Assembly (NCBI RefSeq): GCF_008795985.1
Contig: NZ_VMHP01000002.1
Coordinates: 806,001 to 870,000 of the forward strand
Direction of reading: 5' to 3'
DNA from: Marinobacter halotolerans
GTDB taxonomy: Bacteria; Pseudomonadota; Gammaproteobacteria; Pseudomonadales; Oleiphilaceae
Length of the DNA stretch: 64,000 bases
A program made the translations under genes and the position numbers. The first letter of the stretch is position 1, and each line of letters opens with the position of its first letter. A model generated the notes under the pieces. That model was not told the DNA's origin, ran no database searches, and saw nothing but the letters and a program-made list of their open reading frames with translations. This document shows positions 1 to 64,000 of the stretch, piece after piece.

Positions 1-212
1 CGGACAGCCTGAAGGGCATTTTTGGCAAACCGGTTCATTCCATGGATCTGGTGCTGACCAACGAACGGAAACTGGCCCGAACCGACGGGCGGCAGGTGCT
101 TCAGGCAATTGAAGACAAGGGGTTCTTTCTGCAGATGTCGGATGAGCAGAGCGGCTATGTGGTGGATTTTCGCCGCAAACCCGAGCAGCAAAAGGGTGAA
201 AGTGACGGATGA
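1..212 (+). CDS. ycgL: YcgL domain protein (C-terminal part)
   Basis: The frame is open from the window edge and encodes the last 69 residues of a small cytosolic protein. The segment [14 protein letters not shown] followed by a GFFLQM stretch matches the conserved part of the YcgL family (E. coli YcgL is about 108 residues), so roughly the N-terminal third lies outside the window. YcgL has no firmly assigned biochemical role. Its stop codon overlaps the start of ycgN by four bases (ATGA), so the two are translationally coupled; this pairing is common in gammaproteobacteria. Confidence 0.85.
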
Positions 213-655
213 TTGCAGAGATTCCCTTCTGGCAGCGCAAGCGTCTGGATGAAATGACCGCCGCTGAATGGGAATCCCTGTGCGATGGCTGCGGCAAGTG
301 CTGCCTGGCCAAACTGGAAGATGAAGACACCGGCGAGGTCTATTACACCGACCTGGTCTGCCGTTACATGGATCAGGGCACCTGCGGTTGTACCGTCTAC
401 CCGCAGCGGCTTGAAAAGGTGCTCGCCTGCACTGTGCTGACGCCAGACAACCTGGCGGATTTTCACTGGTTGCCCTATACCTGTGCCTATCGCAGGCTGG
501 CGGAAGGCCGGCCACTGGCGGACTGGCATCCGCTGCGCTCCGGGGACCCGAACTCGGTTCACGAGGCAGGGGTTTCGGTCCGGCACCGGGTGCTGTCAGA
601 AGCAGAAGTGCCGGAAGAAGATTGGGAAGAACACATTATTCACTGGGTTATATAA
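209..655 (+). CDS. ycgN: YcgN family cysteine-cluster protein
   Basis: This 148-residue soluble protein carries the cysteine pattern of the YcgN/UPF0260 family: CDGCGKCC near residues 26-33, then further cysteines in [12 protein letters not shown] and LACTVL, and a late YTCAYR. Such clusters probably bind zinc or an iron-sulfur centre, but the family's reaction is not known. Length agrees with E. coli YcgN (about 150 residues). It starts inside the ycgL stop codon and is followed after three bases by a small membrane-protein gene, so it sits in one transcription unit. Confidence 0.9.
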
Positions 656-658
656 ATT

Positions 659-1003
659 ATGCTGGATGCTCAAGCCAATTTGGCCTACGGCCTGTTCTGG
701 GCGCTTTACGCGGTTGCCTTCGTGGTTTTCTTCTATGCGATTTCGCGCCTTTTCCGGATCATTCCGGTTTATGGCATCCGCACGCTGTTACAGGCCGCCC
801 TTGTGGTGATACTGCTGACGCCGGTTGAATCCAGCGAGGTTGATGGCTGGTGGATTCCGGCCTGGCTCCACGGCGGGTACGAAACCATTCTTGGCAATAC
901 CGATGAGGCGGGCAGGGCGATGCTTAACCTGGGCATTGCGGCTATCATCATGCTGCTGGTCTGGGTACTGGATATGGTCCGTTACCGTCTGGTCAAACGC
1001 TGA
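659..1003 (+). CDS. small integral membrane protein, function unknown
   Basis: The 114-residue product has three hydrophobic stretches (about residues 8-32, 41-55 and 89-107) and ends with a basic tail (RYRLVKR). I do not recognise a named family. The start lies three bases after ycgN and has no clear Shine-Dalgarno sequence, which suggests translation coupled to ycgN. Its stop codon shares one base with the start of the next gene (TGATG), so the membrane VWA protein downstream is almost certainly its functional partner. A role as a membrane platform for that protein is only inference. Confidence 0.7.
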   Translation: MLDAQANLAYGLFWALYAVAFVVFFYAISRLFRIIPVYGIRTLLQAALVVILLTPVESSEVDGWWIPAWLHGGYETILGNTDEAGRAMLNLGIAAIIMLLVWVLDMVRYRLVKR

Positions 1004-2781
1004 TGCCTGCCTTCCTGCTGCTGATGTTTTTTGTGTTTGCGCCACAGAGCCACGCTCAGGAAGCGCAAACCCTGCAGTTGCCCGAGCAGGGGGATGTTCG
1101 CATCATTGTGGATATCTCCGGGTCGATGAAAGAAAACGACCCGCGCAATCTTCGTCAGCCCGCCGTAAGACTGCTTGCCAGAATGATCCCGGCAGGGGCG
1201 GAAGCCGGTGTCTGGACGTTTGGCCAGTGGGTTAACATGCTGGTGCCCCACGGCACTGTGGACGAAGCCTGGCGCCAGAACGCTCTTGCCCTGTCGGAGA
1301 AAATCAATTCCGTTGCCCTGCGGACCAACCTCGGCGAAGCCCTGGAAAAGGCCAGCGATGACTGGATTGGCGGCGCGGACCTGAGCAACACCGACTTTAT
1401 TCTGCTCACCGATGGCAGGGTGGATATATCCGGCGACCCGGAGGTAAACGCCAAAGAACGCGAACGGATTCTGGGCCCCTTGTTGGACCGGCTGACCGCC
1501 CGTGGCGCCACCTTGCACACTGTGGCCCTGTCTGAAGAGGCCGACCTGAAGATGCTTGAGGCGCTGGCCACCGAATCTGGTGGGCACTTCTCACTGGCGT
1601 CGTCCGCCGAGGGCCTGAATCAGGCATTCCTCAAATCCCTGAACGCGGCGGTGCCCCAGGACCAGATTCCTCTGACCGACGAAGGCTTTACCGTCGACCA
1701 GGGCGTTGAGGAATTCACCGCGCTTATTTTCTGGGGCGAGAATGAAACATCCGCGACCCGCGCGCTGACACTGACCAATCCCGGTGGCGAGCGTTTCACC
1801 CAGGGCGCTGCGCCTGGGAATATGCGCTGGGCGGCGGAAACCGGTTATGACCTGATTACCGTGACCGACCCGCAGGCGGGGCAATGGCAGATCGACGGCG
1901 AGCTGGGTGAGGGCAGCCGGGTAACGGTCGTCAGTGACCTGCGCATGGTGGTCAGCCCGATACCGCCAACCTTTAATCCGGACGAGCCGATTGCCCTTAA
2001 AATTGCCTTTTTCGAAGAAGATTCGAGAATCCAGGACCCTGATTTTCTGAAGGTGATTGACGTAATAGTGAGGCTGACTTCCACGGATGGGCGCAGCGGC
2101 TCGAAGATTCTCAGTGATGATCAACCCCCGGCCGACGGTATATACCAGGATCAGATCGACAGCCTGCCGGCGGCGGGGGACTACAATATTGAAGTCATCG
2201 CGGATGGCACCACGTTCTCCCGCCGTTTTTCGGGGATCACCCGTTTTATTGCGCCGGAATCAGCCTCCCCCACGGATGAAAAAGCAGAGCCGCAGGAAAG
2301 CGCCCCGGCCCTGGAGTCGCCAATTGATATCAGTAACCTAGAGGAGCCCCCGGCGGATCCCGTGCCGGTGATTCAGCCAGAGCCAGCGCCCGAGCCAGCC
2401 CCCGAGACATCCGCTGTGCCGATCTGGGTCTGGGGAATGGCAGGGGGAACTGCGCTTGTGTTGATCGCGGGTGGTGTCTGGTTCTGGCTGCGTCGGAAGA
2501 AGACAGGCACTGAGGAAGCTGAGGCAGGCTCCGGAGAAGAGGAGCTTCCCGAGCTGGAGGAAGACATTCCGGAGCTTGAGCCCGAGGTTGAACCCGAGCC
2601 AGAAACGGAGCCTGAGCCTCAACCAGAGCCGGAGCCGGAGAAAACACCGGAGGAGGATGAGGATGAATTCGGACTGGAGGATTTCGATCTTTCCGAGTTC
2701 GATGATCTTCCGGAAAGCGACGAGCCGGGCTCTGACGATGACGACTACCTGCCGGAAGAAGATCCTAAAAAGGGTGAATGA
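1003..2781 (+). CDS. exported VWA-domain protein with transmembrane anchor and acidic tail
   Basis: The 592-residue protein starts with a signal peptide (cleavage likely after SHA, about residue 18). A von Willebrand A domain follows directly; its metal site is complete at DISGS, residues 37-41, with the downstream LLTDG strand. A beta-rich region of about 200 residues comes next, then a Pro/Glu-rich linker, one transmembrane helix (about 473-495) and a very acidic cytoplasmic tail ending in EEDPKKGE. The topology puts the VWA domain in the periplasm. It resembles BatA/BatB-like proteins in architecture but is longer, and a specific role cannot be given. It is coupled to the small membrane protein before it. 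Confidence 0.8.
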   Translation: MPAFLLLMFFVFAPQSHAQEAQTLQLPEQGDVRIIVDISGSMKENDPRNLRQPAVRLLARMIPAGAEAGVWTFGQWVNMLVPHGTVDEAWRQNALALSEKINSVALRTNLGEALEKASDDWIGGADLSNTDFILLTDGRVDISGDPEVNAKERERILGPLLDRLTARGATLHTVALSEEADLKMLEALATESGGHFSLASSAEGLNQAFLKSLNAAVPQDQIPLTDEGFTVDQGVEEFTALIFWGENETSATRALTLTNPGGERFTQGAAPGNMRWAAETGYDLITVTDPQAGQWQIDGELGEGSRVTVVSDLRMVVSPIPPTFNPDEPIALKIAFFEEDSRIQDPDFLKVIDVIVRLTSTDGRSGSKILSDDQPPADGIYQDQIDSLPAAGDYNIEVIADGTTFSRRFSGITRFIAPESASPTDEKAEPQESAPALESPIDISNLEEPPADPVPVIQPEPAPEPAPETSAVPIWVWGMAGGTALVLIAGGVWFWLRRKKTGTEEAEAGSGEEELPELEEDIPELEPEVEPEPETEPEPQPEPEPEKTPEEDEDEFGLEDFDLSEFDDLPESDEPGSDDDDYLPEEDPKKGE

Positions 2782-2813
2782 GCGGAGGCTGCCGCTGCCG
2801 CTCATTCAACCCC

Positions 2814-2842
2814 TTATCAGAAGGCTCGCTCTTCTCTATAAT
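2814..2842 (+). promoter_or_regulatory. sigma-70 promoter for the MoxR gene
   Basis: A perfect -10 box TATAAT lies at 2837-2842 with a -35 element TTATCA at 2814-2819, spaced 17 bases, 54 bases before the MoxR start codon. This suggests the MoxR-VWA pair can be transcribed separately from the upstream VWA gene. Confidence 0.6.
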
Positions 2843-2896
2843 CTGTCGCTTATTCAAACAGTCGTTTAATCCGATTACCAGACAGGAAAACACCCC

Positions 2897-3739
2897 ATGA
2901 AGTTTACCGGTACTGAGAAATACGTCGCGACGGATGACCTGCAGATGGCGGTGAACGCCGCGATCACCCTTCAACGCCCGCTGCTGATCAAGGGTGAGCC
3001 AGGTACCGGCAAGACCCTGCTGGCCGAAGAAATGGCCTCGGCCCTGGGCATGCGTCTGATTCCCTGGCACATCAAGTCCACCACCAAGGCCCAGCAGGGC
3101 CTGTATGAATACGACGCGGTGTCCCGCCTGCGGGACAGCCAGCTGGGTGACGAGAAGGTCAAGGACATCAGTAACTACATTATCAAGGGCAAACTCTGGG
3201 AAGCTTTCGAGGCGGACGAGCAGGTGGTTCTGCTGATCGACGAGATCGACAAGGCCGACATCGAATTCCCCAACGATCTGTTGCTGGAACTCGACCGCAT
3301 GGAGTTCTACGTCTACGAGACCCAGCAGTTTGTCCGCGCCAACAAGCGCCCGGTGATCGTGATCACCAGTAACAACGAAAAAGAGCTTCCGGATGCGTTC
3401 CTCCGCCGCTGCTTCTTCCATTACATCAACTTCCCCGATCACGACACCATGAAGCACATTGTGGATGTGCACTTCCCGGGGATTCAGCAGCAGGTGGTAC
3501 GGGACGCCCTGGAAGTCTTCTTTGATGTCCGCAAGGTGCCGGGCCTGAAGAAGAAGCCGTCCACCTCGGAACTGATTGATTGGCTGAAGCTGCTGATGGC
3601 CGATGAGCTGTCTGCAAAGATGCTTCAGGAGAAGGACACCAGCTCGGCGCTGCCGCCGCTTTATGGCGCGCTAGTGAAGAACGAGCAGGATGTGCACCTG
3701 CTGCAGAAGCTGGCGTTTATGGCTCGCCGCCGCGGCTGA
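2897..3739 (+). CDS. MoxR family AAA+ ATPase
   Basis: This 280-residue AAA+ protein has Walker A GEPGTGKT at 33-40, Walker B LLIDEID at about 112-118, a sensor-1 region ending in VITSNN and an arginine-finger region FLRRCFF. MoxR ATPases act as chaperones that remodel or insert cofactors into partner complexes and nearly always sit beside VWA-domain genes, as here. The start ATG follows an AGGA motif at a good distance. The next gene starts 22 bases after the stop and encodes a CoxE-like VWA protein, which is the likely dedicated partner. The client complex cannot be identified from this window. Confidence 0.92.
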   Translation: MKFTGTEKYVATDDLQMAVNAAITLQRPLLIKGEPGTGKTLLAEEMASALGMRLIPWHIKSTTKAQQGLYEYDAVSRLRDSQLGDEKVKDISNYIIKGKLWEAFEADEQVVLLIDEIDKADIEFPNDLLLELDRMEFYVYETQQFVRANKRPVIVITSNNEKELPDAFLRRCFFHYINFPDHDTMKHIVDVHFPGIQQQVVRDALEVFFDVRKVPGLKKKPSTSELIDWLKLLMADELSAKMLQEKDTSSALPPLYGALVKNEQDVHLLQKLAFMARRRG

Positions 3740-3761
3740 AATTCAGCAAGAGCGACAACCT

Positions 3762-4940
3762 ATGTTGATTGATTTTTTTCTGGAAGTCAGACGCGCGAAA
3801 GTGCCGGCCAGCCTGCGGGAGTTCCTGGACCTGCTGGAAGCACTCCAGAACCGCCTGGCCTTCGCCGATATGGAAGAGTTCTATTATCTGGCCCGCGTGT
3901 GCCTGGTCAAGGATGAACGCCATTTCGACAAATTCGACCGGGCGTTCCAGGCCTATTTTGAAGGCATCCAGAACCTGGATGACCTGATGGAAGCGCTGAT
4001 CCCGGACGACTGGCTGCGGGCGGAATTCGAGAAGCAGCTCACCGAGGAAGAGAAAGCCAAGATCGATTCCCTGGGCGGCCTGGAAGAGCTGATCGAAACC
4101 TTCAAGAAGCGCATGGAAGAGCAGGACGAGCGCCATGAAGGCGGCAACAAGTGGATTGGTACAGGCGGGACATCACCGTTTGGTGCCAATGGCTACAATC
4201 CGGAAGGTTTCCGCATCGGCCAGAAGAAAGGCCGGCACGGCCGGGCGGTCAAGGTCTGGGAAAAGCGGGAATTCCGCGATCTGGACGACAGCCTGACCCT
4301 GGGTATCCGCAATATCAAGGTGGCCATGCGCCGCCTGCGAAAGTTTGCGCGCCAGGGTGCCGCGGACCAGCTGGATATGGACGACACCATTCGCTCCACG
4401 GCCCGCAATGCCGGCTACCTGGACCTGAAAATGGTGCCGGAGCGCCACAACGCGGTGAAGGTGCTGATCTTTTTCGATGTGGGTGGTTCCATGGACCCCC
4501 ACGTGCGGGTCTGCGAGGAGCTGTTCTCTGCAGCGAGGATGGAGTTCAAGCACATGGAGTATTTCTACTTCCATAACTTCATCTATGAAAGCGTGTGGAA
4601 AAACAATATCCGCCGGATGAACGAGACCATCGACACCTGGGAAATCCTCAACAAGTACACGCCGGATTACAAAGTGATTTTTGTGGGCGACGCCAGTATG
4701 GCGCCTTATGAAATATCCCATCCCGGCGGTTCCATCGAGCACTGGAACGAGGAAGCCGGTGCCACCTGGTTCCAGCGGATTACCGATCACTTCCGCAAGG
4801 TTGTCTGGCTGAATCCGCTTCCGGAAAGTTACTGGGGTAGCGGGGGCTCCATGGGTATGACCCGGCAGCTGGTAAATGACCACATGTACCCGCTGACCCT
4901 GGAGGGCCTTGAGTCGGCGATGAAGCAGCTGAGCAAATAA
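3762..4940 (+). CDS. CoxE-like VWA domain protein, MoxR partner
   Basis: The 392-residue product has no signal peptide and carries a C-terminal VWA domain with metal-site motif DVGGS at 239-243. The N-terminal half is helical and charged (LTEEEKAKIDSL, KKRMEEQDERHEGG), as in cytosolic CoxE-type VWA proteins that work with MoxR ATPases. The frame is open further upstream to 3690, but that extension overlaps the MoxR coding end and encodes Trp/Cys-rich non-family sequence. The ATG at 3762 begins MLIDFFLEVRRAKVPASLRE, which looks like the true family start. A role in maturing or remodelling a target enzyme is inferred from the family. Confidence 0.88.
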   Translation: MLIDFFLEVRRAKVPASLREFLDLLEALQNRLAFADMEEFYYLARVCLVKDERHFDKFDRAFQAYFEGIQNLDDLMEALIPDDWLRAEFEKQLTEEEKAKIDSLGGLEELIETFKKRMEEQDERHEGGNKWIGTGGTSPFGANGYNPEGFRIGQKKGRHGRAVKVWEKREFRDLDDSLTLGIRNIKVAMRRLRKFARQGAADQLDMDDTIRSTARNAGYLDLKMVPERHNAVKVLIFFDVGGSMDPHVRVCEELFSAARMEFKHMEYFYFHNFIYESVWKNNIRRMNETIDTWEILNKYTPDYKVIFVGDASMAPYEISHPGGSIEHWNEEAGATWFQRITDHFRKVVWLNPLPESYWGSGGSMGMTRQLVNDHMYPLTLEGLESAMKQLSK

Positions 4941-4950
4941 AAAGCCGGGC

Positions 4951-4981
4951 AAAAAAAAGCCGATGCGTTGAGGGCATCGGC
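4951..4981 (-). terminator. hairpin with U-tract on the minus strand
   Basis: GCCGATGC (4959-4966) pairs perfectly with GCATCGGC (4974-4981) around a seven-base loop. The eight-base A run precedes the stem, so a Rho-independent terminator is formed only for transcripts running leftward; the plus-strand copy lacks a T run. It lies 18 bases after the VWA gene and may still mark or protect that mRNA's 3' end. Confidence 0.45.
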
Positions 4982-5256
4982 TAAGCTCGGCATATCAAAC
5001 GGGGTTGGTAAACCCTTCCCCGCACTCCTTACCCTGCAATTCCGAAGCCAGTAAATGAAACCTCATTTAAAACAGTGATCTGTCTCGGGATAGCCTGATT
5101 CTGCCGTTTTCGGGATCCTGTTTTCTGCCGGCGCATGTCAAATAATCCGACACCTTTGGATGCTCATTTGGTGATCTGGATACCGTTCTTGGCTGTTACC
5201 AAGTGTTACTCTCTCAGCGAATTCAGTTACAGAAGTTTGCAAGAGGCGTTTCGCTC
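4982..5256. other. non-coding leader region before the envelope-machine operon
   Basis: About 275 bases without a credible gene. It holds a perfect 7-4-7 inverted repeat (TAAATGA and TCATTTA, 5052-5069) and two close copies of TTCTGCCG (about 5099 and 5124). I found no convincing sigma-70 or sigma-54 promoter, although one must exist here for the nine-gene operon that follows. Confidence 0.4.
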
Positions 5257-5793
5257 ATGGTTGGCACCTATCAGGCAATCAGGAAATCTATTGGTGTGCT
5301 GGCACTCTGCCTTGTTCTTGCAACGGGGCAGGCAATGGCCGCCGGTGCCGGAGAGCTGGATCGCGAAATTGCACAGATCAAAGCCGATGTCGCTGCCCTC
5401 AGCCAGACGCTGTTCGATCTGGAGGAGTCTGTTCTCCATCCTGCCGATACCCAGGTTGCGGTTTTCCTTGCCATGAAAGACCGGGAAGGGCTGGCGCTGG
5501 ATGCGGTGGAACTCTACGTGGACGGCAGCCCGGTCTCCTCCCGTCTTTATACCGATCAGGAGCGGGAATCGCTCCGCCAGGGCAGCATCCAGCGACTGTA
5601 TATTGGCAATCTTCCCCATGGCAGCCACGAACTGAAAGCCGTGCTCACCGCTCGCTCTGCAAATGACCGTTTCATCCGCCGGGAAGTCCGCCACCAGTTC
5701 CGGAAGCGTCCGGGGGAGTCCCGTATCCAGATGACCCTGGATGCTGCTGCGCCGGATTATGAGCCTGTTGTTTCGTTCCAGGAATGGAAGTAA
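5257..5793 (+). CDS. exported protein of unknown function, first gene of envelope operon
   Basis: From the ATG at 5257 the product is 178 residues with a textbook signal peptide (basic start, hydrophobic core, cleavage near AMA). A short coiled-coil segment (LDREIAQIKADVAALSQTL) follows, then a beta-rich domain containing VELYVDGSPVSS and a basic C-terminal part. An earlier GTG at 5203 adds 18 residues that would spoil the signal peptide; an AAGAGG sequence precedes the ATG. I do not recognise the family. Its position as first gene of a TPR/ExbB/ExbD/TonB-like operon suggests a periplasmic or outer-membrane-facing component of that machine. Confidence 0.75.
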   Translation: MVGTYQAIRKSIGVLALCLVLATGQAMAAGAGELDREIAQIKADVAALSQTLFDLEESVLHPADTQVAVFLAMKDREGLALDAVELYVDGSPVSSRLYTDQERESLRQGSIQRLYIGNLPHGSHELKAVLTARSANDRFIRREVRHQFRKRPGESRIQMTLDAAAPDYEPVVSFQEWK

Positions 5794-5808
5794 GCCGGAG
5801 GCCTGGTT

Positions 5809-7455
5809 GTGATAGGAAGGATCCCTGACCTGAACGTCATTCGCTGCCTGGCACTGATGCTTTTTCTGAGCAGTGCAGAATCGGCAGTGGCTGCGACCGG
5901 CCACCCGGACCTGGATCTGGGCCTCGCCCGGTTTGCCCTGGACACCGGTGACTACGCCCGGGCCCTGCATTACACCCGCAATCCCGAAACCGAACATGAA
6001 ACCCTGATCCACGCCAGAGCTTTGCTCGAAACAGGCCGGAAAGACCATGCGATCGGGCTGCTGGAGCAGCTTACCGACGGCCAGTATTTCCGCGGCGAAG
6101 CGGCGCTTCTCAGATCAACTCTGCTGGACGGAAATAACGAAACGGCAACCCGATTGCTGGATCTGGCCGCGGAAAAGGGCCATGGCGAAACTCGGCAGCG
6201 GGCGCTTTACCGGCTGGCCGAGATCGAGCGCATACAGGGATGGCCGGAAAGGGCGGGGCAGATACTGGCATCCATGGATTCCGGTTACTGGGCGGCACTG
6301 GGCTATATGAATATCGCCGCAGACTACGGCAAGCAGGATACCAACCCGTCCCGTGCTTTTATTGCCCTGCGAGTGGCCATGGCGATGGCGGAAGAGGATC
6401 CGGACAAGGCCCGCGGTGAAGCCCTGAAGGCTGAAATGTTGGTGAGGGCCGGTCTGCTCGCGTATGAGAGCAAGGACTACGACAAGGCCATCAGCTTTCT
6501 GAAACAGGTGCCGCTGGACAGCTACAGCACGCCCCAGGCGCTGTATCTTCACGGTCTGGCACTGTCTGAAAGCGGGAAGTATCGCGATGCCATGCAGTCC
6601 TGGCATCGGGCGAAGAAATACCCGTTGGCGTTTCCGGGCGTTGCCGGCTCCTGGCTGGGTACCGGGCGCGGATACGATTTGGCGGGCTACCTTGGCCAGG
6701 CGGGAGAAGCCTACCTGTCGGCCAGCGCCACTTATGAGAGTGAACGGGTAACGCTGCGGGATCTGAATGATCTGATCCGGGAGAAGGGCGCCTACGAGGC
6801 GTTGGTGGACGACGCGGGACAGGAGTTGGGCCAGTGGTTTCTGGAGGATAGCCGCGCGCTGACCCAGCCCCGCAATGCGTACCTTCTGAGATTCATGGAG
6901 GATGCACAGGCGCAGCACGCCGTTCAGCGTGTCCATGAGCTACGGGAAATGCTTCGCCGGATGGATGACCAGGCGCGCACGCTCAAAGTGTTTCGAGATG
7001 TGTTGCAGGACCGGATGGGGAGTTCCGCAAGCCCGTCGGCGGCGCTTCCCGCTGGTTTCAAAGACACAATAGCCAGCCTCAATGAGCGCATCAGCCGGCT
7101 ACGTCAGTCGGTTCCTGACGAATCTGCCAATGCCGCGGAACTCCAGCAACTCTCGGCAACCCTGAAGGATCTTCAGACATCCGCGGATCGGCTCGATCAA
7201 CGCCTCCAGAACCGTGATCAAAGGCTTGATGCGCAACTGGACGTTGTTAACCAGTCCCTGAACAGGCTGGCGCAGAATCGTAAGCGTGCCAGTGATGCGC
7301 TGGGCGGCGCCAGCGCCCTGCTGGACGAGCGTGTTCTTGCCTATCTGGCAGGAGAGCGCCAGCGCATGGTGGCATCGTTGGAGAAAGCCGAGCAGCAGAT
7401 TGCCCATCTTTACGAATATCTTGCCCTGCAGAATCTTGATCGGAGCTCGCCATGA
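5809..7455 (+). CDS. exported TPR and coiled-coil protein of envelope machine
   Basis: The 548-residue product begins at a GTG with a CGGAGG Shine-Dalgarno and carries a signal peptide ending near AVAA. The N-terminal two thirds contain repeated helical pairs typical of tetratricopeptide repeats (LARFALDTGDYARALHY, ALYLHGLALSESGKYRDAM, LLAYESKDYDKAISFLKQV). The last 150 residues are a long coiled coil rich in Gln, Arg and Leu. TPR proteins serve as scaffolds, here probably in the periplasm. The stop codon overlaps the next start (ATGA). It could correspond to one of the periplasmic TPR components of Glt-type systems, but I cannot assign orthology. Confidence 0.8.
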   Translation: MIGRIPDLNVIRCLALMLFLSSAESAVAATGHPDLDLGLARFALDTGDYARALHYTRNPETEHETLIHARALLETGRKDHAIGLLEQLTDGQYFRGEAALLRSTLLDGNNETATRLLDLAAEKGHGETRQRALYRLAEIERIQGWPERAGQILASMDSGYWAALGYMNIAADYGKQDTNPSRAFIALRVAMAMAEEDPDKARGEALKAEMLVRAGLLAYESKDYDKAISFLKQVPLDSYSTPQALYLHGLALSESGKYRDAMQSWHRAKKYPLAFPGVAGSWLGTGRGYDLAGYLGQAGEAYLSASATYESERVTLRDLNDLIREKGAYEALVDDAGQELGQWFLEDSRALTQPRNAYLLRFMEDAQAQHAVQRVHELREMLRRMDDQARTLKVFRDVLQDRMGSSASPSAALPAGFKDTIASLNERISRLRQSVPDESANAAELQQLSATLKDLQTSADRLDQRLQNRDQRLDAQLDVVNQSLNRLAQNRKRASDALGGASALLDERVLAYLAGERQRMVASLEKAEQQIAHLYEYLALQNLDRSSP

Positions 7456-10313
7456 TCCGCTTTGGTCACCACTCGCTGCACCGTGTTTTTGGGCTTTCTC
7501 TGGCCATCCTCTTTGCGGGTGTCGCCTCTGCGCAGGAGAGCTTCCGCGTCGAGCTGGGGCGTGATGGTGAAACTATTGGCGATATGCGCCCGGTGTTCCT
7601 CGAGTTCAAAACCCAGCCGATGCCAGCTATCTCGCCGGTAGAGGTCGCCAGGCGGTACCAGAAGCTGTTTGATAACTCCGAGGAACCGGAAGTGCGGGTC
7701 GACGCCCTGGCCCGGCTGTCCAATATCCAGCGGCTGACGGACAAGGACATCAGCGTGAGCCCGGAGGAAGAGCAGCGGATCTACCGCGAGGCGCTTTCCA
7801 GCTACGAAGCGGTGCTCAACAAAGGCTCCTTCCACGGCAAGCTGGACGAGTTGCTTTACCAGATGGCCAAGGCCCACGCGTTTGTTGGCCAGATTGAGCT
7901 ATCAACGGATCGTCTCGAGCAGCTGGTGGGTCTCTATCCCAGTTCGGAACTGGTGCCTGAGGCGCGTTTCAGAATTGCCGAGCGGGCGTTTGCTACCGGA
8001 AATTATTCAGAAGCCGAGGCGCAATATACCAGGCTGATTTCCGGCGAAGGGCGGGACTCGCTGAAGACCAAGGCCCGTTACATGTTGGGCTGGAGCCAGT
8101 ACAAACAGGGTCAGAGCGCCTGGCCGCGGGCGGCTCGGTCATTCATGACGGTGCTGGGCGGTTTCAGTGACCAGACGCAACAGTTCACCCGGGTACCGTC
8201 CGCGGACGCCGGCCTGATCGACGACACCTTCCGCATCATTGCCTTGATGGCGGCCGAAGCCGATGGCGTTGCCTCGATCAATGACTGGTCGTCGGCGACC
8301 GGCGACACCAGCCAATTCAGCGATCTGCTTTATGACCGGCTGGCGGATCTTTACGCCACCCGTGGTGACTATGCCCGCAGCGTCGACGTCAACTACGCCT
8401 TTATTGCCGATCATGGAGACCACCCCCGGGCGCCGGCATTCTATGCCCAGGCGGTCGAGGTCTGGCGCATGGCTGGCCGCGCGGACAGAATCCGTGATGT
8501 GCGCGCCGACTATGTGGCGGCGTTCAGCCCGTCCAATCGGTACCAGAGGCTTTCGGTTGCAGATCAGCAACGGTGGGTCGACTTTTCCAGAAGGCTGGCC
8601 GATTACCACTATGACCAGGGGGAAAGCGCCACTGGCAGCGCCCGAATTAACCATTTCACGGCGGCCGCGGAATATTATGACCAGCTTGCCCCCCGGAAGG
8701 TGGACGCCGGCGAAGTTCTTCGCCTGGCTGGGGATGCCTGGCTGCAGGCCGGACAGTACGCGGCTGCACGAGTCGCTTTCAGAAAAGCCGCCTATCAGGC
8801 TCCCGGATATGCAGACGCGGCAGACGCCGGCTGGGCAGCGCTGGTTCTTGAGCGAGAGGCCCTGGACGGTGAAAACCGGCTCGACGTCTCCCTTGCACAG
8901 TTCGCCGATGAGGCCGAAAAGTGGGCGGCTACCTTCCCTGCTGATGCACGGACACCGCAGCTGAGCTCTGATCTTGCCAACCGCCTGCTGGAGCAGGATC
9001 AGTTTGTACGGGCAAGGCAGTTCGCCCAGGCGGCTATCGACCACTCCACCTCGACCGCCGCCGCAAGCTTCAGCGCCTATCTTGCACTGGGCGAAACCCA
9101 TGTTGCCGAGCAATCCTTTGGCCTGGCGGAAAACGCCTGGCGCAAGGCCCTGGGCATGATTGCGACCGGCGATGTCTCGGAAGTCAGCACCGACGAAGCC
9201 AGCACACTGCGCAGACAGCTGGCCACCAGCATCTACCGCCAGGGCGAACAGGCCGCGGAAGCGGGCAAAACGGATGCAGCGGTTGCCCATTTCCAACGCA
9301 TCGACACAGTTCTGCCGGGGTCTGATATTGCCATCAAGGGTCGCTATGACGCCGCCAATACTTTGTTGAAAGCCAAGCGCTGGCTGACCGCCGTCAACGA
9401 ACTGACCCGTTTCCGACAGGATTTCCCCAATCACCCCCTCACAGGGATGGTCAGCGAGAAACTGGTGTTCGCCTATCTGTCGTCGGATCGTCCGATACAG
9501 GCGGCGGATGAGCTGATGACCGCCCGTGAGGGTGTAGCGCCCGCCATGGAAACCCAGCTGAGGGCGGCCGAGCTCTACCACCAGGCGGGAGCCACCGGCC
9601 AGCGCAACGAGATCTATCAGGCCTATCTGGGGCAGGGCGACGCCGCAGTGGCGCCGACAGATGCTGATACCCACGTCCTCAACCAGACGATTCGTCAGCG
9701 CCTTGTTGAATCCGCTATTTCTGTCACTCGTCTGCGCGAGCAAATGGTGTCTGCGGAGCTGGACAGTGAGTGGCATTCCGAACAGACACTGGACTGGGCA
9801 GGGCAGGCCGCCATTGCTCTGGCGGAAATTCCCGCCAACCGCTTCGCCGCAGTTGAACTTCGGGTGCCGCTAGCGGATTCCCTTGCCCGTAAGCAAAAGT
9901 TTCTTGAAGCCGCCCGTGTCCGTTACGACCAGGCCCAGCAGTTTGGTGGCGAAGCCGTCGTGTCCCAGGCCACTTATCGGAGGGCCGAGCTTTACCGTGT
10001 ATTGGCGAAGGATCTGATGGCGTCGCAGGCGCCACCGGAATTGAACGAAATGGAGGCCATGCAGTACCAGATGCTGCTGGAGGAAGAAGCCTACCCGTTT
10101 GAAGAAAAAGCCATCGCCCTGCACGAGAGCAATCATCAGCGCGTGGCCGAAGGCGTGTTCGACGAGTGGGTTCAGCAAAGCCTTGATGTACTGGCCACAC
10201 TCTTCCCCGGTCGTTATGAGCGCAAGGTTCGCTGGATGGGGCTGAATGCCGGCAATGTAACCGGCTATGAAACAGGCAATGAAACAGAGAGCAACTCCAA
10301 TGATGACGCGTAA
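7452..10313 (+). CDS. large exported TPR protein (GltD/AgmU-like in position and form)
   Basis: The 953-residue protein has a signal peptide (cleavage after ASA, about residue 27) and is built almost entirely from TPR-like helical repeats (ELLYQMAKAHAFVGQIELSTDRLEQLV; AEAQYTRLISGEGRDSLKTKARYMLGW; IKGRYDAANTLLKAKRWLTAVNEL). It therefore looks like a periplasmic scaffold or tether. It overlaps the preceding gene by four bases and the following TPR lipoprotein gene by 14. Myxobacterial gliding clusters contain comparably large periplasmic TPR proteins; resemblance there is by domain form and gene neighbours, not by a demonstrated alignment. Generic names such as YbgF-like tetratricopeptide protein would also fit. 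Confidence 0.82.
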   Translation: MIRFGHHSLHRVFGLSLAILFAGVASAQESFRVELGRDGETIGDMRPVFLEFKTQPMPAISPVEVARRYQKLFDNSEEPEVRVDALARLSNIQRLTDKDISVSPEEEQRIYREALSSYEAVLNKGSFHGKLDELLYQMAKAHAFVGQIELSTDRLEQLVGLYPSSELVPEARFRIAERAFATGNYSEAEAQYTRLISGEGRDSLKTKARYMLGWSQYKQGQSAWPRAARSFMTVLGGFSDQTQQFTRVPSADAGLIDDTFRIIALMAAEADGVASINDWSSATGDTSQFSDLLYDRLADLYATRGDYARSVDVNYAFIADHGDHPRAPAFYAQAVEVWRMAGRADRIRDVRADYVAAFSPSNRYQRLSVADQQRWVDFSRRLADYHYDQGESATGSARINHFTAAAEYYDQLAPRKVDAGEVLRLAGDAWLQAGQYAAARVAFRKAAYQAPGYADAADAGWAALVLEREALDGENRLDVSLAQFADEAEKWAATFPADARTPQLSSDLANRLLEQDQFVRARQFAQAAIDHSTSTAAASFSAYLALGETHVAEQSFGLAENAWRKALGMIATGDVSEVSTDEASTLRRQLATSIYRQGEQAAEAGKTDAAVAHFQRIDTVLPGSDIAIKGRYDAANTLLKAKRWLTAVNELTRFRQDFPNHPLTGMVSEKLVFAYLSSDRPIQAADELMTAREGVAPAMETQLRAAELYHQAGATGQRNEIYQAYLGQGDAAVAPTDADTHVLNQTIRQRLVESAISVTRLREQMVSAELDSEWHSEQTLDWAGQAAIALAEIPANRFAAVELRVPLADSLARKQKFLEAARVRYDQAQQFGGEAVVSQATYRRAELYRVLAKDLMASQAPPELNEMEAMQYQMLLEEEAYPFEEKAIALHESNHQRVAEGVFDEWVQQSLDVLATLFPGRYERKVRWMGLNAGNVTGYETGNETESNSNDDA

Positions 10314-10770
10314 TCTGATTCCTGTTTTCTTGTGCGTTTTATTTGCAGGCTGCGCCGCCAGTCCTTCGGGGCAAGAGCCAAAAATAAAAACGGAAGCCAC
10401 GAAGCAAGAGAAACGGGTAGCGATGCAGGAGGCCCGCCTGGCCATCACCGAACAGGACTGGAACAAGGCAATCGAGTCTTATCGGACGGTCCTGGAGCTT
10501 GATCCCCACGATGCAGTGGCGGTGAACAACCTGGCCCTGCTGCTTCGGGAAAAGGGCCGATTCCGCGAGGCGGCCACGCTGTTACAGGAAGGAATCGACT
10601 ATTCACCGCAAACACCGGATCTGCACTACAACCTTGCGGTTATTGCCGAGCTGTACCTGTTGGATCTTGAACTGGCACTGGCCCATTACCGCCGGTTCCG
10701 GGAACTGACGGAACAGGAAGGTCAGCTAGTCGCTGGTTGGATTGCAGACCTTGAAAGGAGGCTGGAATGA
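10300..10770 (+). CDS. TPR lipoprotein of envelope machine
   Basis: Starting at the ATG at 10300 the product is 156 residues with a lipobox LFAGC placing the lipidated cysteine at position 18. The following residues (AASPSG) lack an inner-membrane retention aspartate, so outer-membrane anchoring is expected. Two to three TPR units follow (WNKAIESYRTVLELDPHDAVAVNNLA; REAATLLQEGIDYSPQ; DLHYNLAVIAELYL). The longest frame starts at 10267 but that adds residues upstream of the signal peptide. Small TPR lipoproteins occur in both PilF-like pilotin families and Glt-type gliding systems (GltE/AglT); the neighbours favour the latter. Confidence 0.82.
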   Translation: MMTRNLIPVFLCVLFAGCAASPSGQEPKIKTEATKQEKRVAMQEARLAITEQDWNKAIESYRTVLELDPHDAVAVNNLALLLREKGRFREAATLLQEGIDYSPQTPDLHYNLAVIAELYLLDLELALAHYRRFRELTEQEGQLVAGWIADLERRLE

Positions 10771-11111
10771 GACTGGTTGAAAGGCTAGTGCTGCGCTGCC
10801 TGATCCCGGGTTTGTCGGCACTGGTGTTGAGTGCTGCCGCTTATGCCAGTGAATCCTCTGATGCCGGCTCTGCCATGGAAACCGTGGCTCTGAGCATTGA
10901 GGGCATCAGTTCTACCTCGAGTGAGGACAGCCCCGGTGTTGTCTATATTCTGCCCTGGCAACCGCCAACCCTGCCGAGGCGCACGCGTGATGCCCTGGAG
11001 GTGGATGCCCGGGGCCTGCGCGAGCCGATGGATCCGGTTGTTTTTGACCGGCATCAGGCCTTTCATCAATCACTGAATCCCTCTGCGGATTCCCCGAATT
11101 CCCCGCGTTAG
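10767..11111 (+). CDS. small exported protein of unknown function
   Basis: The 114-residue product starts in the stop codon of the TPR lipoprotein gene (ATGA) after a strong AAAGGAGG sequence. It has a signal peptide with likely cleavage after AYA near residue 26; the mature part is only about 88 residues, rich in Ser and Pro, with no recognisable domain. It lies between the TPR lipoprotein and the proton-channel genes, so it is probably a small periplasmic part of the same apparatus. No homologue comes to mind. Confidence 0.65.
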   Translation: MRLVERLVLRCLIPGLSALVLSAAAYASESSDAGSAMETVALSIEGISSTSSEDSPGVVYILPWQPPTLPRRTRDALEVDARGLREPMDPVVFDRHQAFHQSLNPSADSPNSPR

Positions 11112-11127
11112 CACCAGGAGTTTTGTC

Positions 11128-11772
11128 ATGCTGGAAACCGTTGCCCGTTTTTTTCAGGAAGGTGGCACCTTTATGTATCCCATCGCCGTGGTTCTTGCCA
11201 TTGGGCTGGCTATCACGCTGGAGCGATTCATCTATCTGTCGGGGGTGCGTCGCCGTAACCGGTTGGCGTTCGAGAAGGGCATCCTGCCGCTGTTGCGCAA
11301 GCGCGACTACCAGCGAGCGATGAAGGCGGCGAATGCCTCTGACAGTGCTATCGCGGAAATCATGAGCGCCGGTATTGGTCGGTTGTTGAACAACCACCGC
11401 CGGGAGGATGTTGAGTACGCCATGGAAGAGGGCCTGATGGAGGTATTGCCGCGGCTGGAAAAACGCACCCAGTACCTGTCAACGCTGGCCAACGTGGCAA
11501 CACTGCTGGGATTGCTTGGCACAATTATCGGCCTGATTGCCGCCTTTACGGCAGTTGCCGCTGCCGATCCGTCCCAGAAAGCCTCGCTGCTGTCGGAAAG
11601 TATTTCCGTGGCTATGAACACCACAGCTTTCGGGCTGATGTCTGCTATCCCGCTGTTGATGTTCCACGCCGTGCTTCAGACTCGCACCAATGAAATTGTC
11701 GACACCTTTGAAATGGCCGGCGTGAAGTTGCTGAACATCATTTCTGAAAAGCCGGAGCCGGCTGCTGCATGA
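11128..11772 (+). CDS. MotA/TolQ/ExbB family proton-channel subunit (AglR-like)
   Basis: The 214-residue inner-membrane protein shows the three-helix plan of the family: one helix at about 16-35, then a cytoplasmic stretch, then helices at about 105-135 (LANVATLLGLLGTIIGLIAAF) and 160-180 (TTAFGLMSAIPLLMF). The conserved channel motifs LLGLLGTIxG and AMNTTAFGL are intact. It forms a pentamer-like channel around two ExbD/TolR-type helices to harvest the proton gradient. The two downstream genes encode exactly such subunits and overlap it by four bases. ExbB, TolQ and AglR are all possible labels; the operon with two ExbD-like proteins favours an AglR-type role. Confidence 0.9.
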   Translation: MLETVARFFQEGGTFMYPIAVVLAIGLAITLERFIYLSGVRRRNRLAFEKGILPLLRKRDYQRAMKAANASDSAIAEIMSAGIGRLLNNHRREDVEYAMEEGLMEVLPRLEKRTQYLSTLANVATLLGLLGTIIGLIAAFTAVAAADPSQKASLLSESISVAMNTTAFGLMSAIPLLMFHAVLQTRTNEIVDTFEMAGVKLLNIISEKPEPAAA

Positions 11773-12284
11773 GACGCAAACACCGGAAGCTCACCTCCAG
11801 CGCGGATCTGGATATCACGCCCTTCATGAATCTGATGATTGTGCTGGTACCGGTTCTTCTGCTGGGCATGGTGTTCAGCCAGATCCGCATGATCGAGCTC
11901 AACTTTCCCGGTATGGAAGCCGGACAGGCGCCGGCCGCAGAGAAACTGCAACTGGCGGTTGTGTTGATCCCCCAGGGTATGGAGGTTGTTGATAGCGAGC
12001 GCGGTGTCATCCGCACACTGCCTCTGCTGGAGGGCGAACAGGACTTCGATGAGCTGAGGTTCACTCTCCAGCAGATCAAGAAGCGGGTGCCGGACAAGAC
12101 CGATATCGTATTGGAAGTCAGCCCGGACATTGACTACCAGACGCTGGTCAAAGCCATGGATACGGTGCGTTCCTACTCCACCGTGGTTGCAGCGAGCGTG
12201 GTGGAAGGTGAGCTGTTTCCGGATGTGTCCCTTGCGGATGCCGCTGAAGACCGGGTGCTGACAAGCGGGCAGGAGGGCGTATGA
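11769..12284 (+). CDS. ExbD/TolR-like subunit 1, Asn in place of the channel Asp
   Basis: The 171-residue protein has a short basic cytoplasmic start, one transmembrane helix (about 16-37) and a periplasmic domain, as in ExbD and TolR. The helix entry reads DLDITPFMNLMIVL. Aligned with the ExbD motif TPFIDVML, the proton-carrying aspartate is replaced by Asn21. The only nearby acidic residues, Asp13 and Asp15, lie before the helix. The second ExbD-like subunit just downstream keeps its aspartate, so this pair is asymmetric. Starts and stops overlap on both sides by four bases, and the family assignment is firm despite the substitution. Confidence 0.88.
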   Translation: MRRKHRKLTSSADLDITPFMNLMIVLVPVLLLGMVFSQIRMIELNFPGMEAGQAPAAEKLQLAVVLIPQGMEVVDSERGVIRTLPLLEGEQDFDELRFTLQQIKKRVPDKTDIVLEVSPDIDYQTLVKAMDTVRSYSTVVAASVVEGELFPDVSLADAAEDRVLTSGQEGV

Positions 12285-12796
12285 AGGAGTCACGCCGGGC
12301 ACACCGGATGCGTCGACACTATAAAAGAAACAGCCGGACCAACCGCGCCGGTGGCCTGAACCTGGTGTCGCTGATGGATATTTTCACCATTCTGGTGTTC
12401 TTCCTGATGGTCAATTCGTCAGACGTGAAGGTGATGCAGAACACCGCCGATGTGCCATTGCCCGAGTCCAGCGCTAAGAAGCAGGCGGATGAAACCCTGA
12501 TTGTTCAGGTGATTGGCTCCGCCATTCTGGTTCAGGGCCGGGAGGTGGCCCGGCTTAGCGGAATCGAGACCGGTGACCGCACCATCGGCGGGCTGGCCGA
12601 GGAGCTGGCCTATCGGCGGGAACAAGGCCTTCAGAACGGCCGTGTTGTGCCGGACGCCGGGCGGGAAGTCACCATCATGGCCGGCCGTGAAACCGATTAC
12701 CGGTTGCTGAGGAAGATTATGCAGACCTGTGTCGATGAGGATTACCGACAGGTGCGTCTGGCTGTCGAGTCGTCCGGGGAGGTGGCCAATGGCTGA
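12281..12796 (+). CDS. ExbD/TolR-like subunit 2 (AglS/AglQ-type)
   Basis: This 171-residue subunit has a strongly basic N-terminus, one membrane helix (about 30-46, SLMDIFTILVFFLMV) and a periplasmic domain. Asp33 occupies the proton-binding position seen in ExbD Asp25 and TolR Asp23. It forms a pair with the preceding subunit around the ExbB/TolQ-type channel. Two different ExbD-like proteins per channel gene are characteristic of Agl-type motors and are also seen in some Ton-like operons. Its start overlaps the previous stop, and its end overlaps the TonB-like gene by eight bases. Confidence 0.9.
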   Translation: MKESRRAHRMRRHYKRNSRTNRAGGLNLVSLMDIFTILVFFLMVNSSDVKVMQNTADVPLPESSAKKQADETLIVQVIGSAILVQGREVARLSGIETGDRTIGGLAEELAYRREQGLQNGRVVPDAGREVTIMAGRETDYRLLRKIMQTCVDEDYRQVRLAVESSGEVANG

Positions 12797-13736
12797 GGAA
12801 AAGCGTTTTCATCTGGCCCTGGCACTGATGTTTGTGGTGTTTTTGCCGCCCGCGCTGCTGATTCCCTCACTGAATCTGCCCGAGCCGGACCGGCGCGAAT
12901 CGGAGAAAATCCCGCCGCAGCTGGCCCGTCTGATCGAAGAAAAGAAGCCGCCTGAGCCCGTGGTCGCCCCAAAACCGGAGCCCGAGCCGGAACCAGAGCC
13001 CGAGCCCGAACCTGAAAAACAGAAACCGGAGCCGGTCGAGGAAAAGCCGGTGGAGGTTGCGAAAGCGCCCGAGCCCCCGGAACCCGAGCCCACGCCTGAG
13101 CCGGAGCCGAAAAAGCAGGCCCCGGCGCAGACTGTAGAGAAAGCCCGGGAGAAGGCGTCCCGTTCCGGTTTGCTGGCAATGAAGGACACTCTGGCCAGCA
13201 TGCGCGGCCCGGAGCCTACGAAGAAAAAAACGCTGAGTGCCAACACCGGTAGCGGGCAATCCCGCCCGGAGGAAAGCAGTGACATGGCCGAAAAGGCCCT
13301 GGCAGGCAGCGGTGGCGTTGAGGTAGAGCAGGGCATAACCCGTGACGTGGCTGTGGCGGATCACCAGGTGCGGGACGTCGAGGTAGCCGAAGAAAAGGTG
13401 GCTGCACCAGCTGAACCGAAACAGCAGGTAGCCGATGCAGGCCCCTCAACCCGGTCCATGAAGAATATCCGAAAGGTTTTCGACGCCAACAAGGCCGCCC
13501 TGAATGCCATGGTTGGACGGGAACAAAGGAAAGATCCGCTGCTTCACGGCAAGGTGCTTCTGAAACTGGTCATCGAGCCAGATGGGTCCGTTTCCAGCTG
13601 CAAGGTGATTGATTCCGAGCTGGATAATCCGAAACTGGAGCAGCGTATTGCCCTGCGGGTGAGAATGTTCAACTTTGGCGCCGCTGACGTTGAGCAGCGC
13701 GAGCTGAACTTTCCTTTGGATTTTCTGCCGGGCTGA
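12789..13736 (+). CDS. TonB-like energy transducer with AgmX/PglI (GltJ-type) C-terminal domain
   Basis: From the ATG at 12789 the protein is 315 residues: one N-terminal membrane helix (about 8-28), a long Pro/Glu/Lys stretch (about 48-130, including PEPEPEPEPEPEP) able to span the periplasm, a linker, and a C-terminal domain (about 225-315) with GKVLLKLVIEPDGSVSSCKV. That last motif is typical of the AgmX/PglI C-terminal domain of gliding-motility proteins, a relative of the TonB C-terminal fold. The frame is open to 12729 but the upstream part overlaps the previous gene and would displace the membrane anchor. It probably passes motor energy to an outer-membrane partner. Confidence 0.82.
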   Translation: MAEEKRFHLALALMFVVFLPPALLIPSLNLPEPDRRESEKIPPQLARLIEEKKPPEPVVAPKPEPEPEPEPEPEPEKQKPEPVEEKPVEVAKAPEPPEPEPTPEPEPKKQAPAQTVEKAREKASRSGLLAMKDTLASMRGPEPTKKKTLSANTGSGQSRPEESSDMAEKALAGSGGVEVEQGITRDVAVADHQVRDVEVAEEKVAAPAEPKQQVADAGPSTRSMKNIRKVFDANKAALNAMVGREQRKDPLLHGKVLLKLVIEPDGSVSSCKVIDSELDNPKLEQRIALRVRMFNFGAADVEQRELNFPLDFLPG

Positions 13737-13752
13737 GGGCTCTTTACCCGGC
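13727..13752. terminator. hairpin across convergent gene ends
   Basis: GCCGGG (13727-13732) pairs with CCCGGC (13747-13752), spanning the stop codons of the TonB-like gene and the opposing MaoC gene, which end only seven bases apart. It has no T run, so a terminator role is tentative. Confidence 0.3.
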
Positions 13753-14244
13753 TGGTGGCTCATGCTCAATGGTTATTTTGGGCAGGCGGGGTTTGTTGAA
13801 GGTCATTTTCTGGGTGGGAGCAATGACCTTGGCTTCACCAATGACAACCTGTTCGTCGTTCTGGTTGCGAACGTCGCAGGAAAAAATCACACGGTTTTTC
13901 CGTTCCTTGCTGATCACTTTCAGGTTGATCGTCAGGGTGTCATCAAGCTTCACTGGTCGCTTGAAAGACAGGCTCTGTTCCAGATAAATGGAGCCGGGCC
14001 CGGGCATCACCGTGGCCAGGGCCGCCGAGATCAGCGAACCGCTCCACATGCCGTGGGCAATCCGCTCCCGGAACATGGATTCCGCGGCGAACTCTGAGTC
14101 CAGATGCACGGGATTTACGTCACCAGAAACTGCGGCAAACAGCACCAGTTCGTCCTCGGTGAGTGTTCGCACGTAGGTGGCCGAATCGCCCTCCTGAAGC
14201 TCGTCGTAAGTGATGTTTTCAAGGATGTCGAGAGAGTCACTCAT
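13744..14244 (-). CDS. MaoC family (R)-specific enoyl-CoA hydratase, PhaJ-like
   Basis: The 166-residue protein contains the hydratase-2 signature FAAVSGDVNPVHLD at about 36-49, giving the catalytic Asp42 and His47, followed by IAHGM. Enzymes of this type hydrate trans-2-enoyl-CoA to (R)-3-hydroxyacyl-CoA and can divert beta-oxidation intermediates to polyhydroxyalkanoate or other lipids. The gene is divergent from fadD across about 195 bases, a pairing that also occurs in Pseudomonas, and supports a role with fatty-acid degradation products. The length is slightly above the shortest PhaJ proteins. Substrate chain length cannot be read from sequence. Confidence 0.85.
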   Translation of the reverse strand: MSDSLDILENITYDELQEGDSATYVRTLTEDELVLFAAVSGDVNPVHLDSEFAAESMFRERIAHGMWSGSLISAALATVMPGPGSIYLEQSLSFKRPVKLDDTLTINLKVISKERKNRVIFSCDVRNQNDEQVVIGEAKVIAPTQKMTFNKPRLPKITIEHEPPAG

Positions 14245-14438
14245 CGTCCGCTCCGTTGAGTTGGAATTGGGATTTTGCCGTTTGCCGTTACACGCTCAAA
14301 ACTACCTCATCGTTCACAAAACTGCTATTCTCTCCCGGATTTTTTAACGCTTATACGTTCGTCTTGTTGCTTTTTTAGAATAAAAAAATACAGGTCAAAG
14401 ACAACGACAACAATCAAAACGCCGAACAGGAGATTGTG

Positions 14439-16112
14439 ATGGATTTCGAGCAGTTCTATCAGGACAAGTACCCCGCTGGTGTTCCCCGCAGTGTCGATCT
14501 GAAGAAATACACAAGCATGGTTGATGTGTTCGATCAGGCGGTCAAGAAGTTCGCGGATAAGCCGGCCTTCAGTGCTGTGGGCGCCACCCTGACTTATCGT
14601 GATCTGGATACCCAGAGCCGCAATTTTGCTGCCTGGCTGCAGAACCACACGGACCTGAAACCGGGTGATCGGATCGCCGTTCAGATGCCCAACGTCTCCC
14701 AGTATCCGGTGGTTGTTTTTGGTGCCATGCGCGCCGGCCTTATTGTGGTGAATACCAACCCGCTATATACCACTCGTGAAATGGAGCACCAGTTCAACGA
14801 TTCCGGTGCCAAAGCGATCGTGGTTCTGGCCAACATGGCCTACAACGTCGAAAAAGTTCTGCCACAGACAGGTATCGAGCACGTGATCGTGACCGAACTG
14901 GCGGATATGCACTCACCGCTGAAGCGCACACTGATGAACGCAGCGGTCAAGCACCTGAAAAAGATGGTGCCGGCCTACAATCTGCCCCAGGCACACAAGC
15001 TGCCGGCCGTTCTCAGTGAAGGTAGCAAGGAAAAATTCACGGCGGTTGAAAGCAAGCTGGAAGATATCGCGGTATTGCAGTACACCGGCGGCACCACGGG
15101 CGTAGCCAAGGGCGCAATGCTGACCCACGCCAACCTGGTGGCGAACCTGCTGCAGGTTCGTCCGATGATGGGTGATTCCATCGAGGAAGGAAAAGAAGTC
15201 GTGATTGCGCCGTTGCCGCTGTATCACATTTATTCGTTCACCCTGAACTGCGGCATCATGCTGGAAGCCGGCGCCCACAACGTGCTGATTCCCAACCCAC
15301 GGGACATACCCGGCTTCGTCAAGGAACTGCAGAAGCACCGTTTTACCGCGTTCCTGGGCCTGAACACCCTGTTTGTTGCGCTCTGCAACAACGAAGACTT
15401 CAAGAAGCTGGATTTCAGTGGACTGAAACTGACGTCTTCCGGCGGCATGGCGCTGACCAGCGATACTGCCAAAATGTGGCAGCGCGTCACCGGCTGTGAG
15501 ATCAGCGAAGGCTACGGTATGACCGAAACCTCGCCGGTTGTTACCTTCAACCCGAACGTGGCCATCCAGCTTGGCACCATCGGGCTGCCGATTGCCGATA
15601 CGCTGGTCAAGACCATTGATGACGACGGCAATGAAACCCCCATCGGCGAACCCGGCGAGCTTTGTGTCAAAGGCCCGCAGGTGATGCGCGGTTACTGGCA
15701 GCGGCCGGAGGATACCCAGAAGTCGTTCACCGAAGACGGTTACCTGCAGACCGGCGACGTTGCCCTGATCCAGGAAGACGGCTACATCCGCATCGTTGAC
15801 CGCAAGAAAGACATGATCATTGTGTCCGGCTTCAACGTATATCCGAACGAGATCGAAGACGTAGTGAGCGGCCACCCGAACGTGGTTGAGTGCGCGGCCG
15901 TTGGCGTGCCGGATGCCAAGAGCGGCGAAGCCGTGAAGGTGTTCCTGGTGGCGACTGCAGAAGGCGTGACTGAAAACGAACTGAAGGAATTCTGCCGTGA
16001 GCGGTTGACCGCCTACAAGGTGCCCAAATCCTTTGTTTTCCGGGATGAACTGCCGAAAACCAACGTCGGCAAGATCCTCCGTCGTGAACTGCGGGACGAG
16101 GCAAACGCCTGA
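14439..16112 (+). CDS. fadD: long-chain fatty acid-CoA ligase
   Basis: The 557-residue adenylate-forming enzyme converts fatty acids to acyl-CoA, the entry step of beta-oxidation, at the inner face of the membrane. The AMP-binding loop YTGGTTGVAKGAM lies at about residue 212, EGYGMTET near 357, and the C-terminal catalytic lysine region KTNVGKILRRELR is intact. A GTG lies three bases upstream of the chosen ATG, but the AGGAG at 14428-14432 is better spaced for the ATG. It is divergent from the PhaJ-like gene and followed by a strong terminator, so it is probably transcribed alone. Close to FadD1/FadD2 of Pseudomonas. Confidence 0.95.
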   Translation: MDFEQFYQDKYPAGVPRSVDLKKYTSMVDVFDQAVKKFADKPAFSAVGATLTYRDLDTQSRNFAAWLQNHTDLKPGDRIAVQMPNVSQYPVVVFGAMRAGLIVVNTNPLYTTREMEHQFNDSGAKAIVVLANMAYNVEKVLPQTGIEHVIVTELADMHSPLKRTLMNAAVKHLKKMVPAYNLPQAHKLPAVLSEGSKEKFTAVESKLEDIAVLQYTGGTTGVAKGAMLTHANLVANLLQVRPMMGDSIEEGKEVVIAPLPLYHIYSFTLNCGIMLEAGAHNVLIPNPRDIPGFVKELQKHRFTAFLGLNTLFVALCNNEDFKKLDFSGLKLTSSGGMALTSDTAKMWQRVTGCEISEGYGMTETSPVVTFNPNVAIQLGTIGLPIADTLVKTIDDDGNETPIGEPGELCVKGPQVMRGYWQRPEDTQKSFTEDGYLQTGDVALIQEDGYIRIVDRKKDMIIVSGFNVYPNEIEDVVSGHPNVVECAAVGVPDAKSGEAVKVFLVATAEGVTENELKEFCRERLTAYKVPKSFVFRDELPKTNVGKILRRELRDEANA

Positions 16113-16152
16113 TCAGCCTGAACGTCTGATATCATTGCAGTAAGTTCGAAGA

Positions 16153-16174
16153 CCCCGCTTTGGCGGGGTTTTTC
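16153..16174 (+). terminator. Rho-independent terminator after fadD
   Basis: CCCCGC (16153-16158) and GCGGGG (16163-16168) form a perfect six-pair stem with a TTTG loop followed by a run of five T. It lies about 40 bases after the fadD stop. Confidence 0.9.
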
Positions 16175-16202
16175 GTTACTGATCCGGATTCACCAACATT
16201 GA

Positions 16203-19200
16203 ATGACCAAGATGACGCAAGCCTCTTCTGACAAGCGCGCCGATGCCAGGGTTCTGGCGCGGCAGGCGTTGCAAAAGCCGGTGACTTTTCCCGAGTCGTT
16301 GCCGGTGTCCGAGCGCGTTGATGACATTCAGCGGGCCATCGAAAATCATCAGGTGGTGATCATTGCCGGCGAGACCGGCTCGGGCAAGACCACCCAGATT
16401 CCCAAAATCTGCCTGAACATGGGCTTGGGTATCCAGGGTCTGATCGGCCACACCCAGCCCCGACGCATTGCGGCGCGCACGGTCGCCGGACGAATTGCGG
16501 AAGAGTTGGGGGAGCGAACCGGCGAGCAGGTGGGTTATCAGATTCGTTTTACCGATACCACGTCGGAACAGTCCCGCCTGAAAGTGATGACGGACGGTAT
16601 CCTGCTTTCCGAAGTTCAGCATGACCGGTTCCTCAAGCGCTACGACACCATCATTATTGACGAGGCCCACGAGCGCAGCCTGAATATCGATTTCCTGCTG
16701 GGATATCTGAAGCAGTTGCTGCCCAAGCGGCCGGATCTGAAGGTCATCATTACCTCCGCCACCATCGAGGTGGAGCGCTTTAGCGAGTTCTTCGGCGATG
16801 CGCCGGTGATTGAGGTCAGTGGCCGCACCTTTCCCGTGGACGTGCGCTATCGCCCCCTGGCCGGGGACGAGGACGATCGTGACCAGAGCTGGAGCGACGG
16901 CGTGCTGCAGGCTCTGGAAGAAATCGAGCAGCATGAGCGCAGCGAGAAGAAGCCGCCCGGGGATGTGCTGGTTTTTCTGCCTGGCGAACGGGAAATCCGT
17001 GGCCTGAGCAAGACCCTGCGCCACGCCGAGCTGCGGCACACTGAAGTGCTGCCGCTTTATTCCCGGCTGAGCAACCAGGAACAGAACCGCATCTTCCAGA
17101 GCCATCCGGGCCGTCGTATTGTGCTGTCCACTAACGTGGCGGAAACCTCACTGACGGTGCCGGGTATCCGCTATGTCATCGACACGGGCGTGGCCCGTAT
17201 CAGTCGCTACAGCGTCCGCTCCAAGATTCAGCGTCTGCCTATTGAGGCGGTGTCCCAGGCCAGTGCCAATCAGCGGGCAGGCCGCTGCGGCCGGGTTGCG
17301 CCAGGTATCTGTTTTCGGCTGTATGACGAAACCGATTTTATCAACCGTCCGGAGTACACCGATCCGGAAATACTGAGAACCAACCTGGCCTCAGTCATTC
17401 TGCAGATGACCACCTCCGGACTCGGCGAGATCCGGCGCTTTCCGTTTCTGGAGCCGCCGGATCGCCGGATGATCAACGACGGTTATAAACTGCTGGAAGA
17501 GCTGGGTGCGGTGGATGGCAAGCGCCGGGTCACAAAGCTGGGTCGAACCATGGCGCGGCTGCCGCTGGATCCACGGCTGGCCCGAATGCTGGTGACCTCG
17601 TCGGAGCAGGGCAGTCTGGCGGAAACCCTGATTGTCATTGCCGGGCTCAGTGTTCAGGACCCGAGGGAGCGGCCCCAGGACAAACAGCAGGCGGCGGATC
17701 AGGCCCATGCGCCTTTCACCGACAAGGAGTCAGACTTTGTCACCCTGCTGAATGTCTGGAATTTCTTTGAGGAGCAGCGCCAGGAGCTGTCCCAGAACCA
17801 GTTAAAGAAGGTATGCCAGAAGAACTTCCTGTCCTGGATGCGCATGCGGGAATGGCGCGATATTCACCGCCAGCTGACGCTGATCTGCCGGCAACAGAAG
17901 CTGAAGCTGAATGAGCAGACGGCCAGCTATCCCGCGCTGCACAAGGCTATTGTGTCCGGGCTGCTGGGGCAGGTGGCCGTCAAGGTTGAAAAGAAGGAAT
18001 ACCTGGCGACACGCAATCGTAAAGTGGTGATTTTCCCGGGGTCCAAGGTGTCCAAATCGTCGCCGAAGTGGATCGTGGCTGCGGAGATTGTGGAAACCAG
18101 CCGGGTGTTCGCGCGGATGGTGGCCCGGGTCGAGCCGGAATGGATCGAGCCCCTGGCCGGGCATGTGGTGAAACGTCACTATTTCGAGCCCCACTGGGAG
18201 CAGAAACGGGCCCAGGTTATGGGTTATGAGAAAGTGACCCTCTATGGCCTGGACATTGTTCCCAGCCGGAGCATCCCCTATAGCAAGGTGGATCCGGTGG
18301 AATGCCGGAATCTGTTTATCCGCCGCGCGCTGGTGGAAGGGGATTACCAGTCGAAGGCGCCGTTTATTGCCCGCAACCGCGAACTGCTGGACTCGGTTGA
18401 AAACCTCGAAAAGAAGACACGCCGCCGGGATCTGCTGGTGGACGATGAAACCCTGGTGGAGTTTTACGACCAGCGCCTGCCCGATGACATTGTCAGCGGT
18501 GCCCATTTCGAGCGCTGGTGGAAGCAGCTGGATGCGGAAACCCTTCAATCGCTGGAACTCACGGAATCAGACATTCTCCGGCGGCCGGTGGATGAGCAGG
18601 CGGACTCCCTCTATCCGGATTATCTGGAATGGGAAGGGGTCCGGTATCCGCTGAGCTATGAATTCGAGCCCACCAGCGAGCGGGATGGAGTGACGCTTCA
18701 GGCGCCGATTATGGCACTGAAACAGTTGCCCGCCCGAAGACTGGAATGGCTGGTGCCGGGCCTTTTGCGGGAGAAGTGCATCGCTCTGGTTAAGGGCCTT
18801 CCGAAATCCCTCCGGCGGAACTTCGTGCCGGTGCCGGATTTTGTGGACGCGGCGGTGGAGAACCTGCACCCGTCCAACGAACCACTGACCCTGCAACTGG
18901 GCGAGCAGCTACGGAAGATGACCGGCGTGCAGATTCCGCCGGATGCCTGGTCCGAGTCGGAATTGCCAAATCATCTGCGGATGAACCTGCGGGTTGTTGA
19001 TGACTCGGGCAAGGCCATCGCGGAGGGGCGCGAAACCGAAAGCCTCCAGAATGAGCTGGAGGGGCGCGCTCAGGATGCCTTGAGCCAGGTCACGTCCAGC
19101 CAGAAGTCCAAACCGGATGCCAGGCCGGTGACCGACTGGCAGTTTGGTAAGCTGGCTTACTCGGAGACCACCGAAAAGGGGGGCATGGAGGTGACGGTTT

Positions 19201-19979
19201 ATCCGGCGCTGGAAGATCGCGGCGATTCGGTGCGCCAGATCCAGTGCCTGGACCGGCTGACCGCCGAGGATTCCACGCGGCGGGCCATTGCCCGTCTGAT
19301 GCTGATCCGTTTTGGCAACACCCTGGAAGGGCTGGAACGAAAGCTGCCCCGTTTCAAGGATTCAGCGCTGATGTTCGCGCCGGTGGGGCAGTCCCGGGTG
19401 CTGCTGGACGACCTGCTGATTTCCACTGCCATTGAGCATTTTCTGAGTGATGAACTGCCCCGCACGGAGTCGGACTTCAATCGCTGTTTTGACCAGAAGC
19501 GAGGGGACTTTATCCCCACCCTCGAAGCGGCGGACGAGCGGCTGCACCAGGCCATGACCGGCTACCATTCGGTGATGAAGCAGCTTAAAGGCAAGATTGA
19601 TCTGGCGATGGCCAACAGCATGGCCGATCTGAAATTCCAGATGCAGAATCTGGTATATCCGGGCTTTCTGGTGGAAACACCGTCCGAGTGGTTGGCGTGT
19701 TTTGGCCGGTATTTCGAGGCGGCGGGCATCCGTTTCGAAAAGATGCGGCGGGAAATGGGACGGGAACGGGAGTTTCTGCACACGTTTGAACCGCTCTGGG
19801 CCCGCTATGCAACAAAACGGGAGCAGCAGAACCGGCAGGGCGTTCGTGATCCCGAGCTGGTTCTTTACCGCTGGATGCTGGAAGAATTCCGGGTTTCCTT
19901 TTTTGCACAGCAACTGGGCACCGCCATGCCGGTCTCGGTCAAGCGGTTGGACCGGCAGTGGGAAAAGACGCGGGTTTAA
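16203..19979 (+). CDS. hrpA: ATP-dependent RNA helicase HrpA
   Basis: The 1258-residue protein matches the full HrpA plan (E. coli about 1300 residues). It has the DEAH helicase core with Walker A GETGSGKT at 56-63 and DEAH at 153-156, the second RecA domain with the QRAGRCGR motif, the HA2/oligonucleotide-binding regions and the long HrpA-specific C-terminal domain. HrpA is a 3'-5' RNA helicase involved in mRNA processing and resolution of stalled ribosomes. A second in-frame ATG at 16212 is also possible; neither has a strong Shine-Dalgarno. It lies between lipid genes as in Pseudomonas and appears to have its own transcript. Confidence 0.97.
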   Translation: MTKMTQASSDKRADARVLARQALQKPVTFPESLPVSERVDDIQRAIENHQVVIIAGETGSGKTTQIPKICLNMGLGIQGLIGHTQPRRIAARTVAGRIAEELGERTGEQVGYQIRFTDTTSEQSRLKVMTDGILLSEVQHDRFLKRYDTIIIDEAHERSLNIDFLLGYLKQLLPKRPDLKVIITSATIEVERFSEFFGDAPVIEVSGRTFPVDVRYRPLAGDEDDRDQSWSDGVLQALEEIEQHERSEKKPPGDVLVFLPGEREIRGLSKTLRHAELRHTEVLPLYSRLSNQEQNRIFQSHPGRRIVLSTNVAETSLTVPGIRYVIDTGVARISRYSVRSKIQRLPIEAVSQASANQRAGRCGRVAPGICFRLYDETDFINRPEYTDPEILRTNLASVILQMTTSGLGEIRRFPFLEPPDRRMINDGYKLLEELGAVDGKRRVTKLGRTMARLPLDPRLARMLVTSSEQGSLAETLIVIAGLSVQDPRERPQDKQQAADQAHAPFTDKESDFVTLLNVWNFFEEQRQELSQNQLKKVCQKNFLSWMRMREWRDIHRQLTLICRQQKLKLNEQTASYPALHKAIVSGLLGQVAVKVEKKEYLATRNRKVVIFPGSKVSKSSPKWIVAAEIVETSRVFARMVARVEPEWIEPLAGHVVKRHYFEPHWEQKRAQVMGYEKVTLYGLDIVPSRSIPYSKVDPVECRNLFIRRALVEGDYQSKAPFIARNRELLDSVENLEKKTRRRDLLVDDETLVEFYDQRLPDDIVSGAHFERWWKQLDAETLQSLELTESDILRRPVDEQADSLYPDYLEWEGVRYPLSYEFEPTSERDGVTLQAPIMALKQLPARRLEWLVPGLLREKCIALVKGLPKSLRRNFVPVPDFVDAAVENLHPSNEPLTLQLGEQLRKMTGVQIPPDAWSESELPNHLRMNLRVVDDSGKAIAEGRETESLQNELEGRAQDALSQVTSSQKSKPDARPVTDWQFGKLAYSETTEKGGMEVTVYPALEDRGDSVRQIQCLDRLTAEDSTRRAIARLMLIRFGNTLEGLERKLPRFKDSALMFAPVGQSRVLLDDLLISTAIEHFLSDELPRTESDFNRCFDQKRGDFIPTLEAADERLHQAMTGYHSVMKQLKGKIDLAMANSMADLKFQMQNLVYPGFLVETPSEWLACFGRYFEAAGIRFEKMRREMGREREFLHTFEPLWARYATKREQQNRQGVRDPELVLYRWMLEEFRVSFFAQQLGTAMPVSVKRLDRQWEKTRV

Positions 19980-20080
19980 GACCTTTGTCGCCGGGGGCAA
20001 AAATTGCGGATTGTGTTAGTATTTGGTGCATAACCATTAAATTTTGGTGCCATTTTCACTATTTCTGATGAGGGGTTAGC

Positions 20081-21202
20081 GTGATCAAAGCCGTAATCAG
20101 CGGAACCGGGCTCTACACTCCGCCAGCGACCATCAGCAACGATGAGTTGGTTGACGCGTTCAATGCCTATGTTGAGCGCCACAATTCAGAGCACGCTGAC
20201 GAGATTGCCAGAGGCGAGCGCGAGGCACTCCAGCCCTCGTCATCTGCATTCATCGAGAAGGCGTCCGGCATCAAACGCCGCCACGTGATCGACAAGGACG
20301 GCATTCTGGATCCGGAGCGAATGTGCCCACGCATTCCTGACCGCTCCAACGACGAGCCGTCCGTACAGTGTGAAATGTCCATTGCCGCCTGTAATGAGGC
20401 GCTGGAGCAGGCCGGCAAGACCCCGGCCGACGTTGATGCCCTGATCGTTGCCTGCTCCAACCTGCAGCGTGCCTATCCCGCCATTTCTGTGGAGGTTCAG
20501 GACGCACTGGGAATTGAAGGTTTTGCCTATGACATGAACGTGGCCTGCAGTTCCGCCACCTTCGGACTTCAGGCGGCGGTAAACGCGGTAGAAAACGGCT
20601 CGGCACGTGCCGTGCTGGTGGTCAGCCCGGAAATTTGCTCCGGCCATCTCAATTTCCGCGACAGGGACAGCCACTTTATCTTCGGCGATGCCTGCACGGC
20701 GATTCTGGTTGAGCGGGAAGAAAATGTGTCCGATGGCCAGGGGTTCGAGATTCTCGGCACCAGTCTGAAGACCAAGTTCTCCAACGCCATCCGTAACAAT
20801 TTCGGTTTTCTGAATCGGGCGGACAAGGAAGGCGTGAACAAACCCGACAAGCTGTTTGTCCAGCAGGGCAGGAAAGTCTTCAGGGAAGTGTCGCCCATGG
20901 TTGCCGAAACCATCCTTGGCCAGCTTTCATCACTGTCCCTCACTGCGGAACAGATCAAGCGCATGTGGCTGCACCAGGCCAACCTCAACATGAACCAGCT
21001 GATTGCCCGCAAGGTGCTGGGCCGGGACGCCACCACGGAAGAAGCACCGGTGATACTGGATGAATACGCCAATACCAGCTCGGCCGGCTCGGTCATTGCC
21101 TTTCATAAGCACAAGGGCGATTTTACCACCGGTGAACTGGGTGTGATCTGTTCGTTCGGCGCCGGTTATTCCATTGGTAGTGTTGTGGTGCGGCGCCGGT
21201 AG
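20081..21202 (+). CDS. FabH-like beta-ketoacyl-ACP synthase III (PA3286-type)
   Basis: The 373-residue thiolase-fold enzyme has the catalytic triad of KAS III: Cys156 in DMNVACSSAT, His298 in WLHQAN and Asn331 in EYANTSSAG. It is longer than housekeeping FabH (about 320 residues) because of an N-terminal insertion around residues 30-60. This shape, and the hrpA/fadD neighbourhood, fit the Pseudomonas PA3286 group, which condenses medium-chain acyl-CoA from beta-oxidation with malonyl-ACP and feeds it back into fatty-acid synthesis. It starts at a GTG with a GAGGGG Shine-Dalgarno. The assignment to that subgroup rests on memory of gene order and length, not on an alignment. Confidence 0.85.
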   Translation: MIKAVISGTGLYTPPATISNDELVDAFNAYVERHNSEHADEIARGEREALQPSSSAFIEKASGIKRRHVIDKDGILDPERMCPRIPDRSNDEPSVQCEMSIAACNEALEQAGKTPADVDALIVACSNLQRAYPAISVEVQDALGIEGFAYDMNVACSSATFGLQAAVNAVENGSARAVLVVSPEICSGHLNFRDRDSHFIFGDACTAILVEREENVSDGQGFEILGTSLKTKFSNAIRNNFGFLNRADKEGVNKPDKLFVQQGRKVFREVSPMVAETILGQLSSLSLTAEQIKRMWLHQANLNMNQLIARKVLGRDATTEEAPVILDEYANTSSAGSVIAFHKHKGDFTTGELGVICSFGAGYSIGSVVVRRR

Positions 21203-21217
21203 GGATTATTGGCCGAT

Positions 21218-21625
21218 CTAGCTCGCTGCCAGCGCTCTGAGGGCGTCGGGCAGTGGGGCGGACGTACGGGATTCGCGGTCAAACCAGACGATTTTGGCGT
21301 AGCCCTCGGCGTAAAGATCCCCGGTGTCGGCATCGGTGAGGGTATGGTAAGTATCAAGACTGGTATTGCCGGCCCTGTCAGCGTATGTTCGGACTTCCAC
21401 GGTTGCCGGGTGGTTCAGTTCCTTCAGAAAGGTCGCACTGGTTGTAATGATGACCGGGCCGGTGGGGTCGCCCTCAGCCCCCAGTGACAGCGACGCGAGC
21501 CAGGTAATCCGGGCCTCTTCGAAAAAGCGAAAATAAACCGTATTATTGGCGTGGCCGTAAGCATCCATGTCGCCCCATCGGAGTGCCATTGAGAGGGTGC
21601 TTACCAGGTTCCCGGGTACGGACAT
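21218..21625 (-). CDS. acyl-CoA thioesterase, 4HBT hotdog family
   Basis: From the ATG at 21625 (AGGAGG seven bases upstream) the product is 135 residues with the hotdog motif WGDMDAYGHANN near residues 17-28; Asp21 is the expected catalytic residue of 4-hydroxybenzoyl-CoA thioesterase-type enzymes. The frame extends 26 residues further upstream, but that part is polar and lacks a ribosome site. It hydrolyses an acyl-CoA of unknown chain length. It runs convergently into the FabH-like gene, whose stop lies 15 bases away, and is divergent from mlaA. Confidence 0.88.
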   Translation of the reverse strand: MSVPGNLVSTLSMALRWGDMDAYGHANNTVYFRFFEEARITWLASLSLGAEGDPTGPVIITTSATFLKELNHPATVEVRTYADRAGNTSLDTYHTLTDADTGDLYAEGYAKIVWFDRESRTSAPLPDALRALAAS

Positions 21626-21729
21626 CGTTTTCCTCCTGTTGCGGGATTTTCGGATTCGGGGATTAGATTCATTTTCAGTGCCGGTATTTTTGTCAGAACT
21701 CACGCGAATTCACAACACCAGGTCATCGA

Positions 21730-22521
21730 ATGAAGCAAATAGCATATCGGCACGGCGCACTGCTGGTCTTCCTGGCGCTGTTCTTGGCCCCCATGGCTGG
21801 ATTTGCGCAGACAGTCCAGCCCGCTAATGGTTATTCACAGCAGGATATCGACGAGCAGACGGCGGCCGAGCGAGATCCCTACGTGGACTGGAATCGCAAG
21901 GTTTACCGTTTTAACGAGACCATCGACAACTGGTTTCTGCGTCCGGTAGCCGAAACCTACCGCGCATTTATGCCAGGGGTGGCGGACCGTGCCGTTACCA
22001 ACTTCTTCAATAACCTGACGGAACTGCGTAATTTTGCCAACAGCGTTTTTCAGCTCAAGCCCAAGTCGGCGGTAGTGGCGACAGGCCGCTTCACTTACAA
22101 TACGATTTTTGGCCTGGGCGGCCTGTTTGACGTGGCCACGGCATTCGAGCTTCCCGAGCAACCGGAGGACTTCGGTCAGACACTGGGCTACTGGGGTGTT
22201 GGTTCTGGCCCCTATCTGATGCTGCCCTTTCTGGGCCCTTCGAATCCCAGAGACTTTGGTGGATTTGTGACTGATAATCTTCTGTTACCGTCAGCCTGGG
22301 ATCTTGCGGAGGAACCGGAGGTCTATGCGTTACGGGGACTGCAGGTTGTCGATAAGCGGGCGGACCTGATTCCGGCCGAGAGTTTCATTTCCGGCGATCC
22401 CTACATCTTCGTAAGAAACGCCTATTTGCAACGCAGGCAATTCCTGATCAACGATGGACGCACGTTCAATGACCCGTTTGCCAGTGGCAATGACGAAGAT
22501 CTCATGCTGGAGGATTTCTGA
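21730..22521 (+). CDS. mlaA: MlaA/VacJ family outer-membrane lipid transport protein
   Basis: The 263-residue protein begins with a signal peptide (cleavage likely after GFA) and has MlaA hallmarks DPYVDWNRKVYRFNETIDN, NFFNNLTELRNFANS and DFGQTLGYWGVGSGPYLMLP. MlaA forms a ring in the outer membrane that removes misplaced phospholipids from the outer leaflet and passes them to MlaC. E. coli MlaA is a lipoprotein, but this sequence contains no cysteine in its signal region, so it should be processed by signal peptidase I. The other mla genes are not in the window. The patatin-like gene follows after about 50 bases on the same strand. Confidence 0.9.
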   Translation: MKQIAYRHGALLVFLALFLAPMAGFAQTVQPANGYSQQDIDEQTAAERDPYVDWNRKVYRFNETIDNWFLRPVAETYRAFMPGVADRAVTNFFNNLTELRNFANSVFQLKPKSAVVATGRFTYNTIFGLGGLFDVATAFELPEQPEDFGQTLGYWGVGSGPYLMLPFLGPSNPRDFGGFVTDNLLLPSAWDLAEEPEVYALRGLQVVDKRADLIPAESFISGDPYIFVRNAYLQRRQFLINDGRTFNDPFASGNDEDLMLEDF

Positions 22522-22572
22522 TCCTGATGTCTGGGGTGATGTCAGGAGTCCCGGCAGGCAGAGGCTTGAGTG

Positions 22573-24060
22573 ATGGCAGATAGCAGAATACGGAAATTTC
22601 GCCGGATGCTGGCTGAAGCACCGCATTATGAGGCCTGGAAGGCGGCGGCGCTGGAACTGGATTTTCTGGAAGGCAACGTGGAGTGGAAGGAAGATTTCGC
22701 GTCTGACCTCTACCACTACGAACTGATCTATGACCGCCTCAGCAATCTGCGCCATTACCGCCAGCAGAACGATATGGAAAGGCTCAAACGGGCCCTGCGG
22801 GAAGGTTTGCACCACGATCTCGGCAATATGGGCAACCGCGCGCTTTACACCCGCTCCAGAGTTGGCACCAAGCATCTCATCGAAGAGTACATCACCCAGG
22901 TTTGTGAATCGCTGGATTATCTGTGTGATACCCCTGATCCGGGCTTTTCCAACGCCAACAAGCTGCAATTCTTCCGCGACACCCTGACCAGCTTCGGTAG
23001 GCCTGCGCTGTTGCTCAGCGGTGGTGCCTCTCTTGGCATATTCCATTTCGGGGTCATCAAGGCGCTCTGGGAAAAAGGGTTGCTGCCCCAGGTGGTAGCC
23101 GGTTCCAGCATCGGGGCGATTATCGCGGGTATTCTGGGCGTTCACAGTGATGCTGAAATTCCCGACATGCTGGTGCCGGAAACCCACGACCTGAGAGCCT
23201 GGAAATGGCGCGGCCTGCTCAGCGCCGTGCGCGGTGATGGCCTGATGGACCAGCAGACGCTGAAGGAGTGCCTGCGGGCCAATATTGGTGAGTACACCTT
23301 CGAGGAAGCATTCGAACGCTCCGGGCGGTCCATCAATGTGAGTGTTTCGCCGGTGCAGAACCATCAGCAGGCCCGCCTGCTGTGCGGCTATACCTCGCCC
23401 TATTTGTTGGTGTGGAGCGCGGTGCTGGCCAGTGCAGCCGTTCCCGGGATCTTCCCGCCGGTCACCCTGATGAAAAAAGACATCGCCGGCAATGTGCTGC
23501 CCTATATGTCGCGCCTGAAATTCGTGGATGGTTCGGTGGTCAGTGACCTGCCCATTGAGCGGTTGATGCACTTGTACGATGTGAACTTCACCATCGTCAG
23601 CCAGACCAATCCTCATGTGGTACCTTTCCTGAACCGCCGGGGCCGGGACGAAAAGCTGAAGTTAAGCAACATTCCGATGCACCTGCTGAAAGCGGAAGTC
23701 CAGTTCCATGGCCAGGGAATGTTCGATTATCTGCGCAAGCGGGTGAAGCCGGAATTCCTGCGCCAGATGTCCGGCCAGATGCATTCGATTCTGGGTCAAC
23801 GGTACTCCGGCGATGTCACCATTGCGCCGTCCTACCGCCTGAAGGACTATCGACGGATGCTGGCCAACCCGGACCCGGCCTGGGTCCGGGAAATGATCCT
23901 TCAGGGCGAACGGGCTACCTGGCCGAAGATCTCCATGATTCGTTCCCACGCCCGGATCTCGAAAACACTGGAACGCTGCATACGCCGCCTGAAAAGCGAA
24001 CAGGGCCGGGCGACCGCGGAATTGCGCCTGGTAACCCATTCCGAAACCGGGCAGTCCTGA
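22573..24060 (+). CDS. DUF3336 patatin-like phospholipase/lipase
   Basis: The 495-residue protein combines an N-terminal DUF3336-like helical region (FRRMLAEAPHYEAWKAAALELD) with a patatin domain: glycine loop SGGASLG at about 150, nucleophile motif GSSIG at about 177 and catalytic Asp in VDGS near 317. Related proteins include yeast triacylglycerol lipases Tgl3/4/5 and bacterial lipases acting on neutral lipids or phospholipids. A GTG at 22570 precedes the chosen ATG; the AGAGG upstream is better spaced for the ATG. The stop is followed one base later by the ExeA-like gene, so transcription may run on. Confidence 0.88.
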   Translation: MADSRIRKFRRMLAEAPHYEAWKAAALELDFLEGNVEWKEDFASDLYHYELIYDRLSNLRHYRQQNDMERLKRALREGLHHDLGNMGNRALYTRSRVGTKHLIEEYITQVCESLDYLCDTPDPGFSNANKLQFFRDTLTSFGRPALLLSGGASLGIFHFGVIKALWEKGLLPQVVAGSSIGAIIAGILGVHSDAEIPDMLVPETHDLRAWKWRGLLSAVRGDGLMDQQTLKECLRANIGEYTFEEAFERSGRSINVSVSPVQNHQQARLLCGYTSPYLLVWSAVLASAAVPGIFPPVTLMKKDIAGNVLPYMSRLKFVDGSVVSDLPIERLMHLYDVNFTIVSQTNPHVVPFLNRRGRDEKLKLSNIPMHLLKAEVQFHGQGMFDYLRKRVKPEFLRQMSGQMHSILGQRYSGDVTIAPSYRLKDYRRMLANPDPAWVREMILQGERATWPKISMIRSHARISKTLERCIRRLKSEQGRATAELRLVTHSETGQS

Positions 24061-24061
24061 G

Positions 24062-25741
24062 ATGTACTACGATTTTTTCGGCTTCCGTGAGCCGCCTTTT
24101 TCCATTGCTCCGGACCCACGCTATCTCTATCTGAGCGACCGGCATAAAGAGGCACTGGCGCACCTGATGTACGGCATCCAGGGGCAGGGCGGCTTTATCG
24201 TGATCACCGGAGAGGTGGGTACGGGCAAAACCACCGTCAGCCGCTGTTTTCTGGAGAATGTTCCGGAACAGGTGGACATTGCCCTGGTGCTGAACCCCCG
24301 GTTGTCGGCCCGGGAGCTGCTGTCATCGATCTGTGACGAGCTGGAGATTGCCCATCCGGCCCAGGCCTCCATCAAAGAGCTGGTGAGCCTGATCAATGAC
24401 GACCTGCTTGAGGCCCACGGCGCCGGGCGTCACAAGGTACTGATGATTGACGAGGCGCAGAACCTGTCCACGGACGTGCTGGAGCAGCTGCGCCTGCTCA
24501 CCAATCTGGAAACTACCGAGAAGAAGCTTCTTCAGATCGTGCTGCTGGGCCAGCCCGAGCTCCAGGATATGCTGGCGCTGCCGGAACTGCGCCAGCTGAA
24601 TCAGCGAGTCACGGCCCGGTATCACCTGGAAGGCCTTGAACGGCGGGAGATCGACGCTTACGTGCGATATCGCCTCGGCGTATCGGGTCTGAAAGGGGAG
24701 ATCTTCAGCGAAGGCGCGATCAAGGCCCTTTATCGGCACAGCGGTGGTATTCCCAGGCTGATCAACCTGATTTGTGACCGGGCGTTGCTCGGAGCCTACG
24801 CCCAGGGTGAGCACCACATCACCGCGGGGCACATTCGCAAGGCAGCGGCTGAAGTGAATGGCCGGCGTACGAGAACAGGACAGGGCGGCCCCGGGAAAGG
24901 GTGGCGGATAGCCATGGTATCCGGCAGTGCCATTCTTGCGGTGATTCTCACCTTGCCGCTGCTGGGGATTAACCTGTTCGGCGAGCCACCGATGGCATCG
25001 AACGACGAAGCCGCTGCGGTGGTTGGTAATCCAGAATTTGTGGGAACCGTGGAGCGGGTGGATGGCGCCTCTGGGCCTGAATCTGACGAGCCAGTCGCGG
25101 CAGAGGAGGTAAATGCCGGGCCGGGGGAATTCACCTTTGAACATCGCCTGGAATCCCTGGCGAGTGCCTTTGATGCCCTGTTTGGCGTCTGGAACCGGGA
25201 GTTTGAGGCTTCGGAATCGCCTATCGCCTGTGATTTTGCCCAGAGCCAGGGGCTACAGTGCCTGGAAACCCGCATGTCGAAACAGGGACTGGTGTTTCTG
25301 AACCGTCCCGCGATCCTGCATTTGCGAGACAGGTCCGGACAGACCGGCTTCGTGGTGCTGCAATCCCTGAACGGTAACAACGCGCGGATTATCGGCGAGG
25401 AGGGGATTGAAAACGTGACTTTTGAGAGCGTCGAACCCTTCTGGTACGGCCAGTCCACACTGCTATGGCGGCTACCCCCCGATGAGACAGATCGGCAGAT
25501 CTGGCTTAGCGCCAGCCTGATGGAACTAGTCAGCGATCAGGCCGCTAACCGCACCGAGGAGGACCGGGTCGTTCGTCTGAGCACGGAAGAGCAGGTGCGG
25601 TGGTTCCAGTCCAAGAAAGGGCTCACGGTTGATGGTATCCCTGGAGCCATGACCATTATCCAGATGAACAACGATCTGAATGCCCGGGTGCCCCGGCTCG
25701 ACCGAGCGGACCGATCGGATAGCCCGGACAGAGAGCGCTGA
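24062..25741 (+). CDS. ExeA/GspA-like ATPase with peptidoglycan-binding domain
   Basis: The 559-residue protein starts with the ExeA signature MYYDFFGFREPPFSIAPDP, followed by an AAA domain with Walker A GEVGTGKT (50-57) and Walker B VLMIDEA (126-132). A transmembrane helix lies at about 282-305 and a C-terminal peptidoglycan-binding domain (LSTEEQVRWFQSKKGLTVDG, about 500-545) follows. In Aeromonas, ExeA with ExeB helps place the type II secretin through peptidoglycan. The gspB-like gene follows directly, confirming the pair. No other type II secretion genes are in the window, so which secretin or other envelope complex it serves is unknown. Confidence 0.92.
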   Translation: MYYDFFGFREPPFSIAPDPRYLYLSDRHKEALAHLMYGIQGQGGFIVITGEVGTGKTTVSRCFLENVPEQVDIALVLNPRLSARELLSSICDELEIAHPAQASIKELVSLINDDLLEAHGAGRHKVLMIDEAQNLSTDVLEQLRLLTNLETTEKKLLQIVLLGQPELQDMLALPELRQLNQRVTARYHLEGLERREIDAYVRYRLGVSGLKGEIFSEGAIKALYRHSGGIPRLINLICDRALLGAYAQGEHHITAGHIRKAAAEVNGRRTRTGQGGPGKGWRIAMVSGSAILAVILTLPLLGINLFGEPPMASNDEAAAVVGNPEFVGTVERVDGASGPESDEPVAAEEVNAGPGEFTFEHRLESLASAFDALFGVWNREFEASESPIACDFAQSQGLQCLETRMSKQGLVFLNRPAILHLRDRSGQTGFVVLQSLNGNNARIIGEEGIENVTFESVEPFWYGQSTLLWRLPPDETDRQIWLSASLMELVSDQAANRTEEDRVVRLSTEEQVRWFQSKKGLTVDGIPGAMTIIQMNNDLNARVPRLDRADRSDSPDRER

Positions 25742-25742
25742 G

Positions 25743-26453
25743 ATGTCCTATATCCTTGATGCACTGCGCAAATCCGAATCCGAGCGTCGCCAGGGACGGG
25801 TTCCGGATCTGGGGCAGCAGGTCCAGCTTGTTCACAAGCCGAAGAAAAGATCGTCTACCGTTGCTCTGTGGATTGGCATTGGTCTGATTCTGAATGCGGT
25901 TGTTCTGGCGGTGGTGTTCTGGCAACCTCCGCAGACTTTTACAGCGACTGATCAACCGGAGCCTGCCAGCAAGTCCATGCCCATCGAATCCGAGCCGGCT
26001 CCCCGGCCAGAAGCCCAGCCCGTCGCTGAACCGGCGCCTGAGCGTGAGAGCGAACCAGAAGCTGTACGCCCGGTAGAGCCCGAGCCCGAAACCAGCGTTG
26101 TGCCGAGCGATAGGCCCGTTCCGAGAGAAAGGCCAACCATCATTGTTCCGTCGCCAGCATTGTCCGGCCAATCTCAGCCGACTGGCGAGACGGCGACCGG
26201 GAGTCAGGTCCCCCATCTTCTGGAAATGCCCCTGGCGTTCCAGCGGGCTTTGCCGGATCTGGTGTTCAATAGCCACATCTATGCGTCAGAACCGTCTTCG
26301 CGGCGGGTAATGATCAACAGCCACTATCTGAAGGCAGGGGATTCGTTTGACGGCATACGGGTGCAGACGATTACCGAAGATGGCGTGGTACTCAGTAAAG
26401 ACGGCCGCTCTTTCCGGGTGGGCATTGTGAGCAACTGGACGAGCCCGGACTGA
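25743..26453 (+). CDS. gspB: general secretion pathway protein B (ExeB/GspB-like)
   Basis: The ATG at 25743 opens MSYILDALRKSESERRQG, the typical start of GspB proteins; the frame extends upstream into the ExeA-like gene without meaning. The 236-residue product has one transmembrane helix (about 40-60), a Pro/Glu-rich periplasmic linker and a C-terminal domain with LPDLVFNSHIYAS and a VMINSHYLKAGD stretch, the conserved GspB region that contacts the secretin. It is separated from the ExeA-like stop by one base and from dinG by one base. It partners with the ATPase upstream in the inner membrane. Confidence 0.92.
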   Translation: MSYILDALRKSESERRQGRVPDLGQQVQLVHKPKKRSSTVALWIGIGLILNAVVLAVVFWQPPQTFTATDQPEPASKSMPIESEPAPRPEAQPVAEPAPERESEPEAVRPVEPEPETSVVPSDRPVPRERPTIIVPSPALSGQSQPTGETATGSQVPHLLEMPLAFQRALPDLVFNSHIYASEPSSRRVMINSHYLKAGDSFDGIRVQTITEDGVVLSKDGRSFRVGIVSNWTSPD

Positions 26454-26454
26454 T

Positions 26455-28590
26455 ATGGCGCTGACGGACGACACCAAACAGATTATCCAGCAGGCCTACC
26501 GGGATGTGCTGGCGGGCAAGGATATCAAGGCCCGTTATGGCCAGCGACTGATGATTGCCGAAATCGCCCGTTATATGGGCGGTATCACTTCGGACGATGG
26601 CCAGCGCACCTCGCCGGCGTCGGCCTGTGTGGTGGAGGCGGGAACCGGTACCGGCAAAACCCTGGCCTATCTGATCTCTGCCATACCCGTGGCCAAGGCT
26701 TTGGGCAAAACCCTGGTGATCTCCACCGCCACCGTTGCCCTGCAGGACCAGATCGTGAACAAGGACCTGCCGGACCTGCACAAACACAGCAAGATGGATT
26801 TCAACTGGACCCTGGCCAAGGGCCGCGGCCGCTATCTGTGCATGTCGCGCCTTGAGGCGCGGCTACACGACGAAGGCAATGGCGACAGCGATACCATGCC
26901 GCTGTTCCTGATGGACGAGCCGGGCAAGCAGGAGCCGGGTACGCGGGCCTTCTTCGAGGATATGCTGGCCAGCTACGGCGCGCGGAAATGGGACGGCGAC
27001 CGGGACCACTGGCCGGATCAGATTCCGGATGATATCTGGCGGCAGGTGACCACCGACCATCGCCAGTGCACCAACCGTCACTGTTCCTATTTTGACAGCT
27101 GTGCCTTTTTTGACGCCCGTAAAGACCTGGACGATGCCGACATTATTGTTGCCAACCATGATCTGGTGCTGGCTGACCTTGCCCTGGGTGGTGGCGCGAT
27201 TCTTCCGGAACCGGAAAATGCCCTGTTTATATTTGACGAGGCTCACCACCTGCCGGAAAAGGCCCTGAACCATTTCGCCGCGTCTGTTCCGCTGAATTCC
27301 ACGCGGCAATGGCTGAAGCAGTTATCCCAGGCGATTGGCAAGATGCAGCCGTTTTTTAGCCCTGGCACCACGGCCGCCAAAACCATCGACAAGATCAGCA
27401 CCGCCTCCCGTGATCTGGACAAGGCCTTGTCGGATATCTACACCGAGGCCGAGCAGAACACCGGCTGGGAATTCAATGAGGAACGCCGCACCGCCCAGTG
27501 GCGATATCCGGAGGGCGAGCTGCCCGAGGCCCTGGCAGAGCTTGCCGGCGAATCAAAAATTGCCACGGCCACGCTGGTGCGCCAGCTGGGCGTGATGGTG
27601 GACGAACTGCAGACCGCTTTTGACGAGCGCAAGGAAAGCGATATTGACCGGGATACCGCCGAGGCGTGGTACCCGGTACTGGGATCGTTCCACAGCCGCG
27701 CCGAAGATCAGTTCCGCCTGTGGACTGCCTGGTGCGAGAACGGAAAAACGTCCGGGCCGCCGGCCGCTCGCTGGGCGATCCGCCAGCGCTGGGAACACGC
27801 CGAGGACATCACCTTCTACAGCAGCCCGGTGCTGGCTGACAGCCTGCTGTATACCCGACTCTGGTCCCGCGCATTCGGCGCCGTGCTCACCAGCGCCACC
27901 CTGACCGCCCTGGGCAAGTTTGATCGCCTGAAAAGCCGCGCCGGCCTGCCGGAGGAAAGTCGCTTTGTGGTGGTGCCGAGCTCGTTCCGGTATCAGGAGA
28001 TGGCCACGGTAGAGGTGCCGGCACTGAAGGTGATGCCCACCGATGACGGCTTTACGGATGCACTGGTTCAGCGCTTGCCGGACCTGTGGGCGGGGGAGAA
28101 GGCCACGCTTGTGCTGTTTACCTCCCGCCGGCAGATGAAACAGGTTCATGAACGGCTGGCGCCGGAATACCCGGAACTGATCACCACCCAAGACGACATG
28201 GCCAAGGGCGAGGTACTCCGGCGCCACTGTGCCCGGGTGGATGAGGGCTTGCCCAGCGTGCTGTTCGGCGTGGCCAGCTTTGCCGAGGGTATCGACCTGC
28301 CGGGGCATTATCTCAGCCATGTGGTGATCACCCGCCTGCCGTTTTCCGTGCCGGATGATCCTATTGAAGCCAGCCTGGCAGAATGGGTCACCCTGCGGGG
28401 CGGCAATCCCTTTATGGAGATCACGGTGCCGGATGCGTCCATCAAGCTGGTTCAGGCCGTGGGCCGCCTGCTGAGAAAAGAATCGGATACCGGACGGGTG
28501 ACTATCCTGGACCGCCGGATCATTGCCCGCCGCTACGGCCAGCTGCTTCTGGATGCACTGCCGCCTTTCCGCCGTATCATTGAGCCCTGA
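26455..28590 (+). CDS. dinG: ATP-dependent DNA helicase DinG
   Basis: The 711-residue superfamily 2 helicase has Walker A EAGTGTGKT at 61-69, a DEAH box at about 261-264, and an iron-sulfur domain with cysteines at about 128 (RYLCMS) and in CTNRHCSYFDSC (about 205-216), as in XPD-like helicases. DinG unwinds DNA 5'-3', including R-loops and forked structures. Length matches E. coli DinG (716). E. coli dinG is SOS-regulated, but here the gene follows gspB by one base, so it is probably read from an upstream promoter and I see no LexA box in front of it. Confidence 0.96.
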   Translation: MALTDDTKQIIQQAYRDVLAGKDIKARYGQRLMIAEIARYMGGITSDDGQRTSPASACVVEAGTGTGKTLAYLISAIPVAKALGKTLVISTATVALQDQIVNKDLPDLHKHSKMDFNWTLAKGRGRYLCMSRLEARLHDEGNGDSDTMPLFLMDEPGKQEPGTRAFFEDMLASYGARKWDGDRDHWPDQIPDDIWRQVTTDHRQCTNRHCSYFDSCAFFDARKDLDDADIIVANHDLVLADLALGGGAILPEPENALFIFDEAHHLPEKALNHFAASVPLNSTRQWLKQLSQAIGKMQPFFSPGTTAAKTIDKISTASRDLDKALSDIYTEAEQNTGWEFNEERRTAQWRYPEGELPEALAELAGESKIATATLVRQLGVMVDELQTAFDERKESDIDRDTAEAWYPVLGSFHSRAEDQFRLWTAWCENGKTSGPPAARWAIRQRWEHAEDITFYSSPVLADSLLYTRLWSRAFGAVLTSATLTALGKFDRLKSRAGLPEESRFVVVPSSFRYQEMATVEVPALKVMPTDDGFTDALVQRLPDLWAGEKATLVLFTSRRQMKQVHERLAPEYPELITTQDDMAKGEVLRRHCARVDEGLPSVLFGVASFAEGIDLPGHYLSHVVITRLPFSVPDDPIEASLAEWVTLRGGNPFMEITVPDASIKLVQAVGRLLRKESDTGRVTILDRRIIARRYGQLLLDALPPFRRIIEP

Positions 28591-28602
28591 CCATTCGCCC
28601 AT

Positions 28603-28635
28603 AAAAAAAGAGCCAGCCCAAATGGGATGGCTCTT
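28603..28635 (-). terminator. Rho-independent terminator for the MalT-like gene
   Basis: AAGAGCCA (28608-28615) pairs with TGGCTCTT (28628-28635), with an inner CCC/GGG pairing, and a seven-base A run before the stem gives a U-tract for leftward transcripts. It lies about 195 bases past the MalT-like stop and 17 bases after dinG, so it may serve both directions. Confidence 0.65.
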
Positions 28636-28828
28636 GTGAAAAGGGTTCGATCTGAACCCGGGCGTCGAAACAACGCGAACAAGAAGACTGAAGGCCTGAG
28701 TTTCAGAATTCTTTCTGAGGTTTCCCTCAGCGTTGGGAGAATAATAGGGGAGTAGGGGGCGTATCCGGATCGTCCAAAGGGCGTAGAGGGTGCAAAAAAG
28801 CGATTAAAAGTGTGACGCAATTCACATT
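28636..28828. other. non-coding interval between convergent dinG and MalT-like gene
   Basis: About 190 bases with no credible reading frame or RNA gene. It is the 3' untranslated region of the leftward MalT-like transcript and contains purine-rich stretches only. Confidence 0.4.
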
Positions 28829-31534
28829 TTAATTCAGTAAGCCCAGTGTTCTTGCCTTTGCCAGCGCCTCTGTACGGGAGCCGACGGCCAGCTTGCCGTA
28901 GAGGTTGCGGATGTGGGCTTTCACCGTGGTGGGTGCCACGTTCATGCTGGCAGCAATGTCCTTGTTCGCCAGCCCCTGATTGATCAGTTCCAGTACTTCG
29001 ATTTCCCGCTGGCTCAGCGGCTCCAGAAGTTGCGCGTTCTCTTTGCCTGGCTTTTTGTCGGTCGCGGGGGCCTTTTCTGCCAGTTCCTGGAGCATTGTCA
29101 GCACTTTGCGGTTCCAGCGCCCGGGTGCCTGTAGCGCTGGCAGATTCAGGCACAGGCTCTGCACGGTCCGGCTTTCTTCCGCCAGTAGCCGCACAAAACC
29201 GGCCTCGGATGCCCGTTGCAGGGCCAGCGTCAGCATCTGTTCGGCCTCCTTATCCTTGCCCTCGGCCGCCAGCGCTTCACTGTAGACCAGTTGGATTTCC
29301 GCCAGGTGCCGGTAATGCTGGTCTTTTTCCGCACTCAGGCGCAGCGGTACCAGTGTGGCGGTAGCTTCTTGCGGCCGGCCCATGGCCACCTGAACCCGCG
29401 CGACGCTGATCTGGTTCTGTTCCCGGTTCAGCGGATTGGTGAAGGTTTCCGAGTTCACCTGCTGCATCCATTCTTCCGCCTGGTTAAGATGCCCGGTTGC
29501 CAGGTAGCAGCGAGCCAGGAGCGCTGAGCAGGCGGGCGGCTCGAACAGGATCTGGTCCCGCTTGCGGCGGGCTACGCTGGCGGCGTCTTCGAGGACCTCG
29601 ATGGCATCCTGATAACGGCCTTCGCTGAAGGCCAGATGACCTCGTACGAACTGGATAATGACGTGCTGCCCGGGCTCGGTGCCGCTCTTGACGTGGTCCA
29701 GCAGCGGAGCAAGGTAAGACGCGGCCAGTTGCAACTGGTCCCGTTCCCGGTATATTTCGATCAGCGCACTGTTCTGCCAGCAGGAAATCAGCATGGGCTG
29801 GCGGGGATCGCTGTGGTGCTGGTCTACCCACTGACGTACGGTGGTGCAGGTTTCCAGCGCGGTGTCGATATCTCCCCGGTTGTACTGTATCCAGGCCAGG
29901 AGGCCGCCGCTGGACAGTACGGTGCTTGGCTTGCGTTCCACTTCGCCGTAGCGCACGGAAGATTTCAGCGCCTCTTCCGCGTCTGCCAGGTCGCCTTTGC
30001 CGTAGTAGTCCAGCCCCAGGCCATAGTAGGTGACCGATTTCAGGGGGATACGGGTATGGTCGATGTCCCGCAGTACCTGGCGGGTCAGGTCACTGGCGCT
30101 TTTCTCGTCGCTTCTAGACCGTGCCAGATAGGAGCGGATCAGCGATATCTCACTCTGCAGGCCCAGAGCCCCTTCGGCGTCGGGATGGGAATCGGCGACC
30201 TGCTGGTCCAGCTTGTCTTCAAGCTCGTTCAGCAGTGGATCAAGCAGTTCAACCCGGTTGGCGAAAAACAGGGCCCACACCCGAAGCATCAGCAGCTGCG
30301 GGCTTTCGGCCAGGGTTGCGGAGGGCAGGGAGTCCAGCCAGTCCAGCACCTGAAGGTGAAAGCCGGCGTGAATCAGGTTATTGCCGTGCTCGGCCAAAAC
30401 TCTCGCCAGCCAGGGCCAGTCCCGATGCTGAACAATCTGCCCGATACCTTCCTGCACATGGCCGTGCTCCAGGAGCCAGTCCACTACCCGCTGCCATTTC
30501 TTCTCCGCCTCTTCCGGGGCCAGCTGTCTTGAGCGCTGCAGCAGTGCTTCCCGGAACAGGTCGTGGTAACGGAACCATTCGTTACGGGTGTCCAGGGGAA
30601 TCAGAAACAGGTTTTCACGGAGTAACTGCTCCAGCAGCGCCTGGCTGTTGGAGGCACCCCGCACTGCATCACAGAGCGACGCGCATAGCCTGGGGCAGAA
30701 GGCGGTATCCAGCAGGAAATTACGGACCGGTTCGGGCTGCTGTTCCAGGACTTCTGACAGCACATAATCGCTGATACGCCGTTCATCAATATCAATCTGC
30801 GAACCCGCAACGCTGCTTTCCCCGGGGCGGTTTTCCAGGCCGCCGCCGGACAGCGCCGACAGCTGCATCGCCGCGACCCAACCCTCGGTTCTGGCACAGA
30901 TCCGCCGCACTTCCGACTCATCAAGGGCAATGCCCATGGTGTCGTGGAAAAAGTGGCGGCACTCTTCCTCGGAAAACGCCAGCAGGCCCGGGTGAATGTC
31001 TTGAACCCAGCGCCGGACCCGCCAGCGGGCCAAAGGCAGGGCTGGCTCGGTGCGGGAAACGAGGGTGACCAGTACGCCGGGGGGCAGATAGTCCAGGAAA
31101 TAGGACATCTGACGCTGGATGCGCGTGTCCTGAATGAAGTGATAATCGTCCAGTACCAGCGACCAGGGCGATTGATCCGCCGTCAGGGCGTTAATCAGGG
31201 CGGTGATCGGCCCTTCAAGCTCCTGCAGGGAACAATGGGCGAGGGCCTGGCGGCATTCCTCCAACCCGGTCAGACCATTGGCTTCGAAGGCCCCGACAAC
31301 ATACTGCCAGTAGCGGCGGGGTTCATCGTCGTGTTCGTCCAGGGACAGCCAGGCGGTTGGCCGCGCACTCTGGGCGCACCACTGACACACCAGGGTGGTT
31401 TTGCCGAAACCCGCCGGTGCCACCACCATGTTCAGACGCTTGGGTTCGGTGGCGTCGAGCAGGGAAGACAGGCGTTGCCGCACAACGGAACGAGGGTCCG
31501 CGGAAGGCCTGAGAAATTTGGTGGTTAAGAGCAT
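28829..31534 (-). CDS. MalT-like LuxR family transcriptional activator
   Basis: The 901-residue protein has the LAL/MalT architecture: an N-terminal STAND ATPase with Walker A APAGFGKT at 39-46 and the LVLDDYH motif, a long helical repeat region, and a C-terminal LuxR helix-turn-helix (LSQREIEVLELINQGLANKDIA) in the last 65 residues. Such regulators bind an inducer and ATP, oligomerise and activate transcription. Relatives include MalT, AcoK and the alkane regulator AlkS; the inducer here cannot be told. No structural operon lies next to it: cysB is divergent and dinG convergent. Start ATG and length agree with the family (about 900 residues). Confidence 0.9.
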   Translation of the reverse strand: MLLTTKFLRPSADPRSVVRQRLSSLLDATEPKRLNMVVAPAGFGKTTLVCQWCAQSARPTAWLSLDEHDDEPRRYWQYVVGAFEANGLTGLEECRQALAHCSLQELEGPITALINALTADQSPWSLVLDDYHFIQDTRIQRQMSYFLDYLPPGVLVTLVSRTEPALPLARWRVRRWVQDIHPGLLAFSEEECRHFFHDTMGIALDESEVRRICARTEGWVAAMQLSALSGGGLENRPGESSVAGSQIDIDERRISDYVLSEVLEQQPEPVRNFLLDTAFCPRLCASLCDAVRGASNSQALLEQLLRENLFLIPLDTRNEWFRYHDLFREALLQRSRQLAPEEAEKKWQRVVDWLLEHGHVQEGIGQIVQHRDWPWLARVLAEHGNNLIHAGFHLQVLDWLDSLPSATLAESPQLLMLRVWALFFANRVELLDPLLNELEDKLDQQVADSHPDAEGALGLQSEISLIRSYLARSRSDEKSASDLTRQVLRDIDHTRIPLKSVTYYGLGLDYYGKGDLADAEEALKSSVRYGEVERKPSTVLSSGGLLAWIQYNRGDIDTALETCTTVRQWVDQHHSDPRQPMLISCWQNSALIEIYRERDQLQLAASYLAPLLDHVKSGTEPGQHVIIQFVRGHLAFSEGRYQDAIEVLEDAASVARRKRDQILFEPPACSALLARCYLATGHLNQAEEWMQQVNSETFTNPLNREQNQISVARVQVAMGRPQEATATLVPLRLSAEKDQHYRHLAEIQLVYSEALAAEGKDKEAEQMLTLALQRASEAGFVRLLAEESRTVQSLCLNLPALQAPGRWNRKVLTMLQELAEKAPATDKKPGKENAQLLEPLSQREIEVLELINQGLANKDIAASMNVAPTTVKAHIRNLYGKLAVGSRTEALAKARTLGLLN

Positions 31535-31571
31535 CGGGTCCCTGAATGCCGGTTAAGGATTTTGATAAGCG

Positions 31572-31599
31572 ATTGTGTGCTTTGTCACAGTTAAGTCAA
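31572..31599 (-). promoter_or_regulatory. candidate promoter of the MalT-like gene
   Basis: Read leftward, TTGACT (31599-31594) and CACAAT (31577-31572) are 16 bases apart, and the -10 element ends 38 bases before the start codon. It fits sigma-70 spacing, but the -10 match is four of six. Confidence 0.4.
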
Positions 31600-31738
31600 G
31601 GGCGCTTTGACGGCTGCGATTTCCAGGTTTTGGTCTAAACTGTGGAAAAAGGTTGTCGGTATACCTTTAAAGAATGAAAACAGCGTCTTTTATGCGTAGC
31701 ATTCTGATTTTATGGGTTAAGCGCCAGGAGCGACATAA

Positions 31739-32719
<981 letters not shown>

Positions 32720-32735
32720 AGGCCATTCGTGAGGA

Positions 32736-33458
32736 CTACTCGCTGGCGATGACGTTGCCGGCGTGCAGCCCGCACTCCTTCTTGGTGGCTTCTTCCCACC
32801 ACCAGCGGCCTTCGCGCTCATGCTGTCCCGGCAGGACAGGGCGGGTACAGGGTTGACAGCCGATGCTGACAAAGCCCCGGTTGTGCAGTTCGTTAAAAGG
32901 CGCTTCGCTGATCCGGATATAGTCCCAGACGTCCTTTGAGGTCCAGTTCGCCAGCGGATTGAACTTGACCAGCTGCTTTTCATCCGTGGAGAAGGCGTCG
33001 TCCAGCTGTACCACCGGCACATCATGACGGGTGCCGGGGCTCTGGTCCTTTCTCTGGCCGGTAATCCAGGCGTCCACGGTTTTCAGCTTGCGGCGCAGCG
33101 GGTTGACCTTGCGGATGCCGCAGCATTCGGAATGGCCGTCTTCATAAAAGCTGAACATACCCTTGCGGTTTACCATGTCTTCGACTTCGGCGGCGTCCGG
33201 AAACAGGAATTCGATATTGATGCCGTAATGATTGCGGACTTTCTCGAAGAACTCGTAGGTTTCCGCGTGCAGCCGGCCGGTGTCCAGCGAGAAGACCTGC
33301 AGGTTGTCTGTCATCTTGTGGGCCATTTCGATCAGGGCGACGTCTTCGGCACCGCTGAATGAAATGGCAATGTTATCGAATTTCGCGAAGGCGGCCTTGA
33401 GGATGGCTCGTGGGCTCTGGCCATCCAGATCGTCCTTCAGCTGTGCAATGTTCGTCAT
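32736..33458 (-). CDS. cysH: assimilatory adenylylsulfate (APS) reductase, iron-sulfur type
   Basis: From the ATG at 33458 the enzyme is 240 residues. It has the nucleotide loop SFSGAEDV (33-40), paired cysteines CC at 112-113 and CQPC at 201-204 that together hold a 4Fe-4S cluster, and the catalytic ECGLH near the end (Cys229). The cluster-bearing form, as in Pseudomonas and plants, reduces APS directly, while the E. coli enzyme without the cluster uses PAPS. The product is sulfite for cysteine synthesis. The frame runs 50 residues further upstream, but that part has no family similarity. It runs convergently toward cysB. Confidence 0.93.
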
Positions 33459-33625
33459 TGAATCAGTAACCTGCGCCAATAAATGTGGGATCAATCTATC
33501 ATTAACCGCCCCGGGGCTGAAGGAATCCCGGCGTATAACCTTATAGCTGCTGCATTCGTCGGCGGTTTTTCTTATCATGGCGTTCCTGATTGACCAAACC
33601 GACTTCACCGAAACAGGAGAGAACC

Positions 33626-34243
33626 GTGGAACTGGCCTGCCTTGACCTTGAGGGCGTACTGATCCCCGAAATCTGGATCGCTTTTGCAGAAAAAACCGGG
33701 ATTGAGGAGCTCAAGGCGACCACCCGCGATATTCCTGATTACGACGTGCTGATGCGTCAGCGCCTGAAACTGCTGGATCAGCACGGTTTCGGTTTGCCAC
33801 AGATTCAGGAAGTGATCGGTGAACTGGACCCGTTGCCTGGCGCCAAGGAATTTCTGGACTGGCTACGGGAACGTTTTCAGGTGGTGATTCTCTCCGACAC
33901 CTTCTACGAATTCGCCATGCCGTTGATGAAGAAGCTCGGTTATCCGGCGCTGTTGTGTCACAAGCTTGAGGTGAGCGACAGTGGGCAGATCACCGATTAT
34001 CTGCTGCGTCAGCGCGATCCTAAACGCCAGTCGGTGCGGGCGTTCCAGCTGCTGAACTACCGGGTGATCGCTGCGGGTGATTCCTACAACGACACCACCA
34101 TGTTAAAGCAGGCGGAGGCAGGGATTCTGTTTCATGCGCCGGAGAATGTGATTGCGGAATTCCCGCAGTTTCCGGCTGTTCATACTTTTGAGGAGCTGAA
34201 GCAGGAGTTTCTGAAGGCGAGTGCCATTCATAAAGTTGGGTGA
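33626..34243 (+). CDS. thrH: ThrH: phosphoserine phosphatase / homoserine phosphotransferase
   Basis: Starting at the GTG at 33626 (CAGGAGAG just upstream) the protein is 205 residues, the same as Pseudomonas ThrH. HAD-family motifs are visible: DLEG at residues 7-10, the SDTF motif II and [12 protein letters not shown] motif III. ThrH dephosphorylates phosphoserine and can transfer the phosphate to homoserine, linking serine and threonine synthesis. The longest frame begins at 33590, but the extra residues are not part of the family. A large palindromic repeat begins nine bases after the stop. Confidence 0.92.
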
Positions 34244-34251
34244 ACGCCAGC

Positions 34252-34351
34252 AAGCGGACGGACCCTTTCAGAACACGCTATAAATACCTCCCTGTACGCT
34301 CGGCCTCCGCCATCCCTGGCTCCGGACGGTTCTGAAAGGCTCCGTCCGCTT
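34252..34351. repeat. long intergenic inverted repeat
   Basis: Arms of 23 bases at 34252-34274 and 34329-34351 are complementary with a single mismatch and enclose a 54-base, partly self-complementary middle. The element fills the whole space between convergent thrH and pabB; its right arm includes the pabB stop codon. It resembles REP/MITE-type intergenic palindromes and may also act as a two-way terminator. Copy number cannot be judged from one window, and no second copy is present here. Confidence 0.7.
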
Positions 34352-35705
34352 ACTGGCTGTCTAAGCTTTCGAGGAAATCCATCAGAGGTTTCACTTTGGT
34401 GAGTGTTTCCTGGTATTCCGCCTCCGGCTCGGAATCAGACACGATTCCACCGCCGCCGCAGCAGTGAATCCTGCCATCGCCATCACAGAATAGTGTTCGA
34501 ATGGCGATGTTGCTTTCCAGTGTGTCGTCCAGACCCCGGAAGAACACCGATCCGCAATAAGGTCCTCGATCATGTGGTTCCAACTCGCGGATTATTTCCA
34601 TTGCGCGGATTTTCGGGGCACCGGTAATCGAGCCGCCAGGGAAGGCGTCCAGTAGCGCTTTCATGGGGGTGACGCCCGGGGCGAGCTCGCAGCGGATGTG
34701 GCTGACCAGGTGGTGGACGTTGCGGTAGGACTCGAGTTGAAACAGCCCGTCTACCTCAACGCTGCCGTTTGCCGCGTTCCGGCTCAGGTCATTTCTTAGT
34801 AGATCCACGATCATCAGGTTTTCCGCGCGATCTTTTTCCGACTGCAACAATTCCTCCGCCAGGCGGGCATCCTCTTCTGGTGTGGTACCGCGCTGGCGGG
34901 TACCTTTGATGGGGCTGGTGGTGACGGTGTTTTCCCGGATTTTCAGAAATCGTTCCGGGGACACCGACAGTACGGCCTGCTCGCCTGCCCGGATGAACGC
35001 GCTGTGGGCCGTGGGGTTGGCGTCTGACAGGGCCCGGAAGGCCTCCCAGGAATCACCGGTGCAGTGTGCCGAGAATTCTTGTGACAGATTGGCCTGGTAG
35101 CAGTCACCCGCGGCGATGTAATCCCGGACGCGTGCGACGCTTTCCTTGAATGCCTCTCTGGATTGCAGGGCGCGGAAGGGCTGGGTGATCTTGAAGGGCA
35201 TGGCGAACTGCTTGCTTGGCTCTGCCAGCCACTGATTCAGCTTCTGACGGGTTGTTTCAGAGCACTGTGGGTGAATCCAGAGGTAATGTTCGGAGGTACT
35301 GCGATTGTAACTGGCGACCCAGAGGTAAAGGCCGGCGCTGAGCAGTGGCATGGGAAGCGGGCGTCGCAGGGCATGGAGCCGGGGTTCGGTGTCGTAGCCC
35401 AGTTCATAGCTTATGAATCCGATCCAGCCTCCCTGGATGCAGGGCAAAGGCTCATCGCCGTGCGATCTGTAGGGCTCAATGGATTCCTCAATCTGCCGGG
35501 CAACTGTGTCCGGCAGAAGAGGGCGGTTCTCATCAAATCTGCTGCACAGCGTTGTCGCCGCCAGGGCGGAAAACGCGGTGTGGACGCCTCGGCTGTCTCC
35601 ATCACCAACGCTGCCCAGATAGACAAAGTCCGGCTCGCCGGAGGCGTGTGCCAAAAGCTGCTCATAGGTTTCGCGGGTGATCGTTTTGTAACCAGAAAGA
35701 CCCAA
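34350..35705 (-). CDS. pabB: aminodeoxychorismate synthase component I
   Basis: PabB converts chorismate and ammonia to 4-amino-4-deoxychorismate for folate. Family motifs are clear: GGWIGFISYELGYD, the PIKGTRQRG motif with the lysine that marks ADC synthase, and the C-terminal GSITGAPKIRAMEII and GGGGIVSDS. I place the start at the TTG at 35705 after a GAGGG sequence, giving MGLSGYKTITRETYEQLLAH (about 451 residues), which aligns with usual PabB N-termini. The frame continues to a GTG at 35798 without a ribosome site, and that extra stretch looks unlike the family. The stop lies inside the palindromic repeat. Confidence 0.9.
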   Translation of the reverse strand: MGLSGYKTITRETYEQLLAHASGEPDFVYLGSVGDGDSRGVHTAFSALAATTLCSRFDENRPLLPDTVARQIEESIEPYRSHGDEPLPCIQGGWIGFISYELGYDTEPRLHALRRPLPMPLLSAGLYLWVASYNRSTSEHYLWIHPQCSETTRQKLNQWLAEPSKQFAMPFKITQPFRALQSREAFKESVARVRDYIAAGDCYQANLSQEFSAHCTGDSWEAFRALSDANPTAHSAFIRAGEQAVLSVSPERFLKIRENTVTTSPIKGTRQRGTTPEEDARLAEELLQSEKDRAENLMIVDLLRNDLSRNAANGSVEVDGLFQLESYRNVHHLVSHIRCELAPGVTPMKALLDAFPGGSITGAPKIRAMEIIRELEPHDRGPYCGSVFFRGLDDTLESNIAIRTLFCDGDGRIHCCGGGGIVSDSEPEAEYQETLTKVKPLMDFLESLDSQ

Positions 35706-35891
35706 TTTACCCTCGAAAAATAGAAAGAATGATAATTCGGCCACAAAACGGCCGTTGTCTGCATGGCCGGGCGATTGCTCTAATGACAGGCCTGCCACAG
35801 TGGCCGGATCAGATGCGACGATGATTTTACCCGATTACTGGCGCATAGGGTCCAGTTCTTCCGGGAATCCTAAAATAAAAGAGGTTATCCA

Positions 35892-36464
35892 ATGCCAATG
35901 AAACAGACGTTAACCGCGGTACTTTTCACCATTCTTTCATCCTCTGTTTTCAACGCCTATGCAGCGGATGAGGCGAAGTCCCAGGTGACGCCCTCCCCGG
36001 AGCAAATAAAGCAAGAGGCCCAGGCGAATACCAAATATCTGGCGGCGCAGGCGCTCAAGAAAGCCAAGGCCGTCATGGAAGCCTACGGGGAATTCGCGCC
36101 TTTTGGTGCAGGGCTGTTTCAGGAAGGAGAAGTCAACTTTGTATGGGCAGTGAAGCCGGGTGAGAGCACCAAGGGCATAAATCCGGTGCTGGTGCTCAAT
36201 GCGGTTCGATCCGCTCTAGGTACGCAGGCGGAGGCCGGACGGATTCTTGGCTCTGCGGTGGTTTACCAGTATCGCGGAACTTCAAACGATGGTGAGCCCC
36301 GGGAGCAGATCAATATCGAGCTGGAATACCTCAATGGCTATGCTGAAGTCATCGCCACCCAGTATGAGGAAGGGCCTGAGGGCATTGAGTTTACAAAAAC
36401 GACGAACAGTCAGTACGAACCGAAGGTTTTTACTGGCGACCAGACCAGCTCTGAGGCTCAGTAA
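35892..36464 (+). CDS. exported protein of unknown function
   Basis: The 190-residue product has a signal peptide with cleavage likely after AYA (about residue 24), then an alpha/beta domain (KYLAAQALKKAKAVMEAYGEFAPFGAGLF, LVLNAVRSALGTQAEAGRILG) and a Glu/Thr-rich tail. GAGG sits seven bases before the ATG. I do not recognise a characterised family; it is probably periplasmic. It is transcribed from its own short upstream region and precedes the VTGQAG protein genes by about 190 bases, so a functional link with those is possible but unproven. Confidence 0.75.
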   Translation: MPMKQTLTAVLFTILSSSVFNAYAADEAKSQVTPSPEQIKQEAQANTKYLAAQALKKAKAVMEAYGEFAPFGAGLFQEGEVNFVWAVKPGESTKGINPVLVLNAVRSALGTQAEAGRILGSAVVYQYRGTSNDGEPREQINIELEYLNGYAEVIATQYEEGPEGIEFTKTTNSQYEPKVFTGDQTSSEAQ

Positions 36465-36593
36465 ATAACGTCTTAGCAATATGCCGGATACCGCTTTAAT
36501 GTGGACTAGTTCAAATTGTTACGGTTTGTATGAATTACGTCAGATTGTGTGCGCAAAATCTCAGAAATGTATCAGGGCCTCTGGGAAACTGAA

Positions 36594-36618
36594 TTTGCGG
36601 TTTGGATAAAGCCGCAAA
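36594..36618 (+). promoter_or_regulatory. 5' leader hairpin before the VTGQAG gene
   Basis: TTTGCGG (36594-36600) pairs perfectly with CCGCAAA (36612-36618), 20 bases before the AAGGAG ribosome site. It could stabilise a highly expressed mRNA or control its translation. It may equally be chance. Confidence 0.3.
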
Positions 36619-36650
36619 CAAAAATAGAAATATCCTTCAAGGAGAAACAA

Positions 36651-37577
36651 ATGAAAGGCCTGAAAAAAATTGCACTCTGTTCTGCAGTGGCCCTGGCGCC
36701 ATTCGCAGCTAACGCTGACCTGAAAGCCCTGAACGATTCCGCCATGAGCGACGTTACTGGCCAGGCTGGTGTGACCATCGATCTGTCCGCCAACGTATCC
36801 ATCGGCGAAATCGCTTATGAAGACCAGGGCTTCCTGGCAATCTCTGACGTAACCCTCGGCGGTGCCGCTCCTGGCTCAGCTCTGGATGACATCCGCCTGA
36901 CCATCGACGTCGCTGGCGCTGACCCGCAGGATGATCTGGGTGTTGCCGCTCTTGGTGCTACTTACCTTGGTGGCGCAGGTTTCAACGTGAGCAACGTTAA
37001 TGAAACCGACCAAGCTGTTAGTGATGGTGACCTGGTTATCGCACTGCGCTCCCAGAGCGGTGCTCCGGTTGATTTCGGCCTGAGCATTGGCGAAGTATCC
37101 CTCAACAAGTCAGCTAATGGTGCGGACTTGGGTTCATTCTCCGGCTCTGCTGATCAGGGTACTGTTCTGGTCTCAAATCTGAACATCACCGGCGCACTTG
37201 GCCCGATTGACATCGTGGTTCAGGAAGAGTCCAACGCGATGAACATCAACGCATACTTCAATGCCGCTGGTGACCTGACAATGCCGTTCATTGGCACCAG
37301 CATGGGCTTTGAACTGCACAACCGTCGTGGTGATTCTTCTGTTACTGGCCCTGCTGGTACGCCGCTTGAAGGTGTGAGCTTTGCCCACGCTCAGGTTGAC
37401 GTTGGTGTTGCCGAAGACTACTTCGCAGCTGACCAAGACGCTCTGACTGTTAACGTTCAGGACTTCTCTGGTGATCTGGACCTGACCAGCATCACTATGG
37501 GTAACGGTGTATCCATCGGTTCTGTTTACATGACCGACCTGGCTATTACCGCCGACATGACCATCTACGGTCACTAA
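36651..37577 (+). CDS. exported VTGQAG-motif surface protein (DUF6160/FilA-like) 1
   Basis: From the ATG at 36651 (AAGGAG seven bases upstream) the product is 308 residues with a signal peptide (cleavage after NA, residue 22). The mature start contains ALNDSAMSDVTGQAGVTIDL, the hallmark of a family of Gly/Asp-rich, beta-strand-rich surface proteins found in marine gammaproteobacteria and related to pilus-associated FilA of Acinetobacter. Repeated beta units with Asp and Gly turns fill the rest. Function is unknown; adhesion or pilus association is a guess from relatives. Codon choice is strongly biased to GCT, GGT, CGT and GTT compared with neighbours, which suggests very high expression. A terminator follows. 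Confidence 0.85.
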   Translation: MKGLKKIALCSAVALAPFAANADLKALNDSAMSDVTGQAGVTIDLSANVSIGEIAYEDQGFLAISDVTLGGAAPGSALDDIRLTIDVAGADPQDDLGVAALGATYLGGAGFNVSNVNETDQAVSDGDLVIALRSQSGAPVDFGLSIGEVSLNKSANGADLGSFSGSADQGTVLVSNLNITGALGPIDIVVQEESNAMNINAYFNAAGDLTMPFIGTSMGFELHNRRGDSSVTGPAGTPLEGVSFAHAQVDVGVAEDYFAADQDALTVNVQDFSGDLDLTSITMGNGVSIGSVYMTDLAITADMTIYGH

Positions 37578-37611
37578 ATAGTAGGCAACAGGATACGTTA
37601 GTAACCTGTGG

Positions 37612-37646
37612 AAAGGCGTCCCAGCCCGTTTGGGGCGCCTTTTTTG
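37612..37646 (+). terminator. Rho-independent terminator between the two VTGQAG genes
   Basis: AAAGGCGTCCCA (37612-37623) pairs with TGGGGCGCCTTT (37631-37642) with one mismatch, followed by a T run. It ends about 57 bases before the second gene, so it likely limits read-through from the first. Confidence 0.85.
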
Positions 37647-37703
37647 TTTAAGGCAACACGAAAAACACAAGAACTGAACAACCAAGAATTTTCTGGAGCT
37701 GCC

Positions 37704-38600
37704 ATGTCCTCTTTTCTGAAGATGTTTCCCGTCGCCCTGGCGTTTGGCATGTCTCCGGCTGCTTATGCCGAGCTGGAATCCATTACCGATGGCGAGCTTT
37801 CCGGTGTTACCGGGCAGAGTGGGCTGACCATCGATTACAGCGGTCGCATGAGCATGCAACAGTTTCGATATGAGGATTCCGGCGAACTGGTTGCGGAAGA
37901 CATTCGTTCCGGTGGTGCAGGTGTCACCGATGCAGGACTTGCTGCCGGTTACGGCGAAAACCTTGACGATGCCCGGCTGACCTTTGATATCGCCGCCGAC
38001 GGTGGGTTGGATATTCTGTGGCAATCCCAGAGTGGTCAGTCGATGGACTGGGGTTTTGTAGCAGGAACCGTCGCCGTGGGTGACGGAGCACCGGGCCCGA
38101 GAACCCGTATTTTCAGTGATCTCCAGGGCTGGGGTCAGCTGCGCACGGCGCAACACAGTGTGCTGCCAGCTTCCGAATCGGCCCTGAACCGCAGCACTAT
38201 TTATAACTATGCGGCGTTTACCACGGAAGCGCTGTCATCGTCCAAAACATCCGCCACCATCGGTATTGATGGCGGTTACATTAAAAGCCCGGATTTCAGT
38301 GGCAGTGGACTCGACGAGATGGACCTGACCGATCAGATTCCGGCCTGGGCCGGTGGCCAGCGAGCCCGTTCGACAACCCCTATGGACGATCTGCGCGCCG
38401 GTTTTGCAGCGGTGGAGACCTCAACCTATGCGGTTAACGCAGGCGAGGGCGCTGCCGTCAATGATTCTCTTGCCATCGAAGTGACCGGGTTCGCAGCGGA
38501 TGTGGGCGCTCAGAATATTTCCGTCGGGCAGATGGATATGGGGAGCGTGGCGCTGGACAACATCCAGATCTCGGACACGATTGTCACGCTCACGCCCTGA
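37704..38600 (+). CDS. exported VTGQSG-motif surface protein (DUF6160/FilA-like) 2
   Basis: The 298-residue product starts at the ATG at 37704 after a GGAG and carries a signal peptide with cleavage after AYA (about 23). The mature N-terminus has ITDGELSGVTGQSGLTIDYSG, the same motif as the gene before it, and the proteins are similar in size and in the final 'IxMGSVxLxNIxIxxT' pattern, so they are divergent tandem paralogues. Codon use here is ordinary, unlike the first copy. It sits past a terminator and so is probably expressed at a lower level or from its own promoter. Function unknown. Confidence 0.82.
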   Translation: MSSFLKMFPVALAFGMSPAAYAELESITDGELSGVTGQSGLTIDYSGRMSMQQFRYEDSGELVAEDIRSGGAGVTDAGLAAGYGENLDDARLTFDIAADGGLDILWQSQSGQSMDWGFVAGTVAVGDGAPGPRTRIFSDLQGWGQLRTAQHSVLPASESALNRSTIYNYAAFTTEALSSSKTSATIGIDGGYIKSPDFSGSGLDEMDLTDQIPAWAGGQRARSTTPMDDLRAGFAAVETSTYAVNAGEGAAVNDSLAIEVTGFAADVGAQNISVGQMDMGSVALDNIQISDTIVTLTP

Positions 38601-38622
38601 TCAGACAGGCCGGTTCAGTCTG

Positions 38623-39279
38623 TTACTGTTCCGGCACCTTGATGGACAGGTCAAACCCACCGCCCGGACGTGGTGTCAGTGAGATAGGCCCTTCGTTAAT
38701 AGCCCTTGGCACCTGGATGTTATCAATGCCGGGCGGGGTGCCGATGCCGAAGTTCAGGTTCTCGCCGTCGTAGTTGATCCCCAGTTGGTTATTCAGGAAG
38801 TTCTGGGTAAACGGCTCGTCCGGTATCTGTGCCTGCTGGCCAAAAATGATCGGCGGTATCTGGGGCGTGAATTCCCGGGGCGGCTGCAATCCGGCCAGTT
38901 CGTCCTGGGAGAACGCCAACGCCCGTCTCAGAAACTCTTCCTCTGCACTTTCCAGTGCGTCCAGCTTTCCTTCCTGCTCCAGTCGCGCAAGAGCCTCACG
39001 GTAGGCCTGCTCTTCCGCTTCGGTCAGTTCGGGTTCTCGGGGCGAAATGGTCAGCGTACGCAGGATTTTCTGCCTTTCCGCTTTTTCCTCACGGGACGGT
39101 TCACGGGAATCGGGGTGCACCAGGATCAGCGCAGAGTCCTCGACGTAGGTGTCTACCATTTCGTCCTGTGAAAGGGTCTGGACTCCGGCCATGGCGGCGG
39201 GCGCAGAGAGGCTGGCAAGCATCACACCCAGTCCCAGGGGGGCAAGGGAATAAAGACGTAGCGAAGTTGGCCTGATCAT
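38623..39279 (-). CDS. exported protein of unknown function opposite the VTGQAG pair
   Basis: Taking the ATG at 39279 the product is 218 residues with a signal peptide (cleavage after AMA). The mature start GVQTLSQDEMVDTYVEDSA faintly echoes the 'L.ddeMs.vtGq' start of the two neighbouring surface proteins. A charged helical segment rich in Glu/Lys/Arg (about 60-130) follows, then a Pro/Gly-rich tail ending with LTPRPGGGFDLSIKV. The reading frame extends 22 residues upstream without a ribosome site. No named family is recognised. It is convergent with the second VTGQSG gene (22 bases apart), hinting at a shared surface function. Confidence 0.7.
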   Translation of the reverse strand: MIRPTSLRLYSLAPLGLGVMLASLSAPAAMAGVQTLSQDEMVDTYVEDSALILVHPDSREPSREEKAERQKILRTLTISPREPELTEAEEQAYREALARLEQEGKLDALESAEEEFLRRALAFSQDELAGLQPPREFTPQIPPIIFGQQAQIPDEPFTQNFLNNQLGINYDGENLNFGIGTPPGIDNIQVPRAINEGPISLTPRPGGGFDLSIKVPEQ

Positions 39280-39428
39280 GGTTGTGCCTATGCAGTTTAT
39301 AGAGTGCCTTATATCTAGTATTTGCCCCCTCTCACACGAATTCAAGCCTTCACGCGCTGGTTTGTGATCAGATACAGGGTAAGGTAAGTATTATTGAACT
39401 CAATGGGATTCGTCGACTCAGGGGTGAC

Positions 39429-40445
39429 ATGAAAAAACGAATCAAAAGTCGCTGGCGGCGATGGATCAACAAGCGTATTCCAAGGCGCGACAGCCAGATT
39501 TTCAGTCAGCGCAACATCTTTATTTTACCCACCGGCGCTGGCGTGGTTTTCGGCATACTGCTGCTGATCATGTTGATTACCGGCATCAACTATCAGAATA
39601 GCCTGATTTATCTGCTCACCTTTATCCTGGGAGCCGTTTTCGTGGCGGCGATGCATCAGACCCACAGGAATCTTGCCGGGCTGGAAATCACGCTGCTGAG
39701 CGGTGGCGAGGGGTTTCCCGGTGAGGCGCTGCCGTTCCGGTTTCGCGCGGTGGTCAGTGGCCACGATTCGGTAGCCCTGTCGCTGTCCTGTCATGAGGCG
39801 CGGGTGGATCAGCAGCATGTGTTCGAGTCCGAACCCGCGAATCTTTCACTGTCGCTTTTATCTGCCCGCAGGGGTTATTTCCGGCCCGATCGCATTCGTG
39901 TAGAGACCCGCTTTCCTTTCGGTTTGCTGAAGGCCTGGTCTTGGCTGAGGCCGGTGTCGGCGGGCATTGTGTATCCTGCGCCGATTCCGGCACCGGAAGT
40001 TGCAAGCACCGTTCAGGACGGCGACCGGACCGACGACGCCCGCTCCGTTGACGGCAATGACCATGCGGATATCCGCCCCTGGCGTGAGGGAGACCCAAGT
40101 CAGAGAGTGCTTTGGAAGCGTTTTGCCCGAACCGGTGAGATGGTCATAGCCGACTGGGAGGGCGAGCAGGGCAGTCCTCAATGGCTGGATTATGAAGCCT
40201 TTCGTGGTGTCGATCAGGAGCTGCGGCTAAGTTACCTGGCGTACCAGGTAATAGAGCGGATGAAGACTAACCAGCCCTTCGGACTCAATCTGCCGGGGCA
40301 GGTGATCGAACCGGATGTGGGTAAGACTCACGGCAACCGTTGCCTCAAGGCCCTGGCGGTTTTCGGGATCGAGAAGCCACGGGAGGGCGACGCTCTGCCG
40401 TTCGGGACCCGCCGCAAAGACGCCGCAGCGGGAGCAGTCGCATGA
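39429..40445 (+). CDS. DUF58 domain membrane protein
   Basis: The 338-residue protein has a very basic start, two adjacent membrane helices (about 35-55 and 58-78) and a cytoplasmic DUF58-type region including DIRPWREGDPSQRVLWKRFART, the signature stretch of the family (DYRPYxxGDDxRxIdWk). DUF58 proteins usually occur with a MoxR ATPase and a transglutaminase-like membrane protein. Here the transglutaminase gene follows with a four-base overlap, but no MoxR gene lies immediately upstream. The role is unknown; Pseudomonas homologues are PA2874-like. Confidence 0.87.
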   Translation: MKKRIKSRWRRWINKRIPRRDSQIFSQRNIFILPTGAGVVFGILLLIMLITGINYQNSLIYLLTFILGAVFVAAMHQTHRNLAGLEITLLSGGEGFPGEALPFRFRAVVSGHDSVALSLSCHEARVDQQHVFESEPANLSLSLLSARRGYFRPDRIRVETRFPFGLLKAWSWLRPVSAGIVYPAPIPAPEVASTVQDGDRTDDARSVDGNDHADIRPWREGDPSQRVLWKRFARTGEMVIADWEGEQGSPQWLDYEAFRGVDQELRLSYLAYQVIERMKTNQPFGLNLPGQVIEPDVGKTHGNRCLKALAVFGIEKPREGDALPFGTRRKDAAAGAVA

Positions 40446-42484
40446 TTCGCCGTTTCCGACGAAAACAGACCTCCGAAAGCCGCGCGGATCTGATTCCGGG
40501 TGCGGCCCTGATCTGGCTGATGGCGGCGTTTGCACTGCTGTTGCTGCCTCAGTGGGATCGACTTCCCGTATGGCTCACCGTCAGCTGTGTGTTGCTTGCA
40601 GCATGGCGCTGGCTGGCCCAGACGGGAAGGCTGAGGTTGCCGGGCAAGTGGTCCCGGGCGGGGCTGATGATTGTTCTGGTGGGCGTTTATGTGGCCACAG
40701 TTCAGGGCCGGTTTACGGTGGAAACCGCCTCATCGTTTTTCGTGCTGGCGGTTGGGCTGAAATGGCTGGAAACCCGCTCGGTGCGGGACTTTTACGTTCT
40801 CTTATTTATCCTGGTCTATCTGGCATCGGTGAACTTTCTGTTCCATCAGGAAATACACTGGACCATCGTTAACCTGGCCGGTGTGATGGTGCTGTTTATC
40901 GGCCTACAGGTGCTCAATGCGCCGGGCATTCCGGGGTCGGCCCGGTCGAGTTGGAAGCGGTTGGGGCTGATGTTCCTCAAAACACTGCCGGTAGTGGTGC
41001 TTCTGTTCGTGTTTTTCCCGCGGATGGCGCCTCTCTGGAGCGTGCCGCTGGTGTCGGGTGAGGCCCGCACCGGTATCAGCGACACCATGACCCCCGGGGA
41101 TATTTCCAGCCTTGCCCAGAGCAGTGAGCTGGCTTTCCGGGTGACCTTTGGTGACGACATACCGGCCCGCCGAGATCTTTACTGGCGTGGATTAATTCTG
41201 GATCGGCTGGATGGCGATACCTGGCGCCAAAGTCGGGGGCAGGGTTTTCGCCGCCCCGGCGAAGTGGCACTCGACGGCGGCGTTGGCCCGTTGAAACCGA
41301 ATGAGTATGACGTACTGCTGGAACCTACCTACGAGACATGGGCCTTTGCCCTGGATGGCTCCGAGGCTGTGTCCGACAATGTCCGGAAGACAGACAACAG
41401 CCTTTTCCGGTTCAACCGGCCTGCCGACACCACGCTCCGGTATCGTCTGGCGTTGCCATCGGCGCCCCGGGTTGACTCCGAATCTTTGGGTGACGCGCGC
41501 CGGTATCTGCAGTTGCCCGCGTCTGGCAACCCCCGGGCCCGGGATCTGGCGCAGTCTTTGCGGCAGCAGTCCTCCGGGCCGCTGGAATTTGCCGAGAATG
41601 TGCTTAGCCGCTTTCGGCAGCAGCAGTACTATTACACTCTCAGGCCGCCGCAAATGCCGGACAATGGCATTGACGCATTACTATTCGACGTCAAACGGGG
41701 ATTCTGCGCCCACTACGCCGGCGCCATGACGTTCCTGATGAGGTCGGCGGGCATTCCTGCACGGGTGGTGATCGGTTATCAGGGTGGCCAGCCGGGGGCA
41801 GATAGTGAATATCTGATTGTTCGGCAATACGATGCCCACGCCTGGGTTGAGGCCTGGATTCAGGGGCAGGGCTGGGTGAGGTTTGACCCGACGGCGGCCA
41901 TTTCCCCGGCGCGCATCGAGTCCGGTCTGCGGGAAGCAGTCCAGGAAGAGGGATCCTTCCTTGAGAACGACTGGACCTCTCCCCAGCGATATGGCGATAT
42001 GGCGCTGGTGCAGTGGGCTTCCCTGCAACTGGATAAAATGAACTACCAGTGGCAGCGCTGGGTGGTGGGTTATCAGGGCCAGTCCCAGATGGACCTGATG
42101 TCCCGATTGCCGGGCGGTATCGGATTAAGGGAGCTGGGTTACGTGACGGCTGCGGTGGTCGGCGGTGCCCTGTTGTTTGCCGGGTTATTCACGGCGCTGA
42201 AAGGCCGATCTTTTGCCCGACGAGATCCGTTTTCCCGGGTTCTGAACCGGTGGTACTCGATGTGCGAAGACGCCGGTGTACCGGTGCGCTACGGAGAAAC
42301 CCCTTCCCAGCAGGCCTCCCGTCTGGCGCAGGCAGAGCCATCCGTGGCCGCGTCCGCCCGTACCTTTGCCGCTCTGGTCAACAGGCATTACTATGCCGGG
42401 GGGCAGGGGGCGAACGAGGACATCGGAAGGATGAAACGGCTGCTGGCCACCCTAAAAAGGCAATTGAAACGCGCGAATTCCTGA
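40442..42484 (+). CDS. tgpA: membrane transglutaminase-like protein TgpA
   Basis: From the ATG overlapping the DUF58 stop the product is 680 residues. Its N-terminus carries about five to six membrane helices, followed by a large periplasmic domain with the catalytic triad of the transglutaminase/protease fold: Cys in KRGFCAHYAGAMTFLMRSAG, His in DAHAWVEAW and Asp in RFDPTAA. A further membrane helix (GLRELGYVTAAVVGGALLFAG in part) precedes a DUF4129-like tail. Pseudomonas TgpA (PA2873) has the same design and is needed for viability there. The frame is open upstream to 40340 in the DUF58 gene, but that is overlap only. Confidence 0.92.
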   Translation: MIRRFRRKQTSESRADLIPGAALIWLMAAFALLLLPQWDRLPVWLTVSCVLLAAWRWLAQTGRLRLPGKWSRAGLMIVLVGVYVATVQGRFTVETASSFFVLAVGLKWLETRSVRDFYVLLFILVYLASVNFLFHQEIHWTIVNLAGVMVLFIGLQVLNAPGIPGSARSSWKRLGLMFLKTLPVVVLLFVFFPRMAPLWSVPLVSGEARTGISDTMTPGDISSLAQSSELAFRVTFGDDIPARRDLYWRGLILDRLDGDTWRQSRGQGFRRPGEVALDGGVGPLKPNEYDVLLEPTYETWAFALDGSEAVSDNVRKTDNSLFRFNRPADTTLRYRLALPSAPRVDSESLGDARRYLQLPASGNPRARDLAQSLRQQSSGPLEFAENVLSRFRQQQYYYTLRPPQMPDNGIDALLFDVKRGFCAHYAGAMTFLMRSAGIPARVVIGYQGGQPGADSEYLIVRQYDAHAWVEAWIQGQGWVRFDPTAAISPARIESGLREAVQEEGSFLENDWTSPQRYGDMALVQWASLQLDKMNYQWQRWVVGYQGQSQMDLMSRLPGGIGLRELGYVTAAVVGGALLFAGLFTALKGRSFARRDPFSRVLNRWYSMCEDAGVPVRYGETPSQQASRLAQAEPSVAASARTFAALVNRHYYAGGQGANEDIGRMKRLLATLKRQLKRANS

Positions 42485-42503
42485 CATTGACTGAGAGGTC
42501 CAT

Positions 42504-43526
42504 TTGAACAACTCCACCACCCCCATGCCCTGGCTGGACGAGCCCAGGGAACGGCTTCGCCAGAGTCTGGCTGACAATCGGTTGCCCCACGCTTTGCTGG
42601 TCACCGGTGAAGAAGGGGTGGGCAAACGGGCTTTTGCCGACCGGTTCGCGGCCCTGCTGGTGTGCGAGCAGCCGGACATGGCCAAGGGTGTGCGCTGCGG
42701 TCGCTGCAAACAGTGTGAGCTGGCTTCCGCGGACACCCATCCGGATATCCGTCGCTATGCCCCGGAAAAAAGCCGGGTGATCAAGGTGGATCAGGTTCGG
42801 GCGCTGTCTTCCTTTGCGGTAGCGTCCCCCCAGGTAGCAGGTCGCAAGGTGGCGGTGATCGACAGGGCGGATCAGCTCAATATCAATTCCGCCAATGCTC
42901 TCCTGAAAACCCTGGAAGAGCCTGCCTCGGATCTTGTGCTGATCCTGTTGCAGGAAAGCGGCCGACCGGTTCTGCCCACTATCCGGTCACGCTGTCAGGT
43001 GCAGGGCATTGCCACGCCGTCATCGGCCCAGGCAGCACAGTGGCTACGGGCCGAGATTGAGCAGATGGCGCTGGAATCGCCGCCAACGTCAGAACAGTGC
43101 GACCGCGCTCTGCGGCTGGCGGCCAATGCGCCCAGGCTTGCCCTGGAATACGTGACCGGCGATTTTCTGTCGTTACGGGATGAGGCCTTCGAGCAGTTCC
43201 GGAGCTTCATGAAAGGCCAGATTTCAGTGGGTGACGCGGCGAAGCCGTTCAAGACACTCGGGCTGGAGGCGTCTCTATGGCTGTTTGAAGGCTGGGCGGG
43301 GGATCTCGCCCGGATCAAGGCCGGCGGCCTTGCCAGGGACGAAGAGGCGTCCGAAATGCTCGGATTTCTGGCCAGAACCAATCCGGCCTGGCGGGCTCAC
43401 GAGCTGATTGATCTGGTGCATGAGGCGCGTTCTGCAGCGGTTTATAACGTCAGCCCGGATCTGGAGGCGGGCCGGCTGCTGATTGCCTGGCAGAAACTGA
43501 TGCCGGTCAAGCGCGCCGCCGGTTAG
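42504..43526 (+). CDS. holB: DNA polymerase III delta' subunit
   Basis: The 340-residue clamp-loader subunit has the delta' features: LPHALLVTGEEGVGKRAFADR near the start (altered P-loop), a four-cysteine zinc module (CGRCKQCELASADTHPD), the VIDRADQLNINSANALLKTLEEP region and LPTIRSRC. Together with delta and gamma/tau it loads the beta clamp. The best start is a TTG at 42504 with GAGAGG five bases upstream; the next ATG would cut off seven conserved-looking residues. The gene order holB-pilZ is the usual one, but tmk, which normally precedes holB, is replaced here by tgpA. Confidence 0.95.
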   Translation: MNNSTTPMPWLDEPRERLRQSLADNRLPHALLVTGEEGVGKRAFADRFAALLVCEQPDMAKGVRCGRCKQCELASADTHPDIRRYAPEKSRVIKVDQVRALSSFAVASPQVAGRKVAVIDRADQLNINSANALLKTLEEPASDLVLILLQESGRPVLPTIRSRCQVQGIATPSSAQAAQWLRAEIEQMALESPPTSEQCDRALRLAANAPRLALEYVTGDFLSLRDEAFEQFRSFMKGQISVGDAAKPFKTLGLEASLWLFEGWAGDLARIKAGGLARDEEASEMLGFLARTNPAWRAHELIDLVHEARSAAVYNVSPDLEAGRLLIAWQKLMPVKRAAG

Positions 43527-43622
43527 AACGCCGGTGGACATGGCCGGTGCTTGTTCTAGGCACCGGTCAGGAAGTGCTGCTATGATTGCGAAATATCGAA
43601 AGTTTTAACACAGGTGTTTTCT

Positions 43623-43973
43623 ATGGGCCCGGGTTTTGGTGCACGCAGTGGTATTCTCACCCTGACGATCAAAGACAAGGCCGTGTTGTACGCAGCCTAT
43701 ATGCCGTACATCCGCCAGGGCGGTCTGTTTATTCCGACCCAGAAGCAGTACCAGCTTGGGGACGAAGTGTTCCTGCTGCTGAACCTGATGGATGAACCGG
43801 AGAAGATACCGGTGGCCGGCAAGGTTATCTGGATCACCCCGAAAGGTGCCCAGGGCAACCGGGCGGCAGGCATTGGTGTTCAGTTCAATGGCGACGATGA
43901 AACCGCCCGTACCAAAATCGAATCCTATCTGGCAGGTTCCCTGAGCTCAGATCGCCCCACCCATACAATGTAA
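43623..43973 (+). CDS. pilZ: type IV pilus assembly protein PilZ
   Basis: The 116-residue PilZ-domain protein matches the founding member PilZ of Pseudomonas (118 residues), including ARSGILTLTIKDKAVLYAAYMP and GGLFIPT and the C-terminal AGIGVQF. PilZ is required for type IV pilus biogenesis, works through PilB and FimX, and unlike many PilZ-domain proteins does not bind cyclic di-GMP; the RxxxR ligand motif is indeed not visible here. An AGGTG lies six bases before the ATG; an in-frame GTG at 43614 is less well placed. It follows holB as in other gammaproteobacteria. Confidence 0.93.
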   Translation: MGPGFGARSGILTLTIKDKAVLYAAYMPYIRQGGLFIPTQKQYQLGDEVFLLLNLMDEPEKIPVAGKVIWITPKGAQGNRAAGIGVQFNGDDETARTKIESYLAGSLSSDRPTHTM

Positions 43974-43981
43974 GGCCCTCA

Positions 43982-44908
43982 ATGAATGAAGTTGCCCAGG
44001 GCCCCGCACCTGATTGCAGAACAATTCCACAGGAGATGTCCTGGCCGCTCAGGCATCTCACCCTAGCGGGCCTTCACTGGCCCGCATCCCACACTGACAG
44101 CCACACCCCCGACACGCCAGTGCTGATGATTCATGGCTGGCTGGATAATGCCCTGTCATTTGCCCGTCTTGCGCCTGTTCTGGCACAAGATCGTAATGTT
44201 TATGCCATTGATCTGGCCGGCCACGGGCAGTCTGGCCATCGCCCGCCGGGCCAGGGTTACCCGCTGACGGACTATATTGCTGATCTGGCAGAGCTGGTCG
44301 AGACGTACTTTAACGATGACGGGGCGCCTGCAAAGGTTGATCTGGTGGGGCATTCCCTCGGGGGCATCATCTCGCTCTTCTATGCAGCGGCTTTTCCAGA
44401 GCGCGTGAGAAGGGTGGTACTTATCGACAGTCTGGGCCCGCTCACGCGTCAGCCGTCGGAAGTAATCCCACAAATGCGAAAAGCCATACGCAAGCGCTTG
44501 GCGGGGTCGGGCAGGCCTGTCGTTTATGACACGATCAAGGAAGCGGCCAAAGCCCGGGAAGGCGGCATGATTCCGCTGTCCCATGAGGCGGCCATGACGT
44601 TGATTCCCCGAAACCTGCAAGAAGTGGCGGGAGGTTATGGTTGGTCTACCGATGCGCAATTGCGCCATCCGTCCATGATCATGATGGATGAGTCCCAGGT
44701 ACAGGGATGTCTGGAACAGGTCAGAACGCCGACCCGGTTTGTGCGGGCGGAAAAAGGGTTACTTGCCAGTCGGCCGGAACTGAATTTACGTGCAGAGGCG
44801 ATTGCCGGGCTTGATATTGTATCCGTGCCCGGAGGGCACCATTGTCATCTTGATGGCGATATCGGGCCGGTTGCCAACGCTGTGAGGGATTTTATCAATG
44901 TTGTTTGA
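43982..44908 (+). CDS. alpha/beta hydrolase
   Basis: The 308-residue protein shows the alpha/beta hydrolase core: oxyanion-hole motif LMIHGWLDN (about 48-56), nucleophile elbow GHSLGG (serine about 125) and a late histidine in VPGGHHCHLDGD. It has no signal peptide and is probably a cytosolic esterase or lipase. It begins nine bases after pilZ and overlaps the next gene by 11 bases, so it is part of one run of genes with a DUF4892 protein and a patatin. The substrate is unknown. Confidence 0.88.
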   Translation: MNEVAQGPAPDCRTIPQEMSWPLRHLTLAGLHWPASHTDSHTPDTPVLMIHGWLDNALSFARLAPVLAQDRNVYAIDLAGHGQSGHRPPGQGYPLTDYIADLAELVETYFNDDGAPAKVDLVGHSLGGIISLFYAAAFPERVRRVVLIDSLGPLTRQPSEVIPQMRKAIRKRLAGSGRPVVYDTIKEAAKAREGGMIPLSHEAAMTLIPRNLQEVAGGYGWSTDAQLRHPSMIMMDESQVQGCLEQVRTPTRFVRAEKGLLASRPELNLRAEAIAGLDIVSVPGGHHCHLDGDIGPVANAVRDFINVV

Positions 44909-45800
44909 CCATGGTAGAACCGCCATTCGTGGCATCGTTAGCCTGTTGGCACTGGTTGCCGGGTTTGCACAGGCGACCCAGGTACCGCCGGAACCCTTCG
45001 AGGAGTCGGTTCTTGAGGAAACCGTCGAGATTTCTTCACCGGGGCGGCTGGTGCTGTTTAGCCCGGTAAGGGAAGTAAGCAATGAGATTCGCTCTGCGTC
45101 GCTCGCACGGCTGCCGGTCAAGGGCAAGGGACAGCTTTTCCGGGTGTTGGACGGGGCCAGTCGCGAGGAAGCTCTGAACCATTACCTCCGCCGGCTCCGT
45201 GATCGTGGCGCGACGGTTCTGTTTGAATGTTCCGGTGTGTCTTGTGGCGGTAGCAATGTCTGGGCCAATCAGATTTTTGATCAGTCAACGCTCTTTGGTT
45301 CGAACAGGGATCAGAATTACGTGGTCGCTGGCAAGATCGATGAGAACGGGAAACCCTCGCTGACGGTTATCTACACCGTCAAACGGACCAATCAGCGTGA
45401 GTATGTGTGGGTTGAGCAGTTGGAAGCGCCCGTAGGAACGACGATTCCGGGCCTCGGTACGGGGGGATCCAGAATCAAAGGCCCCATACTGGTGCCCTGG
45501 GAGGGTGGCATTACCTTCAGCTTCGACTGGACCACCACTGACCGGCGCCTGATTAACGAATGGTCGGCCACGGAGGATGCCCGGGTGGTTCTTGTGAGCT
45601 ACAGTGAACTTGAGGATGACGAATCGTTTGGCGACGCCATGAAGCGGGCCGAAAATGCGGCAGAATCTCTGACTCGTCTGCTGACAAAAACCGGTGTTCC
45701 GGAAAGTCAGCAGGAACGCATTGTTGTGGGCCCGGCCGTGGTCATTCCCAACCCCGATCGTCAGGGCAATCGGGTTGAGGTAATGGTTATTCAGAGGTGA
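44898..45800 (+). CDS. DUF4892 periplasmic protein with OmpA-like C-terminus
   Basis: The 300-residue protein has a signal peptide (cleavage after QAT or AQA, about 27). A DUF4892 domain with the FECSGVSCGGSNVWANQIF motif comes first, and a C-terminal OmpA-like stretch (AENAAESLTRLLTKTGVP ... NRVEVMVIQR) that could bind peptidoglycan comes last. It overlaps the alpha/beta hydrolase gene by 11 bases and lies five bases before the patatin gene. The function of DUF4892 proteins is not known; location in the periplasm or outer membrane is inferred from the signal peptide and domain type. Confidence 0.85.
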   Translation: MLFDHGRTAIRGIVSLLALVAGFAQATQVPPEPFEESVLEETVEISSPGRLVLFSPVREVSNEIRSASLARLPVKGKGQLFRVLDGASREEALNHYLRRLRDRGATVLFECSGVSCGGSNVWANQIFDQSTLFGSNRDQNYVVAGKIDENGKPSLTVIYTVKRTNQREYVWVEQLEAPVGTTIPGLGTGGSRIKGPILVPWEGGITFSFDWTTTDRRLINEWSATEDARVVLVSYSELEDDESFGDAMKRAENAAESLTRLLTKTGVPESQQERIVVGPAVVIPNPDRQGNRVEVMVIQR

Positions 45801-45804
45801 TTCC

Positions 45805-46938
45805 GTGACCGTCAATGAGGAAAGGAAAACCGTGGCGCTGACTCTTGGCAGCGGCGGGGCGAGGGGATACGCCCATATTGGTGCCATCGAAGTCCTCTGC
45901 GAGCGTGGCTACGATATTATTGCCATTTCCGGCTGCTCCATGGGGGCTCTGATTGGTGGCGTCTACGCCGCCGGCCGGATGAAGGATTACAAGGACTGGG
46001 TGACCGGCCTGGGCCAGTTTGATGTTTTGAAACTGCTGGACGTGACGTTTAATTCAGTAGGCGCGATCCGTGGCGAGAAGATCTTTTCCGTGGTTCGGGA
46101 AATGATCGGTGATATCCGCATAGAAGACCTTCCGCTGGCCTACACAGCGGTCGCAACCGACCTTCTGGGCCATAAGGAAATCTGGTTTCAGGAAGGGCCG
46201 CTGGACCAGGCCATTCGTGCATCAGTCGCCATTCCCAGCGTGGTCACGCCGCTGGTTCTTAACGGCCGGGTTCTGGTCGACGGGGCGCTGCTCAACCCTC
46301 TGCCCATTATTCCCACGATCTCATCCCACGCGGATCTGGTGGTTGCGGTCAATCTGAGTGGCGAAGACGATCGCCGCAACCGTATCCCCGATGCTGCCTT
46401 CCACAGCAGTGGTGAAAGCAGCGGCGAGGGCGGTGAAATGGACGAGTGGGTCAACAAGCTGCGGGACAAGGCCAGCCAACTGTTCGACTGGGACGCGCTA
46501 AAGACCTTCACTGCCAGGCGGGACCGGGCACCCGGTGACGATACACCGGTGCAGGATAAAATCGGCGAGGCGCTTGCCCGCAAAGAGGTTTCCGACAGGA
46601 AAGAGGGATCGGAAAAGAAAGACCCTGCGAAAAAGCCACTGGTCAAAAAAATCGCGGAAAAGAAAAACGAGGATCACGAAACCATCGACTGGGACAAGCT
46701 CGGTATCGGCAAGTTCGATGTGATGAACCTGACCATCGAAACCATGCAGAGCGCCCTGGCGCAGTACAAACTGGCCGGGTACCCGCCAGATCTGTTGGTG
46801 AATATCCCCAAGAACGCCAGTCGCAGCTACGACTACCATCGGGCCCCGGAGCTGATTCAGCTGGGCCGCGAGCGCATGGCCGCGGTACTGGACCGTTATG
46901 AAAAGGACATGAACAGCTCCGGACCCATGGCGCTGTAG
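45805..46938 (+). CDS. RssA-like patatin family phospholipase
   Basis: The 377-residue protein starts at a GTG with AGAGG seven bases upstream. The patatin domain comes first: GSGGARGYAHIG oxyanion loop (about 13-24), GCSMG nucleophile motif (serine about 45) and catalytic Asp in VDGALLNPLP (about 158). After about residue 195 there is a charged Lys/Glu/Asp-rich insertion (about 240-300) not found in short RssA proteins, then a conserved C-terminal helical part. It is a predicted serine esterase acting on phospholipids or acyl chains. It follows the DUF4892 gene by four bases and probably shares its transcript. Confidence 0.88.
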   Translation: MTVNEERKTVALTLGSGGARGYAHIGAIEVLCERGYDIIAISGCSMGALIGGVYAAGRMKDYKDWVTGLGQFDVLKLLDVTFNSVGAIRGEKIFSVVREMIGDIRIEDLPLAYTAVATDLLGHKEIWFQEGPLDQAIRASVAIPSVVTPLVLNGRVLVDGALLNPLPIIPTISSHADLVVAVNLSGEDDRRNRIPDAAFHSSGESSGEGGEMDEWVNKLRDKASQLFDWDALKTFTARRDRAPGDDTPVQDKIGEALARKEVSDRKEGSEKKDPAKKPLVKKIAEKKNEDHETIDWDKLGIGKFDVMNLTIETMQSALAQYKLAGYPPDLLVNIPKNASRSYDYHRAPELIQLGRERMAAVLDRYEKDMNSSGPMAL

Positions 46939-46949
46939 CGCTGGAATGA

Positions 46950-46976
46950 AAACGCGTATACTCCGCGTTTATTTTC
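46950..46976 (+). terminator. candidate terminator after the patatin gene
   Basis: AAACGCG (46950-46956) and CGCGTTT (46964-46970) form a perfect seven-pair stem followed by ATTTTC. The loop contains TATACT, so the site could alternatively be a -10 element for prmB. Confidence 0.45.
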
Positions 46977-47001
46977 AGTTATCTGCCAGAGAGATTGTGT
47001 T

Positions 47002-47898
47002 GTGGCCGACCCCGCTAATGAACTGCAGACCGTCCGTGATTATCTTCGATATGTGTGCTCCCGCTTCTCGGAATCGACACTCTTTTTCGGCCATGGCACC
47101 GACAATGTCTGGGATGAAGCCGTTCAACTGGTGATGCGAACACTGCACCTGCCGCTTGAGAACAACACGCTTTTTCTCGATGCCCGGCTGACACTGACCG
47201 AGCGGGAACTGATCCTTCAGCGCCTGTCGCGGCGTATTGACCAGCGTATACCGCTGGCGTATCTGCTGGGTGAAGCCTGGTTCATGGGGCTGCCGTTCTA
47301 CGTGGATGAACGTGTGCTGGTGCCCCGGTCGCCCCTGGGTGAACTGCTGGAGAGTCGTCTGCAGCCCTGGCTGGGAGAGCGGGAGCCGGGCCGTATTCTG
47401 GATCTGTGCACCGGCAGCGGCTGTATCGGCATTGCCGCGGCGATGGTCTTCGAAGAGGCCATCGTGGATCTCTCCGATCTGTCGCCGGAGGCTTTGGAAG
47501 TAGCAGCGGTCAACATTGATACCCATGGGGTATCAGACCGGGTGTCCACGGTTCGCTCGGACGTGTTTGATACCATTGAAGGCCGTTATGACGTTATCCT
47601 GAGCAATCCGCCCTACGTCGACGCAGAAGATATGGCGGATATGCCCGCAGAATTCCGGCATGAACCCGAACTGGGTCTGAGTGCCGGGGATGACGGACTG
47701 GAGATTGCGCATCGGATTCTGGCGCAGGCGCGGGGCCACCTGAACCCTGGAGGCCTGCTGATCGTTGAGGTTGGGAACAGTTGGGTCGCGCTTCAGGAGG
47801 CGTATCCGGACCTTCCTTTCACCTGGCTGGAATTTGAAAACGGTGGTGATGGCGTGTTTTTGCTGACGGCGGAAGATCTTGAAACTGCCGGGCTTTAA
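47002..47898 (+). CDS. prmB: ribosomal protein L3 N5-glutamine methyltransferase PrmB
   Basis: This 298-residue SAM-dependent methyltransferase modifies a glutamine of ribosomal protein L3. It has the PrmB N-terminal helical domain ([24 protein letters not shown] in part), the SAM loop [12 protein letters not shown] near residue 134 and the glutamine-binding NPPYVD at about 202. The HGTDN box separates PrmB from the release-factor enzyme PrmC. Translation starts at a GTG after AGAGAG. It precedes aroC as in Pseudomonas and many relatives. Confidence 0.95.
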
Positions 47899-47940
47899 CT
47901 TTAACCAAAACATTAATTATCTGATTTAAGATATTGAATT

Positions 47941-49035
47941 ATGTCTGGAAATAGCTTCGGAAAACTGTTCACGGTGACCTCGTTTGGTGAGAGTCACGGC
48001 GCCGCGCTTGGCTGCATTGTAGATGGCTGCCCGCCCGGGCTTGAGCTTTCTGAAGCCGACCTTCAGGGCGACCTGGATCGACGTAAACCTGGAACCTCGC
48101 GCCACACCACCCAGAGACGGGAAGCGGATGAGGTGCGGATTCTGTCCGGTGTGTTCGAAGGCAAGACCACTGGCACACCCATCGGCCTGCTGATCGAGAA
48201 CACTGACCAGCGCTCGAAGGACTATTCCAAGATCGCAACCCAGTTTCGGCCGGCGCACGCCGATTACACTTACATGCACAAGTACGGTGTGCGGGATTAC
48301 CGTGGTGGCGGCCGGTCCTCAGCGCGGGAGACTGCCATGCGGGTCGCCGCCGGTGGCATCGCCAGGAAGTTCCTGCACGAGCGGCTGGGCACCACCATTC
48401 GCGGCTACCTGTCGCAGTTGGGCCCGATAAAGATCGAGAAATTCGACTGGGCCCAGGTCCATCAGAACCCGTTCTTCTGCCCGGACGTGGACAAGGTTCC
48501 GGAAATGGAAGACTACATGGATGCCCTGCGTAAATCTGGTGACTCCATCGGCGCGCGAATCAATGTGGTTGCCGAGGGCGTGCCCCCGGGCTTTGGCGAG
48601 CCGATATTCGATCGGCTGGATGCGGATCTGGCCCACGCCCTGATGAGCATCAACGCGGTAAAAGGCGTGGAAATCGGCGCCGGCTTTGGCTGCATCGACC
48701 AGAAGGGCACCGACCATCGGGATGAACTGACGCCGGAGGGATTTCTGTCCAATAACGCCGGTGGCGTTCTGGGGGGAATTTCCTCCGGCCAACCCATTCT
48801 GGCGAGCATTGCGCTGAAGCCTACGTCGAGCCTTCGCCTGCCCGGACGCAGCATTGATGTGGACGGCAACCCGGTGGAAGTGATTACCACCGGCCGGCAC
48901 GACCCCTGCGTGGGTATCCGCGCCACGCCGATTGCCGAGGCAATGATGGCCATCGTGCTGATGGACCACTATCTGCGCCATCGCGGCCAGAATGGCGACG
49001 TCAAAGTCTCAACCCCGGACATAGGTCAAGCCTGA
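47941..49035 (+). CDS. aroC: chorismate synthase
   Basis: The 364-residue FMN-dependent enzyme makes chorismate from 5-enolpyruvylshikimate 3-phosphate, the last common step toward aromatic amino acids and folate. Signatures seen are GESHG near residue 17, the RPGTSR-type segment ([15 protein letters not shown]), [11 protein letters not shown] and the C-terminal [10 protein letters not shown]. The start ATG follows an A/T-rich stretch with no clear Shine-Dalgarno, which is unusual for a housekeeping gene in this window and might mean translation depends on an unstructured leader. A REP element follows 14 bases after the stop. Confidence 0.97.
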
Positions 49036-49049
49036 CTTAAAGGTAGCAA

Positions 49050-49081
49050 GTAGGTCGGATTAGCCACAGGCGTAATCCGAC
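49050..49081 (+). repeat. REP element with GTAG head
   Basis: GTAG (49050-49053) is followed by GTCGGATTA (49054-49062), an inner GCC/GGC hairpin and TAATCCGAC (49073-49081) with one bulged base. A GTAG tetranucleotide beside a palindrome is the hallmark of REP sequences mobilised by RAYT transposases. It lies between aroC and the MFS gene. Confidence 0.75.
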
Positions 49082-49094
49082 AACAAACCGGAGA

Positions 49095-50246
49095 ATGACT
49101 ATCTACTGGCGCCTCTCAAACCTCTACTTCTGGTTCTTCGCTCTTTTGGGCGGCTTGTTGCCGTACTGGTCGCTTTACCTCGAAGACCAGGGTTTTTCCT
49201 ACCTTCAGATCGCCACCCTCATGGCGACCATTCAGCTTACCAAAATCATCGCGCCCAACGTCTGGGGCTGGCTGGGGGATCGCACTGGCCAGCGGGTGAG
49301 GCTGGTTCGCTATGGCGCTCTGGTTGGTTCGCTTTTCTTTGCCGGGGTGTTCATGGAGCCCGGATTTTACGGGCTGCTGCTGGTCATGCTGGCGTTCACT
49401 TTTTTCTGGAACGCTATCCTTCCGCTTTATGAAGTGATCACTCTGCGGGCCCTGGGTACCGCCCGGGAGAAGTATGGCAAGGTCCGGTTGTGGGGATCTG
49501 TCGGCTTTATCGGCGCTGTCGCCACCGTGGGGGCGATTCTCGAGCTGATTCCGGTGAGCAATCTGCCCTGGCTGCTTTTACCGGTCTTTGCGGGGATTGC
49601 CGTTTCGGCTTTTCTGGTGCCGGCAGAGCAGGGTGAACGCAAGCCGCCCGCTCCCAAAGGCAGCCTGAAAGCGATCGTGACCCATCCGGCGGTGGTCACC
49701 TTCTTTTTGATGAATTTTCTGCTGCAGGTGTCCCACGGCGCCTACTACACCTTTTTCAGTATCCACCTTGAACAGCATGGCTACAGCAAGCTTTCGATCG
49801 GACTGCTTTGGTCGCTGGGGGTGCTGGCGGAAATAGGGCTGTTTCTGGTGATGCATTACCTGACCCGGCATTTCACGGTCCGGCAGATTGTAATCGCGGC
49901 CCTGGGGTTGACCATGTTCCGCTGGATGCTGATCGCGGAGCTGACAGGATTCGTGTGGATCCTTATCTTCGCCCAGCTGCTGCACGCGGCCTCTTATGGC
50001 GCGCTTCACGCGGTGTCCGTTCAGTATATTCAAGGCTTTTTCGGCAAGCACCATCACGGCCAGGGGCAGGCGCTCTACAGTGGCCTGACCTTCGGGGCCG
50101 GCGGTGCCATCGGTGCCTGGCTGTCCGGGTTCCTGGTGGAAGGGTTCAGCACCTCGGCGGCGTTCTGGGGCAGTGCCGCCGCCATTGCTATTGGCATCGT
50201 GCTGACCTGGATCGGCCTGCGGCCACCCCCGGCCGAACATGACTGA
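49095..50246 (+). CDS. MFS transporter
   Basis: The 383-residue protein is predicted to have about twelve membrane helices and carries the MFS loop motif GWLGDRTGQRVR after the second helix. Its opening (YWRLSNLYFWFFALLGGLLPYWSLYLEDQG) is typical of the MFS_1-like group containing HcaT and related uncharacterised transporters. The substrate is unknown. CGGAGA precedes the ATG. Position after aroC matches Pseudomonas. Its stop codon directly abuts the stop codon of the convergent LysR gene, with no intergenic space. Confidence 0.88.
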   Translation: MTIYWRLSNLYFWFFALLGGLLPYWSLYLEDQGFSYLQIATLMATIQLTKIIAPNVWGWLGDRTGQRVRLVRYGALVGSLFFAGVFMEPGFYGLLLVMLAFTFFWNAILPLYEVITLRALGTAREKYGKVRLWGSVGFIGAVATVGAILELIPVSNLPWLLLPVFAGIAVSAFLVPAEQGERKPPAPKGSLKAIVTHPAVVTFFLMNFLLQVSHGAYYTFFSIHLEQHGYSKLSIGLLWSLGVLAEIGLFLVMHYLTRHFTVRQIVIAALGLTMFRWMLIAELTGFVWILIFAQLLHAASYGALHAVSVQYIQGFFGKHHHGQGQALYSGLTFGAGGAIGAWLSGFLVEGFSTSAAFWGSAAAIAIGIVLTWIGLRPPPAEHD

Positions 50247-51113
50247 TCATTGCAGTTCCGAAGCGATGGCGAGCAATGCCTTCGCCTGCGGGCTCAATGA
50301 CCGGCCCTTCAGACGGATGCCGCCCAGCAGGCGACTGACATCGTAGCTCACCGGCAGGCGAACCAGGCTGTCATCCACCATGCTCACCGGCAGAACACTC
50401 CAGCCGAGCCCCACTCCCGCCATGACCTTGATGGTTTCCAGGTAGTTGGTGGGAATCTGCAGTTTTAGCGCGAGCCCCTCGTCCAGAAACAGTCGGCTGA
50501 CCGTGCGATAGGTCGCGGTACCGGTTTCCGGTAGCAGGGCGTCGTACTGCGCCAGGTCTGCCAGGGCGGGTTTCTCGATGGCCGCCAGGGGATGTTCTGG
50601 TGAGGCCACAAAGGCCATGGCATCTTCCCATCGTGTGGCTACTTCAAATGAGGAACCCATACTTTCGCTCAGGGTCACAAACGCAAGTTCCGCGGTGCGC
50701 TTTTCCATCAGGTCCAGCGCGCTTTCGGAATCCATGAATTTAAGTTCCAGCGAGACGTCTGGGTATTCCCGGTTCAGTCGACGCAGCCAGGCTGGTAAGT
50801 GGTGCAGCCCGATATGGTGGCTGGCAATGACCGAGAGCCGGCCGGCAACACTGCCCCGGCGATCTGACAGCGCCAGGCGGGCGTTGTGGACCTCGTCGAT
50901 AATTCGTCGTGCGTGGGGCAGCAAACGGGCGCCGGCGTCTGTCAGCCGGATCGTCCGGTTGCTGCGGTCGATGAGGCGATTACCCACCAGGTTTTCCAAG
51001 GCCGAAAGCCGTTTGCTGATCGCCGGCTGCGTCAGGTGAAGACGTTCGGCGGCCTCGGAAAACGAACCCTGGTCAATGACGTTAACGAAGGCTTCCAGGA
51101 GGTGGGCATCCAT
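50247..51113 (-). CDS. LysR family transcriptional regulator, divergent from leuC
   Basis: The 288-residue protein has the LysR helix-turn-helix at its start (GSFSEAAERLHLTQPAISKRLSALE) and an effector-binding domain. It is divergent from leuC across a 112-base region, an arrangement also found in Pseudomonas, so it may control leuCDB or respond to a branched-chain intermediate, though such control is inferred from position only. The last residues end exactly at the MFS gene end. I cannot name the effector. Confidence 0.9.
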   Translation of the reverse strand: MDAHLLEAFVNVIDQGSFSEAAERLHLTQPAISKRLSALENLVGNRLIDRSNRTIRLTDAGARLLPHARRIIDEVHNARLALSDRRGSVAGRLSVIASHHIGLHHLPAWLRRLNREYPDVSLELKFMDSESALDLMEKRTAELAFVTLSESMGSSFEVATRWEDAMAFVASPEHPLAAIEKPALADLAQYDALLPETGTATYRTVSRLFLDEGLALKLQIPTNYLETIKVMAGVGLGWSVLPVSMVDDSLVRLPVSYDVSRLLGGIRLKGRSLSPQAKALLAIASELQ

Positions 51114-51157
51114 GGGCTGTATTCCAGTTCAGAATGGACAATATAAAAAAACATGAA

Positions 51158-51187
51158 TTGAGGTTATTCTGATGCTGGCGTTACAAT
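51158..51187 (+). promoter_or_regulatory. sigma-70 promoter of leuC
   Basis: TTGAGG (51158-51163) and TACAAT (51182-51187) are separated by 18 bases and lie 38 bases before the leuC start. Matches are four and five of six. Confidence 0.55.
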
Positions 51188-51225
51188 AGATCAACAACAG
51201 CGATTAACGAACAGGTGAGAGAGTC

Positions 51226-52677
51226 ATGGCGGGAAAAACCTTATACGACAAATTGTGGGACGATCATCTCGTCAAACAGCGGGATGACGGCTCAGCGTTA
51301 ATCTACATTGATCGCCAACTTTTGCACGAAGTAACCTCGCCCCAGGCCTTTGAGGGCCTGAGGCTGGCGAACCGCAAGCCGTGGCGTCTGGATGCCAATC
51401 TGGCAGTGCCGGACCACAACGTGCCGACCACGGATCGTGAGAAGGGCGTAGAGGGCATTGTTGACCCGGTCTCCCGGATTCAGGTGGAAACCCTGGACAA
51501 GAACTGCGACGAGTTCGGCATCCTGGAATTCAAGATCAAGGACCAGCGCCAGGGCATCGTTCACGTGATCGGGCCGGAGCAGGGCGCAACCCTGCCGGGC
51601 ATGTCCATTGTCTGTGGCGACTCCCATACCTCTACCCACGGCGCTTTTGGTTGCCTGGCCCATGGCATCGGCACGTCCGAAGTCGAACACGTTCTGGCCA
51701 CTCAGTGCCTAGTGCAGCAGAAGATGAAGAACATGCTGGTGCGTGTAGACGGCGAACTCGGCCCGGGCGTGACCGGCAAGGACGTGGTTCTGGCCATAAT
51801 CGGCAAGATCGGAACCGCCGGCGGCACCGGCTATGCCATTGAATTCGGTGGCGATGCCATTCGCGGGCTTTCCATGGAAGGCCGGATGACCATCTGCAAT
51901 ATGTCCATTGAAGCCGGTGCCCGGGTAGGCATGGTGGCTGTGGATCAGACCACCATTGATTATGTGAAGGATCGTCCCTTCGCACCAAAAGGCGAGATGC
52001 GGGACAAGGCCATCCAGTACTGGAATACCCTGCACAGTGATGAGGATGCCGTTTTCGATAAAGTGGTAGAGCTGGACGGCTCGGCTATCCAGCCCCAGAT
52101 CAGTTGGGGTACGTCCCCGGAAATGGTAGCGGGCGTTGGTGGAAACGTGCCGGACCCGGCGGCGGAAGAAGACCCGATCAAGCGGGAAGGCATTGTCCGC
52201 GCACTCAAGTACATGGGGCTTGAGCCCAATATGCCTCTTGCTGATATCAAGCTCGACCGGATATTTATTGGTTCCTGTACCAACAGCCGTATCGAAGACC
52301 TTCGCGAGGTGGCAAAAGTGGTCAAGGGACGGAAAGTGTCACCGACCCTGAAGCAGGCCATGGTGGTGCCGGGCTCAGGCCTGGTGAAGGTTCAGGCCGA
52401 GCAGGAAGGACTGGATAAGATTTTCCTTGAAGCCGGTCTGGAATGGCGCGACCCGGGCTGCTCCATGTGCCTGGCCATGAATGCTGACAAGCTGGGCGAT
52501 GGTGAGCACTGTGCGTCCACGTCCAATCGCAACTTTGAGGGTCGTCAGGGCTTTGGCGGGCGTACCCATCTGGTGAGCCCTGCCATGGCAGCGGCAGCGG
52601 CCATTCACGGCCACTTTGTTGATGTTCGCGAAATGATGAGCGGAACGACCGGAGAGACAGCGGGAGAGCAGGCATGA
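51226..52677 (+). CDS. leuC: 3-isopropylmalate dehydratase large subunit
   Basis: The 483-residue aconitase-family subunit isomerises 2-isopropylmalate to 3-isopropylmalate in leucine synthesis, together with LeuD. Iron-sulfur ligands are seen in [10 protein letters not shown] (about 351) and GCSMC (about 412 and 415); the substrate-binding [13 protein letters not shown] is present. Length is slightly above E. coli LeuC (466). The ATG follows a GGTGAGAGAG ribosome site. Its stop overlaps leuD by four bases, so the two subunits are translationally coupled. Confidence 0.97.
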
Positions 52678-53321
52678 AAGCGTTGAAGCAGCACAAGGGC
52701 ATAGTGGCCCCCCTGGACCGGTCCAATGTGGACACGGACCTGATCATTCCCAAGCAGTTCCTGAAATCCATCAAGCGGACCGGGTTCGGCCCGAACCTGT
52801 TTGACGCGGTCCGGTATATGGATGAAGGTCAGCCTGATCAGGATTGTTCAAACCGGCCAATCAACCCGGATTTCGTGCTAAATCAGGATCGCTACAAGTC
52901 TGCCAGCATTCTGCTTGCCCGCCGTAATTTTGGTTGCGGCTCCAGCCGTGAGCATGCCCCCTGGGCGCTGGAAGACTTCGGTTTCCGGGTGCTGATCGCC
53001 CCGAGTTTTGCCGACATTTTCTACAATAACTGCTTTAAGAATGGCTTGTTACCGGTTGTTCTTGATGAAGAAACTGTTGATCAGCTGTTCTCCGAAGTGG
53101 AGTCCGAGGAAGGCTATGAGCTGTCGGTTGACCTTGAGGCCAGAACGGTGACCACGCCATCCGGGAAGGTTCACAAATTTGAAGTGGATGATTTCCGCAG
53201 GCATTGCCTGTTGAACGGGCTGGACGACATTGGCGTTACGCTTGAGGATTCGGATGTGATTCGTTCCTACGAGGAGAGTCGCCGTAAAACTGCGCCCTGG
53301 TTGTTTGGCAGCGGGATATGA
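52674..53321 (+). CDS. leuD: 3-isopropylmalate dehydratase small subunit
   Basis: The 215-residue swivel-domain subunit of isopropylmalate isomerase shows the family motifs [18 protein letters not shown], the [15 protein letters not shown] segment and [18 protein letters not shown]. It starts inside the leuC stop (ATGA), which should give equal subunit amounts. leuB follows after 60 bases on the same strand with its own GGAAAC-type ribosome region, so all three are probably one operon. Confidence 0.97.
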
Positions 53322-53381
53322 TCGTTTGTCGAATTAGCGTCAGTGTAATTCGCTGAAAATAAAGTTCTGTAAGGAAACACT

Positions 53382-54455
53382 ATGCCAAGAACAGTATTAA
53401 TGTTGCCGGGTGACGGCATTGGCCCGGAGATCGTTACTGAAGCAGAAAAAGTGCTTCGCAAGGTCAACGAGAATTTCAATCTGGATCTGAATTTCGAATC
53501 GGCGCTCGTCGGCGGTGCGGCTATTGATGAATACGACACGCCGCTGCCGGAAGACACCATGGCAAAGGCGCGCAAGGCGGATGCGATTATCCTGGGTGCC
53601 GTGGGCGGTCCCAAGTGGGACAAGCGTCCAATGGCCAGTCGCCCGGAAAAAGGCCTGCTGGGGCTACGCTCCGGTCTGGAGCTGTTTGCCAACCTTCGTC
53701 CTGCGATTCTTTATCCTCAGTTGGCATCAGCCTCCTCGTTGAAGCCGGAGGTTGTGTCCGGTCTCGATATCATGATTGTTCGGGAGCTGACCGGCGGCAT
53801 CTATTTCGGTCAGCCGCGCGGGCTCCGTGAACTTGAGAGTGGAGAGCGGCAGGGCTATAACACCTATGCCTATACCGAATCCGAGATTCGTCGTATCGGC
53901 CGTGTCGCCTTTGAAGCAGCGCAGCAGCGCGGCAAGAAGCTGTGTTCCGTCGACAAGGCCAACGTTCTGGAAGTGACCGTTCTGTGGCGGGAAATTATGG
54001 AAGATCTGCGCCGGGAATATCCGGATGTGGAGCTTTCCCATATGTATGTCGATAACGCCGCCATGCAGCTGGTGAGGGCGCCCAAGCAGTTCGACGTGAT
54101 TGTGACCGGCAACATGTTTGGTGATATCCTTTCGGACGAAGCGGCGATGCTGACCGGCTCCATCGGTATGTTGCCATCGGCGTCGCTGAACTCTGAAAAG
54201 CAGGGCATGTACGAGCCCTGTCATGGTTCGGCTCCGGATATCGCGGGCAAAGGCGTTGCCAACCCGTTGGCGACCATCCTGAGCGTGGCCATGATGCTTC
54301 GTTATAGCCTGAACGAAGTGAAAGCGGCAGAAGCCATTGAAGCGGCCGTCAGCAAGGTGCTGGACCAGGGCCTCCGTACCGCGGATATCATGTCGGCGGA
54401 TGGTCGCAAGGTGTCTACCCGCGAGATGGGTGACGCCGTTCTGGCGGCTCTCTAG
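53382..54455 (+). CDS. leuB: 3-isopropylmalate dehydrogenase
   Basis: The 357-residue NAD-dependent enzyme oxidises and decarboxylates 3-isopropylmalate to 2-ketoisocaproate. Recognised are [14 protein letters not shown] at the start, the substrate-binding [13 protein letters not shown] stretch, ELTGGIYFG and the [20 protein letters not shown] dehydrogenase signature. Position after leuCD completes the leucine operon apart from leuA, which is elsewhere. A hairpin region separates it from asd. Confidence 0.97.
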
Positions 54456-54484
54456 CCGGTTTTTCAGACGCGGATTATTCAGTT

Positions 54485-54528
54485 CCCGACAGCAGCGCGA
54501 TGCGGCTGCTGCGGGATAATTCATCCCG
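54485..54528 (+). terminator. overlapping hairpins between leuB and asd
   Basis: CCCG-A-CAGCAGC (54485-54496) pairs with GCTGCTG-CGGG (54505-54515), and CGGGAT (54512-54517) can instead pair with ATCCCG (54523-54528). The two folds share 54512-54515. There is no T run, so this is a weak terminator or processing site at best. Confidence 0.35.
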
Positions 54529-54582
54529 TCCCTGGCAGCGATACAGACAGCGGGCGGGCATAAAATGAGGTTCAAAGGTCGC

Positions 54583-55698
54583 ATGAAGCGAGTTGGACTT
54601 GTTGGTTGGCGCGGTATGGTGGGCTCGGTCCTCATGCAGCGCATGCGTGAAGAAAACGACTTTGCAGATATCGAGCCGGTATTCTTCTCAACGTCCCAGA
54701 CAGGCAAGCCAGCGCCGGACGTTGGCAAAGATGGCGTTCCGCCCCTGCAGGACGCATTCGATATTGATGCGCTCAAAGCGCTGGATGTGATCGTTACCTG
54801 TCAGGGTGGGGATTACACCGGTGCGGTTTACCAGAAACTGCGTGACGCGGGCTGGGAAGGCTACTGGATTGACGCCGCCTCGACACTGCGCATGGCGGAT
54901 CACTCCGTTATCGTACTCGATCCGGTCAACCGTAATGTCATCGATGAAGCCCTGGGCAGGGGCGTAAAAGACTACATCGGTGGTAACTGCACAGTCAGCC
55001 TGATGATGCTGGCGCTGGGTGGTCTGCTCGAGCAGGACCTGATCGAATGGATCTCGCCCATGACCTATCAGGCGGCGTCCGGTTCCGGTGCCCAGAATAT
55101 GCGTGAGCTGCTCAATCAGATGGGAGAGCTAAAGGACAGTGTCGGCGCTGAGCTGGCAGACCCGTCCTCGGCCATTCTGGAGATCGATCGCAAGGTGACC
55201 GAAACCATGCGTTCTGACGGTTTTCCGACCGAACACTTCGAGGTGCCGCTGGCTGGCAGTCTGATTCCGTTTATAGACAAGCAGCTTGATAACGGCATGA
55301 GCAAGGAAGAGTGGAAAGCGGGCGTCGAGACCAACAAGATTCTGGGTCGCAGCGACAGCCCGATTCCCATTGACGGAATCTGTGTCCGGATTGGCGCAAT
55401 GCGCTCCCATAGTCAGGCGCTGACCATCAAGCTGAGAAAAGACCTGCCGGTTTCAGAGATCGAGTCGATCCTGGCCCGGGCCAATGACTGGGTGAAAGTG
55501 GTTCCGAACGAGCGGGACGCAACACTCCGTGAGCTGACGCCCGCCAAAGTGACCGGCACTCTGGGCGTACCGATTGGCAGGATCCGCAAGCTGGCCATGG
55601 GGCCGGAGTATATCTCCGCGTTTACTGTGGGCGACCAGCTGCTGTGGGGGGCCGCTGAGCCACTCCGCAGAATGCTGCGGATTCTTCAGGAGCAATGA
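54583..55698 (+). CDS. asd: aspartate-semialdehyde dehydrogenase
   Basis: The enzyme reduces aspartyl phosphate to aspartate semialdehyde, precursor of lysine/diaminopimelate, threonine and methionine. The ATG at 54583 begins [20 protein letters not shown], the usual N-terminus, giving 371 residues; an ATG at 54565 adds six residues. The active-site cysteine is Cys136 in [10 protein letters not shown], and the later [19 protein letters not shown] segment is intact. It sits between leuB and fimV as in Pseudomonas. A strong terminator follows. Confidence 0.95.
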
Positions 55699-55756
55699 CC
55701 TGTGCACGCAGAAGGCATGTTTATGCCAACTGCGTTTGATTTCAGGAAGCCCGACG

Positions 55757-55796
55757 GGGGCGAAGGCTGAAATATGTCTTCGCCCCTGTTATTTTT
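55757..55796 (+). terminator. Rho-independent terminator after asd
   Basis: GGGGCGAAG (55757-55765) pairs perfectly with CTTCGCCCC (55778-55786) around a 12-base loop, and a T-rich tail follows. It lies about 60 bases past the asd stop. Confidence 0.85.
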
Positions 55797-56023
55797 GGAA
55801 CAATCATCGTTGCCGAACAACATCTTCCCCAACAATAGTGAAAAAACGGTACAAGGAGTGCGGCTGATTGATTGATAAAAGAGGTTTTATCAACAATACT
55901 TGCCAGACTGTTTGTTCAAAACATTACATAATAACGATAGAAAATTCGGCGGAAGTCATCCAACCTCGTCCGACACTGTTCTGCAGAACAGTAACGAACA
56001 ACGGAGACTGGTAAGGAAAAAGC
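55797..56023 (+). promoter_or_regulatory. fimV upstream region with two perfect inverted repeats
   Basis: No gene is seen in the 325 bases between asd and fimV beyond the terminator. A/T-rich DNA around 55895-55935 (TTGCCA, ACATAATAACG) probably holds the promoter, though no pair has ideal spacing. GATAAAA-GAGG-TTTTATC lies at 55874-55891, and an 18-base perfect palindrome ACTGTTCTGCAGAACAGT at 55975-55992. The second fits the CTGT-N8-ACAG form of a LexA box and sits 31 bases before the start codon, so it could be an operator or an mRNA hairpin. Confidence 0.5.
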
Positions 56024-59000
56024 ATGAAGGTACGCAAGCTTGCGGTTGCTCTGGCTCTAGCGGGAGGACTTGGATCAGGTGTCGCACAGGCGCTGGGTCT
56101 GGGGGAAATTGAGTTACAGTCCTATCTTAACGAGCCTCTGGACGCGGAAATTGACCTGCGACAAAGCGAGGGCATTGCGCCGGGCAATGTGTTTGTAAAT
56201 CTCGCACCCCAGTCTGCGTTTGACAGAGTGGGCATTGACAGAAACTATTTCCTTACCAAACTGGATTTTCAGGTAACGACCGCGCCGAATGGCAGTCTTG
56301 TCGTTAACGTCTCTTCCCGCGAACCTGTTCGCGAACCCTATATCAACCTCCTGATCGAAGTGACCTGGCCGAATGGTCGTCTGATGCGCGAATACGCGCT
56401 GCTTGTCGATCCGCCGGTTTATTCGGAGGAGTCGGGCGTTGAAGAGCAGGTGTCGGCCCCGACCGTCACCCAGGCCCGTCAGCCCGAACCGCAGGCCAGG
56501 CAGACCGCTCCGCAGACAACGCGGTCGACTGCTCCAGCCCGCACCTCTGGTGCGCGCACCCTTGGCCCCACCAATTCGTCGGATACACTCTGGACGATTG
56601 CGGCACAGGTACGCCCGAGCAATGACGTGACCATGCAACAGGTCATGCTGGCGATTCAGGACCTGAACCCCAACGCATTTATCGATGGCAACATCAACCG
56701 CCTGATGCGCGGTGAAATTCTGCGCATACCCAGCGAAAACCAGATTCGCAGCCGCAGTCGCGCCGAAGCGAATCGCGAAGTGGCCATTCAGAATCGGGCA
56801 TTCTCGACTCCGGATCGTACGGTCGATGCAACTGCTGACGCCGGTACGGGTCAGGATGCTGCAGCGGGTGGAGCGGCTGGTGGCGATCAGCTCCGTCTGC
56901 TGGCCGCCGACGATGCTGCTTCCCGTGATGCGACCGAAGGTGGCTCCGCCGGTGGTGGTGGAGAGCTGCCTGGTGGTGCTGACGCAGGCACTGCCGTTGC
57001 CATGGAGCAACTGGAGAGCGCCCGTCGCGAGAATGAAGAGCTGACCGGCCGGGTAGATGATTTACAGGACCAGGTGCAGACACTTCAGCGCCTGCTGGAA
57101 CTCAAAAACAGTCAGCTTGCAGAAATGCAGGATGCCCAGGTTGATGGCGAGCAGCCCCAGGCAACGGATGCGGCCGAGCCGGCGGCTACTGCCGATCCCG
57201 GTGACACCGCTGAAACGGCAGAAACTGCTGATGCGGCAGATTCCCAGGCCATGGATCAGGAACCCGGCGCGGGTGAAACGGACCAGCCGGAGGCCATTGA
57301 CCAGGCTGCTGAGCCAGAAACAACTGACGACTCAGGGATGGCCGGTGGGTCTGACATGACTGAAAGCTCTGACATGGCCGAGAGCACCGAACAGGCTGAA
57401 GGCGCTGCACCCGAGAGCGCAGAAGCCCCGGCCGAGCCAGCAGAGCCCGCGCCAGCGGAGCCGGCCGAGCAAGAGCCCGCCCAGAAGCCGTTCCCGGGCA
57501 ACGTCATTGACATGATCGCCAACAACTTTATCTATCAGATTGCGCTTGGTGGCGGCCTCATTCTGCTTCTTCTGCTCTTGCTGCTGTTGGCCAGACGCAA
57601 CGCCAATCGCGAAAAGGCGTTCTATGAACAGCTCAACGGCGATTCTGCGTCAGACGATACCGATTCGTTTGATCTTACCTTTGACGAAGACGAGGATGGA
57701 TCGGAATCGAAGGAAGATGCTGATGCCATCGCCGAGGCTGATGCCTACATCGCCTACGGCAGAAACGATCAGGCCGCACAGACGCTGGAGACCGCAATCT
57801 CCCGCGAGCCAAGCCGCGCGGACCTGCGCCTGAAACTGCTGGGCGTTTACGCAGACATCCAGGACCGGGAGTCGTTTGACAAGCAGTTCCGCGAAATTGA
57901 AGCACTGGAAGATGAACACGCCACGGCTGAAGCGGAAAACCTGCGGTCTCATATGGACGAAGCCGAATCCATGCCGAGCATTGACGATCTGGAGTCTCAA
58001 CTCAGATCCGGCGGCTCCGAGCCGGAAGAGCGCACCTCCTACGAGTCTGACTACAGTCTCCAGCCCGAAGAGGAATCGGAACTTCTGGAATCAGAGTTCG
58101 CGGAAACAGACTTCGAGGAGCAAGAGAAGTCTGACGATCCTGAAGCTCTGGAAGAGGATGATATCGATCTCGAGGATATGGATCTGGATCTCCCCGATAC
58201 GGACGATACCCTGGTAGAGAAATCGGTGGAGAAGTCAGGTGATGATCGGGATGACCTGATTGAATATGATCTTTCCGGTCTCGAAACCGATGAGGATGAA
58301 TCAGACACGTTGGATGAGACCGCTGAAACTGAGGACGGTGACGACGAAGGCGCGTTTGATTACTCATTGGACGAAGACGATCTGACGGAAGAGGACGAAG
58401 ACGACCTCAGCCTGGATTTTGATACGTCTGAGCTGGAATCAGAGGACGAGCTGGATTCCAGGGCCGAAGCGGCTCCGGAAAAGAGCGAGGAAAAGCCCGC
58501 GACAGAGAAAGCCGATGCCGAATCCGAGGAAGCCGGATTCGACGGCGAGTTGGATGAGTCTTTCCTTGATGAGCTGGACGCCGAGCTCGACAAGGTGGCT
58601 GGCGAAGACGAGGCCTCAGAAGAGGGCGGTGAATCCGAGCTGGACGACCTGGAGCTGGACGTATCTGACGAGGATCTGGCCCTGATGGAGGAGTTCTCTG
58701 AATCTGACGATGACGCTCCGTCCGAGAAGCCAGCTGATTCCGAGGAAGACGAGCTCTCTCTGGATGACGAGTTGGGGCTTGAAGATACTCTGAAGGGTGA
58801 AGAGCCTGCGGACCCGGAGCAGGAAATCGAAGGTGCCGAGGAAGCAAGCGAAGAGCTGACCGAAGGCCAGCCTTCAGAAGCTCCGGAAGAGGGAGAGCCT
58901 GAGAGTGGCTCAGTTGTTCCGCCGGTTGCTTCGGACGTTGCCTCGGATGAGGAAGCCTCGGGGCGGGATATTGATGAATCCGACCTGGGTGATGACGACG

Positions 59001-59173
59001 ACTTCGACTTCCTTTCCGGAACAGACGAGGCGGCCACCAAGCTTGATCTGGCGAGAGCCTACGTCGAGATGGGTGACGTGGACGGGGCCCGGGATATCCT
59101 GGAAGAGGTGGCCCTGGAAGGCAACGAAGAGCAAAAGGCAGAAGCCCAGGATCTGCTCAAAAACCTGTCCTGA
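56024..59173 (+). CDS. fimV: FimV, peptidoglycan-binding polar/pilus assembly protein
   Basis: The 1049-residue protein has a signal peptide (cleavage after AQA) and a beta-rich FimV N-terminal domain (LGEIELQSYLNEPLDAEIDL). A LysM peptidoglycan-binding module at about 185-240, a coiled coil near 330-365, a Pro/Ala/Glu-rich linker, one transmembrane helix (about 502-525) and a long, extremely acidic cytoplasmic region follow. The C-terminal TPR-like motif (DLARAYVEMGDVDGARDILEEV) ends the protein. FimV/HubP proteins organise the cell pole, support type IV pilus assembly and twitching, and modulate cyclic AMP. An AAGGAAA precedes the ATG. Length matches Pseudomonas FimV (about 920) with a longer acidic part. 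Confidence 0.94.
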   Translation: MKVRKLAVALALAGGLGSGVAQALGLGEIELQSYLNEPLDAEIDLRQSEGIAPGNVFVNLAPQSAFDRVGIDRNYFLTKLDFQVTTAPNGSLVVNVSSREPVREPYINLLIEVTWPNGRLMREYALLVDPPVYSEESGVEEQVSAPTVTQARQPEPQARQTAPQTTRSTAPARTSGARTLGPTNSSDTLWTIAAQVRPSNDVTMQQVMLAIQDLNPNAFIDGNINRLMRGEILRIPSENQIRSRSRAEANREVAIQNRAFSTPDRTVDATADAGTGQDAAAGGAAGGDQLRLLAADDAASRDATEGGSAGGGGELPGGADAGTAVAMEQLESARRENEELTGRVDDLQDQVQTLQRLLELKNSQLAEMQDAQVDGEQPQATDAAEPAATADPGDTAETAETADAADSQAMDQEPGAGETDQPEAIDQAAEPETTDDSGMAGGSDMTESSDMAESTEQAEGAAPESAEAPAEPAEPAPAEPAEQEPAQKPFPGNVIDMIANNFIYQIALGGGLILLLLLLLLLARRNANREKAFYEQLNGDSASDDTDSFDLTFDEDEDGSESKEDADAIAEADAYIAYGRNDQAAQTLETAISREPSRADLRLKLLGVYADIQDRESFDKQFREIEALEDEHATAEAENLRSHMDEAESMPSIDDLESQLRSGGSEPEERTSYESDYSLQPEEESELLESEFAETDFEEQEKSDDPEALEEDDIDLEDMDLDLPDTDDTLVEKSVEKSGDDRDDLIEYDLSGLETDEDESDTLDETAETEDGDDEGAFDYSLDEDDLTEEDEDDLSLDFDTSELESEDELDSRAEAAPEKSEEKPATEKADAESEEAGFDGELDESFLDELDAELDKVAGEDEASEEGGESELDDLELDVSDEDLALMEEFSESDDDAPSEKPADSEEDELSLDDELGLEDTLKGEEPADPEQEIEGAEEASEELTEGQPSEAPEEGEPESGSVVPPVASDVASDEEASGRDIDESDLGDDDDFDFLSGTDEAATKLDLARAYVEMGDVDGARDILEEVALEGNEEQKAEAQDLLKNLS

Positions 59174-59201
59174 TTCGTTATAATCAGACAGCGTAAAACC
59201 G

Positions 59202-59250
59202 GAACGCCGGCGACCCGTGCCAGAGGTATGGGTTAGGCCGGCGTTTCTCG
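59202..59250 (+). terminator. hairpin after fimV
   Basis: AACGCCGGC (59203-59211) pairs with GCCGGCGTT (59237-59245), with an inner ACCC/GGGT pair, followed by a short T-rich stretch. It is a plausible but not strong terminator before truA. Confidence 0.55.
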
Positions 59251-59278
59251 TGTGTGATCTATCATTTCGGGAAGTCCA

Positions 59279-60178
59279 TTGTTCCAGCAAAGTCAGGCAC
59301 TGACTACGGATATCGCTATTGGCAATGGCCGGGTGGCCATCGCCTTTGAGTACGATGGCCGGGGATTCCACGGCTGGCAGTTCCAGAAGTCCGGTGTCAG
59401 AACCGTTGAGGACGAGCTCAGCAAAGCCGTGGCAAAGGTCGCCGATCAGCCTGTAGATCTGGTGTGCGCCGGCCGTACCGACGCCGGCGTGCATGCCAGT
59501 TACCAGGTGGCCCATTTCGAGACCTCTTCAGTGCGCAATCTCCGGTCCTGGGTTATGGGTATCAATACCGCTCTTCCTCCGGAAATTGCGGTGCACTGGG
59601 CGGGGCAGGCCGTTGGTGACTTTCACGCGCGGTTTTCAGCGGTTTACCGGCGCTATCGGTACATCATTTACAACCATCCTGTGCGGCCAGGTATCCAGCA
59701 GGGTCAGGTATCCTGGGTGTATCGTTCTCTGGACGCCGGTCGAATGCACAAAGCGGCGCAGGACCTGGTCGGTGAACACGACTTTTCAGCCTTTCGCGCC
59801 GCCGGTTGCCAGTCCCGCTCGCCGATACGGTTTCTGGAGTCGATCAGTGTTACCCGGAAAGGCCACTTCGTGATAGTGGACGTACAAGCCAATGCGTTTC
59901 TTCATCACATGGTGCGCAATATTGCCGGCGCACTGATTGCAATCGGTACGGATCAGAAGCGTACCGAGTGGATTCGTGAGATACTTTCTACCAGGGACAG
60001 ACGGCTTGCAGGCGTGACGGCGCCGCCCCAGGGCCTGTATCTTGTAGACGTGGGGTACCCGGTCGAGTTCGGGATTCCTGCCGCTGAATGTGGGCCCGGA
60101 TTTGCCGCCCCCTGGTTCAGTGAGGATCAGAACCGGCCAATTCAGCCCACGCACATACATCGCAAATCCCGGGATTGA
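59279..60178 (+). CDS. truA: tRNA pseudouridine(38-40) synthase
   Basis: TruA converts uridines 38-40 of the tRNA anticodon arm to pseudouridine. The catalytic Asp68 lies in [11 protein letters not shown]; further signatures are [13 protein letters not shown] and [11 protein letters not shown]. Translation appears to start at a TTG (59279) with GGGAAG upstream, giving 299 residues; no ATG lies near the start of the conserved domain. The C-terminal 25 residues are a divergent extension. trpF follows after one base, so truA leads a truA-trpF-trpB-trpA run. Confidence 0.95.
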
Positions 60179-60179
60179 T

Positions 60180-60809
60180 ATGAGAACACGGGTCAAAATC
60201 TGTGGGCTTACCCGCCCCCAGGACGTCGTTGCTGCCGCGAACGCAGGGGCTGATGCCGTGGGCTTTGTGTTCTATGAACCCAGCCCCAGAAGCGTTTCCA
60301 TTGAGACGGCGGCCGAACTGATCCGATCTCTGCCGGCCTTTGTCACGGCAACAGGACTGTTTGTGAACCCGGAAAGGGGTTATGTCGAGGAAGTCCTTTC
60401 AAAAGTGCCGCTGGATCTGCTCCAGTTCCATGGTGATGAGACTCCGGAGTTCTGTCAGAGCTTTCCCGCTCGCTGGATCAAGGCAGTGCGGGTTCGGAAC
60501 CGTGGTGATATCGAACAGGCATTCCGGGACTATTTTCGGGCCAGTGGGATTCTGGTAGACGCCTGGGTTGCTGATACTTATGGCGGTACCGGCCAGTCTT
60601 TTAACTGGGATCTGATTCCGTCCGTGCGCCCGCTGCCGCTGATATTGGCCGGTGGTCTGGCTTCTGATAACGTGGCGGCCGCGGTTCAGCAGGTCCGCCC
60701 ATGGGGTGTCGACGTAAGCGGTGGGGTAGAGAGTGGCAAAGGCATCAAGCACACTGCAAAAATGACTGATTTCATAAGTGAGGTACACCGTGTCGATGAA
60801 ACTGACTGA
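60180..60809 (+). CDS. trpF: phosphoribosylanthranilate isomerase
   Basis: The 209-residue TIM-barrel enzyme catalyses the third step from anthranilate to tryptophan. It starts [15 protein letters not shown] with the catalytic Cys in ICG, carries LQFHGDE, a catalytic Asp in LVDAWV and the phosphate-binding LAGGL and [10 protein letters not shown] motifs. The ATG at 60180 lies one base after the truA stop; the longer frame from 60090 is just overlap with truA. It overlaps trpB by 20 bases. Confidence 0.96.
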
Positions 60810-62010
60810 AGAAATGTTGAGTGGATTTCCGGATGCGCGCGGTCACTTCGGTGCCTACGGTGGCCGGTTTGTATCCGAGACCCTGTTCGATTCGCTGATG
60901 ACCCTTGAGAAAGAGTACAAGCGGCTCAAAAACGATCCGGATTTCCAGGCGGCCTTTGACAAGGATCTTGCACATTATGTCGGCCGTCCCTCGCCGCTGT
61001 ATCTTGCGGAGCGCCTGACACGGGAAACCGGCGGCGCGCAGATCTGGCTCAAGCGGGAAGACCTGAACCATACCGGCGCCCACAAGGTGAACAACACCAT
61101 CGGGCAGGCGCTGCTGGCGAGTTTTCTGGGCAAGAAGCGGATTATTGCCGAAACCGGTGCCGGTCAGCACGGTGTGGCGACGGCAACCGTCTGTGCCCGC
61201 CTGGGCCTGGAATGTCACGTCTTCATGGGCGCCGAGGATGTTCAGCGCCAGTCCCTGAACGTTTACCGCATGAAACTGTTGGGGGCCACCGTGCATTCCG
61301 TTCAGGGCGGCACCAAGACCCTCAAGGACGCGATGAACGATGCCATGCGTGACTGGGTCGCCAACGTCGATGATACCTTTTACATCATTGGTACCGTAGC
61401 CGGGCCCCATCCTTACCCCTTGTTGGTTCGGGATTTCCAGTCGGTGATCGGTCGTGAGACCCGTCAGCAGTCGCTACACCAGGCCGGAAAGCTGCCGGAT
61501 GCGCTGGTTGCCTGTGTCGGTGGTGGTTCCAACGCCATTGGCATGTTCTATCCCTTCCTGACGGATGAATCCGTTCAGCTTTATGGCGTGGAAGCAGGCG
61601 GTCTTGGCATTGAAACCGGCAAGCACGCGGCGCCCCTGAGTGCGGGACGCCCGGGGGTACTGCACGGCAACCGTACTTACCTGATGGAAGACGAAAACGG
61701 CCAGATTGCTGGCACCCATTCGGTGAGCGCAGGTCTGGATTACCCGGGTGTGGGTCCCGAGCACAGCTGGCTGAAAGATATTGGCCGCGCGCACTACGTC
61801 TCCGTCACTGACGACGAGGCGCTGGACGGCTTCCGTAAACTGACACGGGTAGAAGGCATCATGCCTGCGCTGGAGACCGCCCATGCGGTCGCCTATGCCA
61901 TCAAGCTTGCCGCCACCATGGACAAGGATCAGGTGGTGGTTATTAATGTGTCTGGTCGCGGTGATAAAGACATGCAGACCATTGCCAAGATCGACGGCAT
62001 CGAGATGTAA
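60790..62010 (+). CDS. trpB: tryptophan synthase beta subunit
   Basis: The 406-residue pyridoxal-phosphate enzyme joins indole and serine to make tryptophan. The cofactor lysine is Lys99 in HTGAHKVNN, the phosphate cup GGGSNAIG is present and the [12 protein letters not shown] start is typical. I chose the GTG at 60790, spaced well from GAGGT; an ATG two codons later (60796) and a GTG at 60778 are alternatives. It overlaps trpF by 20 bases and is followed by trpA after a 28-base gap with a strong ribosome site, consistent with the alpha-beta complex. Confidence 0.97.
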
Positions 62011-62038
62011 CGGTAGTAAAGGACGAACAGGAGAACAC

Positions 62039-62851
62039 ATGAGTCGAATTGAAGGGGTTCTTAAATCCCTCAAAGCCCAGGGTCGTAAGGCGCTAATTCC
62101 CTACATCACCGCGGGGGATCCGCACCCGGACCAGACCGTTGATCTGATGCACACACTGGTTGCCGCTGGCGCAGATATTATCGAGCTGGGGGTGCCGTTT
62201 TCAGATCCGATGGCTGACGGCCCTGTTATCCAGCAGGCCTGTGAGCGCGCTCTGGTACACGGCACCTCTCTTCGCCAGGTCGTGGGGATGGTCAAGACTT
62301 TCCGCGAAAAAGATGACAAGACCCCAATCGTGCTGATGGGTTATCTCAATCCCATGGAAGCTATGGGTTATGAACAGTTTGCCAATACTGCGAAAGCTGC
62401 GGGTATTGACGGGATTCTTACCGTGGATCTGCCGCCGGAAGAGGCGGACGAGGTGGCGCCGCTGTTCACTGAACGCGACCTGGACGCCATTTTCCTGCTG
62501 GCGCCGACAACTACGGACGACAGAATTCGTTCGATTAGTGAGCACTGTTCCGGCTATGTGTACTATGTTTCATTCAAGGGTGTCACCGGCTCTGGCAAAA
62601 TTGACATCGATGAAGTGGCTGCGAAAGTGGCGCACATTCACGAGCTGACGGCACTTCCGGTGGGTGTCGGGTTTGGTATCCGGGATGCTGAAACCGCCGC
62701 TGCGGTCGGACGGGTATCCGATGGTGTAATTGTTGGCAGTGTACTGGTGGATACAATAGCCCGTAATCAGGCAGATCCGGAGCAGTTAAAGCAAGCACTG
62801 ACGGATTTGCTCCACCCGATGCGTGTGGCATTGGACAACCTGACTTCCTGA
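62039..62851 (+). CDS. trpA: tryptophan synthase alpha subunit
   Basis: The 270-residue TIM-barrel subunit cleaves indole-3-glycerol phosphate to indole, which is channelled to TrpB. Motifs seen are [15 protein letters not shown], the catalytic Glu in [17 protein letters not shown] and Asp in [11 protein letters not shown], and the phosphate-binding GVGFGI and GVIVGS. CAGGAG precedes the ATG at 62039. The open frame starts at 61883, inside trpB, but that part is not family sequence. accD follows after 40 bases. Confidence 0.97.
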
Positions 62852-62891
62852 CGGAAACGCATGCGTGGGGATCACAGGATAGGATGAGACC

Positions 62892-63818
62892 ATGAGTAAC
62901 TGGCTGGATAAGATCATGCCGAGCAAGATTCGCTCGGAGTCCAAACAGAGAATGGGCGTGCCCGAAGGGCTTTGGAAAAAATGCCCGAAGTGCGGTGCTT
63001 TTCTCTACAAGCCTGAGCTGGACAAGAATCTCGATGTCTGCCCCAAATGCAATCATCACCTGCGGATTACCGCTCGCCGCAGACTGGACGTATTCCTCGA
63101 TCCCGACGGCCGCGAAGAGATCGGTGCTGATCTTGAGCCCTGGGACCGCCTGAAGTTCAAGGATAGCAAGCGATACAAAGACCGCCTGACCCAGAACCAG
63201 AAAGCCACCGGTGAGAAAGATGCACTGGTTGCGATGCGTGGCAAAACCATGGAAATTCCCCTGGTGGCTGTGGCCTTCGAGTTCGGTTTCCTTGGCGGCT
63301 CCATGGGTCAGGTGGTTGGTGAGCGCTTTGTCCAGGCTGCCAACGTCTGTCTGGAAGAACGTATTCCCCTGGTTTGTTTTTCCGCCAGTGGTGGCGCCCG
63401 GATGCAGGAAGCGATCCTGTCGCTGATGCAGATGTCCAAAACCGCGGCGGTTCTGGAACGCATGAAGCAGGAAGGTATTCCCTATATTTCGGTTATGACC
63501 GACCCGGTATTCGGCGGTGTATCCGCGAGTCTGGCGATGTTGGGCGATCTTAATATTGCCGAGCCCTACGCGCTGATCGGCTTTGCCGGCCCGCGGGTTA
63601 TCGAGCAGACGGTTCGGGAGAAGCTGCCGGAAGGGTTCCAGCGCAGTGAGTTCCTTCTGGACCACGGTGCGATTGACATGATTCTGCATCGCCATCAGAT
63701 GCGGGAGCGCATTGCGGCGCTGCTGGCCAAGTTCTCCGGCCTTGAGCAGACGGCCAAGGAGCAACCCATCGAACTTGAGGTATCCGAAAGACCGGAATCC
63801 GATGTCCCCACCGAATGA
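62892..63818 (+). CDS. accD: acetyl-CoA carboxylase carboxyltransferase beta subunit
   Basis: The 308-residue subunit transfers carboxyl from biotin to acetyl-CoA, the first committed step of fatty-acid synthesis, together with AccA. The N-terminal zinc ribbon uses Cys31, Cys34, Cys50 and Cys53 (CPKCGAF and CPKCNHH); the crotonase-like core has [10 protein letters not shown] and [11 protein letters not shown]. Position before folC is the normal gammaproteobacterial order. The folC start codon lies inside the last 17 bases. Confidence 0.97.
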
Positions 63819-64000
63819 CCCTCCGGCCCGCGCGCCCCTGGCGCCGGGCCCGGATGCCTCTCTTGACCAGTGGCTGACTTACCTTGAATCGATACATCCG
63901 GCGGAGATTGATCTGGGCCTTGATCGGGTTCTGGTCGTGTTTCGGCGGCTGTTTCGCACTAATCCGTCTGCGCGGATCCTGACGATTGGTGGCACCAATG
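63802..64000 (+). CDS. folC: FolC folylpolyglutamate/dihydrofolate synthase (N-terminal part)
   Basis: The frame begins at the ATG at 63802, overlapping accD by 17 bases, and runs off the window after 66 residues. After a Pro/Ala-rich start the sequence [22 protein letters not shown] matches the FolC N-terminus, and the closing ILTIGGTN is the beginning of its ATP-binding loop. FolC adds L-glutamate to folates and makes dihydrofolate from dihydropteroate. The gene order accD-folC is conserved. Confidence 0.9.

Follow-up and report, generated by a model that had tools for sequence, protein, structure and literature searches.

Marinobacter halotolerans carries nine genes, all on the + strand at positions 5257-13736 of the window (the 64,000-nucleotide stretch of contig NZ_VMHP01000002.1 that was analysed), which encode a predicted proton-powered, envelope-spanning machine and, judged by sequence comparison, are true relatives of the myxobacterial gliding engine. 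By the same comparison, seven of the genes are homologous to AglR, Q, S and GltC, D, E, G. We consider the cluster, with a probability of about 0.78, to be an Agl-Glt family member that stands alone, is dispensable and does not serve gliding. The genes correspond to the gammaproteobacterial Agl-Glt 'core complex' that Luciano et al. described in 2011 (PMC3169522), and a non-gliding role, which the preliminary description of this DNA had thought probable, agrees with that account.

The genes are tightly packed, with overlaps at 6 of the 8 junctions, as the preliminary description had stated for this run of same-strand genes. From gene 1 to gene 9, the junctions consist of a 15-base gap, overlaps of 4, about 14 and 4 bases, a 16-base gap, and overlaps of 4, 4 and 8 bases. 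The overlap of about 14 bases between genes 3 and 4 takes the lipoprotein ATG near 10300 as the start of gene 4, and becomes 47 bases with a start at 10267; the start of gene 1 may be 5203. Between coxE and gene 1 there is a spacer (4941..5256, unstranded) with a hairpin at 4958-4982, which is likely the left edge of the nine-gene unit, given the empty-site comparison described below. Hairpins in the scan were not commoner than in shuffled sequence (9 terminator-like sites vs 8.6), and the promoter scan returned a single weak site, within a gene, a count below that of the shuffles.

Gene 6 (11128..11772, +) encodes an AglR-type motor channel of the MotA/TolQ/ExbB family. It matched MotA_ExbB with 103.6 bits in the Pfam/NCBIfam search, and the gammaproteobacterial AglR profile gave 173 bits on the AglR of Myxococcus sp. 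The phylogeny of the ExbB-type protein, which had been proposed as a check, placed gene 6 within a 37-row clade that includes the Myxococcus-group AglR (support 100/99), with the five of the genome's own paralogues included in the tree, TolQ among them, outside this Agl clade. No myxobacterial name occurred among the best 120 of 8000 matches of the AglR protein search, and the named Myxococcota genomes were reached via MglA. The two ExbD-type subunits, AglQ-type gene 7 (11769..12284, +; ExbD 48.2 bits) and AglS-type gene 8 (12281..12796, +; ExbD 52.7 bits), follow in an order identical to that of Myxococcus sp., where the gammaproteobacterial profiles gave 78 bits on AglQ and 102 bits on AglS.

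The change of the proton-carrying Asp28 of Myxococcus AglQ to Asn in gene 7 is not peculiar to the window. The position is Asn in 59/59 gammaproteobacterial loci, and the membrane Asp of AglS is kept in gene 8 and in all 58 gammaproteobacterial loci compared. The AglQ Asp is present in 10 of 12 non-gammaproteobacterial AglQ genes; Asn is also found in two myxobacteria, Nannocystis and Enhygromyxa, and a Nitrospirae cluster has an AglR inside the gammaproteobacterial clade, yet an AglQ with Asp, so that Asn is an imperfect marker of unsettled polarity. The AglQ-type gene is nevertheless kept in all but 3 of 62 loci, of which one lies at a contig end and two are decayed. The D28N substitution in Myxococcus AglQ abolishes proton conduction (PMC3858216); since the natural Asn equals this substitution, the gammaproteobacterial motor would run on one site, or on AglS alone. 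The residues suggest that there is one proton carrier per axle and that the axle is probably an AglQ-AglS heterodimer. According to a 2022 review, whether AglQ and AglS each pair with themselves or with one another is not known (PMC9389320). The Asn/Asp split seems to be new, and no mention of the AglQ Asn was met in the parts of PMC3169522 consulted. A wider proposal, with the odds slightly against it, is that in the Agl-type motors of gammaproteobacteria AglQ and AglS always pair as heterodimers, so that each axle bears one proton carrier (Asn in AglQ, Asp in AglS) and the ring turns on half as many proton sites as MotAB, TolQR or ExbBD, and that the motor and transducer form a portable block, joined to a Glt TPR scaffold here and, elsewhere among bacteria, to the membrane complex of type VI secretion.

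Three genes encode TPR proteins by their Pfam/NCBIfam matches, as had been described, and resemble the Glt scaffold. GltC, GltD, GltE and Nfs names in Myxococcus-group genomes were assigned by position in the cluster. Gene 2 (5809..7455, +) encodes an exported TPR and coiled-coil protein of 548 aa, the counterpart of GltC (hhalign 98.4%, E 7e-15); its gammaproteobacterial profile gave 61 bits on the NfsC-position gene and 41 bits on the GltC-position gene of Myxococcus sp. The exported TPR protein of gene 3 (7452..10313, +; 953 aa) is the counterpart of GltD (hhalign 100%, E 1.6e-59), with profile scores of 262 bits on the NfsD-position gene of Myxococcus sp. and 206 bits on the GltD-position gene of Hyalangium. 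Gene 4 (10300..10770, +; longest ORF from 10267) encodes a TPR lipoprotein with a lipobox recognised by eye, and corresponds to GltE (hhalign 99.5%; 127-140 bits on the GltE/NfsE-position genes of Myxococcus sp. and Hyalangium). Cross-matches were obtained between gene 2 and the GltE profile (97%) and between gene 4 and the GltC profile (96%); because TPR repeats draw false matches, the GltC and GltE likeness of genes 2 and 4 is partly TPR-based. Gene 9 (12789..13736, +; 315 aa) encodes a TonB-like transducer, the counterpart of GltG (hhalign 99.3%), with the AgmX/PglI C-terminal domain that had been read from its sequence (NF033768, 53.7 bits vs a cut-off of 40). The two outcomes named beforehand as refuting the Agl-Glt reading, a TonB2/TtpC placement in the phylogeny and a last gene with no AgmX/PglI similarity, thus did not occur. 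The gene 9 starts showed by eye no conserved His of the TonB/TolA-type transducer helix, a motif given in PMC12204202.

Genes 1 and 5, previously noted as exported proteins of no known family, matched no Pfam/NCBIfam family, apart from one chance-level match of gene 1 (E 0.14), and gave no profile match across 14 myxobacterial stretches. Both appear by sequence to be of the 'additional gene' type, lacking a myxobacterial homologue; the window cluster has two such extra genes, whereas the core complex of Luciano et al. has one (PMC3169522). Gene 1 (5257..5793, +; 178 aa, signal peptide seen by eye) is modelled as a long helix followed by a transthyretin/Ig-like beta sandwich. Its NCBI name, 'AraC family transcriptional regulator', does not fit this predicted exported fold, and hhalign gave no match to GltF, GltH, CglC or a barrel. 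Gene 5 (10767..11111, +) encodes a small exported protein in which the stretch ILPWQxPTLPRR is conserved; its structure model is of low confidence. It stands at the GltF position, and the comparison did not show it to be GltF (hhalign 6.9%). A Foldseek search gave a single PDB match with E < 0.001, and a search of a viral structure library gave nothing useful.

All nine genes occur in identical order in 40 of the 62 loci read, which is far beyond chance. One of these 40 is a second copy in the window's own genome (locus L013), with similarity in all nine gene pairs; core-complex duplications in two Marinobacter have been reported (PMC3169522). The block is present in most, not all, Marinobacter. 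Of 15 Marinobacter genomes that lack the tail gene, 14 have the flanking genes side by side, and in the fifteenth the contig ends; this empty site, a finding that seems new, indicates that the nine genes are one unit. The neighbouring CoxE and MoxR genes were rejected as machine parts, since both remain in 15/15 tail-less genomes examined. A VWA gene beside CoxE/MoxR was partly seen in three tail-less stretches, the other stretches ending too soon.

Like the core complex of Luciano et al. (PMC3169522), the window cluster unites aglR, aglQ and aglS with gltC, gltD, gltE and gltG at a single gammaproteobacterial locus, and it shares with the gliding machine of Myxococcus xanthus the motor, a GltG-type transducer and a GltC/D/E scaffold (PMC3169522; PMC4488436). 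It differs from the latter in the AglQ Asn and in having, in the tests made (genome-wide for barrels and MglA only), no counterpart of GltA/B, GltH, GltI or GltK among its nine genes. Gene 9 matched no FHA domain in Pfam/NCBIfam, whereas Hyalangium GltG does match FHA models. The window type, being without a GltA/B-type barrel and without FHA, is thus a 'reduced' Agl-Glt relative, as had been suggested. MglA gave 0 matches in the window's own genome, in a search run without a positive control. Sister copies of the cluster carry a GltA/GltB-family outer-membrane barrel pair. This seems to be new, given that these barrels were described as confined to Myxococcales and Bdellovibrionales (PMC3169522). 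The barrel cluster (c2) lies beside 0/12 window-type loci, and TIGR04565, on which no paper was found in the literature, gave a match above 100 bits in 0 of 27 genomes holding the window-type copy only. Sister copies also adjoin an outer-membrane and thioredoxin-like module, with DUF3570, PD40/HZS-type and DUF11 neighbours; in locus L059 a DUF11-repeat protein follows gene 9.

The MotA_ExbB, ExbD and TonB-like parts could also belong to a TonB2/TtpC-type energiser devoted to opening TonB-dependent transporters. The weak TonB_C and tonB_Cterm matches of gene 9 would fit such a device, but they fall below cut-off (17.9 bits vs 24.6; 19.5 vs 27.1) while the AgmX tail lies above it, and the AglR tree placement, the two unlike ExbD subunits and the three TPR proteins make this reading highly improbable. 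We also regard as improbable a second Tol-Pal-like envelope stabiliser, in which TPR proteins replace CpoB/TolB. The best NCBIfam match of gene 6 is tolQ and gene 3 matches YbgF/BamD TPR models; however, the tolQ score is 63.7 bits against a cut-off of 221, a separate TolQ encoded in the genome scores 300.9 bits and lies outside the Agl clade, and TolB or Pal was matched by 0/9 genes in Pfam/NCBIfam.

A further proposal, rather unlikely, is a machine for polymer or protein export or surface assembly, with the sister-copy neighbours (DUF3570, PD40/HZS-type, DUF11) as substrates or partners. It is compatible with a non-gliding Agl-Glt machine, whose output it names. In spore-coat assembly, Agl-Nfs moves a surface polymer (PMC3858216), and this precedent, the module beside the sister copies and the L059 DUF11 protein speak for it. 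Against it, none of these neighbours is at the window copy, and the window's CoxE and MoxR genes stay where the cluster is absent. The Agl-Nfs cluster has a similar gene order, read as barrel, barrel, C, D, E, F, G in L209 of Myxococcus sp. (names by position). It contains no motor genes, and the window copy lacks barrels and NfsH (PMC3858216).

For the Agl-Glt family member that we favour, the following mechanism may be proposed. Protons would enter through an AglR ring that encloses an axle of two helices, one resembling AglQ and the other AglS; with the carboxylate on AglS only, there would be one proton site per axle, not two. Axle rotation would be passed to gene 9, TonB-like and tethered to the inner membrane, which may pull the periplasmic TPR scaffold formed by genes 2 and 3 and the TPR lipoprotein of gene 4; genes 1 and 5 would be putative adaptors. 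The far end would be the GltA/B-type barrel pair in sister copies, and in the window-type copy may be missing or replaced by an unlinked protein. Without the usual outer-membrane parts and with a lopsided motor, the machine probably exerts its pull elsewhere than on the ground; its output would most likely not be gliding, but an energy-driven movement or tensioning of some envelope component. The roles put forward in the preliminary description, surface organisation, adhesion to oil droplets and export, would be speculative, and none of the results points towards oil adhesion. A TPR gene with a TolQ-like and two TolR-like genes is shared with the vWA force transducers; these end in a vWA fold, whereas the window transducer ends in the AgmX/PglI domain (PMC12204202).

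No experiment or phenotype for a gammaproteobacterial Agl-Glt cluster was found in the literature listings searched. A nine-gene block that most Marinobacter possess and some lack is an easy model for the role of the ancestral engine. If one carrier per axle is true, it would bear on the choice between homodimers and heterodimers for AglQ and AglS, and a gammaproteobacterial branch in which one subunit has no proton carrier, yet is retained, turns this question into a simple test.

The preliminary description placed nine genes on one strand at window 5257..13736 (+) and listed their domains, and the coordinates are confirmed, as are the domains, by Pfam and NCBIfam profile matches in the case of the latter. 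Gene 9, a TonB-like protein, carries the AgmX/PglI C-terminal domain (NF033768, hereafter the tail) that had been read there; the domain scores 53.7 bits, above its cut-off of 40, and TonB models are below their own cut-offs. In a profile search, the genome (3.78 Mb; the window is C2:806001-870000) yielded ten MotA_ExbB matches and two tails. Among short gene 9 proteins, an LPW motif precedes the membrane helix in 41 of 58; it is absent from window gene 9 (window 12789-12850) and retained in that of L076, a close relative. An exported VWA protein with a TIGR03503-like stretch (85 bits, cut-off 305.6) adjoins MoxR and CoxE-like genes at window 1003-2781.

Kinship with the Agl-Glt gliding machine was assessed in Myxococcota genomes reached via MglA (Myxococcus sp. 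CA023, Hyalangium versicolor and Sorangium cellulosum So ce26), with genes named by position, order and length, using the gltBAC operon and protein sizes in the accessible part of PMC4488436. Asp28 is residue 28 of the AglQ analysed. Profiles from gammaproteobacterial loci matched AglR, AglQ and AglS of Myxococcus sp. in the same order (173, 78 and 102 bits), its GltC (41 bits) and C, D, E and G of its nfs-type cluster (61, 262, 127 and 80 bits), and also D, E and G of Hyalangium (206, 134 and 69 bits), where NCBIfam identifies the E gene as GltE (757 bits) and the G gene as GltG (1072 bits). Profile-profile comparison gave probabilities of 98.4% (C), 100% (D), 99.5% (E) and 99.3% (G); the cross-matches of gene 2 to GltE (97%) and of gene 4 to GltC (96%) are typical of TPR proteins. 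The AglR tree upholds the proposed Agl-Glt resemblance: among its 54 rows, which do not include the paralogues L003, L009 or L010 and of which several outside ones carry a long-branch flag, the window channel (gene 6) falls within a 37-row clade with myxobacterial AglR (support 100/99), and five paralogues from its own genome, including TolQ, lie outside. The window cluster is an instance of the core complex described in PMC3169522. In the text available, that paper reports the complex in gammaproteobacteria, with duplicates in two Marinobacter, and assigns it no function; PMC3858216, likewise seen in part, regards it as a possible basal transport machine. Systems of this kind have been known since 2011, and as one of them the locus is ordinary.

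The survey comprised 62 loci, namely the window, a second copy in the same genome (L013) and 60 stretches (40 from a class sample, 20 from a genus sample) hand-picked among tail-bearing genomes, with strong matches and long contigs favoured, and read with a simple gene caller that may miss short genes. All nine genes were contiguous and in order in 40 of the 62 (gene 3 split in two in one). The other 22 were five with genes 6-9 only, beside type VI secretion genes, four without a recognised gene 2, two without gene 1, six without a recognised gene 5, one without genes 4 and 5, one truncated at a contig end and three decayed or partial (L065, L069 and L082). The decayed copies L065, where gene 9 is the sole recognised gene, and L069, where genes 5-8 are lost, suggest that the cluster is dispensable. 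The tail exceeds the cut-off in 61/274 class-sample genomes and is present in 83/100 Marinobacter genomes, one of which (G037) has three tail genes (C3:188991, C3:383177 and C7:172463), one per copy type as typed by match length. A very large DUF11-repeat protein directly follows gene 9 in one locus (L059:14654-19900), and giant genes resembling each other, by similarity only, follow it in L042 and L048. L084, whose record bears the name Comamonas sp. KCTC 72670, contains an MglA that shares 99% identity with the Myxococcus protein, and the assembly is probably mislabelled or contaminated.

The extent of the unit is indicated by the 17/100 Marinobacter genomes in which a tail match is absent. 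In all 15 of those searched for coxE (two of low completeness were excluded), coxE is kept with an adjoining moxR, and in 14 a maoC-like and/or fadD gene, the window cluster's flank on the side opposite coxE, starts within about 0.7 kb of it; in the remaining one the contig ends. The nine genes are therefore gained or lost as a single block, and the upstream CoxE and MoxR genes are neighbours outside the machine.

The genome's second tail sits in L013, whose nine genes are pairwise similar to those of the window in identical order (67, 51 and 49% identity for the motor genes, 27-36% for the rest, the gene 2 similarity spanning 91 residues only). Upstream (L013:312-6250) lie a PD40/HZS-alpha lipoprotein in which inspection by eye shows CxxCH motifs, then two barrels, a TlpA-like protein and a DUF3570 barrel. 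An ApbE-like gene and a tiny Cys-rich lipoprotein, both likewise recognised by eye, are present in addition in some of the other genomes. A FilB-like C39 peptidase and a FilC-like outer-membrane protein, both below model cut-offs, are found nearby (L013:17038-18906).

A barrel gene pair accompanies 19/62 loci, with module domains scanned in L013 and L070 and other loci assigned by similarity. In 15 it is part of an upstream series running PD40/HZS-type lipoprotein, SH3-barrel, barrel, TlpA-like, DUF3570 barrel, with an extra gene between in some; in four the pair is upstream on the opposite strand and the lipoprotein downstream. The second barrel of L013 matches TIGR04565 at 150.5 bits (cut-off 60) and the first weakly, at 30.7 bits. 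Four Myxococcus sp. genes at gltBAC and nfs positions likewise exceed the cut-off (169, 121, 194 and 74 bits), and 0/14 control genomes contain a match. In profile comparison with myxobacterial barrels at GltA/B and NfsA/B positions, the second barrel scores 99.1% (E 1.5e-18) and the first 96.2% (E 2e-9). The known gltA/gltB set is thereby extended, because PMC3169522, in its accessible portion, confines these genes to Myxococcales and Bdellovibrionales. Across the class sample, the tail exceeds its cut-off in 40/42 genomes with TIGR04565 over cut-off versus 21/232 others (Fisher p 4e-30, kinship ignored), so that 21/61 tail-bearing genomes have no barrel over cut-off. Marinobacter copies were separated by tail-match length, which typed 81/83 genomes and agrees with the flanks of 20 genus loci. 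All 51 genomes with TIGR04565 above 100 bits have the sister-type copy, which occurs in 54 (the three exceptions are one decayed copy and two incomplete genomes), and such a match occurs in 0/27 genomes with the window-type copy only; the window copy is therefore the barrel-less form. A longer, weaker barrel (about 45-67 bits), which most Marinobacter have whether or not the tail is present, may be unrelated.

The motor is lopsided. The residue of gene 7 that corresponds to Asp28 in the membrane helix of Myxococcus AglQ is Asn in 59/59 gammaproteobacterial loci holding the gene, with Pro seven residues further on in 57/59, and gene 8 has Asp at the corresponding position in 58/58; both genes occur in 58 loci (39 class-level, 19 genus-level). 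Outside this class AglQ has Asp in 10/12 and Asn in two (Nannocystis and Enhygromyxa), 11 of the 12 having a partner AglR within the Agl clade; Asp is present in a Nitrospirae cluster with an AglR placed inside the gammaproteobacterial clade. Since the Myxococcus D28N mutant conducts no protons and supports neither motility nor sporulation, according to the available text of PMC3858216, a gene 7 homodimer would have no proton site. AglS homodimers, with AglQ structural elsewhere, are possible, and PMC9389320, as far as accessible, states the AglQ-AglS pairing as unknown. We favour genes 7 and 8 forming an obligate heterodimer with one proton site, given that both are retained in nearly every locus.

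In L025, L028, L033, L041 and L045, only the motor and tail-bearing transducer (genes 6-9) are present, preceded by the type VI secretion genes TssK, TssL and TssM together with a kinase/phosphatase pair of that system (Pfam scan of L025, with which the other four cluster). Four of these five AglR proteins are in the tree, in a single clade (support 100/98). Among the papers listed by a literature search, none linked an Agl-type motor block with type VI secretion.

On the observed parts, order, kinship and block presence, proton flow via AglR would rotate a gene 7/8 axle, and gene 9 would pull the products of genes 2-4, which are predicted to extend toward the outer membrane. In sister copies the force would pass to the GltA/B-type barrels; the window copy would need a different partner or a site of action inside the periplasm. 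Gliding by the window copy is unlikely, as an MglA search of its genome, run without a positive control, gave 0 matches and neither an FHA domain nor a barrel accompanies it. The partly accessible literature, excluding the 2011 gene diagrams, contained no mention of the lopsided motor or the sister-copy barrel module. Together with the clean block, these two features are the points of interest to a specialist.
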